Assembly (NCBI RefSeq): GCF_004168365.1
Contig: NZ_CP035704.1
Span: 2,914,001-2,978,000 of the forward strand
Source: Pseudolysobacter antarcticus
Lineage (GTDB): Bacteria; Pseudomonadota; Gammaproteobacteria; Xanthomonadales; Rhodanobacteraceae
DNA: 64,000 nucleotides
Reading direction: 5' to 3'
Shown here: piece after piece, positions 1 through 64,000 of the stretch
Layout of the letters: each line of letters begins with the position of its first letter
Position numbering within the stretch: position 1 is the stretch's first letter
Made by a program: the position numbers and the translations under genes
The notes under the pieces: model-generated
Seen by the model: the letters and a program-made list of their open reading frames with translations, nothing else
Told to the model about the DNA's origin: nothing
The model's database searches: none

Positions 1-465
1 GCGATTCAGCGTGGACAGAAACAGTCCGCCGCCGGGTTTCAGCAGGCTCGCGCACGCCGCGATGATGCTGGCCGGATCCGGCACATGTTCGAGCATTTCC
101 ATGCAGGTGATGGCATCGAACGAACCCGGCGATTCTTCAGCCAGCGCCTCGACGCTGATCTCGCGATAATCCACCGTATGACCGGATTCCAGCAAATGCA
201 GGCGCGCGACTTCGAGCACACGCGGCGCCAGATCGATGCCCGTGACATGAGCGCCAGCAGCGGCCAGCGCCTCGCTCAGAATACCGCCACCACAACCGAC
301 ATCAAGCACCTGCGCGCCGCGCAAATTCGCGCGTTCGGCGACATATGCCAGCCGCACGGGATTCAGATCGTGCAGCGGCCGCGACTCGCCCGCGTCATCC
401 CACCAGCGACTGGCGAGACGATCGAACTTGGCGGTTTCGGCGGGATTGACGTTTTGGTTGATCAT
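1..465 (-). CDS. ubiG: Ubiquinone biosynthesis O-methyltransferase UbiG, N-terminal 155 codons (cut by window edge)
   Basis: SAM-dependent methyltransferase that performs both O-methylation steps of ubiquinone synthesis at the inner membrane. The visible part opens with [20 protein letters not shown] and HDLNPVRL (residues about 32-39), both typical of UbiG, followed by the class I SAM-binding motif VLDVGCGGG (about 53-61) and GIDLAP. It reads through to base 1 with STLNR, so roughly the last third of the protein lies outside the window. The ATG at 465 is the first start in frame. It is the last gene of a minus-strand run efp-mtaD-lipoprotein-ubiG; mtaD next to ubiG is common in gammaproteobacteria. 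Confidence 0.93.
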
Positions 466-558
466 TGATGCTGTGTTCGTTGGTGAAAGTGCAGTTCGCG
501 CTTGCCCGAAAATACCAATCAAAGATCTTCGATACTTAGTGCGTATCAGCGCAGTTCG

Positions 559-1047
559 TTAACTTGCGGGCGAGCCTATCCACTGATGAGTATCAAGGAT
601 CGAATCGATCTGTTGTCCCAATCGATCAATACGCTGAGTCTCGTCTTTCACAGAACCCCACGTGCAACCGTTAGAAAACGTAACTTCTTTTGCTTTTGAA
701 TCCGCCGCAACCTTGATCGTCATCAGCGACGAATCAGTGATTGTCATTTCGCCGCAGCCGTCTTTTTGAGTGATGTACTGATTTTTCAGTTGCTCGATAT
801 GCGCATCGCGTACGACTTTTACAATTTCCCGATATTTTTCCAGACTAATCGAAGATTTGCTGTCACCCAAAACGCGAACCTGCTTGTAGCCCTGAAACAA
901 TACGTTGCCATCCGGCGAGACAGTCACGGTGTAGCCCCATCGCGACAACGTAACGGTAAAATCATTTGAATCCACCCAGGATTTCGGTTTAACCAGTGTG
1001 CAAGAACTTACGCACAGAAAGAACAAAATCAGGCTGAAACTTTTCAC
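559..1047 (-). CDS. Small lipoprotein, DUF6438-like
   Basis: 162 residues starting at GTG. An N-terminal hydrophobic stretch ends in VSSC, a plausible lipobox, so the mature protein is probably a lipid-anchored periplasmic or outer-membrane protein. The body (VTLSRWGYTVTVSPDGNVLFQG, shortened here, and a later KDGCGEMTITD segment) resembles the DUF6438 family, whose function is unknown. Base composition is visibly lower in GC than the neighbours. It starts 9 bases after the mtaD stop and sits between mtaD and ubiG, which suggests a lineage-specific insertion into that operon. The family call is from memory of the fold pattern and is moderate. Confidence 0.7.
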   Translation of the reverse strand: MKSFSLILFFLCVSSCTLVKPKSWVDSNDFTVTLSRWGYTVTVSPDGNVLFQGYKQVRVLGDSKSSISLEKYREIVKVVRDAHIEQLKNQYITQKDGCGEMTITDSSLMTIKVAADSKAKEVTFSNGCTWGSVKDETQRIDRLGQQIDSILDTHQWIGSPAS

Positions 1048-1056
1048 TGTGATGAC

Positions 1057-2403
1057 TCAAGCCGAACTGGCAATACGCGTCTGCCACATCTGTGCCTTGG
1101 TCATCAGCTCGCGAATATCCATTCCGACCAATACACGATTTTCCAGCTTGCGCACGCCAGCGATCCAGACATCGCTAACCTGATGCCGCCCCGCGGCATA
1201 GACGAGCTGCGAGATCACGTTGTACATCGGCGACGTTTCGATATCATCAAGACGCACGGCGATCAGATCGGCTTGTTTGCCGGCTTCGATCGAACCGATG
1301 CGATCGCCCCAGCCCAATGCTTTTGCGCCGTTCAAGGTCGCGGCACGCAAGGTGCTGGCTGCATCCCACGCACTCGCATCACCGGCGACGCCCTTGGCGA
1401 GAAATGCGGCGCTGCGCATTTCGCCGAACATATCGAGGTCGTTGTTGCTGGCGCAGCCGTCGGTGCCGAGTGCGATGTTCACACCAGCGCGACGCAGTTG
1501 TTCGGCCGGACAAAATCCGCTGGCGAGTTTGAGGTTCGATTCCGGGCAATGCACGATCGAGACGCCGGCTTCGTGGATCTGCGCGATCTCACTGTCGAGC
1601 AACTGGGTCATGTGCACGGCGATCAAATGGTCGTTGATGATGCCCAGCGACTGCATGCGCGCGAATGGCCGTACGGCATGATCGCGACGCGAATCTTCAA
1701 CTTCCTGCGCGGTTTCGTGCAAGTGCAGATGCACCGGAATATCGAGCTGATCCGACAGCATGCGCAGGCGCTCGAAACTCGCATTGCTCACGGTATACGG
1801 CGCATGCGGCGCGAAGCTCGTGCCGATCAGCGCCTCGCCCTTGAACTCGTCGTGCACGGCGAGCGCCTTGTCGAAATATTCCTCGGTCGATTTCGCCCAC
1901 GCGGTGGGGAATTCGATCACCGGCAAACCGACCATCGCACGGAAACCGTGGCGTCGATACGTTGCCGCGATCACGTCCGGGAAAAAATAATTCTCGTTGC
2001 AGCATGTGGTGCCGCCGCGCAGCATTTCGGCAATCGCCAGCTCGACGCCATCACGCGCGTATTCCGGCCCCATCACTTTTGCCTCGGCTGGCCAGATGTG
2101 CTGTTGCAGCCACGTCATCAGCGGCAAATCATCGGCCAGACCGCGCATCAAGGTCATCGGATTATGCGTGTGCGCATTGATCAGACCGGGCAGCAATACA
2201 TGCTGCGCCAGCTCGACGCGTTTCGCATTCGGCGAACGCTCGCGCGCGAGTTCGATCGGCGCAATGCCGACGATACGATCACCGGCCAGCGCGACGCTGT
2301 GATGTTCCAGCACCACGCCGTGCGGTTCGACCGGAACCACCCAGCGCGCTTCGAGCAGGGTATCGACGGCGTGCGGAGGATGCGACGAATTCACGGACGA
2401 CAT
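1057..2403 (-). CDS. mtaD: 5-methylthioadenosine/S-adenosylhomocysteine deaminase (TRZ/ATZ amidohydrolase)
   Basis: 448-residue metal-dependent amidohydrolase that deaminates methylthioadenosine or S-adenosylhomocysteine in the cytoplasm. Family marks are the metal site NAHTHNPMTLMRGLADD near residue 75, HLHLHET in the middle, SIVHCPESNLKLASG, and the catalytic GTDGCASNNDLDM; the C-terminal IEAGKQADLIAV is the usual amidohydrolase ending. Length matches the family. The start lies 4 bases after the efp stop, so translation is probably coupled to efp. Removing adenosyl by-products next to a SAM-dependent methyltransferase gene (ubiG) makes metabolic sense. Related enzymes act on chlorinated triazines or other aminopurines, so exact substrate preference is inferred. 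Confidence 0.88.
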   Translation of the reverse strand: MSSVNSSHPPHAVDTLLEARWVVPVEPHGVVLEHHSVALAGDRIVGIAPIELARERSPNAKRVELAQHVLLPGLINAHTHNPMTLMRGLADDLPLMTWLQQHIWPAEAKVMGPEYARDGVELAIAEMLRGGTTCCNENYFFPDVIAATYRRHGFRAMVGLPVIEFPTAWAKSTEEYFDKALAVHDEFKGEALIGTSFAPHAPYTVSNASFERLRMLSDQLDIPVHLHLHETAQEVEDSRRDHAVRPFARMQSLGIINDHLIAVHMTQLLDSEIAQIHEAGVSIVHCPESNLKLASGFCPAEQLRRAGVNIALGTDGCASNNDLDMFGEMRSAAFLAKGVAGDASAWDAASTLRAATLNGAKALGWGDRIGSIEAGKQADLIAVRLDDIETSPMYNVISQLVYAAGRHQVSDVWIAGVRKLENRVLVGMDIRELMTKAQMWQTRIASSA

Positions 2404-2407
2404 CCGC

Positions 2408-2974
2408 TTATTTCACGCGGCCGACGTATTCCTTGGTACGCGTATCGACCTTGACCACTTCGCCCTGGCCGACAAACAGCGGCACACGCACGGTCGCGCC
2501 GGTTTCCAGACGCGCCGGTTTGCCGCCGCCGCCGGAAGTATCGCCGCGTACGCCCGGATCGGTTTCAACGATGGTCAGCTCGACAAAATTCGGCGGCGTG
2601 ATCATGAGCGGCGCGCCGTTGAACAACGTGACGATGCACATTTCCTCGCCCTTGATCCACAGCGCCGCATCGGCGACCGCGGTCTTGTCGGCGGTGTGCT
2701 GCTCGAACGTGTCCTGCTGCATGAAATGCCAGAACTCACCATCGTTGTAGAGGTACTGCATGTCGGCGTCCATCACGTCCGCCGCTTCCACGGTATCGGT
2801 GGATTTCATGGTCAGCTCGACCACACGACCAGTCTTGAGGTTGCGATACTTGACGCGCGTGAACGCCTGGCCCTTGCCGGGCTTGATGTAATCGGTATCG
2901 ACGATCGTGCACGGATATCCATCGACCAGAATCTTCTGTCCGTTCTTGACGTCGTTCATGCCATAGCTGGCCAT
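2408..2974 (-). CDS. efp: Elongation factor P
   Basis: 188-residue EF-P, which binds ribosomes stalled at proline stretches and promotes peptide bond formation. The ATG at 2974 is chosen over one seven codons upstream because GGAG lies at the right distance and because it puts the modified lysine at K34 in KPGKGQAF, the canonical number. The three beta-barrel domains are complete, ending in KEYVGRVK. The gene is divergent from epmB, which encodes the lysine aminomutase that makes the beta-lysine for K34. The EpmA ligase that attaches it is not in this window. Confidence 0.97.
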
Positions 2975-3071
2975 AGCGCTTGCTCCGAAGTGCAATCGAG
3001 CCGCAGCGGAAAGCGGCTACAATTGAGAATGTTGTGACATGGCGCCGGCAGTGCCGGCAGTTGGAAACGTA

Positions 3072-4091
3072 ATGATAACCGCAAGCCCCCACTTCGCGCA
3101 GCCTGCACGCTGGCAACAACTCTGGCGCGAGGCGATCAGCGACCCGCATGAACTACTGAAAATGCTCGGACTGAGCCACCTGCAGCAGACCTTGCTGTCG
3201 ACACCGACCAACCAGTTTCCGCTGCGCGTGCCGCGAGGATTTGTCGCGCGCATGCGTTATGGCGATGCAACCGATCCATTGCTGCTGCAGGTTTTGCCGC
3301 AAGCCGCCGAGTTGCTGGAGCTGCCCGGATTCACGCGCGATGCGGTCGGCGATCTGGCCAGCCGCAGTGCGCATGGTCTGCTGCACAAATACCAGGGCCG
3401 CGCGTTGTTGATCGCGACCGGCTCGTGTGCGATCCATTGTCGTTATTGTTTCCGCCAGCATTTTCCGTACGCCGAGGAAACCGCCGCCGCAAACCGCTGG
3501 CATGAGGCGGTAGAGCATTTGCGCGCGGACGATTCGATCAGCGAAGTATTGCTGTCGGGCGGCGATCCGCTGTCACTGGCGACGCCGAAGTTGGCGGAGT
3601 CGACTGCGGCGCTGGCGACGATTCCGCATATCCGGCGCTTGCGCATCCATACGCGCCTGCCGATCGTATTACCTGAGCGGGTCGATGCCGAACTGCTGAG
3701 CTGGCTGACGCGTTTGCACGTGCAGTGCGTGATCGTGCTGCACGCCAATCATGCCAACGAGATCGACGAGTCGGTCGCCGCAGCATGCGCACGTTTGCGC
3801 GATGCTGGCGTGACTTTGCTCAATCAGAGTGTGCTGTTGCGCGGTATCAACGACAGTGCCGATGCGCTGGCCGCATTGTCCGAACGGCTGATCGAGTGCG
3901 GCGTGCTGCCGTATTATCTGCATCAGCTCGATCGAGTATTTGGCACCGCGCATTTCGAAGTCGACGATGTACGTGCGCTCGCGATCATCGATGAACTGCG
4001 CGTGCGGCTGTCGGGTTATCTGGTACCGAAGCTGGTGCGCGAGGTGGCCAGCGCGCCGTACAAATTGCCTTTGCACGACTCGCGAATTTGA
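3072..4091 (+). CDS. epmB: EF-P lysine-2,3-aminomutase EpmB
   Basis: 339-residue radical-SAM enzyme converting L-alpha-lysine to beta-lysine for EF-P modification. The 4Fe-4S motif is CAIHCRYC (C119, C123, C126), preceded by the LLHKYQGRALLIATGSC region usual in the KamA/EpmB family; LLSGGDPL and the C-terminal PYYLHQLD...GTAHF with the PLP-lysine-bearing end (SGYLVPKLVRE) are also present. I start at ATG 3072 (MITASP) because TTGGAAA precedes it; an ATG 11 codons upstream exists but has no clear ribosome binding site. It is transcribed away from efp, with about 97 bases between the two starts, so the pair probably shares a regulatory region. Confidence 0.93.
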   Translation: MITASPHFAQPARWQQLWREAISDPHELLKMLGLSHLQQTLLSTPTNQFPLRVPRGFVARMRYGDATDPLLLQVLPQAAELLELPGFTRDAVGDLASRSAHGLLHKYQGRALLIATGSCAIHCRYCFRQHFPYAEETAAANRWHEAVEHLRADDSISEVLLSGGDPLSLATPKLAESTAALATIPHIRRLRIHTRLPIVLPERVDAELLSWLTRLHVQCVIVLHANHANEIDESVAAACARLRDAGVTLLNQSVLLRGINDSADALAALSERLIECGVLPYYLHQLDRVFGTAHFEVDDVRALAIIDELRVRLSGYLVPKLVREVASAPYKLPLHDSRI

Positions 4092-4178
4092 CGCGGCGTC
4101 GGCAAAACGCGCCAGCACATATGGAATTGCGCGGGCGAATCCGGTAAAACACAAGTCTCCAAAATTTATCTGCACGCC

Positions 4179-6251
4179 ATGACCAAATCCGACAATGTCA
4201 TCAAGTTGCTGTTGATCGAGGACTCGGAAGACAAGGCCGAGCAAATTGCCAGCGATCTGCGCAACGGCGGCATCGCTGTGCAATTGGCCCGTGTCACCAG
4301 CGAGCCAGAATTGATCGAACATCTGCGTACTCGCGCACCGGATCTGATCCTCGCCAACATGGATGCGGCTAACGTCACTCTGGCGCAGGCCAGCGCGGTG
4401 CTGAAACGCAGCACCAAGGACAGCAGCTTGATCGCGATGTCAAAGACCCTCGACACCCAGCGCATGTTGCTGGCGGTGCAATCGGGTGCGTGGGCGCACC
4501 TGCAGCTGGGTCAGCCGGAATTGTTGCAGCACCTCGTGCGCCGTGAGGCGAATAGTCTTTCGACACGTCGTGCGGTGAGCCAGCTCGAAGCGGGATTGCA
4601 CGAATCCGAGCGCCGCTGCGATGCGTTGCTGGATTCGTCGCGCGATCCGATCGCGTATGTGCACGAAGGCATGCACGTACGCGCGAATCAGGCGTACCTG
4701 GAAATGTTCGGTTTTGCCGAGGATGAAATCGAAGGAATGTCGATCCTCGATCTGATCGCGCCGGCCGATGCGGAAAGTTTCAAGACCGCGCTCAAGCGCA
4801 TGGACAAAAGCGTCAAACCGACGCAAACGCTGGATCTAAAGGCGGTGCGCACCGATGGCGCCAACTTCGATGCACAGATCGAATTGTCCAACGCCAACTA
4901 CGAAGGCGAGCCTTGCCAGCAGATTATTTTCCGGCGCCAGGCCGCTAGCGAAGAAGTCGCAAAACAGCTCGAAGCGCTGCGCTCGCGCGACACCGTCACC
5001 GGCCTGTACAACCGCCAGCATTGCGTTGCCGCACTCGAGCGCATCAGCACTAATAGCGGCGCGGAGCGTGGTGATCACGCCTTGTTGCTGATCGAATCGG
5101 ACAACTTCAAGCAACTCACCGATACGCTTGGACTGGACGCCGCCGACCTGCTGCTGAGCGAGCTCGCGCAACTTATGCAACGCCATCTCGGCGCAGACGA
5201 TATCGCCGGGCGCTTCGGCAATCAGACCCTCGGCATGATTTCATCGGCCGGTTCGCTGGAAAAGGTCAACGAGCTCAGTGAAACCCTGCGCAAAGGTTGC
5301 GAAGAACGTATCTTCGAGCTCGGTGCGAAATCCGTCTCGCTGACCATCAGCGTGGGTGTGAGCCTGATTACCAGCAAGGGCACCAGCGCAACCAACGTGC
5401 TCGCGCGCGCCAACGATGCATTGCGCCTCGCGCAGAGCGAAGGCGGCAACCGCGTGCATGTGATCGATCCCGCCGCGCAGGAGAAAGCCGACGCTGCGGA
5501 ATCGCTGCAATGGCGCGACAAGATCAAGAGCGCGCTGAGCAACAACGATTTCCAGCTGCATTACCAATCGGTGGTCAGCCTGCAGGATGCGCCAGGCGAA
5601 TACCGCGAAATGCTGTTGCGCATGCGTGGCCCCGAGGGCGAGATCAAACCGGCGCAGTTCATGCCAGCGGCGCAACGTCACGGCCTGTTGCCGACGATCG
5701 ATCGCTGGGTGATCACACGCTCTTTGATGCTGCTCGGCGAACGCGCGTTCAACAGTCAGGAACATACGTTTTTCATCAAACTTTCGTTGGCGACCCTCGA
5801 AGACGAAAGCCTCGTGCCATGGCTGACCACACAGCTCGAAGCGAAAAAAATCCGCGCCGGCGCACTGGTTTTCGAACTGCCCGAACAAGGTGCGGTGACC
5901 GTGCTGAAAAACGTACTGAGTTTCGTGCGTGGCATCAAGAAACTCGGCTGCAAGTTCGCGCTCGAAGGTTTTGCCGGCAGCCAGACCGGTTTGCAACTGC
6001 TCAAGCACACCGACGCGGACTATTTGAAACTCGATCGTGCCCTCATGCAGGATCTGCCGCGTAACAAGGACAACGAAAGCAAGATTCGCAGCATCTGTGC
6101 GCAGTTACGCGACGCGCACAAACTGACCATCGCCGAGTTCGTCGAAGATGCTGCGAGCATGTCGATCCTGTTCTCGTGCGGCGTGGATTTCGTGCAAGGC
6201 AATTTCCTGCAGGAACCCGAACTCGTGATGTCGGAAGTGATGGGCGCCTGA
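4179..6251 (+). CDS. FimX-like c-di-GMP receptor: REC-PAS-GGDEF-EAL with all catalytic sites degenerate
   Basis: 690 residues in four modules: a receiver-like domain (about 8-120), PAS (about 145-255), GGDEF (about 265-432) and EAL (about 443-686). The phosphoacceptor Asp of the receiver is Asn (N60). The cyclase signature reads GNQTL (347-351) instead of GGDEF. The EAL triad reads EML (477-479), the second EAL asparagine motif is KLS, and the DDFGTG loop is EGFAGS. That pattern matches FimX of Pseudomonas and Xanthomonas, an inactive enzyme that binds c-di-GMP and controls type IV pilus assembly with PilZ. The receptor role is inferred from the family. It stands alone between epmB and htpX. 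Confidence 0.85.
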   Translation: MTKSDNVIKLLLIEDSEDKAEQIASDLRNGGIAVQLARVTSEPELIEHLRTRAPDLILANMDAANVTLAQASAVLKRSTKDSSLIAMSKTLDTQRMLLAVQSGAWAHLQLGQPELLQHLVRREANSLSTRRAVSQLEAGLHESERRCDALLDSSRDPIAYVHEGMHVRANQAYLEMFGFAEDEIEGMSILDLIAPADAESFKTALKRMDKSVKPTQTLDLKAVRTDGANFDAQIELSNANYEGEPCQQIIFRRQAASEEVAKQLEALRSRDTVTGLYNRQHCVAALERISTNSGAERGDHALLLIESDNFKQLTDTLGLDAADLLLSELAQLMQRHLGADDIAGRFGNQTLGMISSAGSLEKVNELSETLRKGCEERIFELGAKSVSLTISVGVSLITSKGTSATNVLARANDALRLAQSEGGNRVHVIDPAAQEKADAAESLQWRDKIKSALSNNDFQLHYQSVVSLQDAPGEYREMLLRMRGPEGEIKPAQFMPAAQRHGLLPTIDRWVITRSLMLLGERAFNSQEHTFFIKLSLATLEDESLVPWLTTQLEAKKIRAGALVFELPEQGAVTVLKNVLSFVRGIKKLGCKFALEGFAGSQTGLQLLKHTDADYLKLDRALMQDLPRNKDNESKIRSICAQLRDAHKLTIAEFVEDAASMSILFSCGVDFVQGNFLQEPELVMSEVMGA

Positions 6252-6308
6252 TTTAGACGGGCGCCTGATTTATTTGCGCAGCGCATGGCTGCGAATTGAT
6301 TTACCGCG

Positions 6309-7196
6309 TCACAGCGCAACCTGGCGCAACGCCGCGATGCGCTCGGCAAGCGGCGGATGGCTCATGAACAGACGCGCGACCTTGCCATCGCCGGAAATGC
6401 CGAACGCCTGAACTTCCTTCGGCAAAGAATTCTCGGTCTGATTGCCCGACAAGCGCTGCAGCGCGGCGATCATCGAGTCGCGGCCAGCCAGCCGCGCGCC
6501 GCCCGCATCGGCGCGAAATTCACGCCAGCGCGAAAACCACATCACGATGATCGAGGCGAATACGCCGAGCACCATCTGCAACACCATCACGATGATGAAA
6601 TAGACGAATCCACCACCGCCTTCGTTGCTGTCACGATTGCCACGCAAGGCCGAGTCGATAACGTTGGCAAGAATGCGTGCGAAGAAGATCACGAACGTAT
6701 TCAGCACACCCTGGATCAAGGTCAACGTGACCATGTCGCCATTCGCGACATGCGTGATTTCGTGGCCGAGCACGGCGTCGATCTCGGTGCGGCTCATGCC
6801 CTGCAGCAAGCCGCTGCTGACCGCGACCAGCGCATGATTCTTGCTCATGCCGGTCGCAAATGCATTCATGTCAGGTGCGCCGTAGATCGCGACTTCGGGC
6901 ATGCCGATACCGGCCTTTTCGGCGTGTTGTTGCACCGTCGTTAGCAGCCAGCGTTCGACTTCGTTCTGCGGCTGCGTGATGACGCGCGCGCCGGTGCTGC
7001 GTTTGGCCATCCATTTGGAAATGGCGAGCGAAATGAACGATCCGCCCATGCCCATCACCGCCGACAGGATCAGCAGGCCGCCGAAATTCATGCCGTGGCG
7101 CGCCGTCCATGCATCGATGCCGGTGATCTTTACCACGATGCTCAACAACAACATGATCGCCAGATTGGTGGCGATGAACAGCATGACTCGCAACAT
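6309..7196 (-). CDS. htpX: Inner-membrane zinc metalloprotease HtpX
   Basis: 295-residue membrane protease that degrades misfolded membrane proteins as part of envelope quality control. Two N-terminal membrane helices (about 5-22 and 38-60) precede the HEITH zinc motif (145-149) in VLGHEITHVANGDMV; two more helices follow (about 157-176 and 193-214) and the third zinc ligand region is FRADAGGARLAGRDSM. SHPPLAERIAAL near the end is typical of HtpX. Length is standard. The ATG at 7196 is the first in frame. It is divergent from gluQRS, with about 110 bases between. Confidence 0.96.
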   Translation of the reverse strand: MLRVMLFIATNLAIMLLLSIVVKITGIDAWTARHGMNFGGLLILSAVMGMGGSFISLAISKWMAKRSTGARVITQPQNEVERWLLTTVQQHAEKAGIGMPEVAIYGAPDMNAFATGMSKNHALVAVSSGLLQGMSRTEIDAVLGHEITHVANGDMVTLTLIQGVLNTFVIFFARILANVIDSALRGNRDSNEGGGGFVYFIIVMVLQMVLGVFASIIVMWFSRWREFRADAGGARLAGRDSMIAALQRLSGNQTENSLPKEVQAFGISGDGKVARLFMSHPPLAERIAALRQVAL

Positions 7197-7308
7197 CGAA
7201 TTGCTCCGCGGTGGATGGGTATTTATTGCACGTCGACAGTTTGCAAACTCTGCGTTAATCCCTCTCGACGCAAATTAAAGTTTGGGTAAACTGAGCCGAT
7301 TTCAAGCT

Positions 7309-8223
7309 GTGCCGGATTTCTTGCCAGTGAACTATCGCGGTCGTTTTGCGCCCTCACCTACCGGAGCCTTGCACTTGGGCTCGCTGCTCGTCGCGGTGGG
7401 CAGCTGGTTGCGCGCACGTTCGCAACGCGGTGTTTGGATCGTGCGTATGGAAGACCTCGATCCCGCACGAGAGGTTCCCGGCGCGGCGCGCGTTATCCTC
7501 GATACGCTGGCGGGATTCGGCCTGTCGTCCGACGAACCGGTTTGGTACCAGAGCCAGCGCGCCGAGATTTATTCAGCCGCATTGATACGTCTGCAAAACT
7601 GCGGTGTGGCATTTTCCTGCGGCTGCAGTCGCAGCGATCTGCAGAAAAATCACGGATTGCATCTGCACAGCTGCGAGGCGCCTGCAAACCCGATTTACCA
7701 ACCCGCATGGCGAGTGCGAGCGCCCGATCAAGTCATGCGATTTGACGATCTGCTGCAAGGCCCGCAACAGCAAAATCTGCGCGCAGAAGTCGGCGATTTT
7801 ATTGTGCATCGAGCCGAAGGTCACGCCGCTTACCAACTTGCTGTGGTGGTCGACGATGCCGCGCAAGGCATTACCGAGGTGATGCGTGGCGCCGACCTGA
7901 TCGATTCGACCGCTCGGCAGATTTTTCTACAGCGCACGCTGGATTTTGCTGTGCCGGATTATCTGCATCTGCCGCTGCTGCTCGATGCGCACGGACAAAA
8001 ACTGTCGAAACAAAACAGTTCGCTGGCGGTGGATGCGCGTGATCCGCTGCCCGCATTGCGCGCGGTGCTCGACTTGCTCGGAATTGCGGCCGCGCGGTTG
8101 CCGCGCGTGGCCTCAGTGGACTCCCTGTTGCATGCGGCCATCACGCTGTTCGATGCGGGCCGATTACCACGTCGCGGCACGCTCGATGAACCAATGCTGC
8201 ACCCGCCCAATGCCAATGAATAA
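7309..8223 (+). CDS. gluQRS: Glutamyl-Q tRNA(Asp) synthetase
   Basis: Truncated GluRS-like enzyme that glutamylates queuosine in the anticodon of tRNA-Asp. It has the class I HIGH-like motif FAPSPTGALHLGSL, RMEDLDPARE, the zinc cysteine region FSCGCSR, and KLSKQN as the KMSKS motif, and it ends without an anticodon-binding domain, as expected. The start is uncertain: GTG 7309 gives the usual short leader before NYRGRFAPSP; TTG 7282 and GTG 7327 are alternatives and none has a strong ribosome binding site. Confidence 0.9.
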   Translation: MPDFLPVNYRGRFAPSPTGALHLGSLLVAVGSWLRARSQRGVWIVRMEDLDPAREVPGAARVILDTLAGFGLSSDEPVWYQSQRAEIYSAALIRLQNCGVAFSCGCSRSDLQKNHGLHLHSCEAPANPIYQPAWRVRAPDQVMRFDDLLQGPQQQNLRAEVGDFIVHRAEGHAAYQLAVVVDDAAQGITEVMRGADLIDSTARQIFLQRTLDFAVPDYLHLPLLLDAHGQKLSKQNSSLAVDARDPLPALRAVLDLLGIAAARLPRVASVDSLLHAAITLFDAGRLPRRGTLDEPMLHPPNANE

Positions 8224-8315
8224 TGCTTGTGTACAATCGCTGGCAGTTCGACTGCGCTCGAAAAATTGAAGCGTGGCGACGCGCAGAATTCATCACATCA
8301 GTTTCGGAGGGAATC

Positions 8316-9056
8316 ATGACAACACGCGTAGCATTGGTCACGGGCGGCACCGGCGGTATCGGTTCGGCGATCTGCAAACGACTCGCCAAACTCGGCCACA
8401 AGGTCGCCACCAACTATCGTGACGAAGCCAAGGCAAAAAGCTGGCAGGCGGCGCTCAAGGCCGAAGGTATCGACGTCGCCATCGTGCCCGGCGATGTTTC
8501 CGATCCGGCCTCGGCCGAGGCACTGGTCAAGGCGGTCGAAAGCCAGCTTGGGCCGATCGATATTCTGGTCAACAACGCCGGCATCACTCGTGACACCACG
8601 TTCCATCGCATGAGCGCATTGCAGTGGCAGGAAGTGATCAACACCAATCTCAACTCGTGCTTCAACGTCACGCGCGCGGTGATCGACGGCATGCGCGGCC
8701 GCAAGTGGGGCCGCATTGTGCAGATCGCCTCGATCAACGGGCAGAAGGGACAGTACGGCCAGGCCAATTACGCCGCATCGAAAGCCGGCATGCACGGCTT
8801 CACGATTTCGCTGGCGCAGGAAAACGCCAAGCTCGGCATCACCGTCAACACGGTTTCGCCAGGCTATATCGGCACCGAAATGGTGATGGCCGTGCCGGAA
8901 GACGTGCGCGCCAAGATCGTCGCGCAGATCCCGGTCGGACGCCTCGGCGAACCCGATGAAATCGCATATGCCGTGACATTTTTGACTGCCGACGAAGCCG
9001 CTTGGATTACCGGCACCAATCTGTCGGTGAACGGCGGTCACTACATGGGTTGGTAG
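8316..9056 (+). CDS. phbB: Acetoacetyl-CoA reductase (PhbB-type SDR)
   Basis: 246-residue short-chain dehydrogenase that reduces acetoacetyl-CoA to 3-hydroxybutyryl-CoA with NADPH in polyhydroxybutyrate synthesis. The cofactor motif is GGTGGIG (10-16); NNAG and the Ser-Tyr-Lys triad in ASINGQKGQYGQANYAASKAG are intact, and the C-terminal NGGHYMGW is characteristic of PhbB. The start at ATG 8316 follows a strong CGGAGGGA. No polymerase or thiolase gene is in the window, so a role in polymer synthesis rests on the family. A 15-bp inverted repeat lies just downstream. Confidence 0.88.
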   Translation: MTTRVALVTGGTGGIGSAICKRLAKLGHKVATNYRDEAKAKSWQAALKAEGIDVAIVPGDVSDPASAEALVKAVESQLGPIDILVNNAGITRDTTFHRMSALQWQEVINTNLNSCFNVTRAVIDGMRGRKWGRIVQIASINGQKGQYGQANYAASKAGMHGFTISLAQENAKLGITVNTVSPGYIGTEMVMAVPEDVRAKIVAQIPVGRLGEPDEIAYAVTFLTADEAAWITGTNLSVNGGHYMGW

Positions 9057-9067
9057 TTTCGGACTAA

Positions 9068-9115
9068 GCGTCGAGGAAACGGAGCGGCGATGCCGTCTTC
9101 CCGTTTCCTCGACGC
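9068..9115. terminator. Perfect 15-bp inverted repeat after phbB, probable hairpin terminator
   Basis: Arms 9068-9082 and 9101-9115 (GCGTCGAGGAAACGG and its exact complement) enclose an 18-base loop. It begins 11 bases after the phbB stop. There is no T-run after the second arm, so it is either a weak or factor-dependent terminator or an mRNA-stabilising hairpin. Confidence 0.5.
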
Positions 9116-9155
9116 CGTCGCCTATAATGTGGCTCCGACTCCAGCCGCAGACGCA

Positions 9156-9476
9156 ATGAACGATATTTCCGAAAACGAAGACTTGAGCCATTGGTGGTTC
9201 GCCTCGATCGGCGACACGCTGGTATGGGCGCGCATGACGGTGCTGGAATCCGGCGACGTCGAAGTGTTCGATTGCGATGGCAACACGCTGGCCTATCCCG
9301 ATGAAGACGCCGCGCGTGCAGCCTTGCTCGACGCGGAGTTCCGCGATTTCGACGGCATCGACGAAGACGACGCCAACATGTTCGGTTTTTCGCTCGAAGA
9401 ACTCGAACCGCCGCGCGGCGACAGCGACGAAGAACTCGTCGCGCAGATGACCCATCGGCTCAACGCCAAAAACTGA
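9156..9476 (+). CDS. Small acidic conserved hypothetical protein
   Basis: 106 residues, strongly acidic (runs of D and E, for example DEDDAN and GDSDEEL), no cysteines of note, no signal peptide and no membrane segment. The N-terminal part has a repeated aromatic core (HWWFASIGDTLVWARMTV) that looks like a small beta-sheet domain. I recall similar short proteins encoded in xanthomonads but know no function. The ATG at 9156 is chosen because the downstream sequence is protein-like from MNDISENEDL on; an ATG 22 codons upstream would run into the hairpin after phbB. It lies just upstream of an SDR gene. Confidence 0.7.
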   Translation: MNDISENEDLSHWWFASIGDTLVWARMTVLESGDVEVFDCDGNTLAYPDEDAARAALLDAEFRDFDGIDEDDANMFGFSLEELEPPRGDSDEELVAQMTHRLNAKN

Positions 9477-9538
9477 TCACGTTCGCCGGACTATCCGAAC
9501 GTATCATCGGCTCGATCGTCCGCATCACGGGAAACGAC

Positions 9539-10327
9539 ATGAATCTCGACCTCACCGGCAAACACGCCTTGGTCTGCGGCGGCTCGCAAGGCATTGGCCA
9601 CGCGACCGGACATGAACTCGCGCTACTCGGTGCCGACGTCACCTTGCTCGCACGCTCACGCGATACTCTCGAAACCGCCGTTGCCGCGTTGCCGCGCACA
9701 CACGCCGCGCAGCAGCATGCGTTTGTCGCGGTCGACATGAGCGATCAGACCGCGCTGCGCGCGAAAGTCGAAGCGCTGAGCAATCTGCGCACGGTGCAGA
9801 TTCTGATCAACAACACCGGCGGCCCGCCCGGCGGTGCCGCACACAGCGCCGATGCAAGCGCGTATCTCGCGGCGTTCCAGTTGCATCTGCTGGCGAATCA
9901 GACCCTGGTGCAAACCCTACTGCCGGGCATGCAGCGCAGCGGTTATGGCCGGATCGTGAATGTCATTTCGACCTCGGTGAAAGAACCGATCCGCAACCTC
10001 GGTGTTTCCAATACCATCCGCGGCGCGGTCGCGAGCTGGGCCAAGACCCTCGCTGGCGAACTCGGCGCGTTCGGCATCACGGTCAACAATGTGTTGCCGG
10101 GCTACACGCGCACACAGCGACTCGAACAAATTCTGCACGACCGCGTGCAGGCCACCGGCAAAACCGAAGAAGCCGTAGCGCTAGCAATGCTCGCGACCGT
10201 GCCGCTGGGTCGTTTCGCCGAGGCAGCGGAAATCGCCAACGCGATTGTTTTCCTGACCACACCGGCCGCCGCCTATATCAACGGCATCAATGTGCCGGTC
10301 GATGGCGGTCGCACGCAGTCGCTTTAA
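9539..10327 (+). CDS. SDR-family oxidoreductase-like protein lacking the catalytic tyrosine
   Basis: 262 residues with an intact NAD(P)-binding motif GGSQGIG (about 14-20) and NNTGGPPGG in place of NNAG. Where classical SDRs have S-x(12)-YxxxK, this reads STSVKEPIRNLGVSNTIRGA: serine is present, but Tyr is replaced by Ser and Lys by Arg. This fits the FabG-like subgroup that does not keep the catalytic tetrad. A GGGAAA ribosome binding site precedes ATG 9539. It lies 99 bases upstream of the aminomuconate semialdehyde dehydrogenase gene; an SDR of this type often accompanies kynurenine degradation genes, but its reaction is unknown to me. Confidence 0.85.
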   Translation: MNLDLTGKHALVCGGSQGIGHATGHELALLGADVTLLARSRDTLETAVAALPRTHAAQQHAFVAVDMSDQTALRAKVEALSNLRTVQILINNTGGPPGGAAHSADASAYLAAFQLHLLANQTLVQTLLPGMQRSGYGRIVNVISTSVKEPIRNLGVSNTIRGAVASWAKTLAGELGAFGITVNNVLPGYTRTQRLEQILHDRVQATGKTEEAVALAMLATVPLGRFAEAAEIANAIVFLTTPAAAYINGINVPVDGGRTQSL

Positions 10328-10426
10328 CTAGCGATGCCGCGCAACGCTGTAACGAAAAAACATGTCCGAAGAAGCGCATGACTTGCTGCCCTGCCCGCCG
10401 ACGCACGCAACGGTTAAGCTAGGCCG

Positions 10427-11887
10427 ATGAGCGCAATGATTATTACTCTCGGCAATTTCATCGATGGTCGCACGTGTGCGGCGCAGTCCGGCAGTTATCT
10501 CGATGTCGTTGAACCGGCTAGCGCTGCGGTGTACGCACGTTGCCCGAGCTCCGCGGCAGCAGATGTGGCGAGCGCCGTTGCCGCCGCACGTTGCGCCGCG
10601 CCGGCGTGGGCGGCGACGCCGAGCGCCGAACGCGCACGCGTGTTGAATCGCCTCGCCGATCTGATCGAAACGGATATCGAAACATTCGCCGCGGCAGAAT
10701 CGCGCGACAGCGGCAAACCATTGAGTCTGGCGCGCAGCGTGGATATTCCGCGCGCGATCGCCAACCTGCGTTTTTTCGCCGCGGCGGCAACCCAGTTTGC
10801 ATCTGAAGCGCACCCGATGGCGGATGGCACGATCAACTACACCGTGCGCGCGCCGCTTGGTGTGGTCGGCTGCATTTCGCCGTGGAATCTGCCGCTGTAT
10901 CTATTCACGTGGAAGATTGCGCCGGCGCTTGCGGCGGGCAATGCGGTGATCGCAAAACCTTCCGAGGTCACGCCATTCACCGCGTTTTTGCTCGGCGAAT
11001 TGTGCAACCGCGCCGGATTGCCACCGGGCGTATTGAACATCGTGCACGGACTCGGCACGGACGTCGGCCACGCGCTGGTCGAACATGCCGAAGTCAAGGC
11101 GATTTCGTTCACCGGTAGCACACGCGTCGGCGCGTCGATCGCCACCATTGCCGCGCCGAAATTCAAGAAACTGAGTCTCGAACTCGGCGGCAAAAACGCC
11201 ACGCTGATTTTCGCCGATGCGCCACGCGCAGGATTGATCGACACGATCCTGCGCTCGGCATTTTCCAATCAGGGCCAGATCTGTTTGTGCGGTTCGCGCA
11301 TCTTGATCGAACGCAGTTATTACGCGGAGTTCCGCGACGAATTTGTCGCACGCGCGAAAGCATTGCGCGTCGGCGATCCGAACGACGCCGACAGCGATCT
11401 CGGCGCGATCGTCTCGCAAGCGCATTACGAAAAGGTGCTCGGTTGCATCGCGCTCGCGCGTGCGGAAGGCGGCAACGTGCTGTGCGGCGGTGAAGCGGTA
11501 AAACTCACCGGGCGTTGCGCAGACGGCTGGTTTATCGCACCGACCGTCATTGAAAATCTCGCGCCACAATGCCGCAGCAATCGCGAGGAAATTTTCGGCC
11601 CGGTAGTGACGTTGCAAGCGTTCGACAGCGATGCCGATGCAATCGCCAACGCCAATGCAACGGAATACGGCCTAGCCGCGTCGGTATGGACAACGGATTT
11701 GCAACGCGCGCATCACATCGCCGCGAAACTCGAAACCGGCATCGTCTGGATCAACTGCTGGATGCTGCGCGATTTGCGCACACCGTTCGGCGGGGTAAAA
11801 CATTCTGGCGTCGGTCGTGAAGGCGGCTGGGAAGCGATGCGGTTTTTTACCGAACCGAAAAATGTCTGCGTATTTCTCGGCGAGTAA
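10427..11887 (+). CDS. 2-aminomuconic (or 2-hydroxymuconic) 6-semialdehyde dehydrogenase
   Basis: 486-residue NAD-dependent aldehyde dehydrogenase. The catalytic cysteine is C286 in FSNQGQICLCG, the general base region is LELGGKNATLIF, and the C-terminus FFTEPKNVCVFLGE matches the AmnC/DmpC/NbaE branch that oxidises 2-amino- or 2-hydroxymuconate semialdehyde. Context favours the amino compound: a RidA-type 2-aminomuconate deaminase is 2.3 kb downstream, and the enzymes that make aminomuconate semialdehyde (3-hydroxyanthranilate dioxygenase and ACMSD) are encoded at 22.8-27.2 kb. In that reading it commits the kynurenine ring carbon to central metabolism rather than NAD synthesis. Confidence 0.87.
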   Translation: MSAMIITLGNFIDGRTCAAQSGSYLDVVEPASAAVYARCPSSAAADVASAVAAARCAAPAWAATPSAERARVLNRLADLIETDIETFAAAESRDSGKPLSLARSVDIPRAIANLRFFAAAATQFASEAHPMADGTINYTVRAPLGVVGCISPWNLPLYLFTWKIAPALAAGNAVIAKPSEVTPFTAFLLGELCNRAGLPPGVLNIVHGLGTDVGHALVEHAEVKAISFTGSTRVGASIATIAAPKFKKLSLELGGKNATLIFADAPRAGLIDTILRSAFSNQGQICLCGSRILIERSYYAEFRDEFVARAKALRVGDPNDADSDLGAIVSQAHYEKVLGCIALARAEGGNVLCGGEAVKLTGRCADGWFIAPTVIENLAPQCRSNREEIFGPVVTLQAFDSDADAIANANATEYGLAASVWTTDLQRAHHIAAKLETGIVWINCWMLRDLRTPFGGVKHSGVGREGGWEAMRFFTEPKNVCVFLGE

Positions 11888-12050
11888 AAATGCTGTGCTA
11901 CGCGGATTTACCGTGTCGTCATCCATTCAAAAAATTTGCTTCGGCAATAGAACTTTTGCACGATATCCTTGACGCCAACCACAACGCATTACCTGTAATC
12001 TACGGACCTGCGCCGCAGTCGGGTAACGTCGTGAAACCGGAACAGACCTG
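11888..12050. other. Intergenic region between the ALDH and carbonic anhydrase genes
   Basis: 163 bases with no convincing gene. I see no terminator hairpin with a T-run and no clear sigma-70 promoter, so whether the carbonic anhydrase gene is transcribed independently is not decided by the sequence. Confidence 0.4.
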
Positions 12051-12710
12051 ATGAATTCATTGACCGACCTGCTCGAACGCAATCGCCTCTGGGCAGCGTC
12101 GGTACGCGCCGAAGATCCGGGTTTTTTCAAGCGCCTGTCGACCCAACAGGCACCGAAATATCTCTGGATCGGTTGTTCCGATTCGCGCGTACCAGCCAAC
12201 CAGATTACCGGCATGCAGCCGGGCGAAGTATTCGTCCATCGCAACGTCGCCAACATCGTTGTGCACACCGATCTGAATTGCCTCAGTGCGATCCAGTTCG
12301 CAGTCGATCTGCTCAAGGTCGAGCACATCATGGTGGTGGGACATTACGGCTGCAGTGGTGTGCACGCGAGCCTGACCGGCATGCGCATCGGCCTTGCCGA
12401 CAACTGGCTGCGCCATCTGGTCGACGTCGAGAAAAAACACACGGCAATGCTTGATGCAATCGAACTCGACTCGCTCAAACACGCACGCCTGTGCGAGCTC
12501 AACGTGATCGAACAGGTGGTCAATGTGTGCCAGACCACAATCGTCGAAGATGCGTGGAGTCGCGCTCAGCCGCTCACCGTGCACGGCTGGATCTACGGCC
12601 TGCACGACGGCCGTGTGCGCGATCTCGGCATCAGTGTGGACGCCCCAAACGTACTCGACGACAGCTACAAGAATGCGCTCGACAAATTGCGTAGCAGCAC
12701 TGAAAAATGA
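12051..12710 (+). CDS. can: Beta-carbonic anhydrase (Can type)
   Basis: 219-residue cytoplasmic zinc enzyme interconverting CO2 and bicarbonate. The zinc ligands C42, D44, H98 and C101 fall in IGCSDSRVPA and VVGHYGCSGV at exactly the numbering of E. coli Can, and R46 completes the Asp-Arg switch. GGAACAG precedes the ATG. It sits among kynurenine-catabolic genes; the pathway releases CO2 at the ACMSD step, so a link is conceivable, but Can is a housekeeping gene and the placement may be chance. Confidence 0.95.
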   Translation: MNSLTDLLERNRLWAASVRAEDPGFFKRLSTQQAPKYLWIGCSDSRVPANQITGMQPGEVFVHRNVANIVVHTDLNCLSAIQFAVDLLKVEHIMVVGHYGCSGVHASLTGMRIGLADNWLRHLVDVEKKHTAMLDAIELDSLKHARLCELNVIEQVVNVCQTTIVEDAWSRAQPLTVHGWIYGLHDGRVRDLGISVDAPNVLDDSYKNALDKLRSSTEK

Positions 12711-12804
12711 GCATCGGTCATCTACAAATCGTGATGCCGAAATCCATGCAAAACTCTTATGCGTCTCTGGCTTCTCCTTTTTTCAACGCCTGGCGGAGTA
12801 ACTC

Positions 12805-14187
12805 ATGACTTCTCGTACGACTTCTCGAATGCTCGGTCTTGTGCTCGCCCTGCCGATTGCGACAACGACGCTCAGCGCGCAAACCGCCGCGGATAACGAC
12901 AGCCGTGCCGCCCCGACTGCCACTCAGCCGACCAATCCGGCGCAGTGGAAAGCGCAACAGCGTGAGGCGTTTGCGAAATCGGAGCGCATCTATAAAGAGG
13001 CGCTGAAACAGAACGGATTGCTCGCCCAATATCGATTCATGCACAAGGCCGCCAGCGAAGATCGCACACCGGCATTTCGCTCGATCTTCAGTCAGTACGT
13101 GAGTTGGTATCAAACCTATCTGGGGGATTATGCCGCCGCTCGCGACACGCATTCGCTGCAGCAAGTTAGCGAGTCCGATGACAATACCTCGCCGCTCGCC
13201 GGGCGTTTTCAAGCCAAGCCGGCAGTGGATGCGTTGCTCGCGCTGAGCAAAGATCGCCAAGTCGTTTTTTTTAACGAGGCGCATACGTTTGCGCACACGC
13301 GAATCGTGACCATCGAAATGCTCGCGCCGCTGCGCGCACAAGGCTTCGACACGTTTGCCGTGGAAACCCTGTACGACAGCGACAAGGAGCTGCAAAAGCG
13401 CGGTTATCCCAATATCCACAGCGGTTTTTACACCCAGGATCCGCTGTATTCCGAGATGGTGCGTACCGCGCTGAAACTCGGTTTCACGGTGATTGCCTAC
13501 GAGGCCGAAAAAGCCGATGGCGACGCGCGCGAACGTGAGCAAGCGGCAACGTTGGTCAGCCGCGTGTTGAAGAAAAATCCGCAAGCACGTCTCGTCGTGA
13601 ATGCCGGATTTGCGCATATCCAGAAGTCCGGCAAATATCTCGACGGCAAATCGATGGCCGAACATTTCAAACAGCTTAGCGGCATCGATCCGCTATGCAT
13701 CGAGCAGACCATGATGGTCGATCACGACACCCCTGGTCACGACCATCCGTTCTACCGCGCGGCGATCGAATCGCTGCATCCTGTCAAGCCGATTGTCTTC
13801 ATTGATACGGCCGGCAAACCATGGTCGTTGAAGCCGGCAGCGTATGATGTCAGCGTGATTTTCCCACCGCAGGTTTTGCGCCGTGGGCGACCGACTTGGC
13901 TGGAGATCGACGGCGCACGCAAACCGATTCTGGTGCATCAGGCTGAGCTGTGCCAGAAACAATCGCCATGCCTGGTCGAAGCGCGTTATGCCGATGAAGG
14001 CGAAGACGCCATTCCTGCCGATCGGTTGAGCTTTCAGAATATCGATATTCTCGGTGCCGAAGCGGTCGCCGAGCTGTATTTGCGTCCAGGCAATTATCGT
14101 CTGGTCGCCATCGATATCGACAATCGGGTGCTGAACCGCCAGACCTTGAACGTGGCGGCAGATGCTGCGGAGAAAAAATCACCGTGA
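12805..14187 (+). CDS. Exported ChaN/EreA-like (Tiki-superfamily) hypothetical protein
   Basis: 460 residues with a signal peptide (about 1-25, ending LSAQT). The central domain carries VVFFNEAHTFAHTRIVTIEML (shortened: NEAH...HTR) followed by FDTFAVETLYDSD and, further on, VVNAGFAHIQKSGKYLDG with SMAEHFK. The E-A-H, FAxE and GxxH pattern is that of the EreA/ChaN/Tiki superfamily, which includes erythromycin esterase-like and haem-binding proteins. The C-terminal third looks like a beta-rich extension. The gene overlaps the start of the downstream RidA-type gene by four bases, so the two are translationally coupled. Function is not established; a periplasmic hydrolase is the best guess. Confidence 0.72.
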   Translation: MTSRTTSRMLGLVLALPIATTTLSAQTAADNDSRAAPTATQPTNPAQWKAQQREAFAKSERIYKEALKQNGLLAQYRFMHKAASEDRTPAFRSIFSQYVSWYQTYLGDYAAARDTHSLQQVSESDDNTSPLAGRFQAKPAVDALLALSKDRQVVFFNEAHTFAHTRIVTIEMLAPLRAQGFDTFAVETLYDSDKELQKRGYPNIHSGFYTQDPLYSEMVRTALKLGFTVIAYEAEKADGDAREREQAATLVSRVLKKNPQARLVVNAGFAHIQKSGKYLDGKSMAEHFKQLSGIDPLCIEQTMMVDHDTPGHDHPFYRAAIESLHPVKPIVFIDTAGKPWSLKPAAYDVSVIFPPQVLRRGRPTWLEIDGARKPILVHQAELCQKQSPCLVEARYADEGEDAIPADRLSFQNIDILGAEAVAELYLRPGNYRLVAIDIDNRVLNRQTLNVAADAAEKKSP

Positions 14188-14600
14188 GTATCGTTCATGC
14201 CCACACTGCGCCGAAGCCAGTCGGTGCGTATCCGCACGCACGCCGGGTCGGCAACTTGCTGTTTTTATCCGGCGTCGGGCCGCGCTCGGCGGCCGATAAC
14301 TCCATTCCGGGAAATATCTACGACACGAATGGTGCACTGAGCGGTTATGACATCGCGGCGCAATGCCACGCCGTGTTCGCGAACGTTCGCGCCGTACTCG
14401 AAGCCAGCGGCGCGCGTTGGGAAGATCTCGTCGATGTAACGGTTTTTCTCACCGATATGGCCAAGGATTTTGCGATCTACAATCGCATTTATGCCGAGTA
14501 TTTCAACATCGCGCAGCCGTGTCGCACGACGCTCGGCATCAGCGCTTTGCCGACGCCGATCGCGATCGAATTGAAATGCATTGCGGCGTTGACCGACTAA
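14184..14600 (+). CDS. RidA-family 2-aminomuconate deaminase
   Basis: 138-residue YjgF/YER057c/UK114 protein. It opens with APKPVGAYPHARRVGNLLFLSGVGPR and has IPGN soon after, the pattern of the 2-aminomuconate deaminases (AmnD/NbaF), which release ammonia from 2-aminomuconate to give 4-oxalocrotonate. Conserved R-T-T in CRTTLGISALPTP is the substrate-binding arginine region of the family. The start is GTG 14184, overlapping the previous stop in GTGA. The alternative is a general enamine/imine deaminase (RidA), but the ALDH upstream and the nbaC/ACMSD genes at 22.8 kb support the catabolic role. The next pathway enzymes (oxalocrotonate decarboxylase and hydratase) are not here. Confidence 0.82.
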   Translation: MSIVHAHTAPKPVGAYPHARRVGNLLFLSGVGPRSAADNSIPGNIYDTNGALSGYDIAAQCHAVFANVRAVLEASGARWEDLVDVTVFLTDMAKDFAIYNRIYAEYFNIAQPCRTTLGISALPTPIAIELKCIAALTD

Positions 14601-14609
14601 AGAATCGCC

Positions 14610-14629
14610 ATCCCGGCGACGGCTGGGAT
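14610..14629. terminator. Hairpin between convergent ridA-type and RND adaptor genes
   Basis: ATCCCGGC (14610-14617) and GCTGGGAT (14622-14629) form an 8-bp stem with one G-T pair around a four-base loop. There is no T-run; it lies between two convergent stops and may serve both directions. Confidence 0.35.
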
Positions 14630-14649
14630 TACCGTGGAAAGATTCCGGC

Positions 14650-15693
14650 TCAACCCTGCTTGGCGATCAATACTGCCTGCCCTGCGCTCAAGCGTTCCGC
14701 CCCGCGCACGACGAGGCGATCACCCGCCGCCAGCAAGCCGCGCACTTCGACCAGATCGCCGTTGCTCGCGCCGGTGGTCACGGCGATTTGCTCGGCGATA
14801 TTTTTCTCGCTGATGCGCATCACGTAAGTTGCATTCGCGCGCTGCACCAGCGCGTCGCGGGGCACGGCCAGGCTTTCGTTGCCATCGCTTTCGGGTAACG
14901 CCACTTCGACCGCGCTGCCGACCAGCGCGAAGCTGCCATCCAGCACCACGCGCAATTCGAACTGACGCGAATGTTCGTCGCCGACCGGCACCGTCGCGCG
15001 CACATTGGCGGCCTGCTCGACGCCGGCGGACTTGACCGTGACGCTGGTACCGGAATGGATTTTTCCGGCCAGCGCGAGCGGTGCCTGCACGCGCGCTTCG
15101 ACGTGTTCGCTATCCACCAGATGTACGATGCTCGCGCCGACCTGCAGGTATTCACCGCGCTGCGCAAAGCGCTCGGTCACCACACCGGAAAACGGCGCGT
15201 GCACATCGGTTTGCTCGATATCGTGTTCGATCTGGCGTTGCTGCGCACGCGCGTGAGCGAGGTTCTGCACATTGGTTTCCAGCTGCGCACGCGATTCGTC
15301 GAGCTGGGTGGCGGCGACGCTGGTGCCCGACGCGAGTTTGGTCAGACGTTCGAGTTGGGTCGCGGAAAGCTGACGCTGCGCTTCGGCACGACGCACGTCG
15401 GAGAGAATTTCCTCGTGGTGCAGGCGTAATGCCTGATCATCGAGTTTGGCAATGCGTTCACCAGATTTCACGCGCGTGCCGACTTCGGCAACGAAGTCGA
15501 GCCGGCCGGCTTCGGCGCTGGCGATTTTTGCGTCATCGCGACTGACCACACTGCCCGGCACCCAACGTTGCGGCGCGAGACGCGTGGTTTTGGCGATACC
15601 GATTTCGACATTCGCCGCCGGTGTCGCCGGTGTTTCGGCAGTGGCATCAATAAATGGAATTAATATACAAATCAGCAATGTGGAAATATTCAT
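14650..15693 (-). CDS. RND efflux periplasmic adaptor (membrane fusion protein)
   Basis: 347 residues with an N-terminal signal sequence (about 1-18). The order is that of HlyD/AcrA-type adaptors: lipoyl half (ASAEAGRLDFVAEVGTRVKSGE), a short coiled-coil hairpin (about 90-155, RRAEAQRQLSATQLERLTKL), second lipoyl half (DVHAPFSGVVTERFAQRGEYL), beta-barrel and membrane-proximal domain. It bridges the RND pump to an outer membrane channel. A GGAAC site precedes the ATG. It follows the RND permease gene after a 116-base gap on the same strand, an inverted order relative to most adaptor-pump operons. No TolC-like gene is in the window. Confidence 0.9.
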   Translation of the reverse strand: MNISTLLICILIPFIDATAETPATPAANVEIGIAKTTRLAPQRWVPGSVVSRDDAKIASAEAGRLDFVAEVGTRVKSGERIAKLDDQALRLHHEEILSDVRRAEAQRQLSATQLERLTKLASGTSVAATQLDESRAQLETNVQNLAHARAQQRQIEHDIEQTDVHAPFSGVVTERFAQRGEYLQVGASIVHLVDSEHVEARVQAPLALAGKIHSGTSVTVKSAGVEQAANVRATVPVGDEHSRQFELRVVLDGSFALVGSAVEVALPESDGNESLAVPRDALVQRANATYVMRISEKNIAEQIAVTTGASNGDLVEVRGLLAAGDRLVVRGAERLSAGQAVLIAKQG

Positions 15694-15809
15694 AAAGTTC
15701 CTTTTTTGGGTTGTGCGCGCGGCGAAGCCGTATCGCCCATGATGAGCATGTGGTGGGCTATGGCGTTTTGCCTAGCCCGCCCTGCGAGTCGTTTCATCGA
15801 AATTTTCCA

Positions 15810-18800
15810 TCACGCCGCCTCGGCTTCGACAATCCGCGGCCGCTCGCCGCGCGGTGGCGCCAATGCCTTGCGCTGCTTGCGCACAAATACCAGGCGCATC
15901 AGGCTCGGCAACAACAGCAATGAAAAAATCAGGCTGACCACAACACCGCCGACGTTGACCGCGGCGAGTCCACGGTAGATCACACTGCCCGGTCCGGGAT
16001 TGATCGCCATCGGCAACGCGCCGAGCGCGCCGGTCAGGGTGCTCGCAAGAATCGCGCGCAGACGCTGGTTCAGCGACATGCGGATCGCGTCGTCCAGATC
16101 GTGTCCTTCCTCTTGCGCGGTGCGGGTCAGATCGACCAACAGGATGGCGTGATTCACGACCACGCCAACCATCATGATGAAGCCGATCATCGATAGCAGA
16201 TCGAGCGGCTGGAACGCGAACAGGCCCAGCACGCGCAGGCCGAGCATGCCGCCGATCAAGGCCAGCGGCACGGTCAATACGACGATGATGGCGTGGCGCA
16301 ACGACTTGAACATCGCCGCCATCAGCAGGAACAAAACGAACAGCGCGAGCAGGAAATTCGTGCCGATGGTCGCGACCGTCTGGTCGAGGCGATCAGCGCT
16401 GCCGGCCAGGCGAATCGTGCCGTCCGGCAATTGTTTGCGCAACGCCGGCACGACATCTTTATCGATCGTCTTGAGCGCATCTTCGAGCGCGAGATTGGCT
16501 GGCGGATCGACGGTCAAAGTCACCGTACGGCGATGATCGAGACGGCGGATCTGGGTCGGCCCGAGCACGGTTTCGAGCTTGACCAGATCGCCGAGCGGCA
16601 CGATCCGTCCGTTCGGCGTGACCAGCGGCGTCTGCGCGATTTCCTCGGGGGTCTGACCGCTGCTGGCGCGCAGGATCACCGGTACACGTTGCTCACCGTT
16701 GAAATATTCGCCGAGCCATGAACCGTCGCCGAGCGTGCGCACGATATCGCCGAGCGCGGCGCGATCCCAGCCCGCCTCGGCAATACGCCGGTCGTCCGGC
16801 ACCGCGTGCAGTTCGAGTTGCGCCGAATCGGTATTCGGAAACGCCTGCACATTTGCGCCGGGAAATTTCGCTTCGAGCAACTTGCGCCCGGCCTCGGCGA
16901 CCTGGTTGAGCTTGGCCGAATCTTCGCCTTGCAGATGGATCGCGACCGAACGTGCCGAGCCGCCGAAACCGCCGAACAGATTGCCTTCCTCGACGAAAAC
17001 GCGCGTGTCGGGAAAACCGACCACAATCTCGTCGCGGATGATGCGTTCCAGATCTCCGATGCGCTTTTCATCGACCACACGCGCGCCGATCGTGCCGCCG
17101 CCGGGCCACAATAATACGTACCAGTTTTTCAATTGCGGCTGTTTTTTGCCGTCCATGTACGGTTTCATGCGTTCGAGAATACCGGGCACGATTTCGCGAT
17201 TCACGACATCCGGCGCCATGCCCGGCGGAAAGTTGAAATACGCATCGATCGCGGCGCGTTTCACCGGCGGCAGGTAGTCGAGCTGCGGTTTGAATGCGAA
17301 CGTCAGACACAACGGCAGCACCAGCAATCCGGCGATCCAGCCGAGCTGTTTCGGTCGCGTGTCGGTCAGGCTCATGATGCGTTCGGTCAACCACGGCCAG
17401 CCATCGCCGTAGCCGGATTTCAGACGCTTCGCCTTGAGCCAGCCGGACGCCGCCGGCAACACGGTGATCGCGACGATGACCGAGATCGCCACCGCAATCG
17501 AAATCGTCAGCGCGAGGTCGGAAAAAATCTGGCCTTCGACATCGCGCAGGAAAACCACGGGCAGGAATACCGCAATCGTGGTGATGGTGGAGGCAATCAA
17601 CGCGCCGACCACTTGGTGCGTGCCTTTGAACGCGGCCTCCATCGGCGTCATGCCGGTTTCTTTCAGGCGCAGGATATTGCCCGATACCACGATCGCGCCC
17701 TCCACCACCATGCCGACCGCGAACGCGAGGCCCGCCAGCGAAATGATGTTGAGGCTGTGTCCGGTCAGATGCAGCGCGGTGAACGTAGCGAGCAGGCAGA
17801 TCGGAATCGAACTCGCGATCAGCACGGTGGCGCGCCAATCACGCATGAACCACCACACGCACAGCAGCGCGAGCAGCGCACCGACGATCAGGTTTTCGCT
17901 GAGCAGGCTGACGGCACGATTGATGAACAGCGACGAATCGAACGACTGCTCGATGCCGAGTCCTTGCGCCTTGAGCGTTCCCTCGCGCAACTCGGCCACC
18001 ACGCGTTTCACTTCGTTGAGCGTCTTCAGCACGTTCGCGCCGCTGGCGCGGTGCACGTCGAGGCCGATCGCCGGATTGCCATTCTGGTAGGCGAAATTCT
18101 GCCGCTCGGGCGGCCGGGTTTCCACTGTCGCCACATCGCTGAGCTTGATCGGTTTGCCATCGCGCCATGCCAATACCAATTCACCGAGTTGCTCGGGTTG
18201 ATAACGGCCGGTGAAACGCAGCACATATTGCTGCCGTCCGACCTCGATCTGGCCGCCAGAAACATCGCTGGAACTCGCCGCACGCGTGGAAATATCCGCT
18301 ACCGAAATGCCCATGCTCGCGGCCTTGGCCATGTCCACGGTGATGCGCACTTCGTCGGTCGGCCCGGCGTTGACGAGCACTTGCGACACGCCCGGCACGG
18401 CTTCGATGCGGGGTTTCACCGTGTTCTCGATAAAATGCCGGTACTGATCGACCGGCCCTTTTGTACCTGGCAGTAGCTGCACAAAAAACCAGCTCAGCGA
18501 TTCGTTCGCGTTGCCACCACCACCGAGTTGCACCACCGGACGATCGGCATCGCGCGGCAATGCGCGCACGCGATTCAATCGACCGATCACTTCGACCAGC
18601 GCGTTTTTCATGTCGGTGCCGATCGCAAACGTCAGGTTGATATTGCTGCCGCCCGCGCCCGCGTTGCCATCGAGTTCTTCGACGCCCGGCAAACCCTGCA
18701 GCACCTGCTCCTGCGGTTCGAGCAATTCGGATTCGACTTCTTCCGGCGACGCCGCGCGCCAGTTGGTCTGGATCGAAATCTGCGGCTTGTCGATCTCGGG

Positions 18801-18911
18801 AAACAACTGCAGCGGCAACTGCAACAGACTGAGTACGCCAAACACCGCGACCAGCAGCACGACCATGCCGACCGCGATCGGATTTTTGAGCGAAGTTTCT
18901 ATCAGTTTCAT
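15810..18911 (-). CDS. RND-family efflux permease with altered proton-relay residues
   Basis: 1033-residue AcrB-type inner-membrane transporter with twelve membrane helices and two large periplasmic loops. The start at ATG 18911 has AGGAG seven bases upstream; a GTG directly before it is the alternative. N-terminal KNPIAVGMVVLLVAVFG and PQISIQTNW are typical. In helix 4, where AcrB has VDDAIVVVEN, this protein reads VEGAIVVSGN, so both relay aspartates are changed (Glu, Gly) and the following Glu is Gly. In helix 10 the AcrB lysine position is Asn (VNHAILLVD). Other branches keep at least one Asp. Substrates are unknown; many RND pumps of this branch have drug or lipid substrates. Confidence 0.93.
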   Translation of the reverse strand: MKLIETSLKNPIAVGMVVLLVAVFGVLSLLQLPLQLFPEIDKPQISIQTNWRAASPEEVESELLEPQEQVLQGLPGVEELDGNAGAGGSNINLTFAIGTDMKNALVEVIGRLNRVRALPRDADRPVVQLGGGGNANESLSWFFVQLLPGTKGPVDQYRHFIENTVKPRIEAVPGVSQVLVNAGPTDEVRITVDMAKAASMGISVADISTRAASSSDVSGGQIEVGRQQYVLRFTGRYQPEQLGELVLAWRDGKPIKLSDVATVETRPPERQNFAYQNGNPAIGLDVHRASGANVLKTLNEVKRVVAELREGTLKAQGLGIEQSFDSSLFINRAVSLLSENLIVGALLALLCVWWFMRDWRATVLIASSIPICLLATFTALHLTGHSLNIISLAGLAFAVGMVVEGAIVVSGNILRLKETGMTPMEAAFKGTHQVVGALIASTITTIAVFLPVVFLRDVEGQIFSDLALTISIAVAISVIVAITVLPAASGWLKAKRLKSGYGDGWPWLTERIMSLTDTRPKQLGWIAGLLVLPLCLTFAFKPQLDYLPPVKRAAIDAYFNFPPGMAPDVVNREIVPGILERMKPYMDGKKQPQLKNWYVLLWPGGGTIGARVVDEKRIGDLERIIRDEIVVGFPDTRVFVEEGNLFGGFGGSARSVAIHLQGEDSAKLNQVAEAGRKLLEAKFPGANVQAFPNTDSAQLELHAVPDDRRIAEAGWDRAALGDIVRTLGDGSWLGEYFNGEQRVPVILRASSGQTPEEIAQTPLVTPNGRIVPLGDLVKLETVLGPTQIRRLDHRRTVTLTVDPPANLALEDALKTIDKDVVPALRKQLPDGTIRLAGSADRLDQTVATIGTNFLLALFVLFLLMAAMFKSLRHAIIVVLTVPLALIGGMLGLRVLGLFAFQPLDLLSMIGFIMMVGVVVNHAILLVDLTRTAQEEGHDLDDAIRMSLNQRLRAILASTLTGALGALPMAINPGPGSVIYRGLAAVNVGGVVVSLIFSLLLLPSLMRLVFVRKQRKALAPPRGERPRIVEAEAA

Positions 18912-19165
18912 CACACCACTCCTGCAACTGCAACCACATCGCGATTTTCGCGCGGGTCGATAGCCAATAGGATGTGGCGCAAGTCATAAAGGTTGCATGC
19001 GCTGCGATGAAACGTGCGCGAGTTGCGCCGGAACGTGCAACCGCGCGCGCTTCGACCGTGTCGAAAGTCATGGTTTGCGGCGAGAGGCCCGAACGAATCG
19101 GGCAATTCAGTGTGCCGCGATTTTTTGTTTATCTTCGAGCCAAACCAAAACACATGTGACGAAAC
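18912..19165. other. Intergenic region upstream of the RND genes
   Basis: 254 bases between the GH30 gene and the RND permease gene, both on the minus strand. It must hold the RND promoter or run-through transcript. I see no convincing promoter hexamer pair, operator palindrome or adjacent regulator gene. Confidence 0.35.
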
Positions 19166-20572
19166 TTACTGCATGCCGCTCGCGAAAATCAGATCGTTGG
19201 TGCCGACAAAGGTGGTAACGCCGTTCGGAAGGATCGCACTGAACTGATTGGCGCTGACCGCGATCGATGCCTGCGCCGCAAGATCGAGCGCGGCTGATGT
19301 AGCCCACGGCACGAGCGAGCTCACGCGCGCATCGGCGATGTTTGCGACGAAGCTCTGGTTGCTGGCCGAATCGTTGATCACGACGATCGCGAATTTTCCG
19401 AGCGGGCCTTGGTACGCACTGACAAAGAGGTTGGGATTCGATTGTCCGCTGACCTCAATGCGCACCCAGCCGGGCCTGACGAATTTTGAAAAATTGCCGA
19501 GCGTATAAAAACGCTTGGTGCTGGCGTTGCGATTTTCCGGATAGCCGATCAAGCCTTCGTTGGTCTCGTTGTATGGGTTGTACAACCACCAGTAATGCCA
19601 GACGCTGACGTTGCCATCGACGATCGCGGCATGGATCCACTTGGCGACGGTCACGCCGTTGGCGATGCTTGGATCGAACGCCTCGAAGCTCGACATTTCG
19701 CTCTGCCACAAAGGCCGCGGATGGCTGCCCTGATACGTCGATGTGCGCGCGTATTGATGCGTCGCATATATGCCGGTGTAGGCCAGCGCGTTCGGATTCG
19801 CCTCGATCGCGGCGGTCATGCCCCACAGGTTGGCCCAGTCGGCATATTCACCGGCAATCAGCACGGGTTTCGGATTCAGAGCAGCGAGTTTCGGCCCGAG
19901 CGCGTTGATGAAATTCACGAACTCGTTATTGCTTACGAGCATCGAAACATAGGTCGCGACATAGTCCGGCTCGTTCTGGATCGAGATTCCGTACAGCGGC
20001 ACACCAGCGTTCTGCTGCAGCAATCCGGCGAACGCAGCGAGACGGATCGCCCAGTCGTCATAATGGCTCGCGCCACAGGTGTGCCCTTGGCCGTCGGTCT
20101 GGCCAGCGGCGGCACACAGATGGCCGCCGGCGAGCTCGCTGTTGTTGTCTTTCCAAGCGGCGGGTGCGCTCCACGGCGCGGCCCAGATTTGTGCGCCACG
20201 CGCTGCTGCCTTGGTCGCGTCCGACCACGCGCCACCGTTCAAACCGCCGTTCGAGGCAATGCCCAAACGCAGCCAGCTCAGGCCGATGCCGCTGGTAGTG
20301 GTGAAATACAGATCGGCCTGCGCATCAGTCAGCGGCTGATCGAGAAACGCATCGGATGCGCCAAATCCCTGCATCGTCTGATGCGTGATCGAAAAATCGA
20401 TGATCGGAATCGCCGTGACGACGGCAGGATCGGTTACGGAATTATCATGGCTGGATGCGCCCGCAATTCCAGCGAGCAGCAATAGCAAACTCGCGAGGAC
20501 AGTCCACGCAGGCTTGCGCAAAAAGCGAACCCAGGCTGCCAGTTTTCCATCGAGATTATTTCCGCTGCGCAT
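19166..20572 (-). CDS. Secreted glycoside hydrolase family 30 (glucuronoxylanase/endo-beta-1,6-glycanase-like)
   Basis: 468 residues, start ATG 20572 preferred because TTGGAAAG precedes it (a TTG 22 codons upstream is weaker). An N-terminal hydrophobic segment (about 25-42, VLASLLLLLAGIAGASS) is a signal peptide or anchor. The catalytic barrel shows the clan GH-A pair: acid/base E201 in SIQNEPDY and nucleophile E292 in LWQSEMSSFE; MQGFGASDAFLDQPLT and WLRLGIASNGG are GH30 entry motifs. A small C-terminal beta domain follows. Closest match by memory is the GH30 subfamily 8 type acting on glucuronoxylan, but the arginine specificity loop cannot be judged here. It probably breaks down plant or microbial polysaccharide outside the cell. 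Confidence 0.85.
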   Translation of the reverse strand: MRSGNNLDGKLAAWVRFLRKPAWTVLASLLLLLAGIAGASSHDNSVTDPAVVTAIPIIDFSITHQTMQGFGASDAFLDQPLTDAQADLYFTTTSGIGLSWLRLGIASNGGLNGGAWSDATKAAARGAQIWAAPWSAPAAWKDNNSELAGGHLCAAAGQTDGQGHTCGASHYDDWAIRLAAFAGLLQQNAGVPLYGISIQNEPDYVATYVSMLVSNNEFVNFINALGPKLAALNPKPVLIAGEYADWANLWGMTAAIEANPNALAYTGIYATHQYARTSTYQGSHPRPLWQSEMSSFEAFDPSIANGVTVAKWIHAAIVDGNVSVWHYWWLYNPYNETNEGLIGYPENRNASTKRFYTLGNFSKFVRPGWVRIEVSGQSNPNLFVSAYQGPLGKFAIVVINDSASNQSFVANIADARVSSLVPWATSAALDLAAQASIAVSANQFSAILPNGVTTFVGTNDLIFASGMQ

Positions 20573-20694
20573 GGCCGCTTTCCAATTGTTCACCGAATGT
20601 GGTGGCTTGCTGGAGAAAGCGTAAAACAGTGTTGGCAAGTCTCATCATGCCGCAAGCATATTTTCGGTTGCGACTTCAGCTCCGCAACATCACG

Positions 20695-21492
20695 TCAGAT
20701 CAGCAGCTGCACCTTGTCCTTGTAGCTGCGCGAGAGTTTGAGTTCGTGGCCGGAATCGAGCCTGAGAAAATACTCGCCGTTCAGATGCGGGCGCAGTTCC
20801 TTGACGCGAGCCAGATTGACGATGGTCGAGCGATGAATGCGCTGGAATACACGTGCATCCAGACGTTGCTCAAGCTCGCGCATGGTGCCGCGCAGGATAT
20901 GCGTATCGTCGTTGGCGTGTATGCACATGTAGTCGCCGGCGGCATCGATCCACTGTATTGCCGCGAGGTCGACACGCACGATGCGTTGGCCATCCTTGAT
21001 CGCGAGTTTGCCGCTCGGTGCCGGCGTTATCTCCTCGTCCAGCGCTTCGGCCAGGCTCAGTTCGCTATTGCCGGAAAGCCGGCTCAGGGTCGCGAGCAGA
21101 CGTTCGCAGTGGCGGCTCGAATCGCGCGCACTGAGCGCGGTGCGCGCGCGTTCGAGCGCCTGATCGAGACGCGTGTCTTCGACCGGTTTGAGCAGATAGT
21201 CGATCGCATTCGCGGCAAACGCATCGATCGCATAATGGTTATACGCGGTGACGAAAATCGTCAGCGGCAACTGCGTCAGCGGCACCGCGCGCAACAACGC
21301 AAAACCGTCCACACCGGGCATCTGTACATCGAGCAACATCAGGTCCGGCTTGAGCACGGAGATCAGCCCGAACGCTTCGCGGCCGTTGCCCGCCTGACCG
21401 ACGATGTCGATATCGGCATGTCGCGCGAGACGCAATTCCAGGCCGCGGCGCGCCAGCGGTTCGTCATCAACAATCAGCGTGCGGATCGTCAT
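20695..21492 (-). CDS. LytTR-family response regulator
   Basis: 265 residues: receiver domain (about 3-115) with acidic pocket DDE (9-11), phosphoacceptor D55 in LLLDVQMPG and KPV switch lysine; LytTR DNA-binding domain (about 160-260) with IQWIDAAGDYMCIHA and FQRIHRSTIVNL, the classical LytTR strands. The start ATG 21492 is fixed by the receiver domain and lies one base after the stop of the histidine kinase gene, so the two are co-translated. LytTR regulators often control surface polysaccharide, autolysis or transport genes; the neighbouring GH30 and RND genes on the same strand are possible targets but this is only proximity. Confidence 0.93.
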   Translation of the reverse strand: MTIRTLIVDDEPLARRGLELRLARHADIDIVGQAGNGREAFGLISVLKPDLMLLDVQMPGVDGFALLRAVPLTQLPLTIFVTAYNHYAIDAFAANAIDYLLKPVEDTRLDQALERARTALSARDSSRHCERLLATLSRLSGNSELSLAEALDEEITPAPSGKLAIKDGQRIVRVDLAAIQWIDAAGDYMCIHANDDTHILRGTMRELEQRLDARVFQRIHRSTIVNLARVKELRPHLNGEYFLRLDSGHELKLSRSYKDKVQLLI

Positions 21493-21493
21493 C

Positions 21494-22570
21494 TCAGTTG
21501 CCTGCTGGCGCCGCTTCGAACGGCAACCGCAAATGCACTTCGACACCGTGCGGCTGGCGATTGGCGATGCTGAAACTCTGCCGTTCGCCGTACAACACCC
21601 GCAAACGCTCACGCGTATTCGCCAGACCCACGCCACGACACGGCAACTGTTTGTCCGGAAAATCGTCGCTGCCCGGACCATCGTCGCGCAGACGCAAATC
21701 GAGGTCGTCGCCGTCGCGTCGCGCCAGCAATTCGACCGAGCCGCCCTGTTCGCGTTTGGCGATCGCATACTTCACTGCGTTCTCGATCAGCGGCTGCAGG
21801 ATCAGGCTCGGCACCAGTGCGTTGCGCGCCTCGGGGGCGATGTCCATGATGACCTGCAGACGTTCGCCGAAGCGCAATTGTTCGATGCCGAGATATAGAT
21901 TTAATGCCTCGATTTCCTGAGCGAGACTCACGCGCTGCACCGGATCGGAATCCAGCGAATAACGCAGGAAAGCGCTGAGGCTGCTGACCATGCGATTGGC
22001 CGTATCCTGTTTGGCATCGAGGATCAAGGTCGAAATCGCATTCAGCGTATTGAACAAAAAATGTGGGTTGAGCTGATAACGCAGCATCTTCAATTGCGCC
22101 TCGTGCGCCATCGCCAACGCCTGCAGCGCAGCCAGTTTCTGCTGCTGCAGTTGTCGGTTGAACTTGATGCCGAAATACAGCCCGCTCCACGACAACAACA
22201 CATACAACATCGACCCGAAATAACCGATGTAACCAAGCACACTATCGGGCCGGCAATCATCGCAATAGCGGAACGTGATCGTGGCATAACATGTGGCGAA
22301 AACGATCGCGGCAACGACCAGCATGCACGCCGCGCGCCAGCTCATGCGCCGCATCGGCAAATGCCACAACGCACGGTAGCCGAGGCGCAGAACGCACGTG
22401 ATCAGGAAACCGATACTCGCGCACGCGAGCGACACGAACACATAGTCCCACGATTTGCCGTAACCGATCGCGCTGAGAAAATTCAACGTGAAATATCCCA
22501 CCCAGCCACATACCTGCAACGGCCAGAAAGTGATGCGCGAACTTGCCAAGACGGATTTCAGTCGGAACAT
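21494..22570 (-). CDS. LytS/YehU-type sensor histidine kinase
   Basis: 358 residues: four predicted membrane helices in the N-terminal 135 residues, then a short coiled linker (RQLQQQKLAALQALAMAHEAQ), the phosphoacceptor histidine in LNPHFLFNTLNAIS, and a HATPase domain with PLIENAVKYAI (N box), DDGPGS (G1) and GVGLANTRERL (G2). It is the partner of the LytTR regulator directly downstream. CysCys-like CDDC in the last periplasmic loop is visible but of unknown meaning. Divergent from nbaC, so 22571-22758 is a shared promoter region. Confidence 0.92.
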   Translation of the reverse strand: MFRLKSVLASSRITFWPLQVCGWVGYFTLNFLSAIGYGKSWDYVFVSLACASIGFLITCVLRLGYRALWHLPMRRMSWRAACMLVVAAIVFATCYATITFRYCDDCRPDSVLGYIGYFGSMLYVLLSWSGLYFGIKFNRQLQQQKLAALQALAMAHEAQLKMLRYQLNPHFLFNTLNAISTLILDAKQDTANRMVSSLSAFLRYSLDSDPVQRVSLAQEIEALNLYLGIEQLRFGERLQVIMDIAPEARNALVPSLILQPLIENAVKYAIAKREQGGSVELLARRDGDDLDLRLRDDGPGSDDFPDKQLPCRGVGLANTRERLRVLYGERQSFSIANRQPHGVEVHLRLPFEAAPAGN

Positions 22571-22758
22571 TTTTTGCGGCGGCGATTGGATTGCCCGCTA
22601 TGCTAGATCGTTTCGCAGCCGATCGCATTCGCTTCGGCGCGAATCAGTAACGCTTGGTCGTATTGCCGCGGTTGAACGCAATACAGCCATCTGAGCGCAC
22701 ACTTTGCAAAGCACCACGCCGGCCATTATTGTGAGCCGACTTTTTCCGGATCGATCCC
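22571..22758. promoter_or_regulatory. Divergent control region between the sensor kinase gene and nbaC
   Basis: 188 bases separating oppositely transcribed genes; it should hold the promoter of the kynurenine genes. A 10-bp palindrome CTTTGCAAAG lies about 60 bases upstream of the nbaC start and is a candidate operator. No kynR-type regulator gene is seen nearby, and no hexamer pair is good enough to name. Confidence 0.35.
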
Positions 22759-23295
22759 ATGCGCCTGTCACCGCCCATCAATCTGCAACACTGGATCACT
22801 GAGAACCGCCACCTGCTTAAACCGCCGGTCGGCAACAAGCTGATCTGGCAGGATCAGGATTTTTTCTGCATGGCGGTCGGCGGTCCGAACCAGCGCACCG
22901 ATTATCACTGGGACGAAGGCCCGGAATTTTTTCACCAGCTCGAAGGCGAGATGGTGCTCAAGGTGATGGAAGACGGCAAACCACGCGATATTCCGATTCG
23001 CGCTGGCGAAATTTTCCTGCTGCCACCGCGCGTGCCGCACTCGCCGCAGCGCATGCCGGATTCGGTCGGACTGGTGATCGAGCGCAAACGCCTCGCGCAG
23101 GAAAAAGATGGCCTGATGTGGTTTTGCGAAAATTGTCACCACAAGTTGTATGAAGAATTTTTCGCGTTGACCAATATCGAGACGCAGTTCCAAGCGGTGT
23201 TCGAGCGTTTTTATCGCTCGATCGAGGATCGTACCTGCAGCGAGTGCGGACAGGTGCATCCAGTGCCGGAAAAATACCTCGCGCCACAAATATAA
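22759..23295 (+). CDS. nbaC: 3-hydroxyanthranilate 3,4-dioxygenase
   Basis: 178-residue non-haem iron cupin dioxygenase that opens the ring of 3-hydroxyanthranilate to aminocarboxymuconate semialdehyde. Iron ligands H50, E56 and H94 lie in [11 protein letters not shown] and [10 protein letters not shown]46 binds substrate. The bacterial-type C-terminal rubredoxin-like iron site is complete: C123-x-x-C126 and C160-x-x-C163. It is the first gene of the plus-strand block that also encodes ACMSD, kynureninase and kynurenine monooxygenase; some genomes name it kynHAAO/haoA. Start ATG 22759 directly follows the divergent control region. Confidence 0.95.
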
Positions 23296-23344
23296 AAAGC
23301 CCGCTGCGTACCATTCACGGCGCGGAGCGGTTAGACTTGTGCGC

Positions 23345-23944
23345 ATGTTTTTTCGTACACCCCGCTTGAGTGGAATCGCCTTGCGCAGCCGTGACGCGCC
23401 GGCCCGTTCGTGGCTAGTCGTTTTGCTCGCGCTGATCTGCGTATTGCCCGCTTATGCCGCGGAGTTGCGCAATTTTCGCCCGCGCGGCACGAGCCTCGAT
23501 ATCACGGTGCCGGTGGAGTGGATTCCGGTCGATGCCGGCACCGATCCGGACCGCATCCAGCTCGCGTTTCAAGTACGCAATCCGGCCAGCGCCGACAACG
23601 CACAAGCGGCCAATGTCGGCGTGGTGATCTTTGTTGGCGCGGCGATGGCCACGTTCCGCAAAACGCGCGGCGAGGCGACCCTCGACAACACGCATTTTCC
23701 AGGTTACGTCGAACTCGAACATAGCGCCAACGACAGCGAAGAAGCGATCCGCTATCAGATTCGCAAGGGCGATCAGACCACCGTGATTCGCGAAAACTTC
23801 CTGTGGAACGCCGACACCGGCATCGTTATCGTAGCGAGTGCGCCCGATCTCGATGCGGCGAGTGCCGAATGGAAACAGGAATACGCGCGTGGCATCGATA
23901 TCCTGCTCGGCTCGTTGCGCCGTAGCATCGCACCGAAACCATGA
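23345..23944 (+). CDS. Exported protein of unknown function, paralogue of the protein at 27251-27769
   Basis: About 199 residues with a signal peptide ending near LPAYAAEL. The mature part is a small alpha/beta domain: THE PATTERN LDITVPVEWIPVD, then LAFQVRNPAS, a YVELEH/RYQIRKGD centre, an ENFLWN segment and a final helix W-K-Q-E-Y-x-x-G-I-D-I-L-L-G-S. The protein at 27251-27769 repeats this order (FKVPSDWSMI, IAFQVKDPAD, YRDMYLF, W-x-K-A-Y-x-x-G-C-D-L-L-M-S-S). Both lie among kynurenine genes. A GTG two codons upstream is an alternative start. I do not recognise the family; a periplasmic substrate-binding or accessory role is possible but not shown. Confidence 0.75.
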   Translation: MFFRTPRLSGIALRSRDAPARSWLVVLLALICVLPAYAAELRNFRPRGTSLDITVPVEWIPVDAGTDPDRIQLAFQVRNPASADNAQAANVGVVIFVGAAMATFRKTRGEATLDNTHFPGYVELEHSANDSEEAIRYQIRKGDQTTVIRENFLWNADTGIVIVASAPDLDAASAEWKQEYARGIDILLGSLRRSIAPKP

Positions 23945-23996
23945 GTGTGATGCAGCGAATGATGCGACTTTATCGCGCACGGAATTGCTGAACTCC

Positions 23997-26198
23997 GTGT
24001 CGACTCCCGCGCCGCGTTTCCACTCGTATCTGCTGCAGGAAATGTTGCGGCTGAAGCCGCGCGAGGTGCCGTACAGCGTGGCACTGCGCAACACCTTCGG
24101 ATTTCTCTTGCCGCTGGTGGTGGGCGCGCTGAGTGGCCACATCGAGGCCGGCGCGGGTGTTGCCGCCGGCACCTTGAACGTGATGTTTTCGGATCGTCCC
24201 GGGCCGTATCGCCTGCGCCTGCAACGCATGTTGTCGGCGGCGTTGATGGCGGGCTTGTCGGCCTTTGTCGGATTTTCACTCGGCGGCCACGACATCCTGA
24301 TTGTGATCGCGACCGCATTGTGCGGATTCGGCGGGGCGATGCTTGTGGCGCTCGGGCCGGAAGCCGCGCGCGTCGGCTTGACCAGCATGATCCTGCTGAT
24401 CGTGTGCGGCGCCGAGGCGCGCGCGCCGGAGCCTGCGTTGGTCGCCTCCGCGCTGATTTTTACTGGCGGTTTGCTGCAGACCCTGCTCGCGATCGCGGCG
24501 TGGCCACTGCAACGTTATCGGCCCGAGCGTTATGCGCTGGCGGCGGTGTATGCGGAGCTCGCGACCAATACGCGCCAGCGCCACGAAAGCCATCAGGCGC
24601 CACCACTCACCGAAGCGATCAATAATCTGCAGGTGCTGCTGCACGGCGCGCATCGCGCTCGTGGTCTCGCGATGGATGCGTTTCGCGTGCTCGCCGGCGT
24701 GGCCGAACGCCTGCGCATTGAGCTGCTCGCGCTGGCCGATCTGCGCGAACAATTCACGGTCGCGGCGAACCAGCATCGCCTCGGGCAGCTGCTCGCGCGC
24801 AGTGGCGACGTGCTGGACGCAATCGCCGATGCGTTGCGCAATGGCGCGGCACCGCTGCATGCGGAAAACCTGATCGCGAGTTACGAAATCGTGCTCGCGG
24901 AAATGATCGCTGCGCGTGACAGTGGTCGCGATGTGCGCAACGCCCCACTCACGCATATCGCCTGCGCGCGTGCGGTCGGCCTCGGCGGTCAATTGCGCGC
25001 CGCGGTGCGCAATGCCAGTCACGCCGGTAGTCGTGGCGAACTGCAAGCGCAGGAAATCGAACTGCGCTTGCCGCAGGCATTGCGCCCGGGCAATCCGCTC
25101 GCTACCTTGCGCGCCAATCTTTCGTTGTCTTCGATCGCATGCCGACATGCGATTCGCTGCGCCGTTTGTCTGGCCCTCGCGGTGACCGTCGAACGCTTGT
25201 CCGGCCTCGCACATGGCTACTGGATTCCGATGACATTGGCGATCGTGCTGAAGCCGGATTTCGGCGGCACATTCACGTTCGCGTTGTTGCGCGTGATCGG
25301 CACGCTGGTTGGATTGGTGTTGGCGACAGCGATCGTGCACTTCGCGCTCGGCGGCATCTGGGAGCGCATCATCCTGCTCGGTCTTTTGTGCTTTGCGTTT
25401 CGCGAACTTGCAGCGATGCACTACGGCATTGCGATCGCGATGCTGACCGGCCTGATCGTGGTTTTGTTGTCATTACTCGGGGAAGCGGCTGGCGACACGA
25501 TGCTCGCGCGCGGTGTCGGCACGATCGGCGGCAGCACACTCGCACTGCTCGCGTATGCATTGTGGCCGACGTGGGAACGTTCGCGCGTGCGACCGGCACT
25601 CGCCACGCTGGTTGAGGCGTATCGCAATTATTTTTCGACCTTGTTCGATGCCGACGAGCGCGCGCGAACCGATGCCCGCAGCGCCGCACGCGCGGCGCGC
25701 ACCAACGTGCAGGCATCTTTGGAACGGCTGCGCGCCGAGCCGCGGGCCGATGTCGAACTGAGCCGTCTCGCCGAAGGCATCGTCGCCAATACCAATCGAT
25801 TTGCGCGCGCCGCGATGAGCCTCGAAGCCGAGCTGCAATCCACCAGCATTCTACCGCAGCGCGAAAGTACACTCGCATTTTCCGCGCGCATCGGCGCCAC
25901 GCTAGGCGACGTGGCGACTGCGCTGCGCTCGCAGCAGCCGATCGCCGTGACCGCCGAGCTGCGCGCGCATCAGCAGGCCTTTGCGCAAGCGCTGGAACCC
26001 GCGCTCGATCTACCCGAGCAACGCGATCTCGCCTTGGCGCTGATCCACACCAGCGACCGCATCACCGACAGCGTCGACACACTCGCGCATCTGCTCGAAA
26101 CGAATAATCCCGCCGAGGCCGCGGATCTTCCCGCCGCGCTCGATACGAATTCCAGGAATGCGAAACTCGACGCTGCCAAGCGCACGCGCAACGGGTAA
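23997..26198 (+). CDS. FUSC-family membrane protein (YccS/YhfK/AaeB-like putative aromatic acid exporter)
   Basis: About 733 residues. Two hydrophobic blocks, each of several helices (about residues 30-165 and 380-520), alternate with cytoplasmic helical regions, the layout of FUSC proteins such as AaeB, YccS and YhfK. The second block opens with HAIRCAVCLALAVTVERLSG and GYWIPMTLAIVLKPDFGGT, a recognisable FUSC signature. Start is uncertain: GTG 23997 is used here; TTG 23985 is possible, and further upstream would overlap the preceding gene. Located between nbaC and ACMSD genes, so export of hydroxyanthranilate, picolinate or quinolinate-like acids is an attractive but untested idea. Confidence 0.85.
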   Translation: MSTPAPRFHSYLLQEMLRLKPREVPYSVALRNTFGFLLPLVVGALSGHIEAGAGVAAGTLNVMFSDRPGPYRLRLQRMLSAALMAGLSAFVGFSLGGHDILIVIATALCGFGGAMLVALGPEAARVGLTSMILLIVCGAEARAPEPALVASALIFTGGLLQTLLAIAAWPLQRYRPERYALAAVYAELATNTRQRHESHQAPPLTEAINNLQVLLHGAHRARGLAMDAFRVLAGVAERLRIELLALADLREQFTVAANQHRLGQLLARSGDVLDAIADALRNGAAPLHAENLIASYEIVLAEMIAARDSGRDVRNAPLTHIACARAVGLGGQLRAAVRNASHAGSRGELQAQEIELRLPQALRPGNPLATLRANLSLSSIACRHAIRCAVCLALAVTVERLSGLAHGYWIPMTLAIVLKPDFGGTFTFALLRVIGTLVGLVLATAIVHFALGGIWERIILLGLLCFAFRELAAMHYGIAIAMLTGLIVVLLSLLGEAAGDTMLARGVGTIGGSTLALLAYALWPTWERSRVRPALATLVEAYRNYFSTLFDADERARTDARSAARAARTNVQASLERLRAEPRADVELSRLAEGIVANTNRFARAAMSLEAELQSTSILPQRESTLAFSARIGATLGDVATALRSQQPIAVTAELRAHQQAFAQALEPALDLPEQRDLALALIHTSDRITDSVDTLAHLLETNNPAEAADLPAALDTNSRNAKLDAAKRTRNG

Positions 26199-26207
26199 AC
26201 TTGGCGC

Positions 26208-27227
26208 ATGCTGAAAATCGATACCCACGCCCATATCCTGCCGCGCGACTGGCCGAATCTCGCCGAGAAATACGCCGATCCGCGTTTCCCGGTGATCCAC
26301 CATACCGACGACGGCAGCCATCGCATCTACAAGGACGGCCATTTCTTCCGCGAGATCTGGCCGAACACCTGGGATGCGCAATTGCGCATCGACGAATACG
26401 CGCAACATGGCGTGCAGACGCAGGTGATATCGACCGTGCCGGTGATGTTTTCGTACTGGGCCAAACCGAGTCAGGCGCTGGAGTTGCACCAGCATCTGAA
26501 CGATCACATGGCCGGACTGTGTCGCGCTTATCCGCAGCATTACGCCGGTATCGCGACCGTACCGCTGCAGTCGCCGACGCTGGCTATACAGGAGCTCGAA
26601 CGCAGTATCGAGCAGCTCGGGCTGCAAGGCGTGCAGATCGGTTCGCATATCAACGACTGGAATCTCGACGCCGAAGAATTGTTCCCGTTTTTTGAAGCTG
26701 CCGCCGATCTCGGCGCGGCGATCCTCGTGCATCCGTGGGACATGATGGGCCGCGAGTCGATGCCGAAATACTGGCTGCCGTGGCTGGTCGGCATGCCAGC
26801 CGAACAATCGCGTGCGGCGTGTTGCCTGATCTTTGGCGGTGTGCTCGAACGGTTGCCTAATTTGCGCGTATGCCTGGCGCATGGTGGGGGTTCATTTCCT
26901 TACACGATCGGGCGCATCGAGCACGGTTTTCGCATGCGTCCGGATCTGGTCGCGACCGACAACGCACGCAATCCGCGCGAATATTTCGAGCGGCTTTTTT
27001 TCGACTCGTGTGTGCACGATGAACAAGCGTTGCGTTATCTGATCGAGGTCGCCGGTGCCGAACACGTGATGCTTGGCACCGACTATCCGTTCCCGCTCGG
27101 TGAACAGAAACCCGGCAGCGGCATCGCCAAACTCGATCTGCCGCTGCCACAACAAGCGCAGCTTTATCATGCCAGCGCGCTGCAATGGCTCGGTCTGCCC
27201 ACCAGCCGTTTTCAACGCGCCGAATAA
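26208..27227 (+). CDS. nbaD: 2-amino-3-carboxymuconate-6-semialdehyde decarboxylase (ACMSD)
   Basis: 339-residue zinc amidohydrolase-fold decarboxylase that diverts aminocarboxymuconate semialdehyde from spontaneous quinolinate formation to aminomuconate semialdehyde. Metal ligands are H7 and H9 (IDTHAHILP), H175 (HPWDMMG) and D292 (GTDYPFPLGE); the catalytic histidine is H225 (LAHGGGSFPYT). Length and every motif match bacterial and animal ACMSD. It starts 9 bases after the FUSC stop. Its product is the substrate of the aldehyde dehydrogenase encoded at 10.4 kb. Confidence 0.96.
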   Translation: MLKIDTHAHILPRDWPNLAEKYADPRFPVIHHTDDGSHRIYKDGHFFREIWPNTWDAQLRIDEYAQHGVQTQVISTVPVMFSYWAKPSQALELHQHLNDHMAGLCRAYPQHYAGIATVPLQSPTLAIQELERSIEQLGLQGVQIGSHINDWNLDAEELFPFFEAAADLGAAILVHPWDMMGRESMPKYWLPWLVGMPAEQSRAACCLIFGGVLERLPNLRVCLAHGGGSFPYTIGRIEHGFRMRPDLVATDNARNPREYFERLFFDSCVHDEQALRYLIEVAGAEHVMLGTDYPFPLGEQKPGSGIAKLDLPLPQQAQLYHASALQWLGLPTSRFQRAE

Positions 27228-27250
27228 TTTCTATCGACTTGGAGACTTCG

Positions 27251-27769
27251 ATGAATTTTCTCTCCCGTTTTGCCCTGTTGTTTTGTCTGGTCGGCGCGGC
27301 ACATGCGCAGACCGCCACCGATTATTCGCTGAACGATGGCGCGATCCGTTTCAAGGTGCCCTCGGACTGGTCGATGATCCTGCAAAAAACCGAAGGTAGC
27401 CCGCAGGCGATCGCGTTTCAGGTCAAGGATCCGGCTGATCAGGGCACCGATACTGCGACGCGCGTGACCGTCGATACGCGGCATTTTGCCGATGCCAATG
27501 AATTCTCAAGTTTCGTCGCTTCCGGCATGGCCAAGGCCAAGCAGATCAACTCCTACACTGAAGAAGTCGGTAGCAACGATGCCACCCACCTGCGCTACAC
27601 CGGCATGGATGCGGGCAAGCGCTACCAGTATCGCGACATGTATCTGTTCCGCGAAAGCCTGGGTATCCACGTGCGTTGTGTGCGTCCGTTATTGCCGGCA
27701 ACTACCACCGCATGGACCAAGGCGTACGAGCAAGGTTGTGATTTACTGATGAGCAGCGTGCAGCAGTGA
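27251..27769 (+). CDS. Exported protein of unknown function, paralogue of the protein at 23345-23944
   Basis: 172 residues. ATG 27251 is fixed by GGAG eight bases upstream and by the signal peptide that follows (MNFLSRFALLFCLVGAAHAQ). The mature domain shares its order of motifs with the exported protein encoded upstream of the FUSC gene: FKVPSDWSMI, IAFQVKDPAD, a central YTGMDAGKRYQYRDMYLF and a C-terminal WTKAYEQGCDLL helix. Two cysteines near the end (RCVRP, GCDLL) may pair. The kynU start overlaps its last codons, so the two are translationally coupled and this protein is made together with kynureninase. No known function. Confidence 0.78.
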   Translation: MNFLSRFALLFCLVGAAHAQTATDYSLNDGAIRFKVPSDWSMILQKTEGSPQAIAFQVKDPADQGTDTATRVTVDTRHFADANEFSSFVASGMAKAKQINSYTEEVGSNDATHLRYTGMDAGKRYQYRDMYLFRESLGIHVRCVRPLLPATTTAWTKAYEQGCDLLMSSVQQ

Positions 27770-29046
27770 GTTCATCTTTCGAGGCAAGCTCCAGTTGGGC
27801 GCAAGCGCAGGATGCGGCCGATCCGCTGCGTATATTCCGCGATGAATTCCTGATTCCAAATCACAACGATGGCGAGCAGATTTATCTGTGCGGCAATTCG
27901 CTCGGCCTGCAACCGCGCGGTGTGCGCGATGCGGTCAATGCGGAAATGGATTATTGGGGCAGCCTTGCTGTCGAAGGCCATTTCCGCGGGCGTTTGCCGT
28001 GGATGGATTACCACGAATTCGTGCGTGATCATCTCGCCGAAGTGGTCGGCGCACTGCCGTCCGAAGTCGTGACGATGAACACGCTGAGCGTGAATCTGCA
28101 CTTGATGATGGTGAGTTTTTATCGCCCAACAACAGAGCGTCCAGCCATCCTGATCGAGAAGCGCGCGTTTCCTTCCGATCGTTATGCGGTCGAATCGCAG
28201 GTGCGTTTTCATGGCTTCGATCCGGCCACGGATCTCATCGAAATCGAAGCCGATGCAGCGGATGGCACGTTGTCAATCGATGCGATCCAACGAGTGCTCG
28301 ACGAGCATGGCGCGCGCATCGCATTGGTGCTGTTGCCCGGCGTGCAATATCTGACCGGCCAGGTTTTTGATCTGCGTGCGATCACCGAGATCGCGCATCG
28401 CAAGGGTTGTGTCGTGGGCTTCGACCTCGCCCATGCGGTCGGCAATATTCCACTGCAGCTGCACGATACGCACTGCGATTTTGCAGTCTGGTGCAGCTAC
28501 AAATATCTCAACAGCGGCCCGGGTGCAGTCGGTGGTTGTTTTGTGCACGAGCGTCACGCGCAAACACCCCGCCCTCGTTTCGCCGGCTGGTGGGGCCACG
28601 AAAAATCGACGCGTTTCCAGATGGGTTCGGAGTTCGTACCGACCGTTGGCGCCGATGGCTGGCAGTTATCGAATCCGCCGATTCTCTCGCTCGCACCGTT
28701 GCGCGTATCGTTGGAAATTTTCCACCGTGCCGGCATGCAGAACCTGCGCGCAAAATCGCAGCACTTGACCGCATACCTGATCTGGTTGATCGAGCGCGAA
28801 CTCGATGGCGTATTGAGCGTGGTCACACCGACCGCGCCCGACCAGCGCGGCGCACAACTCAGCCTGCGCGTGCATGGTCCGCGCGATAGCGGCCGTGCAT
28901 TGTTCGACCACCTCGGCACGCAACACATCATCGGTGACTGGCGCGAACCGGACGTGATCCGCATCGCGCCCACGCCGCTGTATAACCGTTACGCCGACTG
29001 CCGCTATTTTGTCGATGCCGCAAAACAATGGGCGGCAACTCGTTGA
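27766..29046 (+). CDS. kynU: Kynureninase
   Basis: 426-residue PLP enzyme that cleaves kynurenine or 3-hydroxykynurenine to (3-hydroxy)anthranilate and alanine. YLCGNSLGLQPRG near the N-terminus, the PLP aspartate region GFDLAHAVGNIPLQLH, and the Schiff-base lysine K246 in WCSYKYLNSGPG are all typical; GWWGHEKSTRFQM is a family hallmark. The start is GTG 27766 overlapping the preceding stop (GTGA). With kmo directly after it and nbaC upstream, the substrate in vivo is likely 3-hydroxykynurenine. Confidence 0.97.
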   Translation: MSSSFEASSSWAQAQDAADPLRIFRDEFLIPNHNDGEQIYLCGNSLGLQPRGVRDAVNAEMDYWGSLAVEGHFRGRLPWMDYHEFVRDHLAEVVGALPSEVVTMNTLSVNLHLMMVSFYRPTTERPAILIEKRAFPSDRYAVESQVRFHGFDPATDLIEIEADAADGTLSIDAIQRVLDEHGARIALVLLPGVQYLTGQVFDLRAITEIAHRKGCVVGFDLAHAVGNIPLQLHDTHCDFAVWCSYKYLNSGPGAVGGCFVHERHAQTPRPRFAGWWGHEKSTRFQMGSEFVPTVGADGWQLSNPPILSLAPLRVSLEIFHRAGMQNLRAKSQHLTAYLIWLIERELDGVLSVVTPTAPDQRGAQLSLRVHGPRDSGRALFDHLGTQHIIGDWREPDVIRIAPTPLYNRYADCRYFVDAAKQWAATR

Positions 29047-29068
29047 TGCCATCTTGAACACGAATACG

Positions 29069-30478
29069 ATGTCCTCTCGCGCCCCCATTACCATCATCGG
29101 CGCCGGTCTGGTCGGCGCGCTACTCGGCACCTTGCTGGCGCAGCGCGGGTTTGCCGTCGAGTTGTTCGAGCGTCGCGCCGATCCGCGGAAAATCGGTTAT
29201 CTCGGTGGCCGCTCGATCAATCTCGCGCTGGCCGAACGCGGCATGCACGGCTTGCGTCTGGCCGGGCTCACTGCATCGGTAATGGACAAGGCCGTGATGA
29301 TGCGCGGGCGCATGGTGCATGCGCTCGATGGTCACAGCGAGCTGCTGCGCTATGGGCGCGACGATAGCGAAGTAATCTGGTCGATCAATCGTGGTCAGCT
29401 CAATACACTGCTGATCGAAGCAGCCGAAGCTGCGGGTGCAAAAATCCATTTCGGGCAACGGCTCGAGTCGGTGGATTTCGACAGATCAACTCTGCGCATG
29501 TTCGATGAAACCAGCGCAGAAATTCGCGAGCACGAGGCCGTCGTCATGCTCGGCACCGATGGCGCGGGTTCGGCCCTGCGCGCCGCGATCAATGCAGTCA
29601 CGCCGCTGGGCGAGCGTTTCGAGCCGCTGGGTCATGGTTACAAGGAACTCGAAATTCCGGCGCTCGGCGATTTTCCACCGAGCGCACTTTCGCCGGAGCT
29701 CACAGACAAACGCGACGCGGGCGAACGTTTTGCGATCGAACGCAACGCGTTGCACATCTGGCCGCGCGGGCATTACATGTGCATCGCGTTACCGAATGCC
29801 GAAGGCAGTTTCACCGTGACCTTGTTTCTGCCGAACAGCGGCGATCCGAGTTTCGCGACGATCGTCAGCCCGGCACAGGTCGCCGATTTTTTTGCGCGCG
29901 ATTTCGCCGATGCAGTGCCGCTGATGCCGAGCTTGATCGAAGACTTCACCCAGAACCCGGTCGGTGTACTCGGCACCTTGCATCTGGATCGCTGGCATCT
30001 GGACGGTCGCGCATTGCTGCTCGGCGATGCGGCGCATGCGATCGTGCCGTTCCACGGCCAAGGCATGAATTGCGGTTTCGAGGATGCGGTAGAGCTTGCC
30101 GACCTGCTCGAAACCGGCAGCCACGATATGGCCGGTGTATTCGCCGAATTCGAAAGCCGTCGCCGACCCAACGCCGAGGCGATCGCGGCGATGGCGCTGG
30201 AAAACTATATCGAGATGCGCGACTCGGTCGCCGCGCCCGATTTCCTGTTGCGGCGTTCGCTGGAACGCATTCTCGCCGAGCGCCATTCGGGCCTTTTTGT
30301 GCCACGTTACGCGATGGTCACGTTTACTCGCCTGCCCTACGCCACGGCATTCGCGCGTGGCAAAATCCAGAGTAACTTGCTGGCCGAGTTGTGCGCCGGA
30401 AAAACCAAACTGGATCAGATCGATCTGCAGCTCGCTGATACTCGCGTGCAGCAGGTGCTGAGCGATATCCCCGCGTAA
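29069..30478 (+). CDS. kmo: Kynurenine 3-monooxygenase
   Basis: 469-residue FAD-dependent hydroxylase converting kynurenine to 3-hydroxykynurenine with NADPH and O2. N-terminal Rossmann motif GAGLVGALLG, then GRSINLALAERG (KMO-specific), a DG motif (MLGTDGAGSALR) and the FAD motif LLGDAAHAIVPFHGQGMNCGFED. The C-terminal hydrophobic helix that anchors eukaryotic KMO to mitochondria is absent, as in bacterial enzymes. ATG 29069 is chosen to start just before the Rossmann strand, 22 bases after kynU. Tryptophan dioxygenase and formamidase genes, needed to make kynurenine, are not in the window. Confidence 0.97.
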   Translation: MSSRAPITIIGAGLVGALLGTLLAQRGFAVELFERRADPRKIGYLGGRSINLALAERGMHGLRLAGLTASVMDKAVMMRGRMVHALDGHSELLRYGRDDSEVIWSINRGQLNTLLIEAAEAAGAKIHFGQRLESVDFDRSTLRMFDETSAEIREHEAVVMLGTDGAGSALRAAINAVTPLGERFEPLGHGYKELEIPALGDFPPSALSPELTDKRDAGERFAIERNALHIWPRGHYMCIALPNAEGSFTVTLFLPNSGDPSFATIVSPAQVADFFARDFADAVPLMPSLIEDFTQNPVGVLGTLHLDRWHLDGRALLLGDAAHAIVPFHGQGMNCGFEDAVELADLLETGSHDMAGVFAEFESRRRPNAEAIAAMALENYIEMRDSVAAPDFLLRRSLERILAERHSGLFVPRYAMVTFTRLPYATAFARGKIQSNLLAELCAGKTKLDQIDLQLADTRVQQVLSDIPA

Positions 30479-30545
30479 GTCGCAGCATTGTGCGGCAAAT
30501 CTGTCCTGCATCCATCCCACACAAACTTGCGTAATCGAGTTGATT

Positions 30546-30585
30546 CCTGACAGGCGCGCTAGCGACCTGACAGCAGCGTTAGCAT
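30546..30585. repeat. Two tandem 20-bp imperfect direct repeats upstream of the small-protein/collagen genes
   Basis: CCTGACAGGCGCGCTAGCGA is followed at once by CCTGACAGCAGCGTTAGCAT: 14 of 20 positions agree, with identical CCTGACAG and TAGC. The spacing is two helical turns, which suits a dimeric activator. It lies in the 297-base gap between kmo and the gene at 30776, upstream of an AT-rich stretch that could be a promoter. Confidence 0.4.
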
Positions 30586-30633
30586 ATTTCCTCGTGTAAA
30601 TATCGTTCTATTTCGCATAAATGCGTGATAGGG

Positions 30634-30661
30634 TTCACAAAATCATAAATAAAACTGTAAA
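30634..30661 (+). promoter_or_regulatory. Weak candidate sigma-70 promoter for the 30776 gene pair
   Basis: TTCACA and TGTAAA are separated by 16 bases inside an AT-rich tract that differs from the GC-rich surroundings. The match to consensus is partial. Apart from this and the tandem repeat just upstream, the 30479-30775 gap holds nothing I can name. Confidence 0.25.
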
Positions 30662-30775
30662 TGCTGCGGATTAGTTTCGCGGCACAGATGAATTTATGAG
30701 TTTTTTGGCGTACGCAACAGTGCTGCGCTGGACTACTAGCTAGACGGTTTTTTGTATTCAGCTACAGGGGCTTTC

Positions 30776-31153
30776 ATGCGAAAAAAACCAGGTTGGATGC
30801 GTTCGAGCATCCGTTCATCATTACGGTTACGCGCAGCGCTTTTGCTCACGGCGGCATTGTTCGCTGCGAGTAGCAGCGTGATCGCGCAATCAACGCAGCA
30901 GACAGCGACGTCCGTCGGCACTGCTGCACCGCAGGTCGATCCGACCTTCAGCATCGATTGGCACGTGATCACGGGCGTCGGTCAATTACACGCGCACAAC
31001 AGCTGCTTTGACCTGTCGGGCACGATCGGGCAACCGGTGCCGGGCTATTCCAGCGGCGGTACGTATTCGGTTATTTCCGGGTTCTGGACGGTGGCTGCGA
31101 TCAGCGGACGCGACGAAATATTCTTTAACGGATTCGAGGTGTGTGGATCATGA
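30776..31153 (+). CDS. Small exported protein with C-terminal IFFNGFE motif
   Basis: 125 residues from ATG 30776, which has AGGGG eight bases upstream. A basic N-terminus and hydrophobic core (about 20-38) ending SSVIAQ form a signal peptide. The mature part contains [40 protein letters not shown] and ends [13 protein letters not shown]. The FDLSGTIGQ...ISGFW segment resembles short beta-domains found in many secreted proteins of unknown function. The last codons overlap the start of the collagen-like gene (ATGA), so both are translated together. I infer a secreted or surface partner of the collagen-like protein. Confidence 0.75.
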
Positions 31154-32724
31154 AACGCAATCAACTTTGCATGTACGTTGCCAGCGCGCTGATGTCGATG
31201 GGCGCCTTTGATGTGGTGCAGGCCGCACAAACGCAGACCACGGCGTTTACCTATCAAGGCCAGCTCAGCGCAGGTGGCTCATTGCCTGCTTCGGCGAGCT
31301 ACACTTTCACCTTCAAGTTGTATGACGCTGCTACTGGCGGCAGTCAGGTTGGCTTGGCTATACCGCCGCAGAACATCACCGTGGTCAACGGCCTGTTCAC
31401 CACCGATCTAGATTTCGGCCAAGTGTTCAACACACAACAATACTGGCTCGAAATTGCCGTCAACGGCCAGATCCTGTCGGCACGTCAACCGGTGGGTACG
31501 GTTCCCGTTGCGCAATACGCATTGAATTCTCCCGCTGGCGTTGCTGGCCCGACCGGCGTTAGCGGCCCCACAGGCGCTGCTGGCCCGACCGGTATTACCG
31601 GCGCAACCGGATTTGGTGCGACCGGCGCCACCGGCACGGCAGGTGCAACGGGCGCTACCGGACTCACCGGCAGCAATGGCCTGGCAGGCGCAACTGGTGC
31701 AACGGGCAGCGGAGCTAATGGCGCAACTGGCGCCACCGGCTCGGCCGGTGCTACCGGCACGACCGGCGTGCAAGGATCAACCGGTAATACCGGCGCTACA
31801 GGAGCCAGCGTCACAGGCGCTGCCGGACAGACTGGTTCGCAAGGTGTCACTGGCCCAACGGGTGCCACCGGCGCGGGCGTGGCCGGCGCAACCGGAATGA
31901 CCGGAACAGCTGGGGCAAAAGGTGCGACCGGCACGACTGGTGCGTCTGGAGCTACTGGCGTAACAGGTGCTGGTGTAACAGGCGCTACGGGTATCCAGGG
32001 CGCAACTGGAAGTGCGGGCGCCACAGGCTCGGTAGGTAATACCGGAGCTACCGGAGCCGGTGTCACTGGCGCTGCCGGACAAACTGGTTCACAAGGCGTT
32101 ACTGGTAGTACCGGAGCTACCGGAGCAGGCGTCACTGGCGCTGCCGGTCAGACTGGTTCGCAAGGCATTACTGGCCCGACAGGTGCAACCGGCGCAGGCG
32201 TGGCCGGCGCAACCGGAATGACCGGTACGGCTGGGGTCAAGGGTGCAACTGGCGCAACCGGTGTAACAGGTGCTACGGGAGCAGGTGTCACCGGTGCGAC
32301 TGGCGTAGCGGGTGCGACAGGTGCACAGGGTCAGACCGGTGTCACCGGTGCGGTCGGCGCCACAGGTGCCGGTGCAACAGGCGTACAGGGGCCGCAAGGC
32401 GTGACGGGTACGACCGGGCCAGCAGGATCAACCGGCTCTACCGGTGCAACGCCGATGCTCAGCCAGACTTTAACCACGGTGACGCCGACCACGACCACAG
32501 ACTGCGCATCCGGGACCACCTGTACCATCACTGTGCTTTGTCCGGGTACACAACGCGTGGTCAGCGGCGGCATGTCGATCGTCGCGGGTACGAAGTATTT
32601 TACGGTCCTCAACGAAAGCTTCCCGAACGCCACCAATAACGGGTGGACCGTCACCGGCTCAAACTTCGGTAGCGGCGGTGGTGGCCCAATAACTTTCAAG
32701 GCATTCGCGATCTGTACACCATAG
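31150..32724 (+). CDS. Collagen-like Gly-X-Thr repeat surface protein
   Basis: 524 residues: signal peptide (about 1-26), an N-terminal beta domain (27-125: [45 protein letters not shown]) common in exported fibre proteins, about 100 Gly-X-X triplets (about 130-434) and a C-terminal domain with two cysteine-bearing strands ([12 protein letters not shown]). Triplets are overwhelmingly G-A-T, G-P-T or G-V-T; there is almost no lysine, so the stability would come from Thr rather than charge pairs or hydroxyproline. An internal duplication of about 115 bases (near 31817 and 32137) shows recent expansion. Start ATG 31150 overlaps the upstream stop. Probable trimeric surface fibre. Confidence 0.88.
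31534..32450 (+). repeat. Collagen triplet-encoding repeat tract with internal duplications
   Basis: About 915 bases of 9-base-phase sequence (GGC-GCN-ACN and relatives). The segment encoding [10 protein letters not shown] occurs three times (starting near 31817, 32071 and 32137), and the first and third copies share more than 100 bases with only scattered changes. Such tracts are prone to slippage and copy-number change between strains. Confidence 0.85.
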
Positions 32725-32790
32725 GTGCAAAACGCAGTGGACGCTTAGCGCATCGGTAATTGTCGCGCATCAGCACCGCTTGAAACATCG

Positions 32791-32824
32791 ATCCCCCGAC
32801 GTGCAAACGCCGGGGGATTTTTTT
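32791..32824 (+). terminator. Rho-independent terminator after the collagen-like gene
   Basis: ATCCCCCG (32791-32798) pairs exactly with CGGGGGAT (32811-32818) around a 12-base loop, followed by seven T residues (32818-32824). It lies about 70 bases after the stop of the collagen-like gene and before the ECF sigma gene, so it separates the two transcription units. Confidence 0.85.
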
Positions 32825-32965
32825 CGCTAACGCGCAAGTCGAATGGATGCATAGCTTGCAAATAACGCCACGCATACATGCCAGCTCCGTACAATGCACG
32901 TTTGAGTAATGCTGAGTGCAAATGACTCCGAACCTTGCAATGTTTGTGCTATTTCCGGAGCTCGC

Positions 32966-33541
32966 ATGAATGACAGTGTGACCGAACTGCTGGCCGCGGC
33001 CGATCGCGGCGACGATCTGGCACGCGATCAGTTATACGACGTACTCTACGAAGAGCTGCGCCGTTGCGCGCATCGGCAGTTGCGTCGCGGTTACAACGAA
33101 ACCCTTTCGACCACCGCACTAGTCAACGAAACCTTTATCAAGCTCGCGGCTCCGCAAGCCTTGCCGCCGGGCAGTCGCATGCATTTCATGGCATTGGCGG
33201 CGCGCGCGATGCGTCAGGTACTAGTCGATCACGCGCGGCGTAATCAGGCCGACAAACGCGGCGGCGGCGCGCTGCATGTGACGCTTGATGAAGCACTGCC
33301 CGATGCTGCCGACGATGCGTTTGCGGTGCTCGCACTGGATCAGGCATTGACCACGCTGGAGCAGATCGATGAGCGTGCGGCACGTGTTGTGCAATTGCAT
33401 TTTTTCGGTGGCATGGCGTTTTCGGCGATTGCCGAAATCGAAGGACTGACCCTGCGCACGGTGATGCGCGACTGGCAGGCGGCACGCGCGCTTTTGTCCA
33501 GCGAGATGAGCAGTCAGGGCGCACATGAATCTCGACCTTAA
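32966..33541 (+). CDS. ECF-family sigma factor (partner of a TPR Ser/Thr kinase)
   Basis: 191 residues from ATG 32966 (CCGGAG upstream). Region 2 is YDVLYEELRRCAHRQLRRG...LSTTALVNETFIKL and region 4 ends in FFGGMAFSAIAEIEGLTLRTVMRDWQAARALL, a helix-turn-helix. This is the subgroup of sigma-70 factors found next to TPR-containing protein kinases in xanthomonads and planctomycetes. No anti-sigma gene is adjacent; the kinase gene overlaps its 3' end by 17 bases, so phosphorylation-based control is the likely mode (inferred from the family). Confidence 0.9.
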   Translation: MNDSVTELLAAADRGDDLARDQLYDVLYEELRRCAHRQLRRGYNETLSTTALVNETFIKLAAPQALPPGSRMHFMALAARAMRQVLVDHARRNQADKRGGGALHVTLDEALPDAADDAFAVLALDQALTTLEQIDERAARVVQLHFFGGMAFSAIAEIEGLTLRTVMRDWQAARALLSSEMSSQGAHESRP

Positions 33542-36434
33542 ACGCCGCGCATTTGTTGTGCTGCGCGAGATACTCGATCAGCCACTCGAATCACAAACCG
33601 AGTGGCTTGAGCAACGTTGTGGCTACGAGCCGGAACTGCATGCGGAAGTGCTGAAGTTGCTCGCAACCCAACATGGCGCGCCAATACTCGATCGGCCAGC
33701 CCTCGCGCTTGCTGCGACGCTAACGCCATCCGATGACGATAGCCTCGACGAGCTGCCGGTCGATACCGCAATCGGTGCGTGGCGCGTGCAACGCACGCTC
33801 GGACGCGGCGGCATGGGCGCGGTGTTTCTGGTCGAACGCAGCGGCACAGATTTCGTCCAACACGGCGCACTGAAACTGATTCGACGCGGCATGGACAGCA
33901 GCGACATCCTGCAGCGTTTTCGCCGCGAGCGACAGATCCTCGCGCGTCTGCAGCATGCGAATATCGCGCGCCTGCTCGATGGCGGCCTGAGCGCCAACGG
34001 TCAGCCGTATCTGGTGATGGAATATGTCGAGGGCCAGCCACTGATGGCGTGGGCCGAGCAGACGCAGGCCGATCTCACGCAACGTCTGGATCTGCTGCGC
34101 AAGCTGTGTGATGCGATCGCGTACGCGCATCGCCAGCTGATCGTGCATCGCGATATCAAACCCGGCAACGTGCTGGTCGATGCGAGTGGTGAACCGAAGC
34201 TGCTCGACTTCGGCGTGGCCAAGGTGCTCGAAGACACCGAGCAGGATGAACAGACCACCGCAGCCTCGCGTTTTCTCACGCGCGCTTATGCCGCGCCGGA
34301 GCAGATTCGCGGCGAGGCAATAAGTACCGCGACCGATATCCATGCCCTCGGCGTGCTGTTGTTCGAGTTGCTCAGCGGCGCGCGTTTCCACGGCAATACG
34401 CACGCGACTGCCGGCCGACCGGTATTGCGATTGATGCAGGCGCGTTTGCAGGTCGGTGCGAACGGCCCGGAAAGCATTACGCCGAAATCCTTGCGTGGCG
34501 ATCTTGGCATCATCGTGGCGCGTGCGTGCGATGACGAACCTGCGCGCCGCTACGCCACGGTCGAGGCATTTGCCGACGATATCCGGCGCTGGCAAGGCAA
34601 TCATCCGATCGAAGCGCGCGCAGATAGCAGCAGCTATCGACTCAGCCGTTTTGTGCGACGTCATGCGATCGCCAGTTTTGCTGGTGTGCTGGCGTTGAGC
34701 GCGATCATTGCCGGCGGCAGCATCGCGCTGTGGCAAGCGCATCGTGCCGAAAGCGAAGCCGCGCTAGCGTTGGCATCGCAGCGATTCCTGACCAGCGTGT
34801 TCGATGCGTCGGCGCCGGATCGCGCTGCTGGTGCGCGTATCACCGCGCGTGATTTGCTCGATCAAGGCGCCGCGCGCGCGCAAACCGAACTCGCCGATCA
34901 ACCACGGCTGCAAGCCAGCATGTTGCAGACGCTCGGAATTCTTTATCGGCAACTCGGACAGTTCGAGCATGCCGCCACGCTGTTGACGCAAGCGCGCGCA
35001 CTGGCGGCAAGTTCGGGGCAAAGCGATGCGGCGGAACGCGCGCGTGGTGCGCTCGAACTCGCGATCGTGCAACGCGAAACTGGCAAGTACGACGAAGCTC
35101 AAACCCTGCTCGACGAATCGCAAAAACTCAGCCGCGACGATGCGCAAAAAAGTGCCGTGTATGCCGAACGAGCATTGCTGGACGAAAAACAGGGCAAGCT
35201 CAAGCAAGCGCTCGAAGATACCCGCATCGCCGCTACACTGGATGCGGCGCGCGGTGCCCAAGGCGCAGCCGACAGCGCGCGCGATCAGCACCTGCAGGCT
35301 TTGATGCTGAGCCGCCTCGGTGATTATAACGGCGCCAGCGCGGCGTTCATCGACGCGATCGCGCGCGCCACCGCCGCACTTGGCCCCGAGCACAGTTCGG
35401 TGGCGCAGATGCACAACGATTACGCCACACAACTGATGACACAAATGCGCAGCAAGGAGGCCGAAGTCGAAGTGCGTCTGGCGCTCGACGCGCGACAAAA
35501 ACGTCTCGGCGAAAATCATCCGGCGATCGCCGAAACGCTGCAATTGCTCGGCGGCACCTTGCGGCAGCAAGGGCGGCTCGACGAAGCCGAAACGGCGCTG
35601 AATCACGCCCTGGAAATTCAGCGCCAGGCGCTTGGTGCGCAACATCCCGATACCGCAAATACGCTCAATTCGCTGGGCTTGCTGGCGATGTCGCAACAAC
35701 ATTTTGTGATCGCCGAAGCACGGCTCGGCGAGTCGTTCGCGATCTTCCGTACCAACCACCTTGAAACCACGCCGCCGGCCATCACGATCAGCAATAATTG
35801 GGGGGTGGTGCTGATGCGACTCGGCCGCTACGATCAAGCCGAACCGTTGATGCGCAATGCACTCGACAAACACCGCGCCCAAGTCGGCGACGAGCATCCA
35901 CTGGTGATGAGCGATCTGAACGCGTTGAGTCAGCTCGCGCGCCGGCGCGGCAATACGCTTGAAGCGGTGGAACATGCGCGCAAGGCGATGGCGATTGCCG
36001 AGGCCAAACTCGGCAAAAGTCGCGACGTTGAATCGATCCGCAATACGCTGGCCAGCGCGCTGCTCGCGAACGGCCAAACGCAGGCCGCGCAAGAAACTTA
36101 CCAGCAGGCGCTCGATGCATTGCATGCGCTGAATGCGGATAACGATCCACGTTATGCGCAAGCCTTGTTCGGTCTGGCGAAGACCAATCTCGCACTCGGC
36201 AAAACTGATCAAGCGCAACTGCTCGCGCAACAGGTTTTACAACTGCGCTGTGAGCATTTCGCCAGCGACAACGGCGGACTCGCGGCAACACAAGCGCTGC
36301 TCGCACGCATCGCTTATGCACAAGGCAATCGTATCGACGCGCAAGCTGCACATAGCGAGGCGCAAGTCTTGCTCGCGGCATGGCAGGAACCCGACCCGGA
36401 AGTCGCGCAAGAAATCAAAGCCGCGCTGCGTTAG
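33525..36434 (+). CDS. Membrane Ser/Thr protein kinase with C-terminal TPR array
   Basis: 969 residues: an N-terminal helical region (about 1-80), a complete Hanks-type kinase domain (about 86-350), one membrane helix (about 382-405) and about 540 residues of tetratricopeptide repeats on the far side. Kinase motifs are intact: GRGGMG (93-98), K117, E135, HRDIKPGN (208-215, D210) and DFG (228-230), then YAAPEQIRG. TPR units carry the kinesin-light-chain type pattern (GENHPAIAETLQLLGGTLRQ, HPDTANTLNSLGLL), suited to ligand or partner sensing. It overlaps the ECF sigma gene by 17 bases and presumably controls it. Confidence 0.93.
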   Translation: MNLDLKRRAFVVLREILDQPLESQTEWLEQRCGYEPELHAEVLKLLATQHGAPILDRPALALAATLTPSDDDSLDELPVDTAIGAWRVQRTLGRGGMGAVFLVERSGTDFVQHGALKLIRRGMDSSDILQRFRRERQILARLQHANIARLLDGGLSANGQPYLVMEYVEGQPLMAWAEQTQADLTQRLDLLRKLCDAIAYAHRQLIVHRDIKPGNVLVDASGEPKLLDFGVAKVLEDTEQDEQTTAASRFLTRAYAAPEQIRGEAISTATDIHALGVLLFELLSGARFHGNTHATAGRPVLRLMQARLQVGANGPESITPKSLRGDLGIIVARACDDEPARRYATVEAFADDIRRWQGNHPIEARADSSSYRLSRFVRRHAIASFAGVLALSAIIAGGSIALWQAHRAESEAALALASQRFLTSVFDASAPDRAAGARITARDLLDQGAARAQTELADQPRLQASMLQTLGILYRQLGQFEHAATLLTQARALAASSGQSDAAERARGALELAIVQRETGKYDEAQTLLDESQKLSRDDAQKSAVYAERALLDEKQGKLKQALEDTRIAATLDAARGAQGAADSARDQHLQALMLSRLGDYNGASAAFIDAIARATAALGPEHSSVAQMHNDYATQLMTQMRSKEAEVEVRLALDARQKRLGENHPAIAETLQLLGGTLRQQGRLDEAETALNHALEIQRQALGAQHPDTANTLNSLGLLAMSQQHFVIAEARLGESFAIFRTNHLETTPPAITISNNWGVVLMRLGRYDQAEPLMRNALDKHRAQVGDEHPLVMSDLNALSQLARRRGNTLEAVEHARKAMAIAEAKLGKSRDVESIRNTLASALLANGQTQAAQETYQQALDALHALNADNDPRYAQALFGLAKTNLALGKTDQAQLLAQQVLQLRCEHFASDNGGLAATQALLARIAYAQGNRIDAQAAHSEAQVLLAAWQEPDPEVAQEIKAALR

Positions 36435-36471
36435 TTCTATCCAAGCGCGTGCGATCTGCGGCGTCAGCAGC

Positions 36472-37518
36472 TCACTTACCGAGACTGGCGCAATCGATCA
36501 CGAAGCGATAACGCACGTCGCCCTTGATCATGCGTTCGTACGCCTCGTTGATCTGGTCGATCGCGATGACTTCGACATCCGATGCGACACCGTGCTCGGC
36601 GCAGAAATCCAGCATCTCCTGCGTTTCACGAATGCCGCCAATCAACGAACCGGCGATGCGGCGACGACGCATGATCAGCGAACCCGCCGCGAGCGGAATC
36701 GGATCGGGCATGCCGACCAGCACCATCGTGCCGTCGAGCTTGAGCAAACCCAGATAGGCGTTGTAGTCATGCTGCGCGGAAATGGTGTTGAGGATGAAAT
36801 CGAAACTGCCCGCGAATTTCTTGAAATTGCTCTTGTCGTGGGTCGCGGCGAATGCATCCGCGCCAAGCCGCAGCGCATCGTCATGCTTGCTATCGGAATG
36901 ACTCAGTACCGTGACATGCGCGCCCATCGCCTTCGCCAGTTTCACCGCCATGTGACCGAGACCGCCGAGGCCGACTACGGCCACCTTGTCGCCTGCCTTG
37001 ACGCCGAAATGCCGCAGCGGCGAATAGGTGGTGATGCCCGCGCACAACAGTGGCGCGGCGCGTTCCAGCGGAATACTTTCGGGCACGCGCAACACGTATT
37101 TTTCATCCACCGTGATACGCGTCGAATAACCGCCGTAAGTGGGCTGTTTGCTATCGCGCTCGACACTGTTGTAAGTGCCGGTCATGCCCTTGTCGCAGTA
37201 TTGTTCTTCGCCGGCCTTGCACGGCGCGCACTCGCGGCAGGAATCGACAAAACAACCGACGCCAACGGTATCGCCAACCTTCCACTTTTTGACCGCGCTG
37301 CCTACTTTGGCAACTTTGCCGACGATCTCGTGACCCGGCACCATCGGGAAAATTCCCTTGCCCCATTCCTCGCGCGCTTGGTGCACATCCGAATGGCACA
37401 CGCCGCAAAACAGAATATCGATCAGCACCTCGTGCGCGGCAGGTTCGCGGCGTTCGATGGAATGCGGCGTCAGCGGCGCCTTGGCGGTGATAGCGGCGTA
37501 CGCGGGGGTTTTGTACAT
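36472..37518 (-). CDS. Zinc-dependent NAD(P)-alcohol dehydrogenase (YahK/AdhC-like cinnamyl alcohol dehydrogenase family)
   Basis: 348 residues of the medium-chain dehydrogenase family. Catalytic zinc ligands: FCGVCHSDVHQAREEW (Cys), GHEIVG (His-Glu). Structural zinc: four cysteines in CRECAPCKAGEEQYC. Rossmann motif GLGGLGH. This set is that of the bacterial NADPH-dependent broad-range aldehyde reductases such as E. coli YahK. ATG 37518 follows GGAGA; longer readings upstream have no ribosome binding site. It converges on the kinase gene with only 37 bases between stops. Confidence 0.92.
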   Translation of the reverse strand: MYKTPAYAAITAKAPLTPHSIERREPAAHEVLIDILFCGVCHSDVHQAREEWGKGIFPMVPGHEIVGKVAKVGSAVKKWKVGDTVGVGCFVDSCRECAPCKAGEEQYCDKGMTGTYNSVERDSKQPTYGGYSTRITVDEKYVLRVPESIPLERAAPLLCAGITTYSPLRHFGVKAGDKVAVVGLGGLGHMAVKLAKAMGAHVTVLSHSDSKHDDALRLGADAFAATHDKSNFKKFAGSFDFILNTISAQHDYNAYLGLLKLDGTMVLVGMPDPIPLAAGSLIMRRRRIAGSLIGGIRETQEMLDFCAEHGVASDVEVIAIDQINEAYERMIKGDVRYRFVIDCASLGK

Positions 37519-37765
37519 GCGATTCTCCAAGCGTGATTGAAAATATGACGAGGCATTGTCGATGCGCCATTGTAAACGGCAAAATGTGGCGGGCATGTAT
37601 TGAGCAACTTGCAACGCGGCGCTGCCAGCCAGCAGCGATATGTATGCGCGCCACTTCGTGCGTGACTTGCTTGAAACCACGATGCAAAATCGGTACTGAA
37701 AATGCACTGTGCGATCCGCCGCATCAACCGCGCGCCCGTTCACGAATCGAGGTCACTGAAGTAAC

Positions 37766-38575
37766 ATGACGACTCCGCGATCCACAACAAAAAACGACAC
37801 CGAAGAATCAGGCTTGAAGCTGGCTGTGCTGATCGATGCCGACAACGCCCAAGCGGCGGTGATCGAAGGTCTGCTGGCCGAAATCGCGCGTTTTGGTGAA
37901 GCCACGGTCAAGCGCATTTACGGCGATTTCACCGCACCGACCAGCGCCTCGTGGAAAAAAGTATTGCAGCGTTATGCGATCAAACCGGTGCAGCAGTTTG
38001 CGTATTCGACCGGCAAGAATGCGACCGACAGCACGCTGATTATCGACGCGATGGATTTACTCTACACGCGAAAATTCGATGGCTTCTGCCTGGTTACGAG
38101 CGACAGCGATTTCACCGGCCTGGCGATGCGCGTGCGCGAGGAAGGTCTGACCGTGCTGGGCTTCGGCGAACAGAAAACGCCCGCGGCGTTTCGCAATGCG
38201 TGTCACAAGTTCATCTTCACCGAAGTGTTGCGGCCTACGCCGCGCGATGAGGTGGAAACGCCGGTGGAAAAACCCGCACGCGCACGCAAGATCAGCAACA
38301 CCACGCCATCACCGCAACCGGCGAAACTGGCAACGCCAAGTTTCCCGAAAAAATTCGTGCTGGCCGCGCTGGAACAATCCCATGACGACGCGGGCTGGGC
38401 GAACATCGCGATGTTCGGCAGTTATCTGACCAAGCTGCAGCCGGATTTCGATTCACGCCTGTACGGTTTCAAGAAACTCTCCGATCTGGTCAAGGCCAAG
38501 ACCGATCTTTTTGTCACCGAAGAACGTCCGATGGCTGGCTCGAATCAAAAGGTGCTGTATCTGCGTGCCCGATAA
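37766..38575 (+). CDS. NYN-domain RNase-like protein with C-terminal LOTUS (OST-HTH) domain
   Basis: 269 residues. The N-terminal PIN-like NYN domain (about 15-155) keeps its acidic residues: LIDADN, TDSTLIIDAMDLLY and LVTSDSDF, the expected metal site of a nuclease. A basic linker (about 165-192) leads to a LOTUS domain (about 193-268: FPKKFVLAALEQ...WANIAMFGSYL...RLYGFKKLSDLV), which binds RNA, including G-rich or quadruplex RNA in known cases. Proteins of this type (LabA/DUF88-like) are widespread in bacteria and thought to process RNA. It has no obvious operon partner. Confidence 0.88.
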   Translation: MTTPRSTTKNDTEESGLKLAVLIDADNAQAAVIEGLLAEIARFGEATVKRIYGDFTAPTSASWKKVLQRYAIKPVQQFAYSTGKNATDSTLIIDAMDLLYTRKFDGFCLVTSDSDFTGLAMRVREEGLTVLGFGEQKTPAAFRNACHKFIFTEVLRPTPRDEVETPVEKPARARKISNTTPSPQPAKLATPSFPKKFVLAALEQSHDDAGWANIAMFGSYLTKLQPDFDSRLYGFKKLSDLVKAKTDLFVTEERPMAGSNQKVLYLRAR

Positions 38576-38645
38576 ATTCGCCTGCGCACACTGATAGTAC
38601 AACGCACTTTCTTGTCCGCTGACTGTTCACCTGCAGGAACCCTCC

Positions 38646-39017
38646 ATGCCGCTCGTCACCTCGCCAAAAAACATCGCTGCCGCGCTAACCGAATTTTGGT
38701 CGCCGCGGGTCGTCGCCGAGCTCGACGACAACTACGTCAAGGTTGCCAAGTTACACGGCATTTTCGGCTGGCATGCACATGCCGACGAAGACGAACTATT
38801 TATGGTGTTGCAAGGTCATTTGCGCATCGAAATGGAAGCCGAGTCGGTCGAACTCGATATCGGCGAAATCTTCGTCGTACCGAAAGGTGTGCGCCATAAT
38901 CCGATCGCGAACGATGAATGTCTAGTGATGCTGATCGAGCGAAAATCGACCTTGCACTCCGGCGACAGCGTGACCGAAAAAACCCGCTCGCTCGATGAGC
39001 AACTTCGTCCGGTGTGA
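38646..39017 (+). CDS. Small cupin-domain protein
   Basis: 123 residues, a single double-stranded beta-helix. Cupin motif 1 reads GWHAHADEDELFMVLQGHL with metal-ligand candidates H43, H45 and E49; motif 2 reads GEIFVVPKGVRHNPIA with the last His. A CAGGAA site precedes the ATG. Such mono-cupins include mannose-6-phosphate isomerase-like and RmlC-like binding proteins; the substrate is not deducible. Neighbours give no clear context. Confidence 0.85.
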   Translation: MPLVTSPKNIAAALTEFWSPRVVAELDDNYVKVAKLHGIFGWHAHADEDELFMVLQGHLRIEMEAESVELDIGEIFVVPKGVRHNPIANDECLVMLIERKSTLHSGDSVTEKTRSLDEQLRPV

Positions 39018-39023
39018 GTTTCG

Positions 39024-39041
39024 TTGCGGTTACGACCGCAA
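39024..39041 (+). terminator. Short hairpin after the cupin gene
   Basis: TTGCGGT and ACCGCAA form a 7-bp stem around TACG, seven bases after the cupin stop. No T-run follows, so termination strength is doubtful. Confidence 0.3.
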
Positions 39042-39078
39042 ATGAAAACATCTGCAAACCCGAAGGCATTTCGGCGAT

Positions 39079-39117
39079 TTCACATACGTTAACGTTAGTG
39101 TTCTTTACGTTTGTGAA
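39079..39117. promoter_or_regulatory. Inverted repeat upstream of the giant surface protein gene
   Basis: TTCACATACGT (39079-39089) and ACGTTTGTGAA (39107-39117) are inverted copies with one mismatch, 17 bases apart. The interval contains GTTAACGTTAG. The position, about 77 bases before the start codon, suits an operator or a regulator-binding site. Confidence 0.4.
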
Positions 39118-39193
39118 GTAGCATCAAGGCTCTCTCACACCGACATCACAATGTCTGTGATGTGCGCCACATTCCTGCTGCAGGGGTAAAATA

Positions 39194-42100
39194 ATGCGTA
39201 ATTCTTTCTGGCGCGGTTTCTGCCTCGCCGCGGTCGTTTTCACGGCCGCATTTTCGCTGGCAGCACACGCGCAATCGCTGACCAAGTCGGCAATCCTCGT
39301 GGATGCGGGCAATACCAAACAGGCCGGCCAGGCGTTTGCTTATCGCCTCACCTACAACTGCAGCAGCACTGCAGGGCCTTGCCTGAATGCGCAGGCGGTC
39401 GATCTGCTTCCCGCCGAAGTGCAGTTCATTTCCAGCGTGCCCGCCAGCCCGACCGGGGATGTCGCAGCGATCAACGTTACGCCGAATTTCGGCGGCAGCG
39501 GTCGCACGCGCGTTCAGTTCGTGATGATCTCGCCGCTGCCCGCCGGCAACAGCGGCGATCTGCAAGTCAATGTGCGTTTCCCGAATGGCACCACGCCGGA
39601 TGGCACGACTGCGACCAACACTGCCGATGGCATCAATCTTGGTGCATCACCCGGCACGATCACCACACCGCCAGTCGTCGTGACGGCGAAGGCGAGCGTC
39701 CAAGTCACTCTGGCGAAATCGCTGCTGACCTCGCCGGCCAATCTCGATCTGCCCGAGTCGTATCGTTTGCGTATTTCGGTGACGAGCAACAGCAACGGCT
39801 CGTTGAACCTGACCGCACTCGGCCCGGTGGTCGATACATTGCCGACCGGCACAGTATTCAACGGCGCGACGCCGGCCGCCGATTGCCAGCCCGGCTGCGT
39901 CGGTACCACGCCCGCCACCGTGACGTGGACCAGCCCGTGCAGCTTGCCGCTGACACCGGGCACCAATTGCGATATCCAGGTCAACGTCACCTTCCCAAGT
40001 GCAACCTTCACTAGCGGCACCAACGTCACCAATAGTTTCACCGCCGATGGCACGCCACTCGGCCAGCCGCCGCAGAACTTCGGCATCGGCACGGTCACCC
40101 ATCCGGTCACGACGTTCGTGCCAAGCCCCGGCGCGGGATTCTCGAAAGGCATCAACGGCAACTCACCGAATCCGCCGACCTTGAACCAGACTTTCAGCTA
40201 CGAGCTCAATGCCACGAATAGCGGCAACGTGCCGCTCGATAGCACGGTGTTCATCGATACGCTGCCACTGCAATTCCAGCTCGCCAGCGTGACCACGGGT
40301 TCATACAACAGCCTCGCCGATTTTGCGGCGGGTGTGGGCGTACGCGTGAGCTACGAAAAAAATACCGCCCCGGCTGTTTTCACGCTGTGGGGCAGCTCGC
40401 CCAACGCGACTACCAGCACGACGCTGACATCGCCACCGCCGGGTCTCGGCGCAGGTGAATACGTCACGCGCATCAAGTGGGAACTGGGCCAGTCGCAACC
40501 AGGCATGAGCACCAATGCGCGTCCGCAAATTACCGGCAAGATCATCAATCCCGGCAATAACGGCGCGCCAGTCGCGATCGGCAATACGATCCAGAACTGT
40601 GCCGATTTTTCAGCCGTTTATACGGCCGGACCAACCAACGTGCCACACAACTCCTGCAACAGTTTCACCTTGAGCGGGCCGTTCGTGCAGCTCAATCCGG
40701 CCAAGGATAATTTGTCCGGCGCCGGCCCGTTCAACCCGGGCCAGACGGTCAGCTGGCGCCTGCGTGTGCGCAGCGATGCGCGCTCCAGCGATGCTGCGCC
40801 GCTGGAAGGATTGATCGCGAGCGACTTGTTGCCAGTCGACCTGAACTTCGCTAGCTGGACCTTCGATGACCAAGGCACCGGTCTGCCCGCGCCGCAGGTG
40901 TTCCAGCAGATTCCCAACTTCGCCGGCAGCGGCCGCACCTTGCTGCGCTGGAAGTGGAATCCCGGCAGCGGCAATCTCGGTGTCAATCAGCAAGTGTGGA
41001 TCAACATCTCCACCACGATTCGTATCGGCGCGGCGTTCGGCGCGTTGTCGAATACCTTCGATCTCGGCAACCATTCGCCCGGACTGGCACAGCGCTGCTC
41101 CGGCAGCTCGGCTGTCGACACGCAGGATCTCGACGGCGATGGCAGCACCACCAATACGCAGTGCACGGCCACGACATCCGTCAATGTGGCAGCAATCGCG
41201 CAGCTGATTTCCAGCAAGACTATTCAAGGCACGTGCGATGGGGGTTCGGTCTCCACCTCGGCCGGTTCGCTGATCGGCGGCGCGCTCAAGTACAAACTGC
41301 ATGTGCAGAATCCCGGCACCGAGCCGATGCAGAATTTCGTCATGATCGATATTCTGCCGGTGGTCGGCGATACCGGCGTGCGCGATACCACGCCGCGCGG
41401 TTCGTTGTGGACGCCGCTGCTGACCGCGCCGATTTCACCGCCACCGGGCACGATCATTTCCTACTCGACATCGAGCAATCCTTGTCGCGGTGAAGTCGGC
41501 GGCCCCACCACATCGTGCGATGCGCCGAACTGGTCGACCACGGCGCCCGATCCGATCACCAGCGTGCGTTCGTTCAAAGTCGAGTTCGGCGCGCGTGTGG
41601 TGCAGCCATCGGACACGATCGACTTCTTTTTCTCGATGGTCACGCCGGGGAATGTGCCGGCCGGCGCGAATGCCTACAACTCGTTTGCGTATCAGGCCGA
41701 TCGCGCCGATGGCCTCGGCTCGCTCGCGGCCGAACCACAGAAAGTCGGTATCGCACTCGGCAACTGCGACAGCGCCGCGCTCGGCGATTTCGTCTGGGTC
41801 GATGTCAACAAGGACGGTATCCAGAACGACGGCCCGACCGGTTTGAACGGCGTCTACGTGCGCTTGTTCACGCCCGGTGCCGACGGCATTCCGCGCACGA
41901 TCGACGATGTGCCGGTGTCCTCCACGATCACCGCCAACGGCCCAACCGGTGCGCCTGGCTGGTATCGTTTCCCGGGCCTCGCCGCGGGCAACTATTACGT
42001 TTGCGTCACGCCGCCGCCGACCTTCGTATTCACCACGCCGCATATCGGCAGCAGCGCGCTCGATTCGGATATCGATCCGAACACGCAATGCACCGCGCCT

Positions 42101-45100
42101 ATCGCGCTCGTGGCCAATCAGGACTTCCCCGATCTCGATGCCGGGCTCGTGGCGACGCAACTCGCGGCACTCGGTGACTACGTCTGGTTCGATCGCAATG
42201 GCGACGGCATCCAGAACGAATCGCCTTCCGACGGCGCCAACGGCGTCACCGTGAAACTGTTCGCCGACAACGGCAACGGCAACTCCGAACCCGCCAGCGA
42301 CGCACTGGTTGCCACCACCGTGACCGCCGACGATGTCTACGGTCGACCGGGTTATTACCACTTCGATGGCCTCGTGCCGGGGCTGCATTATTTCGTGCAG
42401 TTCCTCAAGCCGGCATCCGCCACTGCATTCACCACACCAAGCGCGGGCGGCGATACCACGCTGGATTCGAATGCGCGTTTGGCTGATGGCGCAACGGTCG
42501 AAGTCGTGCTCGCACCCGGCGAATACAACCATAGCATCGATGCCGGATTGATCACGGCCAGCGGCGGTTTGTCGCTCGGTGATCAGGTCTGGGCCGACAG
42601 CAACAACAACGGCATCTACGAACCGCAGAGCGGCGAAGCCGGTATCGATGGCGTGCGCCTGAATTTGTATCTCGATGCCAACAACAACGGCAAACCCGAT
42701 ACCAGCGAATATATCGCCACCACCAGCACCGCCACAGTCAACGGATTTGCCGGTCGTTATCGCTTCAGCAAACTCGCCGCGGGTAACTACATCGTCGTGG
42801 TCGATCCATCCAACTTCATCAATGGCGGTGCATTGTTCGGCCTCGCCACTTCGACCGGCAACGATCCCGCGCCGGACCCCGATGACGATGTCAACGGCGA
42901 CGATAACGGCACCACGGTCGGCGCCCTGGTCATGAGTTTGCCGATCACCCTCACCGCGAACGGCGAGCCCACCAGCGAAGACGGTGATGCCAATACCAAC
43001 CTCACGCTGGACTTCGGTTTCATCAGCACTTCGCCCGCTGTCACCGCGTATTACGACTACGGCGACGCGCCGGATTTCGGCACCGTCGGCCCGGGCAGCT
43101 ACAACACCACCGCTTTGAACAACGGCCCGTCGCACAAGCTCGGCGTGGCCAATGCGCCATGGCTCGGTGCGTGCGTGGATGCGGACAACGGACTGCAGAA
43201 CAACGTTGCCGCGACTGCCGATGACGCACTCGCCAATGTGTTCACTTCAGGTACCTGCGCGCAACCGGGACACGATGAAGACGGCGTTACTTTCAGCGAT
43301 CCGCTGGTGCAAGGCAGCAGCGCGGCGTTCTCGGTCACCGCCGGTGGGCCGGTCGCCTGTGTGTTGAATGCGTGGGTCGATTGGAACGGCGACGGCATCT
43401 TCGGCAATAGTCCGGGCGAGCAGATCGCAACCAACCTTTCCGTGCCAACCGGCGCACCGACCATCCTGTCACCGGCCGTACCGGCGAACGCGCTGGCCGG
43501 CTTCACCTACGCGCGTTTCCGCTGCTCCACCGCCATCGGACTCGGCCCGACCGGCCCCGCGCCCGATGGCGAAGTGGAGGATTATCGTGTGCGTGTGCAA
43601 GGTTTCGATTTCGGCGATGCGCCGGATACTTATGGCACCTTGCTCGCTTCGAATGGCGCGCGCCATCTGGTCGATTTGAGCAACAACCCACTGCGCTTGG
43701 GCCAGTGCATCGATATCGAAAGCGATGGCCATCCGAGCGTGAATGCCGACGGCGACAACAGCGCCATCGGCCAGGGTTTCGGGCTGTGTTTCGACGACGA
43801 AGACGGCATCCAGTTCACGGTGCCGCCGGTCGCGTGCAATCAGGCCAGTCTCGAAGTCACGGCAAGTGCTGCGGGCAAACTCGACGCGTGGCTCGACTTT
43901 GATCACAACGGTACGTTCGATGCGACCGACAAGATCTTCAGCAATGTCGCCGTGGTCGCCGGCGTGCAAACGCTGAACTTCAACGTGCCGTGTTCGGCCG
44001 CGCAAGGCAAAACCTACGCGCGTTTCCGCCTGAGTTCCGCCGGTGGCTTGAACGCCACCGGCTTGGCGCAGGACGGCGAAGTCGAAGACTACGCGGTGAA
44101 TGTCGGCGTCAACGATTTCGGCGATGCGCCGGATACTTACGGCACCCTGCTCGCTTCGAACGGAGCGCATCATGTTGTGCTACCGGGTTTCAGCCTCGGT
44201 GCAACGGTCGATGGCGAACCCGACGGCCAGCCCAGCGTGAACGCCGACGGCGACGGTGCCGATGAAGACGGTGTAACTTTCAGTGGCCCGTTCAATGCGT
44301 GTTCGTCGAACTCGCTGTCGATCAGCCTGACCAATACTGCCGGCATCGCCACGCCGACACTGGATGCGTGGATCGACTTCGATCACGATGGTCATTTCGA
44401 CAATCCGCGTGATCGCGTCGCCACGGGGCTGGCGCTCGTCTCGGGTGCAAACACGCTCACGCTGAATGTGCCGTGCGACGTAAAACCCGGTGTGAGTTAT
44501 GCGCGTTTTCGCCTGAGTTCTGCCGGTATCGCCACGCCGACCGGCCTCGCGTTGGATGGTGAAGTCGAGGACTACAAAGTGCAGTTGCAGTCGCTCGACT
44601 TCGGCGATGCGCCGGATTCATTCGGCACGTTGCTGGCCACGGATGGTGCGCGGCATCTGGTCGATCCGACCACCTCACTGTATCTCGGCAAATGTGTCGA
44701 TACCGAAGCCGACGGCGCGCCAAGTACGGGCGCCACCGGCGATAACACCAGCGCTGGCACCGGCGGCGCCGGAACCTGCACGCAGGCCGGTCATGATGAG
44801 GATGGCGTGGTATTCAACGGATCGATGCAGGCCTGTGGCACCGGCGCCGTGACGGTCACCGCGAATGCCGCCGGCAAGCTTGATGCGTGGATCGATTTCA
44901 ACGGCAACGGCCAGTTCGACGCGGCGGAAAATATCTTCGCCAGCACCACGCTGGTCGCCGGCAGCAATTCGCTGAGCTACGCCGTGCCATGCTCGGCCGT
45001 CGCCGGCACACGTTACGCACGCTTCCGCTTGAGCAGCGCTGGCGGCCTCGGCCCGCACGGTTTGGCGCCGGATGGCGAAGTCGAGGATTACGCCGTGGCC

Positions 45101-46174
45101 ATCACCGCGTTATTGCCGCAACTCGGCCTGGCCAAGTCGCTCGCCAGCAGCACGCAAGATGCGGTCAACCACAGCAAGTTCCATCTGAGTTTCGTGCTGG
45201 CCGCGAGCAATTCCGGCAATGCGGATTTGAGCAATGTGCAGATCGTCGACAACCTCGCAACTGCGTTTGCAGGCGCAACCTCATTCCAAGTCGTCAGCGT
45301 GTCGGCCACTAATACCTTGCTCGCAAATGCGGCGTACGACGGCAATGCCGATAGCAACCTGCTCGCTGCAGGCAGCACGCTGGCGATTGGCGCGTCGAGC
45401 ACGGTCACGGTAAATGTCGATATCGTGGTCGATACGCTGCGTACGTTTGCCAACACCGCCACCATCACGGGCACCGCACCGGGCAATACGCCGGTGAGTG
45501 ATACCTCGCAGAATGGCGCGGATCCTGATCCGGATCACGATGGCAATCCGGGCAACAACGGCGATCCGACCCCCGTCGTATTGCCGCCGTTGCAGGCGCA
45601 GATCGGCATCGCCAAACACCTCATCGGCATCGGTCAGACGGATCCCAATAGCAACACGTATTTGCTGAACTTCGGGTTCAATGTGACCAACCCGGGCAAT
45701 GTCGATCTGAGCAATGTGCAGGTGCTGGATGATCTGTCGGTCGCGCTGGCTGGAGCAACGGCGTTCCACGTCACAGCCGTCACGGCAAGTGGCAGCCTTG
45801 TCGCGAATGCCAATTACAACGGCACCTCGGATACCAATCTGCTGGCGGCTAGCAGTACGCTGCCGGCCTACAGCGCGGCGACGATCACGCTGCAGGTGCA
45901 AATCACCGTGGGCACGGTACGCACGTTCAGCAATACATCCACGGCGATCGGCACGCCACCGAGCGGGCCGCCGATTTCGGATACGTCGCAGGATGGCAGC
46001 GATCCCGATCCCGATCACGATGGCAATCCGGGTAATAACGGTACGCCAACGCCAGTCCTGATCCCGCTGACGCCAGCGGCAATCCCGGCGCTCGGCAACT
46101 CGGCCACACTGTTGTTGATCTTGCTCATGATGGCATTTGCGAGCATCACGATCGCTCGTCGCTTCCGCGCGTAA
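39194..46174 (+). CDS. Giant modular surface protein: DUF11, SdrD-B, GEVED-like modules and IPTL-type anchor
   Basis: 2326 residues. Signal peptide about 1-27. Residues about 28-860 are DUF11/isopeptide-type beta modules (repeated DLLPVDL, FIDTLPLQF, IDILPVV strands). Three SdrD-B-like modules begin near 862, 992 and 1128 (LGDxVWxDxNxDGIQN). Four modules beginning DYGDAPD/DFGDAPD and ending DGEVEDY lie near 1289, 1472, 1641 and 1802, each with Asp-rich calcium-like loops. Two DUF11 repeats follow, each closed by DPDPDHDGNPGNNG. The C-terminus PAAIPALGNSATLLLILLMM plus RRFRA resembles an IPTL-CTERM sorting signal. GGGG precedes the ATG. Probably a cell-surface adhesin or matrix protein; an ECF sigma gene follows the terminator. 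Confidence 0.9.
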   Translation: MRNSFWRGFCLAAVVFTAAFSLAAHAQSLTKSAILVDAGNTKQAGQAFAYRLTYNCSSTAGPCLNAQAVDLLPAEVQFISSVPASPTGDVAAINVTPNFGGSGRTRVQFVMISPLPAGNSGDLQVNVRFPNGTTPDGTTATNTADGINLGASPGTITTPPVVVTAKASVQVTLAKSLLTSPANLDLPESYRLRISVTSNSNGSLNLTALGPVVDTLPTGTVFNGATPAADCQPGCVGTTPATVTWTSPCSLPLTPGTNCDIQVNVTFPSATFTSGTNVTNSFTADGTPLGQPPQNFGIGTVTHPVTTFVPSPGAGFSKGINGNSPNPPTLNQTFSYELNATNSGNVPLDSTVFIDTLPLQFQLASVTTGSYNSLADFAAGVGVRVSYEKNTAPAVFTLWGSSPNATTSTTLTSPPPGLGAGEYVTRIKWELGQSQPGMSTNARPQITGKIINPGNNGAPVAIGNTIQNCADFSAVYTAGPTNVPHNSCNSFTLSGPFVQLNPAKDNLSGAGPFNPGQTVSWRLRVRSDARSSDAAPLEGLIASDLLPVDLNFASWTFDDQGTGLPAPQVFQQIPNFAGSGRTLLRWKWNPGSGNLGVNQQVWINISTTIRIGAAFGALSNTFDLGNHSPGLAQRCSGSSAVDTQDLDGDGSTTNTQCTATTSVNVAAIAQLISSKTIQGTCDGGSVSTSAGSLIGGALKYKLHVQNPGTEPMQNFVMIDILPVVGDTGVRDTTPRGSLWTPLLTAPISPPPGTIISYSTSSNPCRGEVGGPTTSCDAPNWSTTAPDPITSVRSFKVEFGARVVQPSDTIDFFFSMVTPGNVPAGANAYNSFAYQADRADGLGSLAAEPQKVGIALGNCDSAALGDFVWVDVNKDGIQNDGPTGLNGVYVRLFTPGADGIPRTIDDVPVSSTITANGPTGAPGWYRFPGLAAGNYYVCVTPPPTFVFTTPHIGSSALDSDIDPNTQCTAPIALVANQDFPDLDAGLVATQLAALGDYVWFDRNGDGIQNESPSDGANGVTVKLFADNGNGNSEPASDALVATTVTADDVYGRPGYYHFDGLVPGLHYFVQFLKPASATAFTTPSAGGDTTLDSNARLADGATVEVVLAPGEYNHSIDAGLITASGGLSLGDQVWADSNNNGIYEPQSGEAGIDGVRLNLYLDANNNGKPDTSEYIATTSTATVNGFAGRYRFSKLAAGNYIVVVDPSNFINGGALFGLATSTGNDPAPDPDDDVNGDDNGTTVGALVMSLPITLTANGEPTSEDGDANTNLTLDFGFISTSPAVTAYYDYGDAPDFGTVGPGSYNTTALNNGPSHKLGVANAPWLGACVDADNGLQNNVAATADDALANVFTSGTCAQPGHDEDGVTFSDPLVQGSSAAFSVTAGGPVACVLNAWVDWNGDGIFGNSPGEQIATNLSVPTGAPTILSPAVPANALAGFTYARFRCSTAIGLGPTGPAPDGEVEDYRVRVQGFDFGDAPDTYGTLLASNGARHLVDLSNNPLRLGQCIDIESDGHPSVNADGDNSAIGQGFGLCFDDEDGIQFTVPPVACNQASLEVTASAAGKLDAWLDFDHNGTFDATDKIFSNVAVVAGVQTLNFNVPCSAAQGKTYARFRLSSAGGLNATGLAQDGEVEDYAVNVGVNDFGDAPDTYGTLLASNGAHHVVLPGFSLGATVDGEPDGQPSVNADGDGADEDGVTFSGPFNACSSNSLSISLTNTAGIATPTLDAWIDFDHDGHFDNPRDRVATGLALVSGANTLTLNVPCDVKPGVSYARFRLSSAGIATPTGLALDGEVEDYKVQLQSLDFGDAPDSFGTLLATDGARHLVDPTTSLYLGKCVDTEADGAPSTGATGDNTSAGTGGAGTCTQAGHDEDGVVFNGSMQACGTGAVTVTANAAGKLDAWIDFNGNGQFDAAENIFASTTLVAGSNSLSYAVPCSAVAGTRYARFRLSSAGGLGPHGLAPDGEVEDYAVAITALLPQLGLAKSLASSTQDAVNHSKFHLSFVLAASNSGNADLSNVQIVDNLATAFAGATSFQVVSVSATNTLLANAAYDGNADSNLLAAGSTLAIGASSTVTVNVDIVVDTLRTFANTATITGTAPGNTPVSDTSQNGADPDPDHDGNPGNNGDPTPVVLPPLQAQIGIAKHLIGIGQTDPNSNTYLLNFGFNVTNPGNVDLSNVQVLDDLSVALAGATAFHVTAVTASGSLVANANYNGTSDTNLLAASSTLPAYSAATITLQVQITVGTVRTFSNTSTAIGTPPSGPPISDTSQDGSDPDPDHDGNPGNNGTPTPVLIPLTPAAIPALGNSATLLLILLMMAFASITIARRFRA
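43609..45110 (+). repeat. Three near-identical GEVED-type module repeats at DNA level
   Basis: GATTTCGGCGATGCGCCGGA recurs at about 43609, 44117 and 44599 at the start of successive modules, and the first two copies continue nearly identical for about 45 bases. Each module ends in a GATGGCGAAGT-type tract encoding DGEVED. A fourth, more diverged copy starts near 43060. The pattern indicates module duplication. Confidence 0.75.
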
Positions 46175-46193
46175 AACCGCGATGTAATCAATC

Positions 46194-46225
46194 AAGCGGA
46201 GTCCATTCGGGCTCCGCTTTTTTTT
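46194..46225 (+). terminator. Rho-independent terminator after the giant surface protein gene
   Basis: AAGCGGAGTCC and GGGCTCCGCTT pair over about 11 positions with one G-T pair and an ATTC loop, followed by eight T residues. It is 20 bases after the stop codon. Confidence 0.9.
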
Positions 46226-46351
46226 GCACTTTTTTTTGTGGCGCGAAATCCGCACCTTACGCGCAGGGTGAGCAGTACCCAATAATCTGTGACTTTTTCC
46301 GCGCTGCCGCGAATCATGGCAGCAACACCAACGGATAAAATTGTCACAGCC

Positions 46352-46879
46352 ATGAAACTGCAGGATTTACCACTGACGATGGACACGGCCACGCTGCAAC
46401 ACCGATTTCAGACGCTGCTCGAACAGCATCGCAAGATCGTGTTCAAGGTCGCCAATACCTACTGTCGGCATGGCGAAGATCGCCGCGATGTATCGCAGGA
46501 AATCTGCGCACAACTGTGGAAAGCCTTTCCCGATTACGACGAGCAACGTGCATTTTCGACCTGGATGTATCGCATCGCATTGAACGTCGCGATCTCGTTC
46601 GTGCGCAGCAACATCCAACGCGAGCGACATGCGATCGAGCTCGACGAAAGCATCGATATCGCGATCGACGACAGCACACGCGTACATGAAACCGACGAAA
46701 ACGTGCGCGCGCTGCAAGCCTTTATCGAGCAGCAGGATCCACTGCATCGCGCGCTGTTGCTGCTGTATCTGGAGGAGCGCAGCTATCGCAATATTGCCGA
46801 GATTCTCGGCATCAGCGAAACCAATGTCGCGACCAAGATCAATCGACTGAAACAACGCATCCGCGAGCACATCGCGTGA
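46352..46879 (+). CDS. ECF-family RNA polymerase sigma factor
   Basis: About 175 residues. Region 2: FKVANTYCRHGEDRRDVSQEICAQLWKAF and FSTWMYRIALNVAISFVR; region 4: ALLLLYLEERSYRNIAEILGISETNVATKINRLKQRIREH, a complete helix-turn-helix. The start is uncertain: ATG 46352 (MKLQDL) or ATG 46379 (MDTATL, with CAGGA upstream); the domain begins after both. The downstream membrane-protein gene starts 30 bases after the stop and is a likely anti-sigma or sensor partner. The giant surface protein gene lies directly upstream behind a strong terminator. Confidence 0.9.
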   Translation: MKLQDLPLTMDTATLQHRFQTLLEQHRKIVFKVANTYCRHGEDRRDVSQEICAQLWKAFPDYDEQRAFSTWMYRIALNVAISFVRSNIQRERHAIELDESIDIAIDDSTRVHETDENVRALQAFIEQQDPLHRALLLLYLEERSYRNIAEILGISETNVATKINRLKQRIREHIA

Positions 46880-46908
46880 ATCATCCCACCATTACTGGAG
46901 CAGATTTC

Positions 46909-47562
46909 ATGGAACTTGACGATATGAAAACCGCGTGGCTTACGCTAGACCGCCGCCTCGAAACGCAGGCTGCGCTGAGCCTGCAAATGTACACGAAAAA
47001 CAAACTCGACAAGGCGCGTCATCGCCTGCGTCCGCTGGTCTGGGGACAGGCATTGCAGATGATCGTCGGTGCGTTGATCGCGCTTTGGGCTGCGGGGTTT
47101 TGGAGTCAGCATCGTGATGTACCGCACCTGCTGATTGCAGGACTGATCGTGCATATCTACGGTATCGCGATGATTCTGTTCGGCGCCGCGATGCAAGCAA
47201 TGATTGCTCGCATCGACTACGCCGCACCGGTGCTGCTGATCCAACGCCAACTCGCCCAGTTGCGCAAGGTCTATGTGCGTGGCGGCTTGTTGATCGGCCT
47301 GCCGTGGTGGCTGATCTGGATGCCGTTCATAGAAATATTCTTCAAGTCGAAATTCGACACCGACCTGTTTCTCAACGCGCCGGAACTACTGACGATCGGC
47401 ACCGGTATCGGCATCGTCGGACTGCTGCTGACTTATGGCGGGTACCGCTGGATCGCGACGCGCCCCACCATTGCGAAGCGCGTCGAACACGGCGCCGCGG
47501 GAGTCAGCCTCAACAAGGCGCAGAGTTATCTCGATCAGATTACGCAGTTTGAGCAAGAATGA
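46909..47562 (+). CDS. Four-helix membrane protein, possible partner of the ECF sigma factor
   Basis: 217 residues from ATG 46909, which has GGAGCAG upstream (a GTG 11 codons earlier overlaps the sigma stop). The first 45 residues are a soluble, charged helix (ELDDMKTAWLTLDRRLETQ...KNKLDKARHRLR), followed by four hydrophobic segments (about 50-68, 75-98, 125-145 and 160-182) and a short C-terminal tail. No zinc-type anti-sigma motif (HxxxCxxC) is present. Its place directly after an ECF gene suggests membrane-linked control of the sigma factor, but that is inference only. Confidence 0.8.
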   Translation: MELDDMKTAWLTLDRRLETQAALSLQMYTKNKLDKARHRLRPLVWGQALQMIVGALIALWAAGFWSQHRDVPHLLIAGLIVHIYGIAMILFGAAMQAMIARIDYAAPVLLIQRQLAQLRKVYVRGGLLIGLPWWLIWMPFIEIFFKSKFDTDLFLNAPELLTIGTGIGIVGLLLTYGGYRWIATRPTIAKRVEHGAAGVSLNKAQSYLDQITQFEQE

Positions 47563-47625
47563 TTGTGGCAAACCAACGTTGCCACAATCACTTGGGCAGC
47601 AGGAGCGACAACACACTCCTGCTGC
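47560..47625. terminator. Two adjacent perfect hairpins between convergent genes
   Basis: Hairpin one: TGATTGTGGCAA (47560-47571, containing the stop codon of the membrane protein) with its exact complement at 47579-47590. Hairpin two: GCAGCAGGAG (47596-47605) with CTCCTGCTGC (47616-47625). Neither has a T-run, but both lie exactly between two converging stop codons and probably block read-through in both directions. Confidence 0.6.
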
Positions 47626-47634
47626 GGCTGCAGG

Positions 47635-48180
47635 CTAAGCTTGACGGCGTTTGTTTACCGCAGTGAGCGCCACCGCGCCGCCGACTGCCAGCAGCAACGC
47701 CATCAGACTCATTCCCCATGTGCTAATCGAGGGCAACTGGCTGACCGTACCGCAAGAGGCAGTCAAGGTGACGGTGCCTGATCCGGAATCAAAATAATAA
47801 CCAGCGCCAAGCGCTCCACTGGGCGGAACCGGATTAGTCACGGTGTAGGTCAGGGTTCCAGGAACGCTGGCCGGACCTGCATAAGTCACGACACCGGCGC
47901 CATCGCCAACGATGCGAAAGCTACCCGTACCCGGCCCGCTGACACTGATCGTGTAGGAGTCATTCAATTGCGGCAAACCTATTATTCCATTGGTAGCGCC
48001 AGGCGCAGCGGTGAAGGTAGCCGACAAGCTGCTGAATGCCGCGCAGGTACTCTGAGGGGAGCCGCCATTGGGTGTCGGCGAAGCGTTAGTCCATCCCACT
48101 GCAGGCTGCGAGGCAGCAAGCGCGCCGCCGGCGACCAGCGCTGAAGTAAAAAGACCCGATAGCAGATAGCGTTTTATCAT
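47635..48180 (-). CDS. Small exported protein with IPTL-CTERM anchor
   Basis: 181 residues: signal peptide (about 1-22), a Ser/Thr/Gly-rich extracellular part of about 120 residues with two cysteines that could pair (STCAAF and ASCGTV), then LPSISTWGMSLMALLLAVGG and a basic tail KRRQA. The last element fits the IPTL-CTERM sorting signal (motif, membrane helix, basic end). GGGGAAA precedes the ATG. It is convergent with the ECF/membrane-protein pair and may be a surface protein handled by the same sorting route as the giant protein. Confidence 0.82.
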   Translation of the reverse strand: MIKRYLLSGLFTSALVAGGALAASQPAVGWTNASPTPNGGSPQSTCAAFSSLSATFTAAPGATNGIIGLPQLNDSYTISVSGPGTGSFRIVGDGAGVVTYAGPASVPGTLTYTVTNPVPPSGALGAGYYFDSGSGTVTLTASCGTVSQLPSISTWGMSLMALLLAVGGAVALTAVNKRRQA

Positions 48181-48444
48181 TTGATTTCCCCAAATTGACG
48201 AATGAATCCCCTTGAGTTTGCAGTATCACAGCCTGGCTTTTTGCGGTCAATCTGGCTTGCAAGGATCTGCCTCGCGAAGCGTAAAATACTATGACGAAAG
48301 CAAAAATCCCGGAAGCCGAGGTCGCCTGCGCTTGTCATTGACCAGCTTCGTTGTTGAAAAGCGCCTCAGCGCAGGCAGAAATGACGGCTTTCGCGTGACA
48401 TTACAGTAAATTATTTGTGGTGGAACAACGCGTCTGTCGGTAGC
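48181..48444. other. Intergenic region upstream of the ccm operon, with a repeat-like inverted motif
   Basis: 264 bases between divergent genes. GCCTGCGCT (48324-48332) and AGCGCAGGC (48368-48376) are exact inverted copies 35 bases apart, next to GTCATT and AATGAC. The combination CCTGCGC/GCAGG plus GTCATT/AATGAC resembles interspersed REP-like elements of xanthomonads. No ccm promoter is obvious. Confidence 0.4.
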
Positions 48445-49098
48445 ATGTCGGCGCTTATGCCACACATCGATCCGCCTCTGTCCCCGCCCCTGCTTGAAGC
48501 ACGCGCCTTGCGTTTTCTACGCAACGACGAGCCGATTTTCGGCCCGCTGGATTTTGTCATGCATGCCGGCGAAATCGTGCTGATCGAAGGCGATAACGGC
48601 GCGGGAAAAACGACGCTACTGAAAGTTTTGTCCGGCCTGCTGCCGCCGAGCGATGGCGAGATTCGTCTGCATGGCGATCCGCTGACTCTCGCAAAACTAT
48701 CGCATCAGGTGGCGCTGCTAGGGCATTTGCTCGGCCTCAAACTCGAACTCTCGGCGCTGGAAAATCTGGCGTTTGCGATCGGCCTCGGCGGTTTGCGTCC
48801 GCGCCTGTCGCCGACCACCGCACTCGCAGGTGTCGGCCTGCAAGGTTTCGAAGAAGTTCCGGTGCGCTTGCTCTCGGCCGGACAACGCAAACGCGTCGCC
48901 CTCGCCCGCCTGCTACTCGTCCCGGCCTCATTGTGGTTGCTCGATGAACCTTACGCCAACCTCGATCGCGACGGCATCGAGCTGGTCAATCGCCTGCTCG
49001 ACCGGCATGCACGCGAAGGCGGCGCCGCACTGCTGACGAGTCACGGCGCGTATGCCTACACGTCCGGCACGCCGCGCCGCATAAAGTTGCGGCATTGA
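48445..49098 (+). CDS. ccmA: Cytochrome c maturation ATP-binding protein CcmA
   Basis: 217-residue ABC ATPase that releases haem-loaded CcmE from CcmC and CcmD with CcmB. Walker [10 protein letters not shown], signature [15 protein letters not shown] (the S-A-G-Q variant usual in CcmA), Walker B SLWLLDEP and H-switch TSHGAY. The start is ATG 48445; a second ATG four codons later is possible. First gene of a tightly packed operon ccmABCDEFGHI in which most neighbours overlap by 1-8 bases. Confidence 0.95.
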
Positions 49099-49781
49099 TG
49101 CGCCCGGGCTCGACTTCCGCCGCTTGTGCCGCGCTCATAAAACGCGATCTGCTGCTGGTATGGCGGCGACGCGGTGACGCGCTCAATCCGGTGCTGTTTG
49201 CGATCATGGTGGCAAGTCTGTTTCCGTTCGCGCTCGGCCCGGAGCCAGAGCAACTCGCGCGTATCGCCTCGGGCGTAATTCTGGTCGCGCTGCTGTTGTC
49301 CGGATTGCTCACGCTTGATGCGTTGTTTCGCAGCGATCTCGAAGACGGCTCGCTGGAACAACTGGTGCTCGCGCCACAGCCGTTGTCTCTGCTGCTCGGC
49401 TGCAAGATTCTGGTGCATTGGCTGACCACCGCACTGCCGCTGATCGTGGTCACACCGTTGCTGGCGCAACTGCTGCATTTGCCGGAAAATGTGCTGCCGG
49501 TTTTGCTCATGACTTTATTGCTCTCGACGCCATTGCTGAGCCTGATCGGCGCGATGTGCGTGGCGCTGACGGTCGGCATGCGTCGCTCTGGTATGCTTTT
49601 GTCATTGCTGGTGTTGCCGCTGTATGTGCCGGTGCTGATATTCGCCGCCGGTGCGTGCAGCGCGGTACAAGCCGGATTGCCGCACACGGCGCCATTATTG
49701 TGGCTAGGCGCGGGCTTGAGCTTGAGCCTGGTGCTGGCACCGCTGGCGAGCGCTGCGGCGCTGAAAATCTCGCTATCCTGA
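49098..49781 (+). CDS. ccmB: Haem exporter membrane subunit CcmB
   Basis: 227 residues with six predicted membrane helices. N-terminal ALIKRDLLLVWRRRGDALNP and DLEDGSLEQLVLAPQP are CcmB signatures. It forms the transmembrane part of the CcmAB complex that hydrolyses ATP to free holo-CcmE. ATG 49098 overlaps the ccmA stop (TGATG). Confidence 0.95.
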   Translation: MRPGSTSAACAALIKRDLLLVWRRRGDALNPVLFAIMVASLFPFALGPEPEQLARIASGVILVALLLSGLLTLDALFRSDLEDGSLEQLVLAPQPLSLLLGCKILVHWLTTALPLIVVTPLLAQLLHLPENVLPVLLMTLLLSTPLLSLIGAMCVALTVGMRRSGMLLSLLVLPLYVPVLIFAAGACSAVQAGLPHTAPLLWLGAGLSLSLVLAPLASAAALKISLS

Positions 49782-49797
49782 TCATCCAGAGTTTGCC

Positions 49798-50307
49798 ATG
49801 ATACGTATTGCTAAAATAATTTCCGGCATATTCTGCATCTGTTTTTTTAGCGTTATAACGCAGGCCAAATGCATTCAGGGCGACGGTGTCGATTTCGCCA
49901 AGGCATTTTATGAAAAACATCAGGATTTTTATTACGCCGATTCTGCCGCAATAAAAGATCTGCTCGCACCGCGTTTGCTCGCAACCCTCGAAAAAGATCA
50001 CAAATGTAGCGATGGCGAGATTTGCGCGATCGAGTCCAATCCGTGGACCAGCGCGCAGGATGGCGAGATCGGCAAACCAATCGATTTCAAACTTTCCAGC
50101 AGCAGTGCCAACGCAGCATCAGTGCGCATGAGTTACATGCTTGAACTCGGCAAGACCAAAAAATTGCCACAATCGGCCGAACTGAAACTCGAACGCAATG
50201 CGCCGAGTTCATGCTGGACGGTGGCTGACCTGATCACACCGCGCGACGGTTCGTTGCGCGACTACATTGAAAAATGGCACAAAGAATATAGCGATGCACA
50301 GAAGTAG
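49798..50307 (+). CDS. Exported protein of unknown function inside the ccm operon
   Basis: 169 residues with a signal peptide (about 1-23, ending ITQA) and cysteines at KCIQG, HKCSDG, EICAIE and SSCWTV. The pattern VDFAKAFYEKHQDFY near the start and a beta-rich second half resemble DUF3828-like proteins (uncertain). Codons are less GC-rich than in ccmB and ccmC. It lies between ccmB (16 bases) and ccmC (60 bases), where no gene is expected, so it is probably an insertion; whether it helps cytochrome c maturation is unknown. Confidence 0.75.
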   Translation: MIRIAKIISGIFCICFFSVITQAKCIQGDGVDFAKAFYEKHQDFYYADSAAIKDLLAPRLLATLEKDHKCSDGEICAIESNPWTSAQDGEIGKPIDFKLSSSSANAASVRMSYMLELGKTKKLPQSAELKLERNAPSSCWTVADLITPRDGSLRDYIEKWHKEYSDAQK

Positions 50308-50367
50308 ACTGCATCGCGCCGCCGCGTCGCCAACCCGCTCAGCGCTCATGTCGCGATCAATACGCCA

Positions 50368-51156
50368 ATGAATTTTCTTGCCCTCTGGTTCCACAAAATG
50401 GGTTCGCCGCCCACGTTCTACCGCATCGCCGGGCGCGTGTTGCCGTGGCTATATGTGGTCACGCTCGTACTCGCGGCGTGGGGCATGTACGACGGCCTGT
50501 TTCTGGCGCCGGCGGATTACCAGCAAGGCGATTCATATCGCATCATGTTCGTGCATGTGCCGTGCGCGTGGATGAGCCTGTTCGCGTATGGATTCATGGC
50601 GCTGAACGGTTTTATCGCACTGGTCTGGCGCATCAAGCTCAGCGAAGTTCTGGCGATGGCGAGCGCGCCGGTCGGCGCCGCATTCACCTTCATCACGCTG
50701 CTCACCGGATCACTCTGGGGCAAGCCGATGTGGGGCACGTGGTGGACTTGGGATGCACGCCTCACTTCCGAACTCGTACTGCTGTTTTTGTACCTCGGCG
50801 TGCTCGGTTTGTACAACGCGATCGAGGATAAACGACAGGCCGCACGCGCAGCGGCGTTTCTCGCGTTGATCGGTGTGGTCAATGTACCTATCGTGCATTT
50901 TTCGGTGCAATGGTGGAATACGCTGCATCAAGGTTCGACCGTGCGTTTGTTCGGTCCGTCGCATATCGATGCGAGCATGCTCGCGCCGTTGCTACTGATG
51001 GCCGCAGCGACCCATTTGTATTTTTTCGCGAGTCTGCTGGCACGTTCGCGCGTGGCATTGATTGAACTCGAATCGGGCAAGGATTGGGTGCGTCAACTGG
51101 TGCAGCCGGCCGCATCGAACGCCGGCGAAATTTCCGAGGAGCGTGGCAATGTCTGA
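50368..51156 (+). CDS. ccmC: Haem lyase component CcmC
   Basis: 262 residues, six membrane helices, with the tryptophan-rich periplasmic haem-binding motif WGKPMWGTWWTWDARLTSEL (about residues 113-132) and conserved His residues in FVHVPCAW and IVHFSVQWW. CcmC loads haem onto CcmE. ATG 50368 lacks a good ribosome binding site, perhaps reflecting the insertion of the gene before it. Its end overlaps ccmD by 8 bases. Confidence 0.96.
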   Translation: MNFLALWFHKMGSPPTFYRIAGRVLPWLYVVTLVLAAWGMYDGLFLAPADYQQGDSYRIMFVHVPCAWMSLFAYGFMALNGFIALVWRIKLSEVLAMASAPVGAAFTFITLLTGSLWGKPMWGTWWTWDARLTSELVLLFLYLGVLGLYNAIEDKRQAARAAAFLALIGVVNVPIVHFSVQWWNTLHQGSTVRLFGPSHIDASMLAPLLLMAAATHLYFFASLLARSRVALIELESGKDWVRQLVQPAASNAGEISEERGNV

Positions 51157-51322
51157 TGTGCTCGCGATGGGCGGTTATGGCAACTACGTCTGGATTTCGT
51201 ATGCGCTGTTCGTCTTCGTATTGCTGCTCGATGCGCTCGTACCGCTGCTGTATCGACGCCAATTGTTGATCCGTTTGCGCGGCCAGTTCCGACGCCAACA
51301 AGCGCGCAGAAATACACCATGA
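51149..51322 (+). CDS. ccmD: Haem exporter small subunit CcmD
   Basis: 57 residues, one membrane helix: MSDVLAMGGYGNYVWISYAL followed by a basic, Arg/Gln-rich tail (RRQLLIRLRGQFRRQQARRN), the standard CcmD form. It is needed to release holo-CcmE from CcmABC. ATG 51149 follows GAGGAGCG within the end of ccmC; the stop overlaps ccmE. Confidence 0.93.
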   Translation: MSDVLAMGGYGNYVWISYALFVFVLLLDALVPLLYRRQLLIRLRGQFRRQQARRNTP

Positions 51323-51783
51323 CGCCGACCCGCAAACGTCGATTGATCGTTATCAGCCTCGTCCTCGGCGCGGTCTGTGTTGCCACAGGTTTGACCGTGA
51401 TGGCGCTGCAGGAAAACATGACGTATCTGTATTCGCCAAGCGAAATCCGCGCCCAGCATTTGCCGAACGGCGCGAACTTCCGCCTCGGCGGTGTGGTGCT
51501 GGAAAATTCGCTGCAGCGCGATACGTCATCGCTGAAAATCGACTTCGTCGTGACTGATCGCTTCAACACCCAAGCGGTCGAATACACCGGCATCCTGCCC
51601 GACCTGTTCCGCGAAGGCCAAAGCATCATCGCGCAAGGCAAGATCGATACAAACGGAAAATTCGTCGCAACCCAAGTGCTCGCCAAACACGACGAAACCT
51701 ATATGCCTAAAGAAGTCGCCGATGCCATCGCCAAAGCCAAGACCGCGAATGCCGCAGCTGGAAAACCGAGTGGCGCGCAATGA
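51319..51783 (+). CDS. ccmE: Haem chaperone CcmE
   Basis: 154 residues: basic N-terminus, one membrane helix (about 9-29) and a periplasmic OB-fold barrel. The covalent haem histidine is H124 in LAKHDETYMP, followed by Y128, the CcmE hallmark; FRLGGVV and FREGQSIIAQG are family strands. It carries haem from CcmC to CcmF/H. Overlaps ccmD (ATGA) and ccmF. Confidence 0.97.
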   Translation: MTPTRKRRLIVISLVLGAVCVATGLTVMALQENMTYLYSPSEIRAQHLPNGANFRLGGVVLENSLQRDTSSLKIDFVVTDRFNTQAVEYTGILPDLFREGQSIIAQGKIDTNGKFVATQVLAKHDETYMPKEVADAIAKAKTANAAAGKPSGAQ

Positions 51784-53762
51784 TTCCTGAGCTCGGTCAA
51801 TTTGCGCTGATCCTCGCGCTGCTGCTAGCGATTGCGCAATGCGTGCTGCCGATTATCGGCGCGGCATTGCAGAATCGCGCACTGATGGCGGTGGCGCGTC
51901 CTGCCGTTGCCGGGCAAGCGATATTTATCGTGCTCGCGTTTGCGATTTTGACTTACGCATTTCTCACGCAGGATTTTTCTGTCGCCTACGTCGCGCAAAA
52001 TTCGAACTCATTGTTGCCGTGGTACTACCGTTTTTCTGCCGTGTGGGGCGCGCACGAAGGTTCGCTATTGTTGTGGCTGCTGATCCTGAATATCTGGACT
52101 GTGGCGGTGGCCGCGTTCAGCCGCAAGTTGCCGCAGGATTTCATTTCGCGCGTGCTCGGCGTAATGGGATTCATCAGCCTCGGCTTTCTGCTGTTCACGC
52201 TGCTCACCTCGAATCCGTTCGCGCGCGCGCTGCCGATTCCGCTCGATGGCAACGACCTGAATCCGGTGCTGCAGGATCCCGGCCTGATCATGCATCCGCC
52301 AATGCTCTACACCGGTTATGTCGGATTTTCGGTCGCGTTTGCGTTTGCGATCGCGGCCTTGCTCGGCGGCGAGCTCGATACACGCTGGGTGCGCTGGGCA
52401 CGGCCGTGGACGAATATCGCGTGGGCATTTCTCACGCTCGGTATCGCGCTCGGCAGCTGGTGGGCCTATTACGTGCTCGGCTGGGGCGGCTGGTGGTTCT
52501 GGGATCCCGTCGAGAATGCCTCATTCATGCCGTGGCTGGTCGGCACCGCGCTAATCCATTCGCAGGCCGTGACGGAAAAACGCGGCTCGTTCCGCGCGTG
52601 GACTTTGCTGCTCGCGATCTTCGCGTTCTCGCTGTCGTTGCTCGGTACTTTCCTCGTGCGCTCGGGTGTGCTCACCTCGGTGCATGCGTTTGCGAGCGAT
52701 CCGAAACGCGGCCTGTTCATCCTGGTCTTTCTCGGCACCGTGGTCGGCGGATCGCTGCTGATCTACGCGATCCGCGCGCCGAAAGTCGCCGGCGGAAAAA
52801 TGTTCGCGGCGGCTTCGCGCGAAACACTCGTGCTGATCAACAACCTATTGTTTGTGGTCGCCGCGGCGATGGTGCTGATCGGCACTTTGTATCCATTGAT
52901 CGGCGATGCGCTCGATGTTGGCCGCATTTCGGTCGGCCCGCCGTACTTCGGTTTCATGTTCACGCTGCTGATGTTGCCGGTGGTTTTGCTGGTGCCGTTC
53001 GGACCGTTTTTCCGCTGGGGCAAAGCTGATCTTGCTGCCAGTTTGCGCAGCTTGCGACCGGCGCTAATCCTGGCCGTAATCGCGTCGATTGCGGCCGCGG
53101 TGATTGGTAGCGGTATGCCGCTCAAAGCTATCGCTGGCATTGCGGCAGCATTGTGGATTTGCGGCGGCACGTTGTTGTATGCCGCACAACGCTGGCGTCA
53201 ACAACCGGCCGGACGACGCTACACGCCGGAAATGCTCGGCATGATTTTCGCGCATTTCGGCATAGGCCTGTTTCTCGCTGGCGTGCTTGTTACCGAATCG
53301 ACCAGCATCGAAAAAGACCTGCGCATGGCGCCGCACGAAGCTGTGACGATCGGCGCGATGACGTTCCGCTTCGATGGCGTCACACATACCACCGGCCCGA
53401 ACTACAGCGCCGATGAAGGCACGATCAGCATCCTGCGCGATGACAAGATTGTCGGCACCTTGAAACCGCAAAAACGCAAGTACGCGCGCGGCTCGCAGAT
53501 CCAGACGCAATCGGCGATTGATCCTGGCCTGACCCGCGATATCTATGTCGCACTCGGCGAATCAGTCGGTGGCGATGGCGCGTGGGCGGTGCGTGTCTAC
53601 ATCAAGCCGTTCGTGCGCTGGATCTGGCTCGGCGCGTTATTCATGATGCTCGGCGGATTTGTCGCGGCGACCGATCGACGTTTCCGCACGCTGCCGGAAC
53701 CGCCACTGGCCGAGGTCACAAAACCAGCCTCGCCGATCATTATCGTCGAGGCAAACGCCTGA
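51780..53762 (+). CDS. ccmF: Haem lyase CcmF
   Basis: 660 residues with about fifteen membrane helices. The haem-handling WWD motif WGGWWFWDPVENASFMPW lies in the central part, with conserved histidines in GAHEGSLLLW, MHPPMLYTGY and LIHSQAV. CcmF reduces and transfers haem from CcmE to the apocytochrome with CcmH and CcmI. It starts by overlap with ccmE and ends by overlap with ccmG. Confidence 0.97.
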   Translation: MIPELGQFALILALLLAIAQCVLPIIGAALQNRALMAVARPAVAGQAIFIVLAFAILTYAFLTQDFSVAYVAQNSNSLLPWYYRFSAVWGAHEGSLLLWLLILNIWTVAVAAFSRKLPQDFISRVLGVMGFISLGFLLFTLLTSNPFARALPIPLDGNDLNPVLQDPGLIMHPPMLYTGYVGFSVAFAFAIAALLGGELDTRWVRWARPWTNIAWAFLTLGIALGSWWAYYVLGWGGWWFWDPVENASFMPWLVGTALIHSQAVTEKRGSFRAWTLLLAIFAFSLSLLGTFLVRSGVLTSVHAFASDPKRGLFILVFLGTVVGGSLLIYAIRAPKVAGGKMFAAASRETLVLINNLLFVVAAAMVLIGTLYPLIGDALDVGRISVGPPYFGFMFTLLMLPVVLLVPFGPFFRWGKADLAASLRSLRPALILAVIASIAAAVIGSGMPLKAIAGIAAALWICGGTLLYAAQRWRQQPAGRRYTPEMLGMIFAHFGIGLFLAGVLVTESTSIEKDLRMAPHEAVTIGAMTFRFDGVTHTTGPNYSADEGTISILRDDKIVGTLKPQKRKYARGSQIQTQSAIDPGLTRDIYVALGESVGGDGAWAVRVYIKPFVRWIWLGALFMMLGGFVAATDRRFRTLPEPPLAEVTKPASPIIIVEANA

Positions 53763-54307
53763 TGGGCCGCCTGCTGCCGTTGTTCGGTTTTCTTGCGCTG
53801 TTCGCCCTGCTCGGCTTCGGCATCTGGTGGAATCAATATCACGAAACCAACGAAATTCCGTCGCCGCTGATCGGCAAACACGCGCCCGAGTTCACACTTC
53901 CACTTCTGGACAATGCGCAAAAATCCATAAGTGAACAATCACTGCGTGGCGAGCCGTATCTGCTCAATGTATTCGCCAGCTGGTGTGTCGCCTGCGAGGA
54001 GGAACATCCGGTGTTGACGCAATACGCACCGCAACTCGGCGTGAAACTGATCGGCTACAACTACAAGGATCAGCCCGACGATGCGAAACGCTGGCTGGCG
54101 CGATTCGGCAATCCCTATGCGCTGACGATTGCCGATTTGCCGGGTAGCGTCGCAATCGATTTCGGCGTGTACGCAGCGCCGGAGAGTTTTCTGGTCGATG
54201 CGAGCGGCGTGATTCGCTACAAGCGCATCGGCCCGTTCACAGCGCAGATCATCGAGCAAGAACTCAAGCCGATGATCGCAAAATTATCGTCGAGCGCCAC
54301 ACCATGA
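53762..54307 (+). CDS. ccmG: Periplasmic thioredoxin-like protein CcmG/DsbE
   Basis: 181 residues: an N-terminal membrane anchor (about 5-23) and a thioredoxin fold with the active site WCVACEEEHP; Tyr-Gly-VYAAPESFLVD is the conserved cis-Pro loop region. It keeps the CXXCH cysteines of apocytochrome c reduced for haem attachment. Start ATG 53762 overlaps the ccmF stop. Confidence 0.95.
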   Translation: MGRLLPLFGFLALFALLGFGIWWNQYHETNEIPSPLIGKHAPEFTLPLLDNAQKSISEQSLRGEPYLLNVFASWCVACEEEHPVLTQYAPQLGVKLIGYNYKDQPDDAKRWLARFGNPYALTIADLPGSVAIDFGVYAAPESFLVDASGVIRYKRIGPFTAQIIEQELKPMIAKLSSSATP

Positions 54308-54741
54308 AACCGTACCTGACGCTGTTATTGCTCGCGCTGGTTTTGTGCTGCAGTTCGGCGCAGGCGATCGATCCGCTGCCGTTCAAGGATCGCGCCGAAG
54401 AGCTGAGATTTCAGTTGCTCACCAAACAGTTGCGCTGCCCGCTGTGCCAGAACGAAAGCCTCGCCGATTCGCAAGCCGGCGTGGCCAAAGACCTGCGCCA
54501 GAAAGTGTTTGCGATGATGCAAGCCGGGCAATCGGATGAGCAGATCAAGACCTTTCTGACCGATCGCTACAGCAATTTTGTGCTGTACGATCCCCCGCTC
54601 AAAGGCGGCACCTTGCTGCTCTGGTTCGGCCCGCTCGCCGCGTTGATAACCGGCGGTTTTGCCTTGCTGCTGATCGTGCGCCGCCGTGCGCGCCAGGCCG
54701 TCGTCGTCAGCACCACCACCGCGTCCGAGGAAGATTGGTAG
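54304..54741 (+). CDS. ccmH: Cytochrome c maturation protein CcmH (thioredoxin-like LRCPLCQ type)
   Basis: 145 residues: signal peptide (about 1-20), a three-helix redox domain with LRCPLCQNESLADSQ (the LRCxxCQ motif), FLTDRYSNFVLYDPP, and a C-terminal membrane helix (about 103-124). It works with CcmG in apocytochrome thiol reduction. Only the short form is encoded here; the TPR part is the separate ccmI gene that follows. ATG 54304 overlaps the ccmG stop. Confidence 0.95.
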   Translation: MKPYLTLLLLALVLCCSSAQAIDPLPFKDRAEELRFQLLTKQLRCPLCQNESLADSQAGVAKDLRQKVFAMMQAGQSDEQIKTFLTDRYSNFVLYDPPLKGGTLLLWFGPLAALITGGFALLLIVRRRARQAVVVSTTTASEEDW

Positions 54742-56018
54742 TGACTTTATTTGTCGTAATCGCCGCGCTGATGCTGATATTCGCGCTGGCCTGCGTGCTC
54801 ATTCCGCTGGTGCGCAGCGGGCAGGCGAATGTGGATCCCGCCACGTTGGCGCGACGTCGCTTGAAAGTGCTCGACGACGCGCGCGCCAACGAGATCATCA
54901 GCGCGCAGGAATATACGAGCAAACGCGAAGTGCTCGCGCAGGAATTGCTGAGCGCGCTCGAACCGAAATCCGTGCCGCGTTCGCGCGCCGCGCAGATTGC
55001 CATTCTCGTGGTCGCGCTGCTGTTGCCGGCCAGTGCGATCGTGCTGTATCGCATCCTCGGCCAACCGCTCGCACTCGATGCGCAAGCGGTCGCGGCACTA
55101 AGCAAGCCCGCCACCGATTCGCCCGAAGCGCAAGCTGCGGACATGCAGCAAGCCATCGCTGGGCTGGCCGCAAAACTGCAACTGAAACCCGACGATGCCG
55201 AAGGCTGGACCTTGCTCGGTCGCGCCTACAAAAGTACCGAGCGGTTTGCCGAGGCGCGCGACGCGCTCAAGCACGCGAGCGATCTGCAGCCGGAGCAGCC
55301 CGATACGATGATCGAATACGCCGAGGCGCTGGCACTTGCGAGCGAATCGCGGCATATCGGTGGCGAGCCGCGTGTATTGCTCGAACGCGCGCTCAAGCTT
55401 GATCCGCAGAATCAGCGTGGCCTCTGGCTGCTCGGTATCGGCGATTATCAGCAAGGGAAATTTGCCAGCGCGATTGCGACCTGGAACGGCCTGCTGGTTT
55501 TGCTGCCGAAGGATTCCGAAGTCGCAAATTCGGTAAAGCAACAGATCGCCGAAGCGCAGTCGCAGTTGTCCGGCACTGCGATACCAGCGCCCGCAGCAAT
55601 AGGCGAGCCGGCAAAAAATTCCACGGCGACTAAGCCATCCGCTACAGAAAACACGACGGCAAATGCGGTCGCGCCAAAACTCACGGTGCATGTCGTGCTC
55701 GATGCAAAACTCAAGGATCAACTGGCGCCCGGCGCCACCTTGTTTATCTACGCCAAGGCCGTCAGCGGGCCGCCGATGCCGCTCGCGATCCAGCGCCTGC
55801 GTGCCGATCAATTGCCGATCACGATCACGCTCGATGACAGCATGGCGATGATGCCAAGCATGAAACTCTCGCTGTTTCCGCAAGTCGTGGTTGGCGCGCG
55901 CATCTCGAAATCCGGCAATGCCATCGCGCAAAGTGGCGATCTGCAGACGCTATCGAAACCGCTGCCGATCACGCAGAAAGAGGGGATTGAATTGAGCATC
56001 GATCAGGTCGTACCCTGA
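54741..56018 (+). CDS. ccmI: Cytochrome c maturation TPR protein CcmI (CycH)
   Basis: 425 residues: two membrane helices (about 3-25 and 88-110) separated by a cytoplasmic leucine-rich loop, TPR repeats (about 130-270: DDAEGWTLLGRAYKSTERF, DPQNQRGLWLLGIGDYQQGK), a Pro/Thr-rich linker and a C-terminal beta domain (about 320-425) of the CycH type. CcmI holds the apocytochrome for the CcmF/H lyase. GTG 54741 overlaps the ccmH stop and has GAGGAAGA upstream; TTG 54735 is an alternative. Last gene of the operon. Confidence 0.93.
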   Translation: MTLFVVIAALMLIFALACVLIPLVRSGQANVDPATLARRRLKVLDDARANEIISAQEYTSKREVLAQELLSALEPKSVPRSRAAQIAILVVALLLPASAIVLYRILGQPLALDAQAVAALSKPATDSPEAQAADMQQAIAGLAAKLQLKPDDAEGWTLLGRAYKSTERFAEARDALKHASDLQPEQPDTMIEYAEALALASESRHIGGEPRVLLERALKLDPQNQRGLWLLGIGDYQQGKFASAIATWNGLLVLLPKDSEVANSVKQQIAEAQSQLSGTAIPAPAAIGEPAKNSTATKPSATENTTANAVAPKLTVHVVLDAKLKDQLAPGATLFIYAKAVSGPPMPLAIQRLRADQLPITITLDDSMAMMPSMKLSLFPQVVVGARISKSGNAIAQSGDLQTLSKPLPITQKEGIELSIDQVVP

Positions 56019-56096
56019 TAAAAGCTTAGCGCTCCCGCGACGGCGATGACGCCATACTTCTGAAACTTTTTTAAACCTCAGCACACAAGGCATGTC

Positions 56097-56666
56097 ATGG
56101 AACTGAATCCGCTCGAAGGCATTGAAGGCCATCATCACGCCGAGGCCGCCAGTCGCTTGCAGGCGTTCGTCGCTATCAGCGTGGCATTGCTCGCCACGTT
56201 CATGGCGCTGTGCCACGTCAAGGACGATAACGTGCTGCAAGGCATGCAGCAGGCGCGCGCGCAGAAGATCGACGACTGGGGATTTTATCAGGCGCGCAAT
56301 CTGCGCCATGAAGTCGCGCTCGCCACGCAGACCCAGCTCAGCCTCGATGTACTTGGCGCTGCTGCCGAAAACAAACAGGCATACAGCGACGCCATCGCCA
56401 AATACAAAGCGCTCGCCGAAGAACAAGACAGCAAAAAAGAAGAAGTCAAAAAACAGGCTGAAGCCGATGACGTGAAATACGAAGCGCTGGAAGTTTTCCA
56501 TCATCGTTTCGATCTCGCAGAAGCCTTCGCCTCGATCGGCATCGCGTTGCTCGCGTTGTCGGCGCTCACACATAAACGCTGGCTATTTGCGATCGCGCTG
56601 TTTCCGTCAGTGATCAGCGTGGGGTTTGGTTTGTGGGGATTGATTACGGCGATGGCTGCGGGATAA
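56097..56666 (+). CDS. DUF4337 membrane protein
   Basis: 189 residues: MELNPLEGIEGHHHAEAASRL and DNVLQGMQQARAQKIDDWGF are DUF4337 signatures, followed by a charged helical/coiled part (about 95-125, rich in K and E) and two C-terminal membrane helices (about 143-160 and 165-186). One more helix lies near residues 20-38. AAGG precedes the ATG. Function of the family is unknown. It stands 78 bases after ccmI and may be independent. Confidence 0.85.
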   Translation: MELNPLEGIEGHHHAEAASRLQAFVAISVALLATFMALCHVKDDNVLQGMQQARAQKIDDWGFYQARNLRHEVALATQTQLSLDVLGAAAENKQAYSDAIAKYKALAEEQDSKKEEVKKQAEADDVKYEALEVFHHRFDLAEAFASIGIALLALSALTHKRWLFAIALFPSVISVGFGLWGLITAMAAG

Positions 56667-56694
56667 GCCGTGCTAGGCATCTGAGAATCGAAAC

Positions 56695-57198
56695 ATGCGC
56701 CGCCAGATCTCACCTGATGAGCTAGATTCCCTCTACTGCAGCATTGGCAAGTGCGTTTGGCATCTGCAGTACGTGGAAGATGCTCTTCAAACTCTACTAA
56801 CGTTGAAGGTCGACATCAAAGCTCCGGGAGGCGTAACTGAGGCCGAGGCAAAAGAGCTGCTTGCGAAACATCGACGCGCGACGCTTGGCACATCTTTACG
56901 TACCGCAGAGAAGCACAACGCATTGCCTATGGAAGTCATGTCTCGCTTATCCCAGTTCAAGGAAGAGCGCGATTGGCTCGTTCACAAGTCGGTCAATAAA
57001 GACGGGGAAGGTTTGTATACTAGCGAAGGTCGGTCGGCAATATTTGGACGACTAAATGCATTTGTAGATGAAGCTATGTCGCTTCAACGAGCTCTCGGGC
57101 TTGAGGTGGCCACCTTCATCGAGTCACACGGCTTGAGCGTTGCGAAAGTCGATGAACTGGGAAGGCAGAAGATCGCGCGCCTCAAAGGCAATGTCTAG
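56695..57198 (+). CDS. HEPN-like orphan protein of atypical composition
   Basis: 167 residues, almost all helical, no signal peptide. The segment KEERDWLVHKSV contains R-x4-H, the pattern of HEPN RNases, preceded by LTLKVDIKAPGGV and a helix with AEAKELLAKHRRATLG. Codon use and base composition are clearly more AT-rich than in the flanking genes, and there is no identifiable partner antitoxin (no MNT nucleotidyltransferase) next to it. HEPN assignment is tentative: a short motif in a helical protein can occur by chance. Transfer from elsewhere is likely. Confidence 0.7.
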   Translation: MRRQISPDELDSLYCSIGKCVWHLQYVEDALQTLLTLKVDIKAPGGVTEAEAKELLAKHRRATLGTSLRTAEKHNALPMEVMSRLSQFKEERDWLVHKSVNKDGEGLYTSEGRSAIFGRLNAFVDEAMSLQRALGLEVATFIESHGLSVAKVDELGRQKIARLKGNV

Positions 57199-57308
57199 CC
57201 ATTCCTTTAAGAGAACCATCGCAATCGTATTCATTCTCAATGCATCAGGCGGTAGCTTCTGAAATCAATCCGAGGCCATGCGATCTTGCATGACGCATTC
57301 GGCGCAAA

Positions 57309-57989
57309 TCAGCGATTCGGAATCAAAGCACGGCATCGCCAAAGCGTATGCGCCGACGCCTGATATTTATGCTCGAATGGCGTCAATGCCATCTCGGGAA
57401 TAAATTCTTCGACGCTCGCTACGATGCCCGCGCAATCGAGCGCCTGCGCAAATTCGTCGGCGTAAATTCGCCAGTTGCAACGCAGCTCCAATGTACCACC
57501 GAGCGCGAGCAAACTCGGGAATACCGGGTGCGCATGCCAGCGTCGTTTCAGATGTTCCGGCTTGGGCCACGGATTCGGGTAAAGCAAATATTGATGTCGC
57601 ACGCGCCAACCGGCCTGCGCCGCAAGCCGCCAGAAGTCGCCGAGATCGCAGCGCAGCAGCGAGGCGTTTTTCGGTGCGCCGGGCTGCTGCAATAATCGTT
57701 GTCCCTGCGCCAGTCGCAACTCGGATTTATCGATACCGATCACGTGGCAATCCGCATGCTGCCGTGCCAAAGCCAGTGTGCTGACGCCAGTGCCGCAACC
57801 GGTATCGAGTATCAGTGGCTTCGGATCGGGCAAAGCCGAAAGTTTTGCAGCAAGCCCAGCGAACGCGCTCAGGCTCACTTGCGAAGGCGGACGCAGAAAC
57901 TCGGTATGCAAATGCTTTTGCACGACCTCGCGCAGCCTCGCATGCGGCCCTTGCTGCGAGCTCTGGATGGGTTGGGAATTGGCAAACAT
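57309..57989 (-). CDS. TrmB-like SAM-dependent methyltransferase
   Basis: 226 residues of the class I methyltransferase fold: LILDTGCGTGVSTLALA is the SAM motif and YLLYPNPWPKPEHLKRRWHAHPVF matches the tRNA (guanine-N7)-methyltransferase TrmB active region (PDPWPK...KRR). The C-terminus (LTPFEHKY) replaces the usual TrmB TxFE-R ending. It could methylate G46 of tRNA, or be a paralogue with another RNA target. The ATG at 57989 is used; a TTG codon directly before it is possible. Convergent with the HEPN-like gene. Confidence 0.8.
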   Translation of the reverse strand: MFANSQPIQSSQQGPHARLREVVQKHLHTEFLRPPSQVSLSAFAGLAAKLSALPDPKPLILDTGCGTGVSTLALARQHADCHVIGIDKSELRLAQGQRLLQQPGAPKNASLLRCDLGDFWRLAAQAGWRVRHQYLLYPNPWPKPEHLKRRWHAHPVFPSLLALGGTLELRCNWRIYADEFAQALDCAGIVASVEEFIPEMALTPFEHKYQASAHTLWRCRALIPNR

Positions 57990-58026
57990 CAATGCAGACT
58001 TATCGCGAAAAACAGTCAGTATCGTC

Positions 58027-58569
58027 TCATGGTGAATCGCGCAATGACTCGCGCGGCACGACCGCCTGTAGCCGATCGTTGAAGGTTTTCAGTTGTCGCG
58101 CATCGAGCAGGCCAACCAGTTTTTCCATCTTTGCGGCGAGGCCGGCCAACGCCTCGGCATACGCATGCTCGTTGTCGGCGAGATCCTGCACGAACACCAG
58201 CGGTAGCTGCGCCGCGCCACTGCTGGTGGACGTGAATCGCCGGGCGCGCGCTTTTTCGATTTCGTCGCAGTCGCGCATGGCGTATTGCATAGCCGACCAC
58301 GCATCGATCTGCTCGGGCTTGAGCAGCAGATCGAGTTTGAGTTGCTGCAATTGACCGAAGATCGTATCGATCGGCTGCGCCGCCTGCTCCGGCGTCAGCG
58401 TGCGTTGTTGCGGTGTATTGCCGTGGTTGCCGCCGCCATGCCCGCCACCGCCTTTGCCGCCGCCAAAACCCTGCGCGCACACCGACGATGTGGATAGGCA
58501 TATCGCCGCAAACCAGAGAAAGCCGACGATCAATATTTGCTGCGTTGATGTCATCGTCGTACGTACCAT
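58027..58569 (-). CDS. Periplasmic LTXXQ/Spy-like protein
   Basis: About 180 residues. From ATG 58569 a signal peptide runs to about residue 33 (CLSTSSVCAQ), then a glycine/histidine-rich stretch (GGGKGGGGHGGGNHGN) and LTPEQ, the LTXXQ motif of the CpxP/Spy chaperone family, followed by amphipathic helices with a second, degenerate repeat (LLKPEQIDAWSAM). The Gly/His stretch could bind metal. Starts at 58593 (weak) or 58554 are alternatives. Downstream of the TrmB-like gene on the other side, same strand, 37 bases apart. Confidence 0.75.
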   Translation of the reverse strand: MVRTTMTSTQQILIVGFLWFAAICLSTSSVCAQGFGGGKGGGGHGGGNHGNTPQQRTLTPEQAAQPIDTIFGQLQQLKLDLLLKPEQIDAWSAMQYAMRDCDEIEKARARRFTSTSSGAAQLPLVFVQDLADNEHAYAEALAGLAAKMEKLVGLLDARQLKTFNDRLQAVVPRESLRDSP

Positions 58570-58929
58570 TTCATCCGCCTTGTCGTTATTCATGAGGGAA
58601 ATGCAAACTCTTTCGCGAACACCACGCGCAGGAATGCGGCTTGTACAACGCACGTCTGGGAAAATCGTGGACACGCGTCAAATATTTCTGGCATTCCGCA
58701 GCGTTTCACACAAGGCTCATGAGTTTTCCAGCGCATGGTAGCGTGACCTTCAGCGCGTGCAAAAGACGAGATACTTCGCGCGAAAATCCCCAACATCCTG
58801 CGCGACGAAAGCCGCATATGTTCTAGGCATATCAGGAAAGATCATAGCGCTTGGCGCGATAGTCCTGCACAGTATAAAGTTGAATCTTCGTGCAGCTCGC
58901 ACAACTCCCTCCCAAAACGAAAACGACTC
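58570..58929. other. 360-base gap upstream of the metX-like gene
   Basis: No reading frame here looks protein-coding on either strand. It holds a candidate promoter for the metX-like gene (58851-58878) and otherwise mixed sequence. I looked for a SAM-type riboswitch, expected before some metX genes, and see no paired stems or long-range box that would support one. Confidence 0.4.
58851..58878 (+). promoter_or_regulatory. Candidate sigma-70 promoter for the metX-like gene
   Basis: TTGGCG (58851-58856) and TATAAA (58873-58878) are separated by 16 bases, 51 bases before the start codon at 58930. Both hexamers are close to consensus. Confidence 0.5.
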
Positions 58930-60030
58930 ATGGCTGACGCCAGGCTTTATTACGATTTGCCTTCGCCCTTTGCGATGAAACGCGGCGGCGCCTTGCACGG
59001 CGCGCAGCTTGCTTACGAAACCTGGGGTACGTTGAATCCGACGCGCGACAATGGCGTGTTTATCCTCACCGGATTGTCACCGAGCGCGCATGCGACATCG
59101 AATGAGGTCGATGCCAGCGATGGCTGGTGGGAAGGCATTATCGGCCCCGGCAAGGCAATCGATACCGATAAATATTTCGTGATCTGCGCGAATACACTCG
59201 GCAGTTGCCGCGGTTCAAGCGGACCGGCCTCGATCAATCCTGCCACTGGCAAATTGTATCGACTGGAATTTCCCGAACTCGCGCTCGAAGACGTCGCCAA
59301 CGCCAGTCATGCGCTCGTGACAAGTCTAGGCATCGAGCAACTCGCCTGCCTGGTTGGCTGCTCGATGGGCGGCATGAGTTCGCTCGCTTACATGCTGCTG
59401 CATCCTGGCAGCGTCGCGGCGCATATCAGCATCTCTACCGCGCCGCAGGCGCAGCCGTTTGCGATCGCGATCCGCTCGTTGCAGCGCGAGGCGATCCGCA
59501 GCGATCCGGCGTGGAACGACGGCAGTTACGACGATGCCCACTACCCGCTCAATGGCATGCGCATCGCGCGCAAACTCGGCGTGGTGATGTATCGCTCGGC
59601 GATGGAATGGAGCGGACGTTTCGGTCGCATCCGGCTTGAGTCCGACCAGCGCCACGATGAAGCGTTCTCCAGCGAATTCCAGATCGAATCGTATCTCGAA
59701 GGCCACGCGCAACGCTTCGCGCGCAGCTTCGATCCAAACAGTTATCTGTATCTGTCGCGCGCCAGCGACTGGTTCGACATCGCCGAATACGGCGGCGGAA
59801 AAGTCAGCGACGGCATGCTGAAAATCGGCATCGAGCGCGCACTGGTGATCGGCGTCGAGACCGACATTCTGTTCCCGTTATCGCAACAGCAGGAAATCGC
59901 CGATGGCTTGCGTGCGGCCGGGGCCAACGTCGATTTTGTGCCACTGGATTGTCCGCAGGGACACGATGCCTTTTTGGTCGAGATCGACGTGTTTGGCGCG
60001 GCTATCGCGCAATTCCTGGCCAGCTTGTAA
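58930..60030 (+). CDS. MetX-family acyltransferase (homoserine O-acetyl/succinyl- or serine O-succinyltransferase)
   Basis: 366 residues of the alpha/beta hydrolase-fold MetX family. Nucleophile S145 lies in VGCSMGGMSSLAYM, in place of the GGSMGGMQAL typical of plain homoserine acetyltransferases; the catalytic Asp is in VETDILFPLSQQQ and His in PQGHDAFLVE. N-terminal AYETWGTLNPTRDN is a family mark. Xanthomonas has a MetX relative that succinylates serine for cysteine synthesis, and context here (a thiol dioxygenase gene 32 bases downstream) points to sulphur/cysteine metabolism, but acyl donor and acceptor cannot be fixed from motifs seen. Confidence 0.88.
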   Translation: MADARLYYDLPSPFAMKRGGALHGAQLAYETWGTLNPTRDNGVFILTGLSPSAHATSNEVDASDGWWEGIIGPGKAIDTDKYFVICANTLGSCRGSSGPASINPATGKLYRLEFPELALEDVANASHALVTSLGIEQLACLVGCSMGGMSSLAYMLLHPGSVAAHISISTAPQAQPFAIAIRSLQREAIRSDPAWNDGSYDDAHYPLNGMRIARKLGVVMYRSAMEWSGRFGRIRLESDQRHDEAFSSEFQIESYLEGHAQRFARSFDPNSYLYLSRASDWFDIAEYGGGKVSDGMLKIGIERALVIGVETDILFPLSQQQEIADGLRAAGANVDFVPLDCPQGHDAFLVEIDVFGAAIAQFLASL

Positions 60031-60062
60031 AATACGCCGCAACAACCTTCGCGACTATCGCC

Positions 60063-60641
60063 ATGCTTGCTCTTGAGTTTCCCGGTTGTACCCATTTGAT
60101 CGAAGCGCTCGACGCCGCCGTGCGTCAGGATTCCACCCACGCGATTACCGATACGCTGCGCCACACCCTGTGCACGTTGATTCGCGATGACTCGGTGCGC
60201 CTGCCGGAATGTGTGCTCGAAGCCTATACCGATCACTACGCGCGCCGCGAAATCTACACCAGCCGCGAGCTCGGCTACAGCGTCATCGCGATGACTTGGG
60301 GGCCGGGTCAAGGCACCAGCATCCACGATCACGCCGGCATGTGGTGTGTCGAAGGCGTGTGGCTCGGCGCGCTCGAAATCACCCAGTACGAACTCATCGA
60401 AAACGAAGCCGAACGTTTTCGTTTCGAATCACGCGGCTCGATCCAGGCTGGCACCGGTTCCGCCGGCAGCCTGATCCCGCCGCACGAGTATCACACCATC
60501 CGCAATCCCAGCACCGATGCCGTCACCGTATCGCTGCACATCTATCGCGGCAGCATGACCGAGTGCTCGGTATTCCAGCCGGTCGGCGACGGCTGGTATC
60601 AGCGCGATCGGCGCAAGCTCAGCCTCGACCTCACGCATTGA
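60063..60641 (+). CDS. Cysteine dioxygenase-type thiol dioxygenase with cross-link cysteine
   Basis: 192-residue cupin dioxygenase. Iron ligands H88, H90 and H144 (SIHDHAGMW, PPHEYHTIRN) fit cysteine dioxygenase spacing. C95, at the position of mammalian Cys93 (HxHxxxxC), and the S157-H159-Y161 triad in VSLHIYRGSM are all kept, so a Cys-Tyr cofactor could form; many bacterial relatives have Gly at the Cys position. It would oxidise cysteine (or 3-mercaptopropionate) to a sulfinate. ATG 60063 is internal to a longer frame and lies 32 bases after the metX-like stop; the two may form an operon of thiol metabolism. Confidence 0.87.
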   Translation: MLALEFPGCTHLIEALDAAVRQDSTHAITDTLRHTLCTLIRDDSVRLPECVLEAYTDHYARREIYTSRELGYSVIAMTWGPGQGTSIHDHAGMWCVEGVWLGALEITQYELIENEAERFRFESRGSIQAGTGSAGSLIPPHEYHTIRNPSTDAVTVSLHIYRGSMTECSVFQPVGDGWYQRDRRKLSLDLTH

Positions 60642-60678
60642 GAATCGGCCGCTGCGCAAAAAAATCGGCGCCGAGTGG

Positions 60679-60706
60679 TTACAAGCGCCACCGCATCGAA
60701 TATACT
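60679..60706 (+). promoter_or_regulatory. Sigma-70 promoter of tRNA-Leu
   Basis: TTACAA (60679-60684) and TATACT (60701-60706) with a 16-base spacer, ending 15 bases before the tRNA. The following GCGTCC discriminator is GC-rich, as in stringently controlled stable-RNA promoters. Confidence 0.65.
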
Positions 60707-60721
60707 TCGCGTCCTCTCCGT

Positions 60722-60808
60722 GCCGGAGTGGCGGAATTGGTAGACGCGGCGGACTCAAAATCCGTTATTGGTGACAATGTGTGGGTTCGAGTCCCTCCCC
60801 CGGCACCA
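60722..60808 (+). tRNA. tRNA-Leu (anticodon CAA)
   Basis: 87-base leucine tRNA with long variable arm and encoded CCA. Loop CTCAAAA gives anticodon CAA (codon UUG). Acceptor GCCGGAG pairs with CCCCGGC except for an A6-C67 mismatch where A-U would be expected; the T-stem has one U-U pair. A clear promoter precedes it. Confidence 0.95.
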
Positions 60809-60884
60809 TGATCTTTCGGATCATCGATACATTTTGCAATATCAGCAACTTACGCGCTTAGCCTCTCCGAACTAGAGAGGCCAA

Positions 60885-60920
60885 ATGTAGCACGATATGT
60901 AGCAATGAATGTAGCAACCT
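60885..60920 (+). repeat. Three tandem 12-base units starting ATGTAGCA, directly after tRNA-Leu
   Basis: ATGTAGCA occurs at 60885, 60897 and 60909, exactly 12 bases apart, each followed by four variable bases. It starts 76 bases after the tRNA 3' end. Such short arrays beside a tRNA resemble integrase arm-type binding sites left by an integrative element; no integrase is recognisable next to it. Confidence 0.6.
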
Positions 60921-61040
60921 AAAGCCTGTGGTTATCGAGTGTGAACTCGCATCGCGAACAAGCATTTGGCGTTTGTGTGCAACAGCTGCTGAGAGGCCTC
61001 ACAAGCGTTGTGCGATTCAGCATTCCATCTCAAGCGGGCT

Positions 61041-61376
61041 TCATGGTGAGGGCGGTAGTCCGATCACCTCATATTTTGGCGCACCAAAGTTTTGCATTGA
61101 TTCGATAACGACGACTTGCGTTCCGCTTGCTACTTGCATTCCCGATGGAACAACTACTTGCACGAGTCGTCTATCGTTGAGTCTCACTGCCGCCACGCCG
61201 AAAATATGACCCATGCCGCTTTGAGCTGGCCCCACCGACTCTACGACCCCGGCTAGTTCGGCGGTTTGACCCGTGCGATGTCTTAGTGAGGGAATGACCG
61301 CCAGACCGCACAGCAGTAGTCCCGCTACAATCGCTGCTAGGGTGTTGCCTTTCGGACTGCGACTGCTAGGTTTCAC
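61041..61376 (-). CDS. Small single-helix membrane protein of unknown function
   Basis: 111 residues starting at GTG 61376. A basic N-terminus (KPSSRSPKGN) precedes one membrane helix (about 12-30), then a small beta-rich domain (AGVVESVGP, VAAVRLNDRRLVQVVVPSG, VVVIESMQNFG) that looks like a compact OB-like or lipoyl-like fold. It lies alone between two tRNA genes, in a region of integration debris, and is probably cargo of a lost element. No family recognised; coding status is moderately supported by the coherent hydrophobic and beta pattern. Confidence 0.55.
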   Translation of the reverse strand: MKPSSRSPKGNTLAAIVAGLLLCGLAVIPSLRHRTGQTAELAGVVESVGPAQSGMGHIFGVAAVRLNDRRLVQVVVPSGMQVASGTQVVVIESMQNFGAPKYEVIGLPPSP

Positions 61377-61710
61377 GTCTTCATTTCAAGCTGTACTCGA
61401 ACGAAAGTTTACCAGTTGCATAAGGCTATCGTGACGAACGGATCGAACTGCCTGTGCGGATGTTTTACTAGAACAGGCCGATCAAGCCGCTGGCTTTGCT
61501 GCATCGGTCTCAGCGACCACACGCTGCACCACAGAGACCCGCAGCCTAGCTACCTCGCGACTACCTTTACGATACGCCTCAGCTTCCCGATAGCCCATCG
61601 CTGACGGTAAGGCAGAAATCTTCCACGTAACACGCGAACCCCGCCGCCACCGCTCAAAATACACTCTTGTACGTAGGCGATCTGGCTACTATACTTTGCG
61701 GCCAGCTTAA
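61377..61710. other. 334-base stretch before tRNA-Thr
   Basis: Only short open frames on either strand, none with a recognisable domain or good start; the longest on the minus strand (61482-61664) would overlap the tRNA-Thr promoter. The last 45 bases hold that promoter. I treat the rest as island debris. Confidence 0.4.
61667..61695 (+). promoter_or_regulatory. Sigma-70 promoter of tRNA-Thr
   Basis: TTGTAC (61667-61672) and TATACT (61690-61695) with a 17-base spacer, 15 bases before the tRNA 5' end, with a GC-rich discriminator TTGCGGCC. Confidence 0.75.
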
Positions 61711-61786
<76 letters not shown>

Positions 61787-61851
61787 TCGCAAATGCAGTT
61801 CCGACGTTGCCACTTCAACGTCCTGCGATTGCTGTAAGTTTTGATCATAGT

Positions 61852-61926
61852 GGGCGATTAGCTCAGCGGTAGAGCACTGCCTTCACACGGCAGGGGTCAC
61901 AAGTTCGATCCTTGTATCGCCCACCA
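61852..61926 (+). tRNA. tRNA-Val (anticodon CAC)
   Basis: 75 bases with encoded CCA. Acceptor GGGCGAT pairs with ATCGCCC; anticodon stem CTGCC/GGCAG encloses TTCACAC, anticodon CAC (codon GUG). Its 3' end is followed by the second tandem-repeat array and the integrase remnant, so it may have served as an integration target. Confidence 0.96.
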
Positions 61927-61960
61927 CTTCATCAATAGATTCATATGGTTATAAGTGCGT

Positions 61961-62024
61961 TTTTATACTCTGCGTACTTTTATACTTTTGGTGCCCAAAC
62001 GCTGCCCAAACGGTGCCCAACGTT
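61961..62024 (+). repeat. Tandem TGCCCAA units and duplicated TTTTATACT after tRNA-Val
   Basis: TTTTATACT occurs at 61961 and 61978. Then TGCCCAAACGC, TGCCCAAACGG and TGCCCAACGTT follow one another at 61992, 62003 and 62014, an 11-base period. The array begins 65 bases after tRNA-Val and about 280 bases before the integrase remnant, the arrangement expected for arm-type integrase sites next to attB. The rest of 61927-62290 shows no gene. Confidence 0.65.
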
Positions 62025-62289
62025 TCTGGCGACGCTCTGATGGCCGCCGTTTTCGCTGGTCAATAACTGATCAAAGTCGACCCCTGCTTATATTTGCCAA
62101 GTCGGTACGGGCAAAATGCGCGAACACTTTATTTCCGCGCCTTAGTTTTGGAAGGAAAAAAGTTCCTGATTAGCGCCGAACCTCAGTCTGCGTCGCATGA
62201 TTTGCAGCCGGCAGGATATTCAGCGAGTCGCGCATCACTGGGAGCAGCCCGCCGTCGGGTCCGAATTGACTGTCGAAATGGACGTCGCT

Positions 62290-62752
62290 CCGCTGTTAGC
62301 GACGATCGTGCATCGCATCGCTGTGCTTTCACGGAGATGCACTCAAACGCCAACCGAATCCCTGCGAACAGCCAGGTGTTCGGCACCTGCTCAGTCGCGC
62401 GCGCCGCGCGGCGGTGAAACGCGGGGAAAAGCGACGGAAAAAGACCGCCGCGACCCGGGCCGAATTGGAGGCCATGCTGGCAATGTGCGACGACTCGCTG
62501 GTTGGTATTCGCGATCGTGCCCTGCTGCTGTTCGTCCTTGCCAGCGGCGGGCGCCGCCGCAGCGAAATCGCTGTTGTCGAGATGGCCTCGTTGCAGCGTG
62601 TCGGTGCGCAGCAAGTTGGCGACATGACAGTACCAGAGGCGAAGCGCCTGCGTGAGCTGGAGACGGAGAATAGCCAACAGCCAATAGCCCGGGCATGCGC
62701 AGTGGCGCCAGCATCGCTCATGCGTCAATGTGAACAGATCCGGAGATCGTGA
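62290..62752 (+). pseudogene. Decayed tyrosine integrase fused to an IS3 OrfA fragment
   Basis: In one frame, 62296-62331 reads LATIVHRIAVLS, typical of the core-binding domain of tyrosine recombinases; after about 62345 the reading continues one frame over with PNPCEQPGVRHLLSRARRAA, and GIRDRALLLFVLASGGRRRSE lies at 62504-62566, the start of the catalytic domain with its first Arg region. A stop or frameshift separates the halves, and the rest of the catalytic domain is missing. From 62624 the frame instead reads MTVPEAKRLRELETENSQ, the C-terminal part of IS3-family OrfA. So an integrase was broken and joined to IS3 debris. Confidence 0.7.
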
Positions 62753-62986
62753 CGCCACTTTGAACTTCGTCAGTCCGATACAGTTCGAGAGACTGGCATG
62801 CTGATCCACTCAGGCAAGCCCGCTCATGGCTAGGCGCTTGGGGTACGAAATTCAGGGCAAGGTCAAGTTGGGCTTTGCCGCTTCAAGTGATGCCATTTGA
62901 CCCCTCGGACTGGGAGGGATGTCATACGAAACTATTCTCCGACCAATGGTCTTCGTGCTTCAACGCACTTCACCGCGAAATACATG
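62753..62986. other. Sequence between the integrase/IS remnant and oleate hydratase
   Basis: 234 bases with no usable frame. The first part (around 62750-62775, GTGACGCCACTTTGAAC) may be more IS debris. It ends at the oleate hydratase stop on the minus strand; no terminator hairpin is evident. Confidence 0.35.
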
Positions 62987-64000
62987 TCACTTGAAAGCCT
63001 TGGTCAGCGCCTCGAACTGCGTTTGTAGTGATTTGTCGTGCGGCGTGATTACCGGGATTTCACGCGTGATGCCCAGTAACTCGTATACCGCCATTTGTGC
63101 CGCGCGCACCGAATATTCAACAGTGAATACCACGTCATCCGCAATCTCGACGAATTGGCTAATGAAGGCAAAATTCTTCGTGCCGAGGGGAACCGGTAGC
63201 GGGCGATCGCTACGCATACGCGGCATGAACATGCTGGTGATGTAAGGCATGCGGCACGGAATGCAGTTCGCCGACTCGACCGTGTCGAGGTCAAAACGCA
63301 GGTGACCGCAGAGCTCCTGGAGGATTTCCGCACCGCTGCAATCGGCCATCGGTTTCGCCACGAAATTTCCGATCCGGTCCGGCAGCAGGCTGTATCCCCA
63401 GAACACCTGCACGTCCGCCGGTTGATTCGCGAAGTGCGGTTGATGCGCCAGCACGATCGACATCAACCAGTTCGAATCCTTGAACGTTACCAGTCCACCG
63501 GTCCCCGCCTCGTTGCCACTGAATTGGCTCATCAAATCGAAGAATGCCGGGTCCTTCAATGTAACTGTGAACGACTCCCAACACGACTGCGCGATACAAC
63601 TATTGAACGCCGCAGGATTGCCGAATTGCGGCCTGCCCTGCACCAGTTTTTCCCATAGCCCCCAGCCCTCGCTATCGGCTTTGCTGAGTTTGGACGGCGC
63701 GGTGGTCATCGATCCCAGACTGGATGCATCCGTCATCGAGGCGTTTTGCACAAACACCAGATCATCGGCATTGACGGTGATCACTTCGCTCACTGCACCA
63801 CGCCGGCAATGGATTGCGTTGACCTTGAACTTGCCATCCTCGGTGGCGTGATCGAGCTCGGTCACCTTGCAGCCTGTGATCAGCCGCACGCCTTGCGCAT
63901 CGAGCCATTTCTGCAGCGGCAGAACCAGTGAATCGTATTGGTTGTAGATCGTTCGCTTGACACCCGCAAGGGTGTCGATGCGTGAGAATTCAAGCATGAA
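62987..64000 (-). CDS. ohyA: Oleate hydratase, C-terminal part (cut by window end)
   Basis: 338 codons are visible, running off the window; the N-terminal FAD-binding part lies beyond base 64000. Marks of oleate hydratase include the start of the visible part FMLEFSRIDTLAGVKRTIYNQYDSLV, QKWLDAQGV, FVQNASMTDASSLGSM, GWGLWEKL, the MPYITSMFMPR and R-P-x-P-x-G-TKNFAFISQFVEI segments, and EYSVRAAQMAVYELLGI. The FAD enzyme adds water to the double bond of oleate to give 10-hydroxystearate, in the cytoplasm and often membrane-associated, and is linked to detoxification of unsaturated fatty acids. Confidence 0.95.
   Translation of the reverse strand, partial: FMLEFSRIDTLAGVKRTIYNQYDSLVLPLQKWLDAQGVRLITGCKVTELDHATEDGKFKVNAIHCRRGAVSEVITVNADDLVFVQNASMTDASSLGSMTTAPSKLSKADSEGWGLWEKLVQGRPQFGNPAAFNSCIAQSCWESFTVTLKDPAFFDLMSQFSGNEAGTGGLVTFKDSNWLMSIVLAHQPHFANQPADVQVFWGYSLLPDRIGNFVAKPMADCSGAEILQELCGHLRFDLDTVESANCIPCRMPYITSMFMPRMRSDRPLPVPLGTKNFAFISQFVEIADDVVFTVEYSVRAAQMAVYELLGITREIPVITPHDKSLQTQFEALTKAFK

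Follow-up and report, generated by a model that had tools for sequence, protein, structure and literature searches.

The locus analysed here raises the question of what a small exported protein, whose gene overlaps that of a collagen-like protein, does with its distinctive C-terminal tail, and of which machinery might recognise this tail. It lies in a window (i.e., the whole stretch of 64,000 nucleotides that was analysed) corresponding to C2:2914001-2978000 of a genome of 4.73 Mb. Our main reading, drawn from comparisons of sequences and to which we give about one chance in two, is that the tail would be a linear signal by which one particular type II secretion system (T2SS), called T2SS-A below, recognises its clients, perhaps through the PDZ domain of its GspC component. 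The features of the locus are collected in Table 1.

Table 1. Features of the locus, with positions given in the window.
Feature	Position	Strand	Characteristics	Evidence
Small exported protein, 125 aa	30776-31153	+	signal peptide; Gly-rich GTIGQP...GGxYxxxxGFW domain; linker; C-terminal tag	translation, 22-sequence alignment
Tag DEIFFNGFE	31112-31138	+	residues 113-121 of the small protein, followed by VCGS	motif and residue counts
Collagen-like protein, 524 aa	31150-32724	+	signal peptide; N-terminal FTYQGQL... domain; GAT-rich G-x-y repeats; C-terminal non-collagen part	translation, Pfam
ECF sigma factor	32909-33541	+	Sig-70_X6 type (TIGR02999)	189.4 bits, cut-off 126.15
Ser/Thr protein kinase	33525-36434	+	TPR-like repeats; overlaps the sigma factor gene	kinase and TPR models, below equivalog cut-offs

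The original prediction described a 125-residue protein with a distinctive tail, encoded in ATGA overlap with a collagen rich in G-A-T triplets and internally duplicated. These features were all found again, with the correction that the tail as then quoted ended two residues early. The overlap consists of the stop TGA of the small gene and the start ATG of the collagen gene. In the collagen, GAT makes up 28 of the 95 triplets (counted in G-x-y runs of at least four triplets), and there are exact internal repeats of 22 (positions 234 and 341), 19 (positions 298 and 321), and 15 amino acids (positions 221 and 305). The 524-aa ORF matches PF01391 Collagen in four stretches (E 1.1e-33; 115.2 bits for a cut-off of 27.2), and its translation does not contain the tag. 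With the same G-x-y repeat, signal peptide, and non-collagen ends as other bacterial collagen-like proteins (PF01391), it is ordinary among them; only its overlapping tagged partner is unusual. As for this partner, a scan of its 125-aa sequence matched no Pfam or NCBIfam family at E 1, its AlphaFold model is uninformative (pLDDT 43.5, pTM 0.20), and it passes our looser signal-peptide rule, which is weak evidence since this rule fires widely on ORFs. Upstream of the pair stand two genes (27766-29046 and 29009-30478) that we take to be those of a kynureninase and a kynurenine 3-monooxygenase.

Homologues of the small protein are present in 14 of 41 genomes, its own included, where we found one clear other copy, at C2:1430579. 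The alignment of 22 members of the family reveals a single Gly-rich domain (GTIGQP...GGxY...GGFW), and most of these proteins end in the tag or in a close variant. Of the 28 loci of the small protein examined in relatives, six show a collagen-like ORF in the flanking sequence retrieved; at four of these, found in three genomes (L044, L045, L046, and L066), the collagen gene lies directly behind the small-protein gene. By ORF coordinates, three of these four recurring pairs overlap in an ATGA, while L045 shows a two-base gap, and their collagens share a similar N-terminal domain. The pair is thus genuine, and part of the group has inherited it. In most cases, however, the small protein has no collagen beside it: at 22 of the 28 loci, the flanking sequence retrieved (up to 1.5 kb, or shorter near contig ends) lacks any collagen-like ORF. 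In the own genome, no homologue of the small protein adjoins any of 11 other collagen ORFs (L103-L109). The two-gene system proposed at the outset thus holds as a pair recurring at four other loci, and is not supported as a fixed unit. The same data bear on the idea that the small protein helps to assemble, cap, or escort a collagen fibre, with its tag taking the pair to the surface. The adjoining pairs with their similar collagen N-terminal domain speak for such a role, as does the presence of the tag on the small protein and not on the collagen; nevertheless, given the many small-protein loci lacking a collagen-like ORF in their flank, the unpartnered collagens of the own genome, and the uninformative structure model, we consider it unlikely, compatible as it is with our main reading. 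As a separate observation, a collagen-like ORF at L105 directly follows a 265-aa ORF that finishes in a hydrophobic stretch tipped with basic residues, resembling another kind of anchor.

The tail itself is far from confined to this locus. Using a strict DNA pattern (F-x-[ND]-G-F-E), we obtained 42 matches in the own genome and none with the reversed pattern, and a wider pattern gave 66 matches against a single reversed one, so that the tail occurs beyond chance. We examined 66 sites, i.e., 65 of the wider-pattern places (C1:1385 was left out) and one strict-pattern site (C2:911129), and at 52 of them the motif lies 0-8 residues from the stop codon. These sites belong to unrelated proteins, predicted to be exported; the tail was thus recovered on dozens of other exported proteins of the same genome, which bears out the initial impression that it looks like a recognition tag. 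Among the 51 tagged proteins with a full ORF (site C2:2038297, without start codon, was excluded), a D stands two places before [ILV]-F in 39 and an E in 4, although the pattern left this position free, and the positions further upstream show no conservation across folds. Hence, we write the tag as D-x-[ILV]-F-x-[ND]-G-F-[ED]. It is strictly terminal in 20 of the 51 proteins and trailed by 1-8 residues in the other 31. We also met tail variants (IFSNGWQ, IFTTEFEGCP, and IFRNGFQ); tag-like motifs near the mature N terminus, behind the signal peptide, at C2:2474256 (VFA-DDFIFGDGFDG) and C2:3001263, as well as in L108:10548-11762 on the minus strand (FA-NDTVFAAGFDP); and, among the 66 sites, some internal tags located between domains. 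At L151, two consecutive tag-like motifs are found at one C terminus (IFLDGFEGDVIFKNGYD).

These few internal or N-terminal copies would suit a motif of structural nature, e.g., a terminal strand or the relic of a domain opening with an F-x-D-G-F-E-like stretch, devoid of any role in traffic, and proteins with a similar opening strand are known. We hold this to be very improbable, because the residues preceding the tag are unconserved across folds, and because a near all-or-none spread and a genus-wide change of one residue, both described below, fit a shared reader better.

Short C-terminal motifs are a feature of several known systems. In sortase-type signals such as GlyGly-CTERM and PEP-CTERM, the motif precedes a hydrophobic helix, which leads to a basic end. 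The architecture of the tag is different, with at most eight residues behind the motif at the 52 near-terminal sites and four (VCGS) in the small protein, which leaves no room for such a helix. The GlyGly-CTERM/rhombosortase system is similar in that many unrelated exported proteins carry the same C-terminal tag, and differs by its transmembrane helix and basic tail. A GlyGly-CTERM protein family (SVAGG) matches two of the 51 tagged proteins (place of the match not given), among the 25 most frequent of 75 families, and rhombotarget A matches one of nine tagged proteins scanned singly, with 38 bits for a cut-off of 295, over a region that extends just into the tag and stops at its first residues. 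A GlyGly-CTERM carrier of Vibrio, VesB, is described as a T2SS substrate (PMC12369372; PMC13393428, PMC3237569). PEP-CTERM/exosortase, reported to have been found through its sporadic spread over genomes (PMC1569441), shares this sporadic spread with the tag and differs from it by the helix behind the motif. Neither a PEP-CTERM model nor any Pfam or NCBIfam model of the tag was recognised among the 25 most frequent of the 75 families of the 51 tagged proteins, and the literature searched, which takes in few subscription journals, contained no paper on the tag.

The carriers point to export. By a strict signal-peptide rule, 34 of 48 tagged ORFs qualify, against 91 of 398 untagged ones, all of them taken from fetched stretches picked around tags and collagens. 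The looser rule, passed by 49 of the 51 tagged proteins, was dropped; it fires for 314 of the 669 ORFs of genome G442 and for 38 of the 53 of the window. One carrier, C2:3181938 (L088), starts with what we judged by eye to be a twin-arginine signal, and the tag may therefore not depend on Sec. The domains of the carriers are diverse, with choice-of-anchor Q in 13 of the 51, delta-60 repeats in 7, and Kelch, FG-GAP, DUF11, LRR, and others; as far as domain matches tell, the tag sits on unrelated exported folds. That the motif is an export tag is, in our opinion, very likely. Among the nine tagged proteins scanned singly, seven match choice-of-anchor Q, two of these with scores under its cut-off; each of the seven has the start of its tag 1-4 residues past the match. 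Other bacteria place anchors behind choice-of-anchor domains. The tag thus sits where anchors sit in these proteins, as it would if it were a surface-retention or processing signal acting after export and recognised by some enzyme or surface receptor, with T2SS-A co-occurring by joint inheritance. This explanation, which we regard as rather unlikely, would also agree with a description of Wenzhouxiangella as excreting no proteolytic activity into the medium, its proteases being argued to be held at the outer membrane (PMC7691419); it has against it the shortness of what follows the tag, without space for the helix and basic end of sortase-type signals, and the tags near the mature N terminus.

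The spread of the tag is narrow. Among 370 genomes of the class, the own order alone stands out, with 41 matches in the own genome, 25 in G015, and at most 4 in any other (reversed controls gave at most 3). Within this order, tag counts over 200 genomes are nearly all-or-none. Of 30 tag loci taken from other genomes of the order, 27 have the tag within 10 aa of the stop codon. The exact tag followed by a stop codon was found in at least 117 stretches. The matches listed include Marinicella, Rudaea, Tahibacter soli, and many records named Lysobacterales bacterium; some listed records are named only Proteobacteria or Gammaproteobacteria, and others are attributed, by record name alone, to Alcanivoracaceae (at least seven) and to a few Pseudomonadales, Planctomycetales, and Xanthomonas.

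Such an all-or-none distribution can be compared with that of candidate readers. T2SS in general was rejected as the reader because a GspD of some kind is present in 198 of the 200 genomes, tag-poor ones included. T2SS-A is marked by a distinct GspD whose neighbour GspC ends in a PDZ domain, the genes standing in the order gspC-gspD-gspE. In the own genome, GspD matches over the cut-off lie at C2:351121-352923 and C2:3804548-3806524; the T2SS-A GspD used as search query lies at L285:9999-12095, and the T2SS-A GspC matches T2SSC (119.1 bits) and PDZ_2 (43.2 bits) with cut-offs of 27. Of 54 T2SS-A loci searched, 53 have a homologue of this GspC whose alignment covers the PDZ part, the remaining locus being cut by a contig end; none was found at seven other GspD loci from tag-rich and tag-poor genomes.

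Counting both forms of the tag (G and R, see below), T2SS-A was present in 90 of the 98 genomes with at least 10 tags and absent in eight, whereas it was present in 10 and absent in 92 of the 102 genomes with fewer; it agrees with the tag class in 182 of 200 genomes, with thresholds for T2SS-A set after the data were seen and with related genomes whose counts are not independent. The limit of 10 tags is one of three that we tried (5, 10, and 15). With a limit of five, 94 genomes with at least five tags have T2SS-A and 15, eight of which belong to family f8, do not, while below this limit 6 have it and 85 do not. The GspD of T2SS-A was found in 107 genomes at E 1e-60, contig-end fragments being counted as present. 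Nine f2 genomes, whose GspD shows 39-46% identity (E of 6.7e-102 at best), were assigned to another clade; including them would add nine tag-poor genomes to those with T2SS-A, and three of these nine possess a PDZ-type GspC as well, likewise distant, without having any tags. For GspC, the cut was placed at 1e-34, chosen after seeing the gap down to 5.8e-24. Alignment A4 was built from 21 T2SS-A genomes, including G442, the source of the R form. The GspC-PDZ profile adds two genomes missed by GspD (G501 and G544); among six tag-rich genomes designated in advance, G501 was the only one recovered.

The association also holds within families. In f1, the T2SS-A GspD occurs in all four tag-rich genomes and in none of the 30 tag-poor ones (E 1e-60), the best general GspD match being of E 1e-168 to 1e-175 in the former against 1e-139 to 1e-146 in the latter. 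In f2, T2SS-A is found in the one tag-rich genome (G470, a close match) and in none of the 34 tag-poor ones, the nine distant matches being set aside. G408, which alone in f9 lacks G-form tags, also lacks any GspD match. The eight genomes with at least 10 tags and no detected T2SS-A are G433, G443, G446, G496, G545, G555, G559, and G565, all 77-94% complete except G446, which is 97% complete and has 17 tags of both forms, without any T2SS-A GspD or GspC being found. G446 may hold another tag reader. It is the richest of the eight f8 genomes with 5-17 tags and no T2SS-A found, and this family, in which four further genomes have T2SS-A and 0-2 tags, is the least clean. The link between the tag and T2SS-A is a co-occurrence only, partly confounded by shared descent.

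The sole comparison gene for T2SS-A was that of the Sig-70_X6 sigma factor, a possible regulator of the neighbourhood in the window. Similar sigma factor or kinase genes are found near tag genes in several other genomes, and clustering of the neighbourhoods of tag loci revealed no dedicated enzyme, only these sigma and kinase modules. Counted up to 15 per genome, Sig-70_X6 reaches 15 in the four tag-rich f1 genomes and 1-11 in the rest of f1. At its best threshold, it sorts 163 of the 200 genomes rightly, compared with 182 for T2SS-A, and some tag-poor f8 genomes have 11-12 of these factors. We therefore rejected it as a marker of the tag and see in it a regulator at most. That other genes track the tag too is nonetheless a point in favour of a post-export signal merely inherited together with T2SS-A.

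Returning to a tag addressed to T2SS-A, the following course of events may be proposed. Having crossed the inner membrane via Sec (in one case apparently via Tat), the tagged proteins would fold in the periplasm and present the tag on the end of a linker. T2SS-A (gspC with PDZ, gspD, gspE) would then recognise it, the PDZ domain of GspC being the most likely receptor, and pass the protein through GspD to the surface or the medium. In the window, the small protein would be a client of T2SS-A, produced along with an untagged collagen and perhaps accompanying it. From the tag, its position, its spread, and its co-occurrence with T2SS-A, all read directly in the genomes, we infer that T2SS-A may secrete the tagged proteins, with the tag as signal and the PDZ domain as receptor. 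The odds that the tag is linked to T2SS-A are, in our estimation, about even; for the PDZ domain as the receptor, they are clearly below even, and we propose it as a tentative candidate.

GspC PDZ domains are described as taking part in substrate choice elsewhere (PMC12369372). On the other hand, the 31 tags trailed by 1-8 residues are unlike canonical PDZ ligands, which end at the carboxylate. If the PDZ domain reads the tag, these trailing residues and the N-terminal copies imply a binding as an extended strand and not via the end carboxylate. In Vibrio, the EpsC PDZ domain is reported to be fully needed by only one known substrate, VesB, whose signal is carried by an Ig fold (PMC12369372), and Xanthomonas XpsC is reported to have a single helix where OutC and EpsC have their PDZ domain (PMC11981180). 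The T2SS of Dickeya (OutC) and Vibrio (EpsC) resemble the system proposed here by their folded periplasmic clients and by a GspC with PDZ. Their signals, by contrast, are described as loops or an Ig fold, and T2SS clients are said to share no common linear signal or motif (PMC7949064, PMC12369372), whereas here a single short motif is shared. If our reading is true, the tag would be the first general linear T2SS signal, and many unannotated proteins of the order could be assigned to the surface or the medium. How type II systems choose their clients is an open question, and a nine-residue tag, a candidate receptor, and a natural variant of one residue make it directly testable.

This variant comes from genus g33 (family f10), in which T2SS-A is present and G-form tags number only 0-3 per genome. 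In the 800 kb that we read of one of its genomes, G442 (L335-L374), F-x-D-R-[FY]-E forms the ending of five proteins predicted to be exported, of which four keep the usual D, and all four matches of the R pattern lie 0-6 residues from the stop codon. The R form, F-x-D-R-F-E, predicted from G442, was then searched in the 20 other g33 genomes and gave 542 matches against 26 for the G form, the pattern used, F-x-[ND]-[R/S]-F-E, also admitting the Ser codons AGY. With G442 excluded, 17 of these 20 genomes have at least 10 matches and 19 at least five. A direct link to T2SS-A accounts for the concordant differences within f1, f2, and f9, and for this g33 variant, no less well than a post-export signal does. 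We also looked for PDZ columns differing in g33. Such differences exist, and they are inseparable from descent and give no clear sign of co-evolution with the R-form tag beyond it, so that co-evolution was not retained as evidence. That the tag is a transferable linear T2SS signal read by the GspC PDZ domain, tag and reader having diverged together from G to R in one genus, is a possibility that falls short of probable. Our forecast of near-zero counts of the R/S pattern outside g33 failed, as several tag-rich genomes reach 10-40 matches, those listed being mostly Ser forms; the genomes without T2SS-A mostly have 0-3.
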